Source: a virus
Virus record (IMG/VR): IMGVR_UViG_3300032006_000075
Span: 1 to 25,730 of that record
Strand: one strand, 5' to 3'
DNA: 25,730 bases
The position numbers were made by a program, and so were the translations under genes. Positions 1 through 25,730 of this stretch are shown in pieces. The stretch's first letter is position 1, and the number at the start of each line of letters is the position of its first letter. The notes under the pieces are model-generated. The model had not been told where the DNA came from and made no database searches. It saw only the letters and a program-made list of their open reading frames with translations.

Positions 1-30
1 TAAAAAAGTTGTGGATAAGCAAAAAAAAGC

Positions 31-58
31 TTGACAAATCCAGATTCTACGCTATAAT
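31..58 (+). promoter_or_regulatory. Consensus sigma70-type promoter
   Basis: TTGACA (31-36) and TATAAT (53-58) are both perfect consensus hexamers, separated by 16 bases. Transcription would start near position 65 and run into the structured leader and the packaging genes. It is the only promoter of this quality I noticed. The 16-base spacer is one short of the optimum. This suggests that host RNA polymerase transcribes the module. Confidence 0.75.
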
Positions 59-162
59 AAAACTTATAGGATTATTTACTCAAATCCCTATCACAGATCT
101 TAACAATCAAGGATTAACATCCATTATACAAAAGAGAGGTTGGAGTTGAAAAATAACCAGTT

Positions 163-276
163 CCCTATATGGGGCAAAAGGTAGGTTCAGCACCAATTAG
201 TTTTCATAACTACGGTGCACCCCTATATCAAGGGGCTATTGAATAAGTTAGAGGCAAACTCTATGCCTACCTTTTG
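163..276 (+). promoter_or_regulatory. Structured leader RNA, four-way junction
   Basis: An 11-bp perfect closing stem pairs 175-185 with 266-276 (CAAAAGGTAGG with CCTACCTTTTG). It encloses three hairpins. Arm one is 190-194/214-218 extended by 198-202/208-212. Arm two is CCCC 220-223 with GGGG 232-235. Arm three is TAGAG 249-253 with CTCTA 259-263 around a GCAAA loop. The element lies about 110 bases downstream of the predicted transcription start and 55 bases before the first good gene. I do not recognise a known riboswitch or ribozyme core. It could be a cis-regulatory leader, a processed small RNA, or part of a packaging recognition site beside the terminase genes. The pairing is seen directly; the role is inference. 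Confidence 0.5.
169..246 (+). CDS. Possible 25-residue leader peptide
   Basis: An ATG at 169 opens 25 codons ending in TAA at 244, starting MGQKVGSAPISF. There is no ribosome binding site at a normal distance; the nearest GGAG is more than 20 bases upstream. The reading frame lies almost wholly inside the structured leader, so its codons could simply be RNA structure. If it is translated, ribosomes crossing it would unfold the junction, as in attenuation. I give it low weight. Confidence 0.2.
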   Translation: MGQKVGSAPISFHNYGAPLYQGAIE

Positions 277-298
277 ATAAACGTGGAATCCTAGATAT

Positions 299-305
299 TA
301 TTAAC
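299..305 (+). promoter_or_regulatory. TATTAAC motif, copy 1
   Basis: TATTAAC sits 26 bases before the ATG at 332, upstream of an AGAGGA ribosome binding site. It is one of five copies found in the short spacers of this window and may be a late promoter element. Confidence 0.3.
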
Positions 306-331
306 AGAGAAACTAGAGGAAAGCAAAACAA

Positions 332-676
332 ATGACAAATATTACTAAAGGTTCAAAATATTACAAAAATAAAGATAAGAAAAAAAAAGCAGATATTGAA
401 TTGACTAAAGCAGAGATAAGAACATTAGGTATTGCTAGTGGTTCAAAAGATTTGATTTCTAAGAAGTTATCTCAATTAAAATTAAATCAATTAAAACGTG
501 CCTATGAAAAGGCAGTTAAAAATCAGGGCGGTGATAGAAGGGTAACAGATAAAGATATATTATTTGCATTAAAAAATCCCGGGGGTGGTAAAGCACAAAA
601 TAAGAAACATGGCGGAACGATAAAAGGTAAGATAAAAAAACAATACGGAGGTCCTGTACGAAAAGCCAAATACTAA
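332..676 (+). CDS. Small lysine-rich protein of the packaging region
   Basis: This 114-residue protein is strongly basic, with lysine runs at the N-terminus (about residues 10-20) and in the last 30 residues. The tail contains GGTIKGKIKKQYGGP, a Gly-Gly/Lys pattern seen again at the C-termini of the proteins at 1602 and 15542. It is the first gene after the promoter and leader RNA. The start ATG is preceded by AGAGGA about 12 bases upstream. No enzyme motif or membrane segment is visible. Charge and position suggest nucleic-acid binding or a minor virion component, but I do not recognise the family. It precedes an extremely acidic protein, so the two may interact. Confidence 0.7.
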   Translation: MTNITKGSKYYKNKDKKKKADIELTKAEIRTLGIASGSKDLISKKLSQLKLNQLKRAYEKAVKNQGGDRRVTDKDILFALKNPGGGKAQNKKHGGTIKGKIKKQYGGPVRKAKY

Positions 677-681
677 TTTAT

Positions 682-688
682 TATTAAC
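682..688 (+). promoter_or_regulatory. TATTAAC motif, copy 2
   Basis: TATTAAC lies in the 33-base spacer between the basic and acidic genes, 21 bases before the ATG at 710, with AGAAGGAG between them. Confidence 0.3.
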
Positions 689-709
689 AACATTTAGAAG
701 GAGAAAACT

Positions 710-967
710 ATGGAAGAATGGGAAATTCAAAACATTATTGACGAACTTGATATTATTAAAAAAAAAGTAAAAGAATTAACTAAAGATTTAAAAGCCACAC
801 AAGAAGCATTATCTGAAGAAGAAGACGATGACGATGATGATGATTGGGACGATGAAGATGATGATGAAGACGAGGATGACGATGACTGGGCTGAAGGAGA
901 AGATAACGACTTAGAAGAAGGTTTATTTTGGGACTACGAAAAGAAAGACAAACAAATTGAGGAATAA
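710..967 (+). CDS. Small highly acidic protein
   Basis: The protein has 85 residues. Residues 1-35 look like an amphipathic helix or coiled coil (alternating I/L with K/E). They are followed by an Asp/Glu tract at about 36-68 dominated by D, with only W, A, G and N interrupting. A good AAGGAG ribosome binding site precedes the ATG. The tract resembles DNA mimics and histone-like acidic tails in overall charge only; no homology is implied. It follows a basic protein and precedes the terminase genes. Possible roles are DNA mimicry against host DNA-binding proteins, or binding a basic packaging or virion protein. The function is unknown. Confidence 0.65.
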   Translation: MEEWEIQNIIDELDIIKKKVKELTKDLKATQEALSEEEDDDDDDDWDDEDDDEDEDDDDWAEGEDNDLEEGLFWDYEKKDKQIEE

Positions 968-975
968 TAACGTTT

Positions 976-1200
976 ATGCATTACAAAGTAAACGATGGAG
1001 ACGTAATACTACCAGAAAGACTATTACGAGAGATACCGGATCTACGCTTAAAAGTTGATGATATGCTCACGTGGTATAACAAAGGTGATCGCTTGTATCA
1101 CTTTACTGCTGGTCATGCTGACAGCAAATTGGAAAAGCACGGATGCGGGTGCCAGACTAAGAAGAAATCCGGAGCTAGAAAAGCATCTAGTAAAAAGTAG
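976..1200 (+). CDS. Small protein with CGC motif and basic tail
   Basis: This 74-residue protein has a folded-looking N-terminal part (residues 1-52: MHYKVNDGDVILPERL, then a WYNKGDRLYHF segment). The sequence HGCGCQ follows, then a tail of Lys, Arg and Ser (KKKSGARKASSKK). It starts nine bases after the acidic gene and ends six bases before the small terminase gene, so it is cotranscribed and probably translationally coupled. I do not recognise the family. The basic tail suggests nucleic-acid contact, and the CGC pair could bind metal or form a disulphide. Confidence 0.6.
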   Translation: MHYKVNDGDVILPERLLREIPDLRLKVDDMLTWYNKGDRLYHFTAGHADSKLEKHGCGCQTKKKSGARKASSKK

Positions 1201-1206
1201 GGAATT

Positions 1207-1596
1207 ATGTCATTTGAATTGGAAAAGGCACCTAAAAAACGGGAGCTTACAGAAAAACAAGAGATATTTTTAAATAAGCTTTTTGATAATGGTGGTAATA
1301 TCGCCAAATCATTAAAAGAAGCAGGGTACAGTGAAAATTCTCGTAAATGGCTTGTAAAGTCACTACAAAGAGAAATTATAGATCGTTGTGAGAGTTATCT
1401 TGCAATTAATGGAGCAAAGGCAGTTACCAGATTATCTGAAGCAATGGATGATGAAGGTAATATACCTAGAGCAGAAATGAGAATAAAAGCTGCTGAATCA
1501 ATATTAAATAGAATAGGTCTAGGTAAAAAAGAAACCATAGACCATAATGTGAAGGCAATCCACGGTATTGTAGTATTGCCACCGAAAAAGGAATAA
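1207..1596 (+). CDS. Terminase small subunit
   Basis: The 129-residue product is the likely DNA-recognition subunit of the packaging motor. Residues 14-60 fit the usual helix-turn-helix layout: TEKQEIFLNKLF, then GGNIAKSLKEAGYS, then a recognition-helix-like RKWLVKSLQREI. A central helical region follows (RLSEAMDDEG...RIKAAESILNRIG), typical of the oligomerisation part. The C-terminal IVVLPPKKE is a plausible contact for the large subunit. Length is normal for small terminases. It lies upstream of the large subunit gene but is separated from it by about 1.3 kb of small genes. GGGA before the ATG is the ribosome binding site. Assignment rests on motif pattern and gene order. Confidence 0.8.
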   Translation: MSFELEKAPKKRELTEKQEIFLNKLFDNGGNIAKSLKEAGYSENSRKWLVKSLQREIIDRCESYLAINGAKAVTRLSEAMDDEGNIPRAEMRIKAAESILNRIGLGKKETIDHNVKAIHGIVVLPPKKE

Positions 1597-1601
1597 TAAC
1601 A

Positions 1602-1970
1602 ATGGGACTACCACCTGCAATATGGGCAGCAATAACTGGTTTAAGTAGATTAGCAAATGCAGCATTAAAGACACCTGCAGTTAAAGAATATACTAAGCTT
1701 GTAGCCGACTACGGAAAAACAAAAGGAAAACAATTATTTAATAAACATGTATCTAGTAATCCAAAAGTCAAAGCTGAAGCACAGAAGAAAGCAAAGCTTT
1801 TAGATGCTGATGAAAGATCTATAGGAGCATTTTCAAAACCAGTAAAAACTAAAGGCATGAGTCATAGTAGATTTGATAAAAATATCAAAAAAGATCCATA
1901 CCCTGTAAAAAAACAATATGGGGGTAAGATACATCATAAGCAACCACGTAAGACATCTTATAGTGACTAA
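1602..1970 (+). CDS. Basic protein with C-terminal KKQYGGK tail
   Basis: This 122-residue lysine-rich protein starts five bases after the small terminase. Residues 1-30 are less charged and alanine-rich (PPAIWAAITGLSRLANAALK) and could form an amphipathic helix. The middle is helical and basic. The C-terminus has PVKKQYGGKIHHKQPRK, sharing the KKQYGG element with the protein at 332 and resembling the tail of the one at 15542. AAGGA about 13 bases before the ATG is the only ribosome binding candidate. I do not recognise a family. A minor virion or DNA-binding role is possible. Confidence 0.65.
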   Translation: MGLPPAIWAAITGLSRLANAALKTPAVKEYTKLVADYGKTKGKQLFNKHVSSNPKVKAEAQKKAKLLDADERSIGAFSKPVKTKGMSHSRFDKNIKKDPYPVKKQYGGKIHHKQPRKTSYSD

Positions 1971-2106
1971 AATTATAAATATAAAAGATTTTAAGAAATC
2001 AAAAGATATAAAATACATCAAAAAAGCACAAACTTGGATAGACGGTGATGTATGGTGGGGTTGGACACCTGAAGTTAAACCCAACAAGAATAATGATAAA
2101 AAATAA
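1963..2106 (+). CDS. Small basic protein, GTG start
   Basis: I chose the GTG at 1963, which overlaps the stop of the previous gene, giving 47 residues; an ATG at 1918 would add 15 codons that overlap the basic gene more deeply. The product is Lys/Ile-rich with a tryptophan cluster (AQTWIDGDVWWGWTPEV) before a basic end. No membrane segment is evident. It is the first of a chain of very short overlapping genes. Function is unknown. Confidence 0.45.
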   Translation: MTKIINIKDFKKSKDIKYIKKAQTWIDGDVWWGWTPEVKPNKNNDKK

Positions 2107-2215
2107 ATTTTACCATACTTGGTTTTTTAATTGGCTAGAAAAGAAGAATTGTCAACTAGGAAATTGGCTATGGGCTAAACGATGGAGGAATTTTAAAGGA
2201 AATGATACCAGATGA
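2093..2215 (+). CDS. 40-residue tryptophan-rich microprotein
   Basis: The ATG at 2093 lies inside the end of the previous gene and the frame runs to TGA at 2213. The product is basic and aromatic, with five Trp (HTWFFNWLEKK and GNWLWAKRWRNF). It fills what would otherwise be an empty 95-base gap, and it overlaps both neighbours by 14 bases, which matches the packed style of this stretch. The ribosome binding site is weak (AAGAA). Trp/Arg/Lys-rich peptides often sit at membrane surfaces, so a membrane-associated role is possible. Confidence 0.4.
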   Translation: MIKNKFYHTWFFNWLEKKNCQLGNWLWAKRWRNFKGNDTR

Positions 2216-2291
2216 TTGGGGCATATTAATGCTCTACGTTACAGCACTATACATAATAATTGCATTTGTGCTGTGGAAACTAAAATTATAA
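2202..2291 (+). CDS. 29-residue single-span membrane microprotein
   Basis: The frame encodes MIPDDWG, then a hydrophobic span of about 18 residues (ILMLYVTALYIIIAFVLW), then KLKL. Acidic residues before and lysines after suggest an N-out, C-in orientation. GGAGGA at 2184-2189 and AAAGGA just before the ATG both offer ribosome binding. Its TAA overlaps the next ATG (TAATG). Its position between small and large terminase genes resembles the place of the spanin gene 18.5 in T7, so a lysis role (holin-like or antiholin-like) is conceivable but unproven. Confidence 0.5.
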   Translation: MIPDDWGILMLYVTALYIIIAFVLWKLKL

Positions 2292-2410
2292 TGGACGCAT
2301 TAAAAAAATTATTGGAATATTTAGAACCAAGATTTACTAAATTAAATGTATTTCTTTGGTTGATAACTTGTTTATTGATACTAATTGCTATACCCCTATG
2401 GGTAAGTTAA
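2291..2410 (+). CDS. 39-residue single-span membrane microprotein
   Basis: The ATG at 2291 overlaps the previous stop, indicating translational coupling. Residues 1-20 form a charged amphipathic part (DALKKLLEYLEPRFTKLN), and residues 21-38 are one hydrophobic span (VFLWLITCLLILIAIPLW) with a Cys in it. A short cytoplasmic helix and one membrane anchor would fit a holin partner or a spanin-like subunit. It has no lipobox. It could start further upstream at 2216 in the same frame, but that would run across the microprotein before it. Confidence 0.5.
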   Translation: MDALKKLLEYLEPRFTKLNVFLWLITCLLILIAIPLWVS

Positions 2411-2592
2411 ATAGACGAGATAAAGCTACGCCAGAAGATTCCATGCGTAAAGCTTACATAGATGGAAAATGGATTCCTATTAAACCTACAAAACTTGTAA
2501 GAGACGGTAGAACAAAGGGACTAATGATGGGTGTAGTAAAAGGAGAATACGTACCATACAAAAAAGTCGGTCCTGTGAAAATACCGGAATAA
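2398..2592 (+). CDS. Small basic protein of unknown function
   Basis: I chose the ATG at 2398, overlapping the previous gene by 13 bases, giving 64 residues. An ATG at 2356 in the same frame would add 14 codons lying wholly in the membrane gene. The product has a KWIPIKPTK segment and ends GEYVPYKKVGPVKIPE, with Lys/Pro/Tyr throughout, suggesting a short beta-rich domain. No catalytic motif is seen. The start remains uncertain because there is no clear ribosome binding site. Confidence 0.5.
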   Translation: MGKLNRRDKATPEDSMRKAYIDGKWIPIKPTKLVRDGRTKGLMMGVVKGEYVPYKKVGPVKIPE

Positions 2593-2595
2593 TTT

Positions 2596-2877
2596 ATGGT
2601 AAAAGAAATAATTCCAGATGATAGAAAAGACGATATAGCCTATCTTGAAGCAATGTTACAAGAAGTAGCTAAATGCTTAGCTAATAAAGTTTATGAAGAT
2701 TGGAAAAGAACAAACCGATTAATTCGTAAAGATATAGCTATGGTTGTAACACCAATGGATATAGTAGGGTATTATAAAAATATTATAGAAGCACGAACAG
2801 AAGATACTATAAAAGATTTAGAAGACAAAGTAATAGAAGACTTTGATGAATTTATGAAGGATTTTAAAGATGAGTAA
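2596..2877 (+). CDS. Small helical charged protein upstream of terminase
   Basis: The product has 93 residues, predicted mainly helical from its spacing of I/L/V among K/D/E. It ends in an acidic stretch (EDFDEFMKDFKDE). The middle contains MVVTPMDIVGYYKNI. It begins three bases after the previous stop and directly precedes the large terminase region. I do not recognise a family. Position suggests a packaging-module accessory protein. Confidence 0.6.
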   Translation: MVKEIIPDDRKDDIAYLEAMLQEVAKCLANKVYEDWKRTNRLIRKDIAMVVTPMDIVGYYKNIIEARTEDTIKDLEDKVIEDFDEFMKDFKDE

Positions 2878-2974
2878 AAACTATGGTAAGTCTAACTGCA
2901 AAGGGAAATTAAATGGTAGAGGACACACCAAACAATCAAGAAAACCAAAAAAGAAGTTATCATTATACTCGTGA
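2870..2974 (+). CDS. Possible 34-residue basic microprotein overlapping TerL
   Basis: The ATG at 2870 overlaps the end of the previous gene and the frame continues in a different phase 62 bases into the large terminase gene. The product is very basic and Gly/Asn-rich (KNYGKSNCKGKLNGRGH, then KQSRKPKKK). The overlap with TerL falls in its poorly conserved lysine-rich extension. Translation would couple to the terminase start. It could equally be a chance frame. Confidence 0.3.
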   Translation: MSKNYGKSNCKGKLNGRGHTKQSRKPKKKLSLYS

Positions 2975-4556
2975 TAATCAATTAAAAATAAAAGCACGAC
3001 AAAAAGTACGTGAAGCAGAAAAAAAAGCAAAACAAGCTAAAGTAAAAGCAGAGAAAGCAAAAGAAAAAGTAAAAAGATTAACGAAGGCGGTAACAAGTTC
3101 TATACTTAATGAGAAAGATTTAAATGAAGCACCTAAAGCTATTCAAGAATATGTGCAAGATAGACCTATCGTCTTTAAGCCCAATACAGGACCTCAAACG
3201 GATTTTTTGGCTAGTCCTGAAGAAGATGTTCTATATGGTGGGGCTGCTGGCGGGGGAAAAAGCTATGCGTTACTTGCTGATTTATTGCGGTATGCTGATA
3301 ATGGCAGTCATCGTGCTCTTTTACTTCGTAGGACTATTGCTGAGCTTACTGAACTAATAGATAAAAGTAGACAATTTTACCCGCAAGCATTTCCGGGTGC
3401 AGTATTTAAAGAATCTAAAAGTATGTGGGTATTCCCTAGTGGGGCTACTGCTTTATTTTCTTACTTAGATAAAGATTCTGATGTAACAAGATATCAAGGA
3501 CAATCCTTTTCGTGGATAGGAATTGATGAAATAACACATTACCCAACACCCTATGTATGGGAATATCTTCGTTCTCGTTTAAGAACAACAGATAAAAATA
3601 TAGTACCATATATGAGATGTACAGCAAATCCGGGTGGTATAGGCGGATGGTGGGTTAAAAAAATGTATATAGATCCATCGCCACCAAATACAAGATTTGT
3701 TGCAACAGATATAGATACAAAAAGAGAATTAAGATATCCAGATAATCATCCTAAAGCAGGGAAAGCTTTGTTTCATCGAAGATTTATTCCTGCCCGATTA
3801 ACTGATAATCCTTTTCTTATGCGTAGTGGAGAATACGAAGCTATGCTTATGTCTCTTCCAGAGACTGAAAGAAAAAGATTACTTGAAGGTGATTGGGATG
3901 TTGCAGAAGGTGCAGCATTTCCAGAGTTTCAAAGAAGTGTTCATGTAGTAGATCCTATTGAAATTCCTAGAAGTTGGAATAGAATAAGAGCAGCTGACTA
4001 TGGATACTCATCTCCATCTTGTGTATTATGGGGTGCTATAGATTGGGACGGTGTTATATGGATATACAGAGAATTATATGTAACTAAACACACGAGTGAT
4101 GCATTAGCAAATGTCATTATTGAATTAGAAAAAGATGACCCTAAACTAATGTTAAGTGTATTAGATAGCAGTTGTTGGAATAAAACAGGATTAGGTCCTA
4201 GTATAGCAGAAACAATGATACAAAGAGGTGTTAGATGGATTCCAGCAGACAGAGAACGAGTAGCAGGAAAAATTGCAATACATAGAAGATTACAATTAGA
4301 TCCTGTAACAAATGAACCTAGATTAAAAATTTTCAAAACGTGTACAAATTTAGTTAGGACTTTACCTACTATACCATTGTCAAAAATAAATTCTGAAGAT
4401 GTTGATACAAAAGCAGAAGATCATGCATATGATGCATTAAGATATATGGTTATGACTAGAAATATAGCAGCAAGAGATTTTATACAAGATGCTAGATTGG
4501 CTAGAGAGAGGGAAGAAAAATACAACAAAATTTATGATACGACTTTTGGATATTAA
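2913..4556 (+). CDS. terL: Terminase large subunit (packaging ATPase-nuclease)
   Basis: This 547-residue motor protein pumps DNA into the prohead and cuts it. The ATPase domain has Walker A GGAAGGGKS (109-117), Walker B WIGIDEIT (201-208, catalytic D205-E206) and coupling motif TANPGG (237-242). The RNase H-like nuclease has AADYGYSSPS (D362), LDSS (D418) and the closing DHAYDALRY (D503, D507), so all expected acidic residues are present. Residues 24-60 are an Ala/Lys-rich coiled-coil extension (EKKAKQAKVKAEKAKEKVK) not needed for the core and unusual in length. AAGGGA before the ATG is the ribosome binding site. The start is supported by this site, although a nested frame overlaps it. Confidence 0.97.
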   Translation: MVEDTPNNQENQKRSYHYTRDNQLKIKARQKVREAEKKAKQAKVKAEKAKEKVKRLTKAVTSSILNEKDLNEAPKAIQEYVQDRPIVFKPNTGPQTDFLASPEEDVLYGGAAGGGKSYALLADLLRYADNGSHRALLLRRTIAELTELIDKSRQFYPQAFPGAVFKESKSMWVFPSGATALFSYLDKDSDVTRYQGQSFSWIGIDEITHYPTPYVWEYLRSRLRTTDKNIVPYMRCTANPGGIGGWWVKKMYIDPSPPNTRFVATDIDTKRELRYPDNHPKAGKALFHRRFIPARLTDNPFLMRSGEYEAMLMSLPETERKRLLEGDWDVAEGAAFPEFQRSVHVVDPIEIPRSWNRIRAADYGYSSPSCVLWGAIDWDGVIWIYRELYVTKHTSDALANVIIELEKDDPKLMLSVLDSSCWNKTGLGPSIAETMIQRGVRWIPADRERVAGKIAIHRRLQLDPVTNEPRLKIFKTCTNLVRTLPTIPLSKINSEDVDTKAEDHAYDALRYMVMTRNIAARDFIQDARLAREREEKYNKIYDTTFGY

Positions 4557-4561
4557 TATTT

Positions 4562-4568
4562 TATTAAC
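4562..4568 (+). promoter_or_regulatory. TATTAAC motif, copy 3
   Basis: TATTAAC sits in the 27-base spacer after the terminase gene, 15 bases before the ATG at 4584, followed by a GGAGG ribosome binding site. The tight spacing would leave almost no 5' leader if it is a promoter. Confidence 0.3.
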
Positions 4569-4583
4569 AATTGGAGGAAAATT

Positions 4584-4817
4584 ATGCCAAATCCACACGG
4601 AAAAAAATATGTACTTCACAGACATAAATGGGGTGCATTAGGTCACTCTAGTGATTATGATTCTTCTTTATACAGAGAATCACTTGAGTTCGGTAATTCT
4701 ATCGATCAAGGTGCTCTTATTAAAGATGAAGGTAAATCAGGTAAAGGTGGCGATGTCGACCCGTCTGTTATGAAAAAAGGCGGAGACAGTACACTAATTA
4801 AAGATTACTCAAAATAA
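4584..4817 (+). CDS. Small hydrophilic protein between terminase and portal
   Basis: This 77-residue protein starts with a His/Lys-rich segment (NPHGKKYVLHRHKWGALG). Its acidic and polar second half carries two Lys-Gly-Gly elements (GKGGD, KKGGD) separated by 15 residues. A strong TTGGAGG site precedes the start. It ends ten bases before the portal gene. I do not recognise the family. Genes here in related phages are often small virion or assembly factors. Confidence 0.6.
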   Translation: MPNPHGKKYVLHRHKWGALGHSSDYDSSLYRESLEFGNSIDQGALIKDEGKSGKGGDVDPSVMKKGGDSTLIKDYSK

Positions 4818-4827
4818 GGAATAAATA

Positions 4828-7029
4828 ATGTCTGATATAGAAGCCGGGGATCAACCTGCGGTTGTTGAATCAGAAGATATACCTTATGCTGTAGGTCTTA
4901 TCAAAAAGAAATTTGATGAGGCGGAGCAAGGTAGATTATCTGATGAACAAAGGTGGTTAAATTCCTATAAAAATTACAGGGGTGTCTATGACTCTTCTAC
5001 ACAGTTTAAAGGCTCAGAAAGATCAAAAGTTTTTGTAAAAGTAACAAAGACTAAAGTCTTAGCATCTTTTGGACAGATAACTGATATACTATTCTCTCAG
5101 GGGAAAGTTCCAATTAGTATTGAAGCTACCCCTATACCAGAAGGTATTTCAGAGTTTGCTAGTCTTGATGTTTCTAAAGAAGCTATAATGGCTGCTATGC
5201 AACAACCTCAACAAGAAATGCAATTTGGTGGGGAAGTTGAAATGCAGAACCAAGGTGTAGGTTTTGAAGGTGACGGTAAGTCTTGGAATCCGGGTCAGTT
5301 AGACTTGGGTGAACAACAAGGACTTGACGAGATGCCTGCCCAATTAAATGGTCTCGAAGCTAAATTTGGACAGTCAGAAAAACTCGTTCAAGGTCCTGCT
5401 AAATTAGGTGAACCTCAAATAAAACCTGCCGCAATAGCAGCACAAAAAATGCAAAAAGTTATAGATGATCAATTAACAGAAGCTCATGCAGTATCTGTTA
5501 TGAGACACGCTATATTTGAATGTGTAATGATGGGTACAGGAATTGTAAAAGGACCTTTTCATTATGAAAAAGATATTCATAATTGGGAACAAAATCCTGA
5601 AACTGGTGAAAGAACATATGTACCATTAAAAAGATTAGTTCCTAAACTAGAAGCTGTATCTTGCTGGGATTTTTATCCAGACCCTTCTGCTGTAGATATG
5701 AAAGACGCAGAGTATGCAATACAAAGACACAGGCTTAACAGACAACAAGTTAGAGATTTAAAAAACAAACCATTTTTTGATTTAGAAGCTATAGAAGAAT
5801 GTTTAGATATGGGTTCTAACTTTCAAAAAAGAGGATTTGAAGACGATATATATTCTGATGATGACCCAACATATATGGAAGATAGATTTGAAGTATTAGA
5901 ATATTGGGGAACATTAGATAGTGCAATGGCAGAAGAAATAGGAATGGAAATGCCAGAAGATGCTACCGAATTAAAAGAATTACAAGTTAATATTTGGATT
6001 TGTGGAAATACTATTTTACGAGCAGTTGTAAATCCATTTACTCCAAGTTTTTTACCATATCATGCGTTTCCATATGAGTTAAATCCATATCAATTTTTTG
6101 GTGTGGGTGTACCTGAAAACATGGAAGATGCACAAATGATTATGAATGGTCATATGAGAATGGCAATTGATAATCTTAGTCTTGCAGGAAATATGGTATT
6201 TGATATTGATGAAACAATGTTAGTTCCGGGTCAATCTATGGAAATACATCCGGGCAAAATATTTAGAAGACAATCAGGACAAGCAGGTCAATCTGTTGTT
6301 GGTTTAAAGTTTCCTAATACTGCAGGTGAAAACATACAGATGTATGATAAAGCACGACAACTTGCAGATGAAGAAACAGGAATACCAAGTATTGCACATG
6401 GTCAAACAGGTGTAACAGGAACAGGAAGAACTGCATCAGGATTAAGTATGTTATTAAATTCTGCAGGTCTATCTATAAAAACAGTCGTAAAGAATATTGA
6501 TGATTATTTACTGAAACCAGTAGGAGAATCATTTTATAGATGGAATATGCAATTTAATGTTGTAGACATAGACGCACAAGGAGATTTAGAGGTTAAGGCT
6601 AAAGGTACATCATCTGTAATGGCAAAAGAAGTACGTTCACAAAGATTAACTACTTTATTGCAAACAGTATCTAATCCAATGTTAGCACCTTTTATAAAAA
6701 TACCAAATCTTATAAAAGAATTAGCTATATCACAGGATATTGATCCAGAAGAATTGGTCAATGATACTAATCAAGCTGCAATTTTTGCAGACATTTTAAG
6801 AGGTCTTAATGTTCAACAGGGAGCAGGCGAAGAAGCTGGGACCGTTGGTCAACAACCACAAGGCATGGCAGGCACTGGAGGAGCACCTGCAGGAGCTAAC
6901 CCACAGGACATCTCAGGAGTTGGTGGTGGAACAATCGGAACAGGTTCTACGCCAATTGCAGGGGAAGATGGTTTTACTGGGACACCTCCTGAGCCTGAAG
7001 ACATCGGTGTTGGCAACAGTCAAGAGTAA
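4828..7029 (+). CDS. Portal protein
   Basis: The 733-residue product forms the ring at the DNA entry vertex, joining head, motor and tail. Its N-terminus (EQGRLSDEQRWLNSYKNYRG) and the GRTASGLSMLLNSAG segment at 533-547 followed by VKNIDDYLLKPVGESFYRW are typical of podovirus portals. Length matches P22-type portals rather than the roughly 530-residue T7 type. Residues about 122-205 are a low-complexity Gln/Gly/Glu insertion (QQPQQEMQFGGEVEMQNQG), likely an exposed loop. The last 69 residues (from about 665) are a Gly/Thr/Pro-rich disordered tail. The gene lies directly upstream of a GNAT gene, only five bases apart. Confidence 0.9.
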   Translation: MSDIEAGDQPAVVESEDIPYAVGLIKKKFDEAEQGRLSDEQRWLNSYKNYRGVYDSSTQFKGSERSKVFVKVTKTKVLASFGQITDILFSQGKVPISIEATPIPEGISEFASLDVSKEAIMAAMQQPQQEMQFGGEVEMQNQGVGFEGDGKSWNPGQLDLGEQQGLDEMPAQLNGLEAKFGQSEKLVQGPAKLGEPQIKPAAIAAQKMQKVIDDQLTEAHAVSVMRHAIFECVMMGTGIVKGPFHYEKDIHNWEQNPETGERTYVPLKRLVPKLEAVSCWDFYPDPSAVDMKDAEYAIQRHRLNRQQVRDLKNKPFFDLEAIEECLDMGSNFQKRGFEDDIYSDDDPTYMEDRFEVLEYWGTLDSAMAEEIGMEMPEDATELKELQVNIWICGNTILRAVVNPFTPSFLPYHAFPYELNPYQFFGVGVPENMEDAQMIMNGHMRMAIDNLSLAGNMVFDIDETMLVPGQSMEIHPGKIFRRQSGQAGQSVVGLKFPNTAGENIQMYDKARQLADEETGIPSIAHGQTGVTGTGRTASGLSMLLNSAGLSIKTVVKNIDDYLLKPVGESFYRWNMQFNVVDIDAQGDLEVKAKGTSSVMAKEVRSQRLTTLLQTVSNPMLAPFIKIPNLIKELAISQDIDPEELVNDTNQAAIFADILRGLNVQQGAGEEAGTVGQQPQGMAGTGGAPAGANPQDISGVGGGTIGTGSTPIAGEDGFTGTPPEPEDIGVGNSQE

Positions 7030-7034
7030 AATAG

Positions 7035-7505
7035 ATGACAATAAGCATAAGAAGTCTGAAAGAGTCTGATTCAGACCAAATAGTAGAGTTAGCTAAAAGC
7101 GAACACAATGAAAGTTATTATAACTTTTTAACTTTTAGTGAAGACAAAATACGAGCATTAGTAAAAACAACAATAGCAATGCCAGATGGTACAATTTGCT
7201 ATGTTGCAGAAGAACATGGTAAAATAATTGGTTTTATTTGTGGTTATTTAATTATGTATATTTCGACTAATGATTTTTTTACACAAGATTTAACTATATA
7301 TGTTACTCCAGATAAACGAGGAACATTAGCAGCTAAAAAATTAATTAAATATTTAGAATGCTGGGCTGAGATGAAAGGGTGTAAAGAATTATCATTAAGT
7401 ATAACATCTAATATTAATGCTGAAAGAACAGGTAAATTTTATAAATTATTAGGGTTTTCAGATGTAGGAAAAATATATCGAAAACAATTAACAAAGGAAA
7501 AATGA
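7035..7505 (+). CDS. GNAT-family N-acetyltransferase
   Basis: This 156-residue protein has the GNAT layout: N-terminal ISIRSLKESDSDQIVEL, the central beta strands CYVAEEHGKIIGFICGYL (55-72), and motif A LTIYVTPDKRGTLAAKKLI (86-104) whose RGTLAA forms the acetyl-CoA pyrophosphate loop. NAERTGKFYKLLGF (128-141) is motif B. It would transfer an acetyl group from acetyl-CoA to an amine, probably a protein or small molecule; the substrate cannot be read from sequence. It lies between portal and the transglycosylase virion protein, so a late role such as modifying a virion or host protein is inferred. Confidence 0.85.
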   Translation: MTISIRSLKESDSDQIVELAKSEHNESYYNFLTFSEDKIRALVKTTIAMPDGTICYVAEEHGKIIGFICGYLIMYISTNDFFTQDLTIYVTPDKRGTLAAKKLIKYLECWAEMKGCKELSLSITSNINAERTGKFYKLLGFSDVGKIYRKQLTKEK

Positions 7506-7512
7506 GGTAATT

Positions 7513-9882
7513 ATGGGCGGAGGCGGAGGTTCAAAAACAGTAGAAGTCGTAGAATATGTATACGAAGATCCAAAACATAGTATAACATCACAACAGATGG
7601 TTGATTTGTTTGGTCATGAACAACGACAAGCAGGACAACAAGATATATTTCAAGGAGCTGATATCGTAGGTAGACGGGCACAACCTACACCTACTGTAAC
7701 AGAAGTAGCAAGATATTTAAAAGATACTACGGGTGCAAATGTTATATCTGTTCCTGAATCCTCAGTTATAGAAGGTTCCGGAGGTATCGGTACAGGTATT
7801 GAAGAGTTTCAAACATCACAATTGGGACAAATAACCAGTAATATAGCTATGGATGTAAAAGCTAAAAAACCTGATTTACCTAAAGTAGCCTTACCAGAAC
7901 CTGCTGCGGGAATGAAAATTACAGGCGTAAAACCAAAAACTGCAGAACAAACATTAACAGATATTCAAGGATTTTCAGATATAGCTACAAGTGCACAACA
8001 AGGTGGTATAATACCTGATCCTAGTGTAGCACAACAAACAGCTGTAGGATTTCCGGGCTCAGATGTTTCGAGCAATTTATATAAACAACCATTAGCACCA
8101 ATTACTGAACAAATGCAACGAGCAAAGTTAGGTGCACAAGAAGGTTTAAGAGTTCCTGAAACTCTTGCAAATGAACCTGAATTAAAACCTGAAGTACCAG
8201 AAGGTAAAGGCGAAGCAATGGGTTTACCTCAACTATTTAATAAACCGGGTGCAGGTAAAGACGCAGATGATATCGAAGCAATTGCAGAACCAGATGATTT
8301 TATTTTAAACTCAAAAGTAAAAGAAATAGAAGGTGAAAAAGATATAGATGCAATGTTAGCGGGTGCAATAGATATTGCAAATAGAAAAGGATATCGTTTA
8401 TCACCACGTATAACAAATTTACCAAAAGATAAAGTAGTACCATTACTTGTAAGCAAAGATGAAATACGAGTTCCAAAAGTACTAGCAAAAATTATTGGTT
8501 ATGACAAATTAACCAAGATGAATAACCGAGGTAAAGCTGCGATGAAGGCAGAAGAACAACGACAGGCAACAGGGCAGCAAGTTGCACAAGCAAAACATGG
8601 CGGTGAAGTTCACAGCCAAAAAAAAAAATTTAAAGACGGTGGGTCTGTAGAAGGTGAATCTGCTACTAGTTTTCAAGATAAATTAAAGCAGTCTGAAAGT
8701 AGTGGAAGATATAAAATTGTTAATGAACAAGGTTATATGGGAGCATACCAATTTGGGGATGCAAGATTAAAAGATTATAAAGATGCAACTGGTGAAGAAT
8801 TTAGTAGAGAAGAGTTTTTAGCTAATGATGAATTACAAGATAAAATTTTCGAGTGGCATATAGAAGATTATACAACAAGAATTAAGGAAGATGGTTTAGA
8901 TAAACATATTGGAACAAAAATTAAAGGTGTTCCTGTTACACATACTGGATTATTAGCTGTTGCTCATTTAGGCGGATATTCCGGAATGACAAAATTTTTA
9001 AAAACTCAAGGTAAATATAATCCAAAAGATAAAAATAAAACAAGTCTTCTTGATTACTTAGAGAAATTTTCAACACTAGATAAGTCTAAAAAAGACACCC
9101 TTTTACAAAATACCGAGGTACCTTTTGTAGACAGAATTTTAAATCCAGAAAATTATATAAAACCGAAAGAACAAATAGATTCAGAGGGAAGAAGTTTTAT
9201 AGAAACACATAGAATGTCTTCTAGAGATAATTGGGCTTTTCCTACTGTAGTAATTGAAGATAATAAATATATAGATTTAATGGACAGATACAAGGGAGAT
9301 ATTAACGCTGTATTTGATCATAATAAAAAAACTGGAGATATACTTAGATTTCCTAGCGATGAAGAAGCACAAAACTTTTCTATGAATTATAAAGATATTC
9401 CATCTGCACAAAAATTTAATGAATATTATACACCAGATTATAGTAAATTTGAAGAAGAAGATAGAACAAACAGAGAAAAGATACAAAGAAAAATTTATGA
9501 TACTGCTCATACAATAAGACCACACGTAGATAGACTGATAAAAACAGGAGAATTACCACAGGAACAATTTAAAAGTTTTATGTCAGATGCAGTTAAGGCA
9601 AAAGTAGGTGATGCTGTAGTAGACAAAGCAAAAGATTTAGGAATGTACCCTAACTTTTTAGATGAAATAGATGCATCTGCAGAAATTAAAGGAAAAGATG
9701 ACTTCTCAGTACGAGCAGGAGACTTTGAATACGAAGAAAATCCTTTTAATAGACGTATACAAAAAACATTTGGTGAACCTGAAGGTATACACGGAAGCGT
9801 GGGAATAGACCAAAGTAAATACAGAGACGACACCTATGTTGGTGGCAAATTAGTTTTCCCACTAGGAAAACCTAAAAAATAG
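7513..9882 (+). CDS. Virion protein with lytic transglycosylase domain
   Basis: The 789-residue product is a mosaic. Residues 1-250 are Gly/Gln/Pro-rich and likely flexible, starting with GGGGGSK. Residues 262-345 form a compact charged segment (DDFILNSKVKEIEGEKDI). A basic GG-containing linker (KHGGEVHSQKKKFKDGGSV, 361-379) leads to a lysozyme-like domain: SESSGRY with probable catalytic E395, then GYMGAYQFG (407-415) and AHLGGYSG (484-491). At about 553-630 lies a module I know from other phage virion proteins (THRMSSRDNWAFPTVV followed by KKTGDILRFPSDEEA). The C-terminus is DTYVGGKLVFPLGK. It probably cuts peptidoglycan during DNA ejection. A tail-tip location is the alternative. Confidence 0.8.
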   Translation: MGGGGGSKTVEVVEYVYEDPKHSITSQQMVDLFGHEQRQAGQQDIFQGADIVGRRAQPTPTVTEVARYLKDTTGANVISVPESSVIEGSGGIGTGIEEFQTSQLGQITSNIAMDVKAKKPDLPKVALPEPAAGMKITGVKPKTAEQTLTDIQGFSDIATSAQQGGIIPDPSVAQQTAVGFPGSDVSSNLYKQPLAPITEQMQRAKLGAQEGLRVPETLANEPELKPEVPEGKGEAMGLPQLFNKPGAGKDADDIEAIAEPDDFILNSKVKEIEGEKDIDAMLAGAIDIANRKGYRLSPRITNLPKDKVVPLLVSKDEIRVPKVLAKIIGYDKLTKMNNRGKAAMKAEEQRQATGQQVAQAKHGGEVHSQKKKFKDGGSVEGESATSFQDKLKQSESSGRYKIVNEQGYMGAYQFGDARLKDYKDATGEEFSREEFLANDELQDKIFEWHIEDYTTRIKEDGLDKHIGTKIKGVPVTHTGLLAVAHLGGYSGMTKFLKTQGKYNPKDKNKTSLLDYLEKFSTLDKSKKDTLLQNTEVPFVDRILNPENYIKPKEQIDSEGRSFIETHRMSSRDNWAFPTVVIEDNKYIDLMDRYKGDINAVFDHNKKTGDILRFPSDEEAQNFSMNYKDIPSAQKFNEYYTPDYSKFEEEDRTNREKIQRKIYDTAHTIRPHVDRLIKTGELPQEQFKSFMSDAVKAKVGDAVVDKAKDLGMYPNFLDEIDASAEIKGKDDFSVRAGDFEYEENPFNRRIQKTFGEPEGIHGSVGIDQSKYRDDTYVGGKLVFPLGKPKK

Positions 9883-10018
9883 TAAGTGCAATAACACACA
9901 AGAATTTATACCTGCGTGATTGGTATGGGTATCAGCGACTTTCAATTTATTGAAACACTGATTATTTAACAACTACCGATGGGCGACCTAGCATAGCTAG
10001 CACCATAAGGAGATAAAC
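9883..10018 (+). promoter_or_regulatory. Hairpin-rich spacer before scaffold gene
   Basis: This 136-base gap is the longest between core head genes. Hairpin one spans 9931-9962: ATCAG pairs with CTGAT, and after an internal loop TTTCAA pairs with TTGAAA around TTTA, followed by TATTT. Hairpin two spans 9988-10000, CTAGC and GCTAG around ATA. TATTTAAC (9963-9970) resembles the TATTAAC motif. AAGGAG lies before the scaffold ATG. It could terminate or process transcripts and restart expression for the abundant scaffold and capsid proteins. Confidence 0.4.
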
Positions 10019-10888
10019 ATGACTGAAAAACAAGTCGAAGCAAAAGTGGAGGAAAAGGTTGAAGATTCAGAGCCTACCCCATATCGAAACGACTACCATA
10101 AGGATCTTGACAAAGAAGATCCACAACCTGACCCTGAAGCTGTAGAAGCTGAAGCTACTCAGAAGGAAGAAGATAAATCTTTTTTATCTACTTCAGAAGA
10201 CACCGAAGTAAAAACCCACAATTTTAAAAAGCGTTATGATGATTTAAAAAAACATTATGACACAAAATTAGATGAGTGGAAACAGGAAAAAGAAACTTTG
10301 GAGGCTCAATCTAAAGCTGCGAAAGCAGAAAAAGATTATAAACCACCAAAAACCTCTGATGAATTAAAACAATTCAAAGAGGACTATCCTGATATTTATG
10401 GAGTTGTCGAAACTATTGCTCATCAGCAAGCTGGTGATAAACTTCGCACAGTTGAAGATAAATTAGCACAGATGAGTGAAAGAGAAGAAGACCTAGTTAG
10501 AGATAAAGCACAAACTGAACTGTTATCAGTACATCCTGATTTCTTAGAGTTGAAAGACACTGAGAATTTTCAGGGTTGGTTACAGGAGCAGCCTACCTCT
10601 ATTTCTGATGGTATTCTTAAAAATGGTACCGATTCTAAATGGGCAGTTCGAGTATTAGACCTATACAAAGCAGATGCTGGTATCAGTAAAAAACCTGATA
10701 CTGCCAAATCTACTAAGTCTGCAGCGGAAGCAGTAACCAAGACAAGTCGAGTCAAGATTCCTGAAAAAGCTGGAGATAAGAAAATTTGGAAACAGTCTGA
10801 GATAAGAAGACTCAAACCGCATGAATATGAACCTCTTGAAAAAGAGATTGATCTTGCGGCAAAAGAGGGACGCATATCTTCAGACTAA
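10019..10888 (+). CDS. Capsid scaffolding protein
   Basis: The 289-residue protein is highly charged and predicted helical, as scaffolds are. An acidic, Pro/Glu-rich N-terminus (1-60) leads to a coiled coil (about 68-112, KKRYDDLKKHYDTKLDEWKQ). A second helical region follows at about 145-170, and a basic C-terminal segment (about 225-289: KIWKQSEIRRLKPHEYEPL) is the likely capsid-binding helix-turn-helix. It sits directly before the major capsid gene, the usual place. It would guide assembly of the procapsid and then leave. No protease is seen nearby, so exit without cleavage is likely. Confidence 0.85.
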   Translation: MTEKQVEAKVEEKVEDSEPTPYRNDYHKDLDKEDPQPDPEAVEAEATQKEEDKSFLSTSEDTEVKTHNFKKRYDDLKKHYDTKLDEWKQEKETLEAQSKAAKAEKDYKPPKTSDELKQFKEDYPDIYGVVETIAHQQAGDKLRTVEDKLAQMSEREEDLVRDKAQTELLSVHPDFLELKDTENFQGWLQEQPTSISDGILKNGTDSKWAVRVLDLYKADAGISKKPDTAKSTKSAAEAVTKTSRVKIPEKAGDKKIWKQSEIRRLKPHEYEPLEKEIDLAAKEGRISSD

Positions 10889-10899
10889 TTATACGTTTT

Positions 10900-10906
10900 T
10901 ATTAAC
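10900..10906 (+). promoter_or_regulatory. TATTAAC motif, copy 4, before capsid gene
   Basis: TATTAAC, preceded by a T tract, lies 25 bases before the capsid ATG at 10932. The spacer also holds AAGGAGG, a near-perfect ribosome binding site, consistent with high capsid expression. Confidence 0.35.
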
Positions 10907-10931
10907 TTTCTAATACTATAAGGAGGTATTT

Positions 10932-11861
10932 ATGACAGTTGCAATAGCATCCGGTTACCAAAATTTAGGTAACGGAAATTTTGTGCCTACTATTTACTCT
11001 CAGAAAGTTCTTAAATTCTTCAGACGTGCATCAGTGGTTGAAGATATTACCAATACTGATTACACTGGAGAAATCGAGAATTACGGAGACACAGTAAATA
11101 TCATAAACGAACCGACTGTTACTGTTAGTTCATACTACAGAGGTAGTGTTGTAAATGCTCAAACATTAACTGACGCACAAACTACTTTAACTGTTGATCA
11201 AGCTTTTGCATTTTCTTTTAAAGTTGACGACATTGAAGAAAGACATAGTCACTTAAACTGGGAAAGCATTGCTACATCATCTGGTGCGTATGCGTTAAAG
11301 AAAAAATACGATTATAATGTTCTTAACGCTATGATATCAGGTGCATCTACTGATAGTGGACTAGGTACAAGTGGCAGTGGTATTGCTGGTGTGGATACTG
11401 GAGATGAAGCTTCAGATTTAATATCCAAAGCCGGTAGACTCTTAGATCAAAACGATGTTCCACAAGAAAATCGTTGGTATGTTGGCTCTCCTATACTGTA
11501 TGAAGTGCTTTCTAAATCTGCATCTAAATTAATGGATCAATCCATTGTAGATAGCAGCAAGGAATCACCATTACGTAATGGAAAAGTCATAGCTGGTCCA
11601 ATCAGAGGTTTTACTATGTATAAAACTAATGTATTTGATACAGGAACAGCTGGTACAGATGAAGTAAACCCATCTGGATCTAATGAGTATTATTCATTAG
11701 CGGGACATATGTCTTCTACAGCAACCGCATCTCATATCGCAAAAACTGAAGTTGTTCGTGATACTGATAGTTTTGCAGATATCGTAAGAGGCTTGCATGT
11801 ATTTGGACGTAAAGTTCTAAGAAGTGGAGCAGTATTTAGCTCTACATTAGTCATCACTTAA
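10932..11861 (+). CDS. Major capsid protein
   Basis: This 309-residue protein forms the icosahedral shell, presumably with the HK97 fold. Typical elements are the N-terminal arm (NGNFVPTIYSQKVLKFFRRA), the ENYGDTVNIINEP strand, the TLTVDQAFAFSFKVDDIEE region characteristic of podovirus coat proteins, and a C-terminal HVFGRKVLRSGAV. A central loop is rich in Gly and Ser (about 133-155, STDSGLGTSGSG). It is shorter than P22 coat (about 430) and T7 capsid (about 345). It follows the scaffold and has the strongest ribosome binding site in the window, fitting a highly expressed structural gene. Confidence 0.92.
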   Translation: MTVAIASGYQNLGNGNFVPTIYSQKVLKFFRRASVVEDITNTDYTGEIENYGDTVNIINEPTVTVSSYYRGSVVNAQTLTDAQTTLTVDQAFAFSFKVDDIEERHSHLNWESIATSSGAYALKKKYDYNVLNAMISGASTDSGLGTSGSGIAGVDTGDEASDLISKAGRLLDQNDVPQENRWYVGSPILYEVLSKSASKLMDQSIVDSSKESPLRNGKVIAGPIRGFTMYKTNVFDTGTAGTDEVNPSGSNEYYSLAGHMSSTATASHIAKTEVVRDTDSFADIVRGLHVFGRKVLRSGAVFSSTLVIT

Positions 11862-11877
11862 TTAAAAGGAGAATAAC

Positions 11878-12321
11878 ATGACAACATATACAAAAACCGG
11901 CGATGCCGGTACAGTAGGTCACTCCGCAATTAAGAGGGTGCCTTACTTGGTCGAAAATACAGTTGATATGTCAGCTTTCGACCCAACTAACTCACCAGCG
12001 GACACTGTTCAAATGATCAATGTTCCAGCTGAAACTTTTGTTCTTAGTGCAGGAATGGAAGTAATAACTGCGAGTTCTAGTTCTGTAACTTGGACTCTAG
12101 GTGACGGAAGTGATCCGAATAGATACGTAACTACATCAGAAGGTACTAATGCAGCAGCACACAAAGCTGTTGTTGCACACGCTTCTAATACGGGATGTGT
12201 CTATGCATCAGCGGATACTCTTGATCTAGTTGTTGGCGGTGCTCAAGATACTGCTGGTAAAGTTAGAGTTTGGGCGATTATGTGTGACATTTCAGGTGTT
12301 GACGAAACTGACCGAAACTAA
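11878..12321 (+). CDS. Probable capsid decoration protein
   Basis: The 147-residue protein is beta-rich, with alternating T/V/A/S and few charges (VQMINVPAETFVLSAGMEV, SSSVTWTLGDGSD). It lies 16 bases after the capsid gene with its own AAGGAG site and before a terminator-like hairpin, so it belongs to the head transcript. Position, size and composition fit a head decoration or head-fibre protein. Two Cys (about 106 and 136) are present. I do not recognise the exact family. Its VPA element also occurs in the small beta proteins at 14114 and 19440. Confidence 0.6.
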   Translation: MTTYTKTGDAGTVGHSAIKRVPYLVENTVDMSAFDPTNSPADTVQMINVPAETFVLSAGMEVITASSSSVTWTLGDGSDPNRYVTTSEGTNAAAHKAVVAHASNTGCVYASADTLDLVVGGAQDTAGKVRVWAIMCDISGVDETDRN

Positions 12322-12329
12322 TAACTAAA

Positions 12330-12361
12330 ATCTAAGGGGGAAATAAAATTCCCCCCTAGAT
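12330..12361 (+). terminator. Strong hairpin after capsid genes
   Basis: ATCTA (12330-12334) pairs with TAGAT (12357-12361), and GGGGGAA (12336-12342) pairs with TTCCCCC (12349-12355) around ATAAAA, with a single A-C mismatch between the two stems. It begins nine bases after the decoration gene stop. No U-tract follows on the + strand, so it may act as a leaky terminator, an RNase processing site, or a stabiliser of the capsid transcript's 3' end. Confidence 0.65.
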
Positions 12362-12381
12362 CTATGGAGGCTGTAAATACA

Positions 12382-12388
12382 TATTAAC
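12382..12388 (+). promoter_or_regulatory. TATTAAC motif, copy 5
   Basis: TATTAAC lies just after the terminator-like hairpin and 29 bases before the oxygenase ATG at 12418, where a new transcript would be needed. Confidence 0.35.
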
Positions 12389-12417
12389 AAGCGTAATGAT
12401 TTAGTCAAGAGGTAATT

Positions 12418-13086
12418 ATGAAATTTCACAAGTCTCCAATTGAAGGCATACGAGTAGTATCAAATGATCCTTTTTTAGGAATTATTGATGACTTTTTAGA
12501 TGATAAAGAAATTAAAGGAGTTATAGATTTAGTAAAAGACGAATTAAAACCTAGTTTAACTGTTAATAAAGAAACAGGCGAATACACGGTTTCTAAAACA
12601 AGAACTTCATATAGTGCAGAGCTACCAAAACATGCAACATTAGTACAAAAAATAGCAGAAAAATGTAGTACATACTCTGGCTATGATAAAGAACAATTAG
12701 AAGAATTACAAGTTGTTCATTATGAAGGCGGGCAAAAATTTGACTTTCACCATGATTCAAATCCACCGCTAAATAGAATATGTACAATATTAGTCTATTT
12801 AAATGATGTAGATAATTATGAAGGTCTAACAACATTTCCATATATAGGATATGCAGTTGCACCAAAAAAAGGAAGAGCAGTTATTTGGTATAACTTTAAA
12901 GATGATGGTAAATATGATATACGAGCAGGGCATGTTGGTTCACCAGTAACAAAAGGTGAAAAGTGGGCGTTAAATATATGGATAAAAGAAAACGAACTGA
13001 AAAATAATAAAGAGATAGATAAAAAATTTATTGAGTCTGAACATAAGAAATATCCACCAAAAAAGAAATTAGAAGTAATACTATAA
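12418..13086 (+). CDS. 2OG-Fe(II) oxygenase, prolyl 4-hydroxylase type
   Basis: This 222-residue enzyme has the complete prolyl 4-hydroxylase signature. FHHDSNPP supplies the iron ligands H111 and D113. ICTILVYLNDVDNYEGLTTF forms the core strands. AGHVGSPVTKGEKWALNIW supplies the third ligand H172 and, ten residues later, K182 for 2-oxoglutarate. It would hydroxylate a protein side chain, most likely proline, using O2, Fe(II) and 2-oxoglutarate. It has no signal peptide, so it acts in the host cytoplasm. Its stop overlaps the next ATG (TAATG), coupling it to a Cys-rich protein. The basic C-terminus (HKKYPPKKKLEV) contains prolines. Confidence 0.9.
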   Translation: MKFHKSPIEGIRVVSNDPFLGIIDDFLDDKEIKGVIDLVKDELKPSLTVNKETGEYTVSKTRTSYSAELPKHATLVQKIAEKCSTYSGYDKEQLEELQVVHYEGGQKFDFHHDSNPPLNRICTILVYLNDVDNYEGLTTFPYIGYAVAPKKGRAVIWYNFKDDGKYDIRAGHVGSPVTKGEKWALNIWIKENELKNNKEIDKKFIESEHKKYPPKKKLEVIL

Positions 13087-13433
13087 TGAAGTTTAAATGT
13101 TCAGTATATAATAATCCAAAAAAAAGGTTTCAACCTGATGGGTGTGCATGTTCACATAATTTACGTTTAGATTATGATGCATTTCCGGGAAAATTGGAAC
13201 CAATGAAGATTCAAAAAGGACCCTATAAAGGAAAAGATATTGTGTTATTTTGGGACCCTTATAAATGTGCAGATGGAAAATGGAGACCATTAGGATTAAG
13301 TGAGTGCACATTTTTTTGGAATCATAAAAACCAAGAATATGAGGGAGAATGTACAGAGTGTGGCATGTGTTGTGTAAAAGAAGTTAATGGAGAAATAGTT
13401 CCATGTAAATATTTAGATTTAAAAGGAGAATAA
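13086..13433 (+). CDS. Cysteine-rich protein with CxxCGxCC motif
   Basis: The 115-residue protein has ten Cys (5, 20, 22, 61, 74, 89, 92, 95, 96, 107). The cluster GECTECGMCCVKEV followed by PCKYLDL closely resembles the CxxCxxCC...C pattern of the YkgJ-type zinc- or iron-chelating domain. The N-terminal half (GCACSHNLRLDYDAF, then WDPYKCADGKWRPLGLSEC) may supply further ligands. It overlaps the oxygenase gene by one base, so the two are made together. A metal-binding role is likely; delivery of iron to the oxygenase, or redox support, is inference. It could also be a structural zinc protein. Confidence 0.7.
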   Translation: MKFKCSVYNNPKKRFQPDGCACSHNLRLDYDAFPGKLEPMKIQKGPYKGKDIVLFWDPYKCADGKWRPLGLSECTFFWNHKNQEYEGECTECGMCCVKEVNGEIVPCKYLDLKGE

Positions 13434-13434
13434 T

Positions 13435-13644
13435 ATGCTAAAAAAAATTAAAGAATACATTCAATGCAAAATCGATAAGTTTTTAAAAGATATAGGGTTA
13501 CGAAAAAAAATTGTTGTAGATATGACTCATACTGAAAACAGAAATGATATTGGTCCTATACATACTGACTCTTTATCAAACAGTCAATTACGATTAAAAA
13601 TCTTAGAAAAAAAACTAAAAGAATTAGAAAATAATAAAAAATGA
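13435..13644 (+). CDS. Small basic helical protein
   Basis: The product has 69 residues. An amphipathic N-terminal helix (MLKKIKEYIQCKIDKFLKDI) could bind a membrane or partner. A polar middle (DMTHTENRNDIGPIHTD) follows, and a C-terminal coiled-coil-like helix (LRLKILEKKLKELENNKK) ends it. GGAG before the ATG comes from the end of the previous gene, two bases away, so it is in the oxygenase operon. No family is recognised. Confidence 0.6.
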   Translation: MLKKIKEYIQCKIDKFLKDIGLRKKIVVDMTHTENRNDIGPIHTDSLSNSQLRLKILEKKLKELENNKK

Positions 13645-13787
13645 TAACCCTGTATTGTGAAAATTGTAGAAAGGAAATAAAACACATACAGTATTACAAA
13701 AATTCAGATTTTCACGAAAATCAAGATAGAAACTATTTTTATTGTGGACCAAGTTGTTCCACAGAACATTATGAAAAAATTTTGTAA
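13641..13787 (+). CDS. 48-residue zinc-finger-like microprotein
   Basis: The ATG overlaps the previous stop (ATGA), a coupled start. The product carries CENC (Cys 6 and 9) and YFYCGPSCSTEHYEK (Cys 35 and 39, His 43). This spacing and the aromatic residues before the second pair resemble treble-clef metal-binding modules of the TRASH/MYM type. It is the third member of the accessory cassette after the oxygenase with Cys features. It probably binds zinc, and its target is unknown. Length and overlap both support a real gene. Confidence 0.6.
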   Translation: MITLYCENCRKEIKHIQYYKNSDFHENQDRNYFYCGPSCSTEHYEKIL

Positions 13788-13848
13788 ATATATTTTTAAT
13801 TTATGCAATCTTATACCGAGATGGATAAAATGTCGTTGTAAGAAATAG
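13771..13848 (+). CDS. Possible 25-residue Cys-rich basic peptide
   Basis: The frame starts inside the end of the zinc-finger-like gene and ends at 13846-13848, just before a strong AAAGGAGGG site. The product is hydrophobic in the middle and basic, with four Cys at positions 5, 12, 21 and 23 (ending IKCRCKK). There is no convincing ribosome binding site. It fits the Cys-rich theme of the cassette but could be a chance frame. Confidence 0.3.
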   Translation: MKKFCKYIFNLCNLIPRWIKCRCKK

Positions 13849-13863
13849 CTAAAGGAGGGCTAT

Positions 13864-14121
13864 ATGTATCACTTATTTGTAATACTGTGTTTAACGGGAA
13901 GCCCTTGTGTGGATGACAGCAGATTAATAGTAAAAAGTGAAAATACTTTTGAAACAACTACTGCGTGTCAAGTATACTCGGACACTACATTTATACCTAA
14001 TGTACACGAGGAATTTAAAAAAGAATATGAATTATTTGGTGCCATATGTGTCGATGAAAACTATATCGACCTATTAAAAGGTAAAAGTTATAAAACAGTA
14101 AAGGAAGGAACTAATGTTTGA
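13864..14121 (+). CDS. Small exported-looking cysteine protein
   Basis: The product has 85 residues. The N-terminus MYHLFVILCLTGSPC is short and hydrophobic, resembling a minimal signal or anchor, but the Cys is not in a canonical lipobox because proline precedes it. The remainder is hydrophilic with Cys at about 35 and 62 (TTACQVY, GAICVDE), which could form a disulphide outside the cytoplasm. AAAGGAGGG before the ATG is one of the best ribosome binding sites here. It ends overlapping the next gene by eight bases. A superinfection-exclusion or lysis role is possible but nothing proves it. Confidence 0.6.
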   Translation: MYHLFVILCLTGSPCVDDSRLIVKSENTFETTTACQVYSDTTFIPNVHEEFKKEYELFGAICVDENYIDLLKGKSYKTVKEGTNV

Positions 14122-14470
14122 AGGAGTAATTAGGGGTGGAGTTCGCAATGTAAATGCGGGAGCTGCATTAGCCAATACAAACGCAACAACAGTATATACT
14201 GTCCCTGCTAATCACAGTGCATTAATTCCTATGATATGGCTTACTAATGTAGATACATCAGCAGCACAATATGCAACAGTAACGTGGCGAGATAGTAGTG
14301 CATCAGTAACATATAACCTAATATACCAGAAAGATGTAGCTTCAAAAGATTATACAATTATTACACCAAATTTAATATTAGAATCTGGTGATTATATACA
14401 AGTAACAGCAGAAACAGCTGACAAAATTACAGTAACATTAACAGCACAAGAATATATGGATGAAAACTAA
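14114..14470 (+). CDS. Small beta-rich virion-associated protein
   Basis: The product is 118 residues, beta-rich and poor in charge. Its pattern VYTVPANHSALIPMIWLTNV ... ITPNLILESGDYIQVTAE ... ITVTLTAQEYMDEN parallels the protein at 19440, suggesting distant paralogs with a beta-sandwich fold. AAGGAAGG precedes the start inside the previous gene. Its last base overlaps the adaptor start (TAATG). A small capsid, tail or fibre accessory role is likely from its neighbours. Confidence 0.6.
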   Translation: MFEGVIRGGVRNVNAGAALANTNATTVYTVPANHSALIPMIWLTNVDTSAAQYATVTWRDSSASVTYNLIYQKDVASKDYTIITPNLILESGDYIQVTAETADKITVTLTAQEYMDEN

Positions 14471-15540
14471 TGGCAACTTATCTAGTAACAGTAAATAATG
14501 TATTAACAGAATTAAATGAACCAACAATTACTACAGTAGGTACTACTACAGGTATACAAACTGCAGTAAAAGGATTTGTTGATAAAGCTATACGTGATAT
14601 TAATAACGCAGAATTAGAATGGTCGTTTAATCATAGTCAAGGTACACAAACAACAGAAGTAGGACAAAGAGAATACAAATATCCTAGTAGTGCTGTATCA
14701 ATAGACTATGATAATGTAATACTTAAACCAACAGAATTAGTAACGAATGGTGAATTTACATCTGATATAAGTAGCTGGACTACAATAGCAGGTGCAGGAA
14801 GTGGAGCATACAATAGTGGTGGTAATGGTAGATTACGACTAAATGATTACGCAGCCTATCAAGCAATATCAACTGTAGTAAATAAAACATATCGATTACA
14901 AGTTAGAGTATTAGATTCTCATGGGACAGGACAAGCATTAAAGGTTCAAGTAGGAACAGCTGCAGAAGGAACACAAAATTTAAATACAACATTGACAGTT
15001 ACAGATTATAATGCTGGTGCAATATTAGATACTACATTTGATGCTACAAAACAAACTACATATATTACATTAAATAACCCAAGTACAGCAACAAATATGG
15101 ATGTAGATTATGTTCGTATATCAGAAGATATAGGAACACAAAAATTAAAGTATATAACATATGAAGAATACAAAGATGCATATGCTGTAACAGATGAAGC
15201 TAATAATTCTGATGTCTATGGTAAACCATCAAGAATATATAAGATACCAAAAATATCATCTGAATTAGAATATTTTGGAGTATCACCAGTACCAGATAAA
15301 AATAACTATACATTATCTTTTGATTACTGGACATTCCCGAGTGATTTATCTAGTGATTCAGATACACCGGGCATGCCTACAAGATTTCACGATATAGTTG
15401 TAGCACGTGCAAAATATTATGCACATGTTATGCGTTCAGATCCTACCGCAGCACAGATAGCATTAGCAGAATACGAAAAAGGATTACAAAGAATGAGAAT
15501 AGATTTAATTAATAAACCAGAGTATATGAGAGGAGTATAA
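14470..15540 (+). CDS. Head-tail adaptor / tail tubular A-like protein with CBM-like insertion
   Basis: The flanks resemble the podovirus tail tubular A / gp4 type adaptor. The N-terminal part is helical, with KGFVDKAIRDINNAELEWSF and then VGQREYKYP. After a break the fold continues with LKYITYEEYKDAY, SRIYKIP and LSFDYWTFP, and ends in a helical ARAKYYAHVMRSD segment. Between them, residues about 89-219 look like an independent jelly-roll carbohydrate-binding domain of the CBM4/9 style: ELVTNGEFTSDISSWT, GRLRLN, AYQAISTVVNKTYRLQVRV, TTYITLNN and DVDYVRISE. At 356 residues it is much longer than the roughly 200-residue T7 gp11, and the insertion accounts for the excess. It would join the portal to the tail; the insertion may be exposed on the tail surface. 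Confidence 0.75.
   Translation: MATYLVTVNNVLTELNEPTITTVGTTTGIQTAVKGFVDKAIRDINNAELEWSFNHSQGTQTTEVGQREYKYPSSAVSIDYDNVILKPTELVTNGEFTSDISSWTTIAGAGSGAYNSGGNGRLRLNDYAAYQAISTVVNKTYRLQVRVLDSHGTGQALKVQVGTAAEGTQNLNTTLTVTDYNAGAILDTTFDATKQTTYITLNNPSTATNMDVDYVRISEDIGTQKLKYITYEEYKDAYAVTDEANNSDVYGKPSRIYKIPKISSELEYFGVSPVPDKNNYTLSFDYWTFPSDLSSDSDTPGMPTRFHDIVVARAKYYAHVMRSDPTAAQIALAEYEKGLQRMRIDLINKPEYMRGV
14734..15126 (+). other. Carbohydrate-binding-like domain inserted in adaptor gene
   Basis: This segment encodes residues 89-219 of the adaptor. It starts with the NGEF...W signature common at the beginning of CBM4/9-like jelly rolls and ends with the MDVDYVRI strand that usually closes them. The sequence on both sides would join into a continuous adaptor fold. 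Confidence 0.6.
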
Positions 15541-15541
15541 A

Positions 15542-15787
15542 ATGAGTGCAATAAAAGACATCGATAAATTAATAAAACAATCAGAAAAAAATCTTAAAGG
15601 AGTATCTGGTGTAGGTCTTCGTGGTTGGAAACAAAATGTAGGGGCTCTTATAGAAATGAGTTCTGGTGCTGATAAATTAAAATTACAAAATTATCAAAAT
15701 TTACTTAATCAAAAACAAAAATTATTAAATCCACCAACAAAAAAATACGGTGGAAAAATATCACCAAGAAGGGCGAAGTATAATTAA
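15542..15787 (+). CDS. Small basic protein with KKYGGK tail
   Basis: The product has 81 residues and is lysine-rich and helical, with SAIKDIDKLIKQSEKNLKG at the N-terminus and LKLQNYQNLLNQKQKLL as a second helix. It ends PPTKKYGGKISPRRAKYN, the same style of tail as the proteins at 332 and 1602. GAGGAG before the ATG is the ribosome binding site. It is packed between the adaptor and the tail hub gene. The repeated tail suggests a shared docking or DNA-contact function. Confidence 0.65.
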   Translation: MSAIKDIDKLIKQSEKNLKGVSGVGLRGWKQNVGALIEMSSGADKLKLQNYQNLLNQKQKLLNPPTKKYGGKISPRRAKYN

Positions 15788-15790
15788 GCT

Positions 15791-17338
15791 ATGCCAGTAA
15801 CATCAGCAATAAGTCCATTTGTCGTAAGATTAAAAGGCGGATTAGTATTAGATAAAAGCACATTCGAGTATGACCCCGGTGAAGCAAAAACATTACAAAA
15901 TTTTGAACCATCTATTAAAGGTGGATATAGAAGATTAGCTGGAACTAGAAAAAATACGTCTAACGAAATATCTGGTTCAGGAAATATATTAGGAATTACA
16001 ACATTAGGAAGTACAATTATTGCTGCACGGGGTGCTAATTTATATAAAGCATCTGCAACAAGTACAAGTGCTTCTTGGACTTCTATAACATCAGCAAGAA
16101 CATCAGCAACACGATATAATTTTGATTCATTAAATTTTAATGGCACAGAAAAAGTAATAGGAGTTGATAGCGTCAATCATGCGTTTACATATGACGGATC
16201 AAATTATGTATTACTTAATGGTTCTTCCGGAACAGGTGCTGGAACTGCACCATCCGACCCAGAACATGTAGCAGTTCATAGAAATCGTGTATTTTTTTCT
16301 GGTATGGCATCCGATACAGCAGAAATTGTATACACAGCAATACTTAGTGAAAATGATTTTACTGCCGCAAGCGGTGCAGGAAGTATGCAAGTACCAGATA
16401 AAATAGTACAATTAAAATCATTCAGAGAAAAACTTATTATATTTTGTGAAAATAGTATTTATCAATTATTAGGTTCATCACCATCAGATTTTGTGTTATC
16501 ACCTATAACACGAGATTTAGGTTGTGAAAGTGGTTTTTCAGTTCAAGAATTTGGATCTAATCTTGTATTTTTAGCACCAGATGGATTAAGAACTGTTGCT
16601 GCTACTGAAAGAATTGGTGATATAGAATTAGGAAGTCTATCAAGAAATATACAAACTAAACTTGAAGGTGTGGCAGAAGGAGCAACTATTTCTTCTGTTG
16701 TAGTAAAAGAAAAAAATCAATATCGATTATTCTTTCCGGGAACTTCAGCTACTGAAGCCAACTCAGAAGGAATAATAATGACACAAACAAAAGATGGATT
16801 GTCGTTTTCAACAATAAAAGGATTTGGACCTGCATGTTGTACAAGCACAGTTATAAGTGGAGATGAATATGTTTTACATGGGCAAAGAAGTGGTGGATAT
16901 ATTTACAGACAAGATACTGGTAATACATTTGCTGAAAATATAGATGGATCAAGTGGAACAAGTATGACAGCAGTTTATCAATCACCAGATATGATACTTG
17001 GTGACGCAGGAATTAGAAAAAATATGCAAAGAGTTATTCTTAATTATGAAGCAGAAGGGGTTCTTAATGCGGATTTATATATGTTATATGATTATGAAGA
17101 CCCTGATACAGCACAACCATCCGCAATAGAATTAACAGATATTGGAGATGTAGCAGTTTATGGAACAGCAAAATATGGAACAGGAGTATATGGAACAACG
17201 AGAGGTATGCCCCTTATTAGACAACACGTTGCTGGTTCAGGTTTTGCAGTAGGAATAAAAATACAAGACGAAGATGGTAAGTCACCATTTATTATTAAAG
17301 GATTTCAATTAGGATTTACACCGGGAGGTAGAAGATAA
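15791..17338 (+). CDS. Tail hub/tube protein, beta-propeller-like
   Basis: The 515-residue protein is beta-rich. The N-terminus VRLKGGLVLDKSTFEYDPGEAKTLQNFEPSIKGGYRRLAG is characteristic of tail tube B / gp10-like stabilisation proteins. The core has repeated strand blocks (ILGITTLGSTIIAARGANLY, VAVHRNRVFFSGM, FREKLIIFCENSIYQLLG, GSNLVFLAPDGLRTV, DEYVLHGQRSGGYIYRQD) spaced as propeller blades. Near the C-terminus there is YGTAKYGTGVYGTTRG. It follows the adaptor in the usual podovirus order and would extend the tail tube below the portal. Start is the ATG four bases after the previous stop. Assignment is by order and sequence style. Confidence 0.75.
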   Translation: MPVTSAISPFVVRLKGGLVLDKSTFEYDPGEAKTLQNFEPSIKGGYRRLAGTRKNTSNEISGSGNILGITTLGSTIIAARGANLYKASATSTSASWTSITSARTSATRYNFDSLNFNGTEKVIGVDSVNHAFTYDGSNYVLLNGSSGTGAGTAPSDPEHVAVHRNRVFFSGMASDTAEIVYTAILSENDFTAASGAGSMQVPDKIVQLKSFREKLIIFCENSIYQLLGSSPSDFVLSPITRDLGCESGFSVQEFGSNLVFLAPDGLRTVAATERIGDIELGSLSRNIQTKLEGVAEGATISSVVVKEKNQYRLFFPGTSATEANSEGIIMTQTKDGLSFSTIKGFGPACCTSTVISGDEYVLHGQRSGGYIYRQDTGNTFAENIDGSSGTSMTAVYQSPDMILGDAGIRKNMQRVILNYEAEGVLNADLYMLYDYEDPDTAQPSAIELTDIGDVAVYGTAKYGTGVYGTTRGMPLIRQHVAGSGFAVGIKIQDEDGKSPFIIKGFQLGFTPGGRR

Positions 17339-17341
17339 AAC

Positions 17342-19414
17342 ATGGGTAATACATATACAAGACAAACATCACCAGCACCTAGCACAGGTGATACAATACA
17401 AGTAACACATCTTAATGCTGAATTTACAGCATTAGTCAATGCATTTGATGCATCTAGTGGTCACTCACATGATGGAACTACAGGTGAAGGTGGACCAGTA
17501 ACAACATTATATGGTAACACTTTATCTTTTGGAACAAATACAGATTCAGATATAGCTATTACATTCAATGCAAATACCAATGATGGTGTATTAACTTGGA
17601 TGGAAGATGAAGATCAATTCAAGTTTGATGATGATATACAAATTATCGATGATAAAAAAATAATATTTGGAACTGGTGAAGATGTAACCATCGAATATGA
17701 TGAAGACGGAACAGATACATTATTAGTTAGTGGAGATGCAACATTTGCTGATGATAAAAAATTATACTTTGGAACTAATAAAGATGCCTACATTGAATAC
17801 GATGAAGATGGCACTGACACATGGGATTTTTCACCACCAGCAGGTGGAATGAAAATTCTTGATGATAAAAAATTATATTTTGGTACAGGGGGAGACGCAT
17901 ATATTGAATATGATGAAGATGGAAATGATACTTGGGTATTTTCTCCACCAGCTGGAGGACTACAAATACTTGACGATAAAAAATTAGTATTTGGTGATGG
18001 TTCAGATGTATCTATAGAATATGACGAAGATGGCGAAGATAGATTAAGAATTGAAGGTGCACCAGTAGTTATTTCTGGTGGTGAAGGTGAGGCAGGAGAT
18101 TTACATCTTTATGCTGATCAAGGCGATGATGCAGGAGATGAATGGAAAATTAGCGTTGCTGATGGTGGAACATTAACCTTTGGTAATGATTTAAACTCTG
18201 CAGGAACATATGTCACACATGCAACAATTACACCAAACGCTACAGTTGCTGATTCTACAGTAACATTAGGTGGATCTCTTAATATTACAACAGTTGCCGC
18301 AGCAGGCACAGATACAGATAAATTTTTAGTGTTGGACGGAAGTGGAAACGTAGATTACCGAACAGGAACACAAGTTCTATCTGACATTGGGGGAGTATCA
18401 AGTGCTCCTACTTTGACTGGTTCAACCGACAACACTGTAGTAACGGTTACCGGATCAAACGCAATTGCTGGTGAAGCCAATTTTACATATGATGGAGCAG
18501 ATGGTGCATTAGCAAGTTCAACATCTAATAAACCAGTTTTTACATTAAAAAATACAAATACTGATGCAAATGGTTCAATCCTTAAATTTGTAAAAGATGC
18601 AGGCGAAGCAGGAGCAACAAATGATATATCAGGATTGGTTTCATTTTATGCAGATGACGCAGATCAAAACAATCAAGAATTTGGAAGAATAGCAGGTAGA
18701 GTTGTTGATGCCACATCAGGTGGTGAAGAAGGTGCCCTAGACTTTTATGTAGCTGAAAATGATGGAACAGTTACAAAAGGTATGGAAATAAAGGGATTAT
18801 CTTCAGATGGCAATATTACAGTTGATATTTCAACACATGATGGTTCAGCTGGCGGTTTAATGTTAGCTGGTACATTAGTAACACCAACAGCAACAGAATT
18901 AAATTTAATAGATGGAGGTACTGCCCGAGGAACTACTTCAGTTGCTTCTGGTGACGGTATCTTAATAAATGATGCTGGTACTATGAGAATGACTAATGTT
19001 GATACAGTATCAACATATTTTGCATCTCACAGTGTTGGTGGAAGTAACATCGTTACAACTGGAGCCTTGAACTCTGGATCTATAACCTCTGGATTTGGCA
19101 CTATTGACACGGGTTCTTCCGCAATTACAACTACAGGATTAATTAGTGGTGGTTCATTAGATATAGATAATGTTCTCATTAATGGAACAACAATAGGTCA
19201 TACTGATGACACTGACTTAATAACAGTAGCTGATGGATTAGTAACAGTTGCAGGAGAAATTTCTGTAACAACACTAGACATTGGCGGAACAAATATAACA
19301 GCAACAGCTGCTGAGTTAAATTATTGTGATGGTGTATCATCAAATATACAAACACAATTAAATTCCGCAGCAACAGTCGGAAAGGCAATAGCTATGGCTA
19401 TTGTTTTTGGATAA
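17342..19414 (+). CDS. Long tail fibre with internal repeats
   Basis: The 690-residue protein has a virion-attachment N-terminus (TYTRQTSPAPSTGDTIQVTH) with HSHDG at 41-45, a pattern of marine phage fibres. Residues 103 to about 245 are four tandem repeats of 34-37 residues (DDKKLYFGTGGDAYIEYDED plus FSPPAGG). The long beta shaft contains two conserved AELN...DG units (ATELNLIDGG near 520, ATAAELNYCDG near 660) known from cyanophage and pelagiphage fibres. It ends with QTQLNSAATVGKAIAMAIVF. The receptor-binding tip may be this protein's end or the kelch-like proteins downstream. GGAGG within the end of the previous gene precedes its ATG. Confidence 0.8.
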   Translation: MGNTYTRQTSPAPSTGDTIQVTHLNAEFTALVNAFDASSGHSHDGTTGEGGPVTTLYGNTLSFGTNTDSDIAITFNANTNDGVLTWMEDEDQFKFDDDIQIIDDKKIIFGTGEDVTIEYDEDGTDTLLVSGDATFADDKKLYFGTNKDAYIEYDEDGTDTWDFSPPAGGMKILDDKKLYFGTGGDAYIEYDEDGNDTWVFSPPAGGLQILDDKKLVFGDGSDVSIEYDEDGEDRLRIEGAPVVISGGEGEAGDLHLYADQGDDAGDEWKISVADGGTLTFGNDLNSAGTYVTHATITPNATVADSTVTLGGSLNITTVAAAGTDTDKFLVLDGSGNVDYRTGTQVLSDIGGVSSAPTLTGSTDNTVVTVTGSNAIAGEANFTYDGADGALASSTSNKPVFTLKNTNTDANGSILKFVKDAGEAGATNDISGLVSFYADDADQNNQEFGRIAGRVVDATSGGEEGALDFYVAENDGTVTKGMEIKGLSSDGNITVDISTHDGSAGGLMLAGTLVTPTATELNLIDGGTARGTTSVASGDGILINDAGTMRMTNVDTVSTYFASHSVGGSNIVTTGALNSGSITSGFGTIDTGSSAITTTGLISGGSLDIDNVLINGTTIGHTDDTDLITVADGLVTVAGEISVTTLDIGGTNITATAAELNYCDGVSSNIQTQLNSAATVGKAIAMAIVFG
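17648..18064 (+). repeat. Four tandem coding repeats in fibre gene
   Basis: Units begin at 17648, 17750, 17861 and 17972, each opening with codons for DDKK followed by L/I-x-FG and IEYDEDG. Units two and three share the SPPAGG linker that leads into the next unit. The 111-base period of the later units suggests recent duplication, while the first unit is shorter (102 bases). The acidic YDEDG turn may bind calcium. Confidence 0.8.
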
Positions 19415-19439
19415 TTTTTATTAATAAGGAGAATAATAT

Positions 19440-19802
19440 ATGGCAACACCAGATATAGTAGATGTCGCAACGATCACTGCTCATAATTCAACTGCATTGC
19501 TTGACGGTACAAGTAGAACAACAGCATTAGATGTACCTGCTGACAAAGTAGCTAAAATTAATACAATTCTTGTAGCTAATGTAGATGGAACCAATGACGC
19601 AACAATTACTGTTGAAGTCAGCATAGACAATGGTTCTAATTTTGTTGCAATTGGTAAAACAATCACTGTCCCAGCAAATACAACATTAAATTTTTTAGAA
19701 AGTCCAATTTATTTGGATGAAACAGATTTATTGTATTTTACAGCAGCTGTAGCAAATGATTTAACATACTTTGTATCATACGAATTATTAGATGACGCAT
19801 AA
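19440..19802 (+). CDS. Small beta-rich virion-associated protein
   Basis: The product has 120 residues and is beta-rich: TALDVPADKVAKINTILVAN, ATITVEVSIDNGS, KTITVPANTTLNFLESPIYL, YFVSYELLDDA. The order of VPA, NVD, P-x-x-L and C-terminal acidic end matches the protein at 14114, so they are probably distant paralogs. It lies after the long fibre with TTTTTATTAATAAGGAG in the spacer, a variant of the TATTAAC motif. A fibre-tip or baseplate accessory is the likely role. Confidence 0.6.
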   Translation: MATPDIVDVATITAHNSTALLDGTSRTTALDVPADKVAKINTILVANVDGTNDATITVEVSIDNGSNFVAIGKTITVPANTTLNFLESPIYLDETDLLYFTAAVANDLTYFVSYELLDDA

Positions 19803-19818
19803 TAGATAAGGAAAATTT

Positions 19819-20994
19819 ATGCCTAAATATATACCTAGACAAATAGAGGGTAGAGATGTAGTTGACAATGCTGTAGATCATACAGCAGTTGCAGAAAGTT
19901 TTATACATCTGGCTACTGCCGCCCCCACAACTGCTGAAGACGAAGGCACAGGTTTCGCTGTTGGATGTCTATGGATAGATTATTCAAACGGTGAAACATA
20001 TACTTGTATTGATTCTACAGATGAAGCAGCCAAATGGGCAGCACAAGATGGTTCTGACGATGTTAATATTTCTCCTGCTTGGCAAGGTACAACTTATGCT
20101 TATGAACTAGGCGGTGCTACACCGGGTCCAACAGCAATGTCTGATAAAATTTCCAGATGGCCTGTTGCTGCTCCTTATCCTACAGCTGATGTAGGAGAAT
20201 TGGCACAAGGTATGGCTGCTATGGGGGCTTATTTAGGACCGGGAGATGTAGGTTTTACAGCAGGAGGATATAATCATCCGGGCAATTCATATTATGCTGA
20301 AGTAACAAGTTTTCCTACTGCAGGTCCACCTGTATCAACATCAAATCAAGGAGATTTAAACAGAGGTGGTTGGGCTTATGGAGGAGATGGTTGGAGTCCA
20401 ACTGAAGGATATACTTTTGGAGGACAAGATGGTCCACCGGGTTCTTCATACCAAAGCACTATTGATAAATTTACTTTTGCAGCTCCTTTTACAGCAGCAG
20501 ATGTCGCAGAAATGTCAGATGCCAGAGATTTTACATGTAGCCATGATGATGCAACACATACTTATATAGGAGGGGGCTGGGACCCGGGCACGTCTGATAA
20601 AATTGAAAGATTCCAAAAATCAACAACAACCGATTCAGCAGATGTTGGAGAACTTGCAGAATCTAGATATGGTATTCATGGTAATTCAGATGTTGTCGGT
20701 GGTTATGGTTATGCAAGTGGGGGTGGTGGTCCACCACCTTTGAATGAAAGGGATGTAATACAAAGATTTCCATTTGCAAGTTCAACTCCATCATCAGATA
20801 TTGGAGAATCGTCTGCTACCAATGCTTATGGTAGTCAAAGAGGAGCATCTACATTAACTCATGGTCATACTGCCCACAGATATGGACCGGGAGGAAATGG
20901 TATAGACAGGTTTGCATTTGGTTCATCAACTAGTGGAGCAGAAATTGGAGAAGTTGCAAATCTTCAAGATAATGAGGGAATGATTTGTGTATAA
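19819..20994 (+). CDS. Kelch-like tail fibre protein, paralog 1
   Basis: The product has 391 residues. The N-terminal domain (1 to about 90; PKYIPRQIEGRDVVDN, then GTGFAVGCLWIDYSNGETYT) is shared with the proteins at 21015 and 23722. The rest is about six kelch-like repeats of roughly 50 residues, for example YTFGGQDGPPGSSYQSTIDK followed by FTFAAPFTAADVAEMSDAR. Each has a Gly-Gly doublet, an I-x-RF strand and an ADVGE turn, the layout of a six-bladed propeller. It carries Pro-rich loops (GPPG, GPPPL). It is a likely receptor-binding component. Repeat divergence makes the blade count an estimate. Confidence 0.75.
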   Translation: MPKYIPRQIEGRDVVDNAVDHTAVAESFIHLATAAPTTAEDEGTGFAVGCLWIDYSNGETYTCIDSTDEAAKWAAQDGSDDVNISPAWQGTTYAYELGGATPGPTAMSDKISRWPVAAPYPTADVGELAQGMAAMGAYLGPGDVGFTAGGYNHPGNSYYAEVTSFPTAGPPVSTSNQGDLNRGGWAYGGDGWSPTEGYTFGGQDGPPGSSYQSTIDKFTFAAPFTAADVAEMSDARDFTCSHDDATHTYIGGGWDPGTSDKIERFQKSTTTDSADVGELAESRYGIHGNSDVVGGYGYASGGGGPPPLNERDVIQRFPFASSTPSSDIGESSATNAYGSQRGASTLTHGHTAHRYGPGGNGIDRFAFGSSTSGAEIGEVANLQDNEGMICV

Positions 20995-21014
20995 AAAATT
21001 ATGGATAAAAAATT

Positions 21015-22157
21015 ATGAAATATACCCCTGAAAAAATACAAGCACACGAAATAAAAGATGAAACCCTAGAAAGTGGTGACATGAGCAAAAAAGTCATCCA
21101 CGTAAATGCAGGAGCACCTACAAAAACTAATGATACTGGAGAAGGGTATAATCAAGGTACGATTTGGGTAGATAGTACAAATGGAGATATGTATATTTGC
21201 ACTGCTCATACAGCAGAAGATGCTACTTGGCAAAATATGGACGGTGACGATATAAATAATGTTAGTTACCAAGGAACAAATACATCTTTTGGTATAGGAG
21301 GTAGAACAGCCCCCGGTAGCCCAAATGATTCAGATGTAGTAGATAAATTTTCTTTATCAAGTGATGCAAATGCTAGTGATGCAACTGAAGCAGTTGCTGC
21401 AAGTCCGGGTTACTCTACTGCAAACATGCAAGCATCGGAAGCTAAATCTTTAATATTAGGAAGAAGTAGTAATAATGATATAGGAATTTTTAATTTAGCA
21501 ACAGAAGCTATATCAGATTCTGGTAATGAATTAGCGGTAAATAATGGGGGTGGAGGAGGAACAAATCAATCTACTACTCACTATTTTCATTATAAAGATG
21601 GTCCGGCAGGAACCAATATCTATACAGGAGCTTTTTCAAGTCCTTATGCCGCATCCGACACTGGAGACGAAGCTACAGCGGGTGGATATAGTAGTGCAAC
21701 TTTTGGAGATAAAACCTACATGTTTTCAACTGCAGGTTATCTTGGTCCACCGGGAGCTCAACACAATCAAATTGAAAGAATGTCAAAAACTAGTCCACAT
21801 ACAGGTACTGATGTTGCAAATGCAGTTAGAGATGATAGAGGACAAACAGGTGGTTCAGCTTCTACTACTCATGGTTATACTTTTGGAGGAGAACCAGATA
21901 TATCTGATATTGAAAAATTTCAAATGTCAGCAACAAGTGATGCAAGTGATGTCGCTGAACTTGCCACAAACACCAATGGTGGGTGTGTAGGAGAACAAGC
22001 TTCTTCGCCATCAAGTGGTTATGCTATAGGTGGTAGTAATCCATCTCCAGCAGGAATAAATGTAATACAAAAATATTCTTTTTCAGCTGACCAAGATGCA
22101 ACTGATGTTGGAGATTTAAGTCAAGCTCGTTATGGAATAGGACATGCTTATTATTAA
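21015..22157 (+). CDS. Kelch-like tail fibre protein, paralog 2
   Basis: The product has 380 residues and shares the N-terminal domain (MKYTPEKIQAHEIKDETLES, then TNDTGEGYNQGTIWVDSTNG and AEDATWQ) with paralog 3 much more closely than with paralog 1. About six kelch-like repeats follow, the clearest being YTFGGEPDISDIEKFQMSAT and YAIGGSNPSPAGINVIQKYS. It has a Gly run (NNGGGGGTN) and a GPPG loop. It sits 20 bases after paralog 1, consistent with tandem duplication and later divergence. Probable receptor binder. Confidence 0.75.
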   Translation: MKYTPEKIQAHEIKDETLESGDMSKKVIHVNAGAPTKTNDTGEGYNQGTIWVDSTNGDMYICTAHTAEDATWQNMDGDDINNVSYQGTNTSFGIGGRTAPGSPNDSDVVDKFSLSSDANASDATEAVAASPGYSTANMQASEAKSLILGRSSNNDIGIFNLATEAISDSGNELAVNNGGGGGTNQSTTHYFHYKDGPAGTNIYTGAFSSPYAASDTGDEATAGGYSSATFGDKTYMFSTAGYLGPPGAQHNQIERMSKTSPHTGTDVANAVRDDRGQTGGSASTTHGYTFGGEPDISDIEKFQMSATSDASDVAELATNTNGGCVGEQASSPSSGYAIGGSNPSPAGINVIQKYSFSADQDATDVGDLSQARYGIGHAYY

Positions 22158-22185
22158 TAAGTAATAAAGTTTACAAGGGGGTCAT

Positions 22186-22263
22186 ATGGCTTTGAAAGGA
22201 TTATATGACAAAAGAAAACAACAAAAACTTAGAAAAGGTAAAACAAGACTTATTAGCCGATAA
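22186..22263 (+). CDS. 25-residue basic microprotein
   Basis: AAGGGGGTC just before the ATG is a good ribosome binding site that the longer downstream gene does not need. The product MALKGLYDKRKQQKLRKGK... is very basic. Its opening resembles the short MxLYxNIHAKRKR-type proteins of many podoviruses, which are small and basic. It overlaps the next gene in another frame. Function is unknown. Confidence 0.45.
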   Translation: MALKGLYDKRKQQKLRKGKTRLISR

Positions 22264-23101
22264 AGAAAAAACAAAGCATTGGGGTTTAATAACTTCTGAA
22301 ATGCACGATTCACCGCTTTATGATCAGAAATCATTTGGTGGTTTAACTATTAAAGATAACTTTAAAAAGGCATCTTTAGCAATACGACACGTACAACGTG
22401 AGCATAAAAAATATGGTAGAAGAAACTCGCAGTGGACAATTAAAAATTTAACACTTAGTTGGGACACGCCTAGTAGGAACCTTCGACAAATATCTGCTGA
22501 AGTGAAAAAGAAAGAAGAAGCACTATTTGAACATAAATATAAGCATAAACAAAACCAAATTAAAGTTGAAAGATATAAAAGAAAACTAGAAACAGAAAAA
22601 GATGATTTAAAAAAACTGGAACTAGAATTAAAAATTGAAAAAGAAATTGTAGGGTTTAATAGGGGTATTGATTACATAGAAGGAGCCCTAAAAGATATAT
22701 TAATACTTCGAAAATGTTATGACGATATAGTTCAAAAATACGGCTTACAGACAGAAGAAGATTTTGAGAAGTGGGAACAAAAGCATCACATTATGAGGTC
22801 TATTAGACAATGTGTACGTGATGTTAGAGAACGTGGAAAAATAACAAAAGGAGAACAAGAGTTCATAGAACAATGGGGCGGTAATCCATCTTATATGTTC
22901 AAACGAATTGTAGAACACGTTAATGCAGAACATAATACTGATGACCCATCCGGAGAACTACTAAATAAATTTGTAAATGATATGGCTGATGAGTTTAAAG
23001 ACTTAAATGTAAAACAATTAGAATATCATGGTTTTAATAGTAATGAGCAAATACAGAAGGATTTATTAAGAATAGAGACAAAAGTTAAAAAAGAGGATTA
23101 A
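22205..23101 (+). CDS. Coiled-coil protein of unknown function
   Basis: The 298-residue protein is charged and mainly helical. Residues 1-95 are a mixed domain (KTKHWGLITSEMHDSPLYDQ, WTIKNLTLSWDTPSRNLRQI). Residues 96-150 are a long Lys/Glu coiled coil (EVKKKEEALFEHKYKHKQNQ, KRKLETEKDDLKKLELELKI). The C-terminal half has QKHHIMRSIRQCVRDVRERG and GGNPSYMFKRIVEHVNAEHN. It lies between the kelch-like fibres and overlaps the oxygenase start by one base. I do not recognise a family. It may be a fibre chaperone or a late regulatory factor. Confidence 0.65.
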   Translation: MTKENNKNLEKVKQDLLADKEKTKHWGLITSEMHDSPLYDQKSFGGLTIKDNFKKASLAIRHVQREHKKYGRRNSQWTIKNLTLSWDTPSRNLRQISAEVKKKEEALFEHKYKHKQNQIKVERYKRKLETEKDDLKKLELELKIEKEIVGFNRGIDYIEGALKDILILRKCYDDIVQKYGLQTEEDFEKWEQKHHIMRSIRQCVRDVRERGKITKGEQEFIEQWGGNPSYMFKRIVEHVNAEHNTDDPSGELLNKFVNDMADEFKDLNVKQLEYHGFNSNEQIQKDLLRIETKVKKED

Positions 23102-23715
23102 TGTTTTATTCTTTTGATAGTGTTGAAAATCCCCGTGTTGACTGGCAAGTTGTTTGGAAACAAGCATTTAATGAAGAATTTGTAAAGGTAATACGAAATA
23201 GTATTGATGAAAATAAGTGGGAAGATGCTAAAGTTGGTGGAAATCCTAGTAAACCATCGGGAATAGTAGATAAAAAAATTCGTTCTGTAGTGCACCAACC
23301 ACTAAAAATAGGTGAATACAAAGGAATAAATGATTTTCCATATATACAAATAGCAGACGAGATAATAAAGGCAAATAGTGAAATATGGAAATTAGATTTG
23401 CACGGCTTTAATATGGCTAAAGACAAACCAAACATATTAAGATATAAAGCAGAAGAAAAAGGTCATTATGACTGGCATTTTGATTATGGAGCAGCATTTA
23501 GTAACAGAAAAATTAGTTTTTCTATACAATTATCTGATCCATCAGAATATGAAGGTGGAATGTTAGAGATAGCAAATATGCCACCAAATGAAGAAACACG
23601 AAAAAAAGGAACAATAATTTTATTTCCATCCTATGTACGTCATCGAGTAACTCCTGTAACACGAGGTACTAGATATTGTATAGTCGGATGGGTCCACGGA
23701 CCTCATTTTAAATAA
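23101..23715 (+). CDS. 2OG-Fe(II) oxygenase, PKHD type
   Basis: The 204-residue enzyme has HYDWHFDYG with iron ligands H126 and D128. Core strands (KISFSIQLSDPSEYEGGMLE) and FPSYVRHRVTPVTRGTRYCI follow, supplying H181 and, ten residues later, R191 for 2-oxoglutarate. Arg instead of Lys at this place fits PKHD-type hydroxylases such as the PiuC/YbiX group. The protein substrate is unknown. It has no signal peptide. It is coupled to the coiled-coil gene by a one-base overlap and lies six bases before kelch-like paralog 3, so a fibre could be its substrate. Confidence 0.9.
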   Translation: MFYSFDSVENPRVDWQVVWKQAFNEEFVKVIRNSIDENKWEDAKVGGNPSKPSGIVDKKIRSVVHQPLKIGEYKGINDFPYIQIADEIIKANSEIWKLDLHGFNMAKDKPNILRYKAEEKGHYDWHFDYGAAFSNRKISFSIQLSDPSEYEGGMLEIANMPPNEETRKKGTIILFPSYVRHRVTPVTRGTRYCIVGWVHGPHFK

Positions 23716-23721
23716 CAGATT

Positions 23722-24915
23722 ATGAAATATATACCAAGAAGATTTAATTCACAAAATTTTTTACCGGGCTCAGTAACTCAGGGAAAAGTATCAAAGAAAT
23801 TATTTGTAACAAGCTCATCTGATCCCGTAAAAACAAATGATACAGGAGAAGGTTACGCTGCAGGTACTACTTGGGTAAATACATCAAGTGGACAAGTGTT
23901 TATTTGTTCAGATAATTCTGCTGAAGATTCAGTTTGGTATGGACAAGAGGGAGATATTATTAATGAACCATTTACTATTGCTGGTTCTAATGGATATATT
24001 ATAGGTGGTTATGGAAACACCGGTCTTGTTGATACACAAGAAAAAGTTTCTTTTACAAGTCCTGCTAATGCAACAGATTTTGGCGAAGCAGGTAGAACAG
24101 TTAGAAATCAAGGATTTGGAGTTCAATGTGATTCATCTAAATCTTATGGGTTTACTTTTGGGGGATTAAGAGACCCATGGCCAACAAATACTGCTGATAT
24201 AGAAAGACATGGTTTTTCTGCTCCTACAAGTGGAACAAATACTGGCGAATTAACTTCTAATAGAGAATCAATGGCAACATCTACTGATGGAACTAAATCC
24301 ATGTTAATGGGTGGTTTATCAGTAAGTGATGGAACACAAGCACTTGATACTATTGAAATGGTAACATTAAGTACATCTGGAGAAAGTACGTCAGCAGATT
24401 CTGGTGCAGAATTATCTGCTTTAGTTGGTTATGCTTCAGGTGCTAGTGATACTGTAAATGGTAGAGGATATAGAACAGGTGGAAATCATTTTGGAGCATC
24501 CCCACCATATCCACAAACATCTAGTGATGTTATTGAATATTCTGCTTTTACTTCAACTGCAGATGCTGCTGATTGGGGTAATTTAGTTACAGCAAGACAA
24601 GGACATCATGCTTGTCATGCAAACACTACAGGAGTTTGGGCTTCAGGGCATGGTGGAGGACCAGTAAATACTCAAATAGAAACATTTTCATTTTCAAGTC
24701 CCGGAAACGCTACTGATGTAGGAGAAATGTCTACTACCTTTGGTGGACATGCTGGACATTCTAGTACAGATTATGGATTTGCTACAGGTGGAGCAACGCC
24801 CCCATCTGGTTATCATGACCAAATAGATAGATTTTCATTAGTATCTTCGGGAGATGGTGCTGACTTTGGAGAAATATCAGCAAGCAGAGGATATTACGCT
24901 TATACACAAGGATAA
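23722..24915 (+). CDS. Kelch-like tail fibre protein, paralog 3
   Basis: The product has 397 residues. The N-terminal domain (MKYIPRRFNSQNFLPGSVTQ, then TNDTGEGYAAGTTWVNTSSG, AEDSVWYGQEGDIIN) closely matches paralog 2. Six kelch-like repeats follow, such as YGFTFGGLRDPWPTNTADIE and YGFATGGATPPSGYHDQIDR with FSLVSSGDGADFGEIS. It is separated from paralogs 1 and 2 by the coiled-coil and oxygenase genes. It likely belongs to the same adsorption apparatus. Divergence in the repeats suggests different receptors or positions. Confidence 0.75.
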   Translation: MKYIPRRFNSQNFLPGSVTQGKVSKKLFVTSSSDPVKTNDTGEGYAAGTTWVNTSSGQVFICSDNSAEDSVWYGQEGDIINEPFTIAGSNGYIIGGYGNTGLVDTQEKVSFTSPANATDFGEAGRTVRNQGFGVQCDSSKSYGFTFGGLRDPWPTNTADIERHGFSAPTSGTNTGELTSNRESMATSTDGTKSMLMGGLSVSDGTQALDTIEMVTLSTSGESTSADSGAELSALVGYASGASDTVNGRGYRTGGNHFGASPPYPQTSSDVIEYSAFTSTADAADWGNLVTARQGHHACHANTTGVWASGHGGGPVNTQIETFSFSSPGNATDVGEMSTTFGGHAGHSSTDYGFATGGATPPSGYHDQIDRFSLVSSGDGADFGEISASRGYYAYTQG

Positions 24916-24926
24916 AAGGAGAAAAT

Positions 24927-25274
24927 ATGGCAAACATCATTGTAGAATATAAAATGGATAAAAATCAAGAGGGTGCAAAAGTTAGACCTTATTGGATAGA
25001 CGATGGGGGTTATTGGTATAACCCTAATAATTACACTTATATAGGTATCGTTGGTGATCCTGAAGTTAAAATACCAGAAACAGTTATTCGTTTTACAAAA
25101 ACAACTTTCCGAAATAGATTATTAGCTATTCATGATTCAGAAGATGAAAATGGTAACTCATTAGCTCTTACTAAATTAGATGAAACTAGTGATCAACCAT
25201 ATCACGATAGAATTGAATTAACTGAAGAGGAGGTCCGTCAGATGTCAGATGATTGGTGGACTAATAATGTTTAA
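24927..25274 (+). CDS. Small protein downstream of fibre genes
   Basis: The product has 115 residues. It is aromatic and acidic, with YWIDDGGYWYNPNNYTYIGI near residues 22-42, a helical RFTKTTFRNRLLAIHDSE, and an acidic C-terminus (RIELTEEEVRQMSDDWWTNN). AAGGAG before the ATG is good. It overlaps the next oxygenase gene by eight bases. I do not recognise it. Small proteins here in other phages are often fibre assembly chaperones, which its acidic end would suit. Confidence 0.6.
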   Translation: MANIIVEYKMDKNQEGAKVRPYWIDDGGYWYNPNNYTYIGIVGDPEVKIPETVIRFTKTTFRNRLLAIHDSEDENGNSLALTKLDETSDQPYHDRIELTEEEVRQMSDDWWTNNV

Positions 25275-25730
25275 TGCAAAATTTTTTAAAGATAATGGTT
25301 ATTTAGTAGTTCCAAAAATATTATCAGGAGAACTATTAGATTTCATAGGAATACATGCCTACAATAGAGCAAGGATAGAAGGAGTTGAAAAAAATCCTGA
25401 TGGAACTATCAAAGACACACAAGTTCCAAACACACCTAGCTTTTATGGCGACTTTGTAATGGAAAACCTACAAGATTTTCTGTTACCAAAAATAGAATCA
25501 GCAACAGGTATGAAATTATTACCTACATATACATTTTTTAGAGTTTACAAAGCTGGTGATATTTTAGAAAAGCATAAAGATAGACATAGTTGTGAAATAT
25601 CAATGACAGTATGTCTTAGAAAAAAAAGAAACGAAAAGATTTGGGCAATATATGCCGATAACACAGACTACAAAAAAACACATAACTTAGGAGAAGGTCA
25701 TACAGCTCGTGTAATGTTAGATGAAGGAGA
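25267..25730 (+). CDS. 2OG-Fe(II) oxygenase, partial at window edge
   Basis: The first 154 residues are present and the frame is open at the right edge. The N-terminal MFNAKFFKDNGYLVVPKILS and the YTFFRVYKAGDILEKHKDRH segment, with iron ligands H103 and D105, are typical of phage oxygenases of the 2OG-Fe(II) class. HSCEISMTVCLRKKRNEK continues the core strand. The distal His and the Lys or Arg that binds 2-oxoglutarate are beyond the edge, so an active enzyme cannot be confirmed. The ATG at 25267 overlaps the previous stop by eight bases. Confidence 0.8.
   Translation, partial: MFNAKFFKDNGYLVVPKILSGELLDFIGIHAYNRARIEGVEKNPDGTIKDTQVPNTPSFYGDFVMENLQDFLLPKIESATGMKLLPTYTFFRVYKAGDILEKHKDRHSCEISMTVCLRKKRNEKIWAIYADNTDYKKTHNLGEGHTARVMLDEG

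Follow-up and report, generated by a model that had tools for sequence, protein, structure and literature searches.

Among pelagiphages of the HTVC023P type, eight non-orthologous 2-oxoglutarate (2OG)-Fe(II) oxygenases have been described, often beside genes annotated as ferrochelatase (PMC9599517), and seasonal marine viruses show an enrichment of both kinds of gene (PMC11561400). For the 2OG oxygenases of cyanophages, an action on 2OG levels or in DNA repair has been proposed (PMC3037559), while a review of the accessory genes of HMO-2011-type phages covers Fe-S genes, its text naming neither oxygenases nor hydroxylases nor YkgJ (PMC9038755). The cluster described here shares with the pelagiphage oxygenase-ferrochelatase sets the protein group PHROG 61 and the principle of an oxygenase accompanied by neighbouring genes (PMC9599517, PMC11561400), and differs from them in its oxygenase subfamily, in its place in the genome and in having Cys-rich neighbours instead of ferrochelatase-annotated genes, none of which was found next to the oxygenase among the neighbours scanned with Pfam and PHROG. 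An earlier sequence-only reading of this DNA had suggested that a hydroxylase with dedicated metal-binding partners could be a system new to phages; 2OG oxygenases with partners were already known from pelagiphages (PMC9599517), and it is for a prolyl 4-hydroxylase with Cys-rich partners in a phage that we found no description in the open-licence literature.

The window (the whole stretch of DNA that was analysed) is a complete IMG/VR record (25,730 bp) that represents a fragment of a phage genome; its G+C content is 34.8%. Its terminase is 53-56% identical to those of HMO-2011 and the roseophage CRP phages, its capsid protein is 56% identical to that of Pelagibacter phage HTVC033P, and its gene order agrees with that of HMO-2011 and HTVC033P. 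Judged by terminase and capsid homology and by shared gene order, the phage is of the HMO-2011 type, with part of its genome in hand; cultured phages of this type have genomes of about 53-56 kb. The features of the locus are the following:

11878..12321, + strand: 147-aa post-capsid protein, possibly a head decoration protein; conserved left border, lying 3' of the capsid gene in most relatives
12328..12363, + strand: G/C hairpin 3' of the post-capsid gene, conserved in the clade, lacking a T-run on the + strand
12418..13086, + strand: P4H, a collagen-type prolyl 4-hydroxylase-like 2OG-Fe(II) oxygenase (222 aa) that opens the slot
13086..13433, + strand: C10, a ten-Cys protein of 115 aa, similar at residues 83-114 to the first half of the cysteine-cluster module of YcgN
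13435..13644, + strand: hel, a predicted-helical protein of 69 aa that occurs only alongside P4H
13641..13787, + strand: C4, a four-Cys (CxxC...YCGxxxC) treble-clef/zinc-ribbon-like protein of 48 aa with sub-threshold family matches
13771..13848, + strand: four-Cys peptide MKKFCKYIFNLCNLIPRWIKCRCKK of 25 aa, its start lying within the 3' end of C4, in a different frame
13864..14121, + strand: exC, a four-Cys protein of 85 aa, exported-looking, with a hydrophobic N-terminus and conserved Cys
14114..14470, + strand: 118-aa conserved protein coupled to exC (PHROG 1276, 2e-9); right flank of the slot
14470..15540, + strand: SU10-type tail adaptor (Pfam SU10_adaptor, 1.9e-15); conserved right border

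All the ORFs that had been named at 12418-14121 were found, on the + strand, and the start-stop coupling ascribed to them is plain at the junctions. P4H and C10 meet at TAATG, C10 and hel are separated by 1 nt, hel and C4 share ATGA, and C4 and the four-Cys peptide, whose ATG at 13771 lies inside C4 and whose stop ends at 13848, overlap by 17 nt; the gap upstream of exC contains the ribosome-binding site AAAGGAGGG, and exC overlaps the 118-aa ORF by 8 nt. As a cassette the six genes lack a clean right end, since they continue directly into the 118-aa ORF and the SU10-type adaptor, both of them coupled as well. The left edge of the slot is the clade-conserved hairpin, formerly described as a capsid terminator. 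It sits after the 147-aa post-capsid gene, not after the capsid gene, and the terminator label was dropped for want of a T-run on the + strand; it is possibly a processing or mRNA-protecting element. In the relatives that were folded, a strong G/C hairpin of varying sequence occurs near the same place.

The suspected prolyl-4-hydroxylase-like enzyme was confirmed as such by family, structure matches and active-site residues. P4H belongs to Pfam PF13640 (2OG-FeII_Oxy_3; 1.3e-13, 52.1 bits against a cut-off of 27), and in an hmmsearch of its profile against solved structures in the PDB it matched P4HA2 (1.5e-22), a P4H (1.4e-20), P4H-1 (2e-18) and the viral enzyme vCPH (1.7e-11), which we take to be from human, Bacillus, Chlamydomonas and a chlorovirus, respectively. 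Akin to these collagen-type enzymes, with which it aligns over nearly the full length of the catalytic domain, it keeps the H-x-D...H...K signature, the Fe ligands H111-x-D113 and H172 and the 2OG lysine K182 aligning with those of the Bacillus enzyme. As opposed to them, it is phage-encoded, with about 30% identity at best to known phage homologues. The latter are distant (25-30% identity; one is annotated as a prolyl 4-hydroxylase), and P4H falls in the same PHROG as phage 2OG-Fe(II) oxygenases (PHROG 61, 2.2e-23); a search with a C-terminal fragment as query turned up no close P4H from bacteria. Copies 92-97% identical occur in contigs L002 and L006, with a partial copy in L007, and dN/dS is 0.04-0.17 in all pairs except one near-identical pair. 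The AlphaFold2 model reached a mean pLDDT of 35 because just three near-identical sequences exist, and was left out of the fold search. By its residues P4H is thus an apparently intact, catalytically complete collagen-type prolyl 4-hydroxylase, and it probably hydroxylates peptidyl proline. The enzyme might alternatively be an auxiliary oxygenase serving small-molecule or 2OG metabolism, in the manner of the abundant cyanophage and pelagiphage 2OG oxygenases for which modulation of 2OG has been proposed (PMC3037559); we consider this improbable, given that P4H aligns near full length with peptide prolyl hydroxylases and not with small-molecule enzymes.

C10 contains ten Cys and the motif CTECGMCC. 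All ten Cys are invariant in five of five contigs, and dN/dS between non-sister copies is 0.07-0.13 (one near-identical pair excepted). No entry in the family libraries was matched over threshold, the top sub-threshold matches all being YcgN. When the C10 alignment was compared by hhalign with an alignment of nine YcgN proteins, residues 83-114 aligned over 32 columns with a probability of 92.6% (4.5e-7 for one comparison); among shuffles with Cys held fixed, 1.5-2% did as well by HMM score and 0.15-1.5% by pairwise score, frequencies that make a relationship between the C-terminal part of C10 and the first half of YcgN suggestive only. C10 agrees modestly with the pattern of that first half (PRK05170, UPF0260; E-x-E-x2-C-x2-CG-x-CC...C-x2-L), sharing C-x2-CG-x-CC ... 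C-x2-LD within the 32 columns. As opposed to YcgN, it lacks the second half (C-x-C-x2-Y-x2-R...P-x-C...P-x2-C-x-Y), ending at residue 115, exactly where that half would start, and its N-terminal region is unrelated; its NCBIfam YcgN score is 15 against a cut-off of 150, which places it outside the full family. For the first 80 residues, with five Cys in the N-terminal region, no known relative was found. The earlier description of C10 as YkgJ-like was right about the CxxCGxCC motif but not about the family: neither the window (at E up to 10) nor any of the five C10 members matched PF03692 (CxxCxxCC/YkgJ), and that label was dropped. Searches with alignment-derived patterns, and searches of bacterial genomes, phage records and solved structures, found no distant relatives beyond L002, L003/L006 (L006 being the same as L003), L004 and L005, and two scans with degenerate motifs (DGCACSH; ECxxCGMCCxK) returned nothing beyond these same four contigs. 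The AlphaFold2 model (mean pLDDT 36, because just five near-identical sequences exist) was likewise left out of the fold search. By these comparisons C10 is a new protein family with clear selection on its cysteines. In FliB, a [4Fe-4S] cluster is carried by a related Cys motif (PMC8598068), a precedent that offers, by inference only, the best lead on the C10 ligand.

The smaller Cys genes gave weaker family signals. C4 shares the CxxC ... YCG...C pattern with small zinc fingers of the TRASH, MYND and zinc-ribbon kind, every match being below threshold (GRF ribbon 0.023, TRASH 0.089, MYND 0.46, PHROG 1315 0.005); the best scored 14.9 bits against a cut-off of 27, which leaves C4 outside the treble-clef/zinc-ribbon families (TRASH, MYND, GRF). 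Its Cys are invariant in L002, L004 and L005. The four-Cys peptide, previously listed as a possible gene, proved real: it is kept with all four Cys in L002, L004 and L005 (31 aa), with a dN of 0.19 against a dS of 2.3 over 22 codons, and by this measure it too is a new family under clear selection on its cysteines. The Cys of exC are invariant in the contigs that have it, with dN/dS of 0.2-0.37; in distant comparisons dN/dS of C4 and exC is 0.2-0.5, and that of hel is 0.20-0.33. Purifying selection thus acts on P4H, C10 and the peptide, and in all relatives found the Cys are invariant, the opposite of what had been named as grounds for abandoning the idea. That the small ORFs are chance or decaying genes would fit their very short length, the lack of any family over threshold and their occurrence in at most five contigs; it is contradicted for C10 and the peptide by dN/dS near 0.1 and by Cys that stay invariant while other positions vary, so that, even with the case weakest for C4 and exC, we regard it as highly improbable. 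The impression that the Cys proteins look metal-binding is supported by the weak but consistent matches of C10 to YcgN and of C4 to TRASH, MYND and zinc ribbons.

Whether oxygenase and Cys genes belong together can be read from the relatives. L002 and L006 keep the gene order of the window, L006 as far as its contig end. In two of the five contigs, L004 and L005, C10, C4, the peptide and exC lie at the same place without P4H and hel: a small MATYDL-type gene occupies the position of P4H, and in L004 C10 is joined directly to C4 (TAGTG). The flanking 118-aa protein is 95-96% identical in L002, L004 and L005, and the relatives of its gene yielded no additional cassette. No PF13640 domain was found in L004 or L005; these contigs are fragments of 9-12 kb, so a P4H may lie elsewhere in those genomes. 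In synteny, then, the oxygenase and the Cys run are separable pieces. Independent occurrence of the members, which the sequence-only reading had set as a ground for giving up the idea, is therefore half realised, in that the Cys run stands without P4H and hel in the slot.

This bears directly on the idea, put forward in that reading, of a hydroxylase with dedicated metal-binding partners, in which C10 and the other Cys proteins would supply P4H with iron or electrons or hold its substrate, for a joint protein modification. Such a module would suit the tight start-stop coupling and common position of the genes, the Fe(II) dependence of P4H, the YcgN-like CxxCGxCC...C of C10 with its [4Fe-4S] parallel in FliB, and the frequent adjacency of pelagiphage 2OG oxygenases to ferrochelatase-annotated genes (PMC9599517; gp58-gp61 in HTVC033P). 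However, C10, C4, the peptide and exC persist in L004 and L005 with no P4H in the slot, start-stop coupling is general in the operon, the adaptor gene included, and the gene that tracks P4H is hel (present with it in L002 and L006, absent from L004 and L005), not C10. A counterpoint to independence is the P4H/C10 junction, which is TAATG in both the window and L002, with the same spacing in L006; this linkage could reflect joint function. On balance we think a dedicated module distinctly unlikely, and improbable the narrower version in which P4H, a half-YcgN iron or Fe-S protein and the Cys microproteins together hydroxylate virion tail proteins; a single iron-handling or modification system is possible and is not the reading we favour.

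In 58 relatives with complete post-capsid-to-adaptor intervals, interval length varies between 75 and 4,487 bp, and the contents include Hsp20, a trypsin-like peptidase, lysozyme and a Rieske-type ring hydroxylase. This stretch of the HMO-2011-type structural operon is a variable cargo slot, and it provides a simple rule for where accessory genes are located in this abundant marine group, which can guide further search. A slot oxygenase is present in four of the 58, and in L043, L057 and L067 the first gene after the post-capsid gene is a different, unrelated 2OG oxygenase; oxygenases have entered the slot more than once. Small exported-looking Cys proteins also occur in slots without this P4H (L057, L067, L073, L079, L043, L062, L064). 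They accompanied slot oxygenases in 4/4 intervals against 3/54 of the others (Fisher 8e-5, with related contigs); this link was set aside on account of that relatedness and of long intervals being richer in every kind of gene. The Hsp20 and trypsin-like genes were seen in related phages at L060 3281-4528 and L061 2010-2411, and the slot of L079 holds a Rieske-type ring-hydroxylating oxygenase catalytic domain at 6443-7522 (PF00848, 1.2e-6).

Mixed cargo of this kind, with Hsp20 and trypsin-like genes, would also fit if P4H targeted a protein of the host, such as a translation factor or a surface protein, and the Cys proteins were unrelated factors of host takeover or superinfection. Against this, the position of the slot among the structural genes makes late expression probable, and the nearest solved P4Hs are of the collagen/HRGP type, with no EF-Tu-type prolyl hydroxylase among the solved-structure matches; we hold a host target to be unlikely.

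The reading we prefer, with a probability of roughly 0.45, is that of two separable pieces of cargo: P4H with its companion hel, modifying proline, and a Cys run acting independently. P4H would use Fe(II), 2OG and O2 to hydroxylate proline in a late-made protein, and C10, C4, the peptide and exC would, on their own, coordinate a metal, as Zn or as an Fe-S cluster, or else form thiol pairs. That the nearest relatives of P4H are collagen-like suggests Pro-Pro-Gly or Pro-rich loops as its targets, and the most plausible substrate would be Pro-Pro(-Gly) loops in the kelch-like tail proteins that the phage itself encodes. The window has two PPG tripeptides, both inside kelch-like tail genes. There are three genes of this kind (19819-20994, 21015-22157 and 23722-24915), and together they contain 7 PP pairs where composition predicts about 2.7, a small enrichment noticed post hoc. 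No Pfam family matched these genes, and the kelch-like label is a reading of their repeat pattern. If virion proteins are indeed among its targets, P4H would provide a concrete example of phage particles with hydroxyproline and assign a role to 2OG-Fe(II) oxygenases, one of the enzyme classes that are common but unexplained in marine phages.

A second 2OG oxygenase, of the PKHD/PiuC type, is encoded at 23101-23715, between kelch-like tail genes, and aligns weakly with P4H. From its location it is a candidate modifier of the kelch-like proteins, better placed than P4H. The equivalent region of HTVC033P (L119 5481-7595) encodes two 2OG oxygenases along with a ferrochelatase-annotated gene. The latter, gp58 (L119 5481-6125), is annotated as a putative ferrochelatase and falls in PHROG 2954, but it matches no Pfam family. 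A further PHROG with the ferrochelatase name, PHROG 3531, is matched by the window oxygenases in its C-terminal part only and by gp58 in its N-terminal part; from these split matches it looks like a fusion of a gp58 domain and a 2OG domain, and its ferrochelatase name may be wrong.

Elsewhere in the window, a GNAT acetyltransferase is encoded right after the portal gene (7035-7505; PF13508, 1.2e-11), and an 85-aa protein (710-967) marked by a very long run of Asp/Glu is followed by a Lys-rich protein of 74 aa with a CGC motif near its end.
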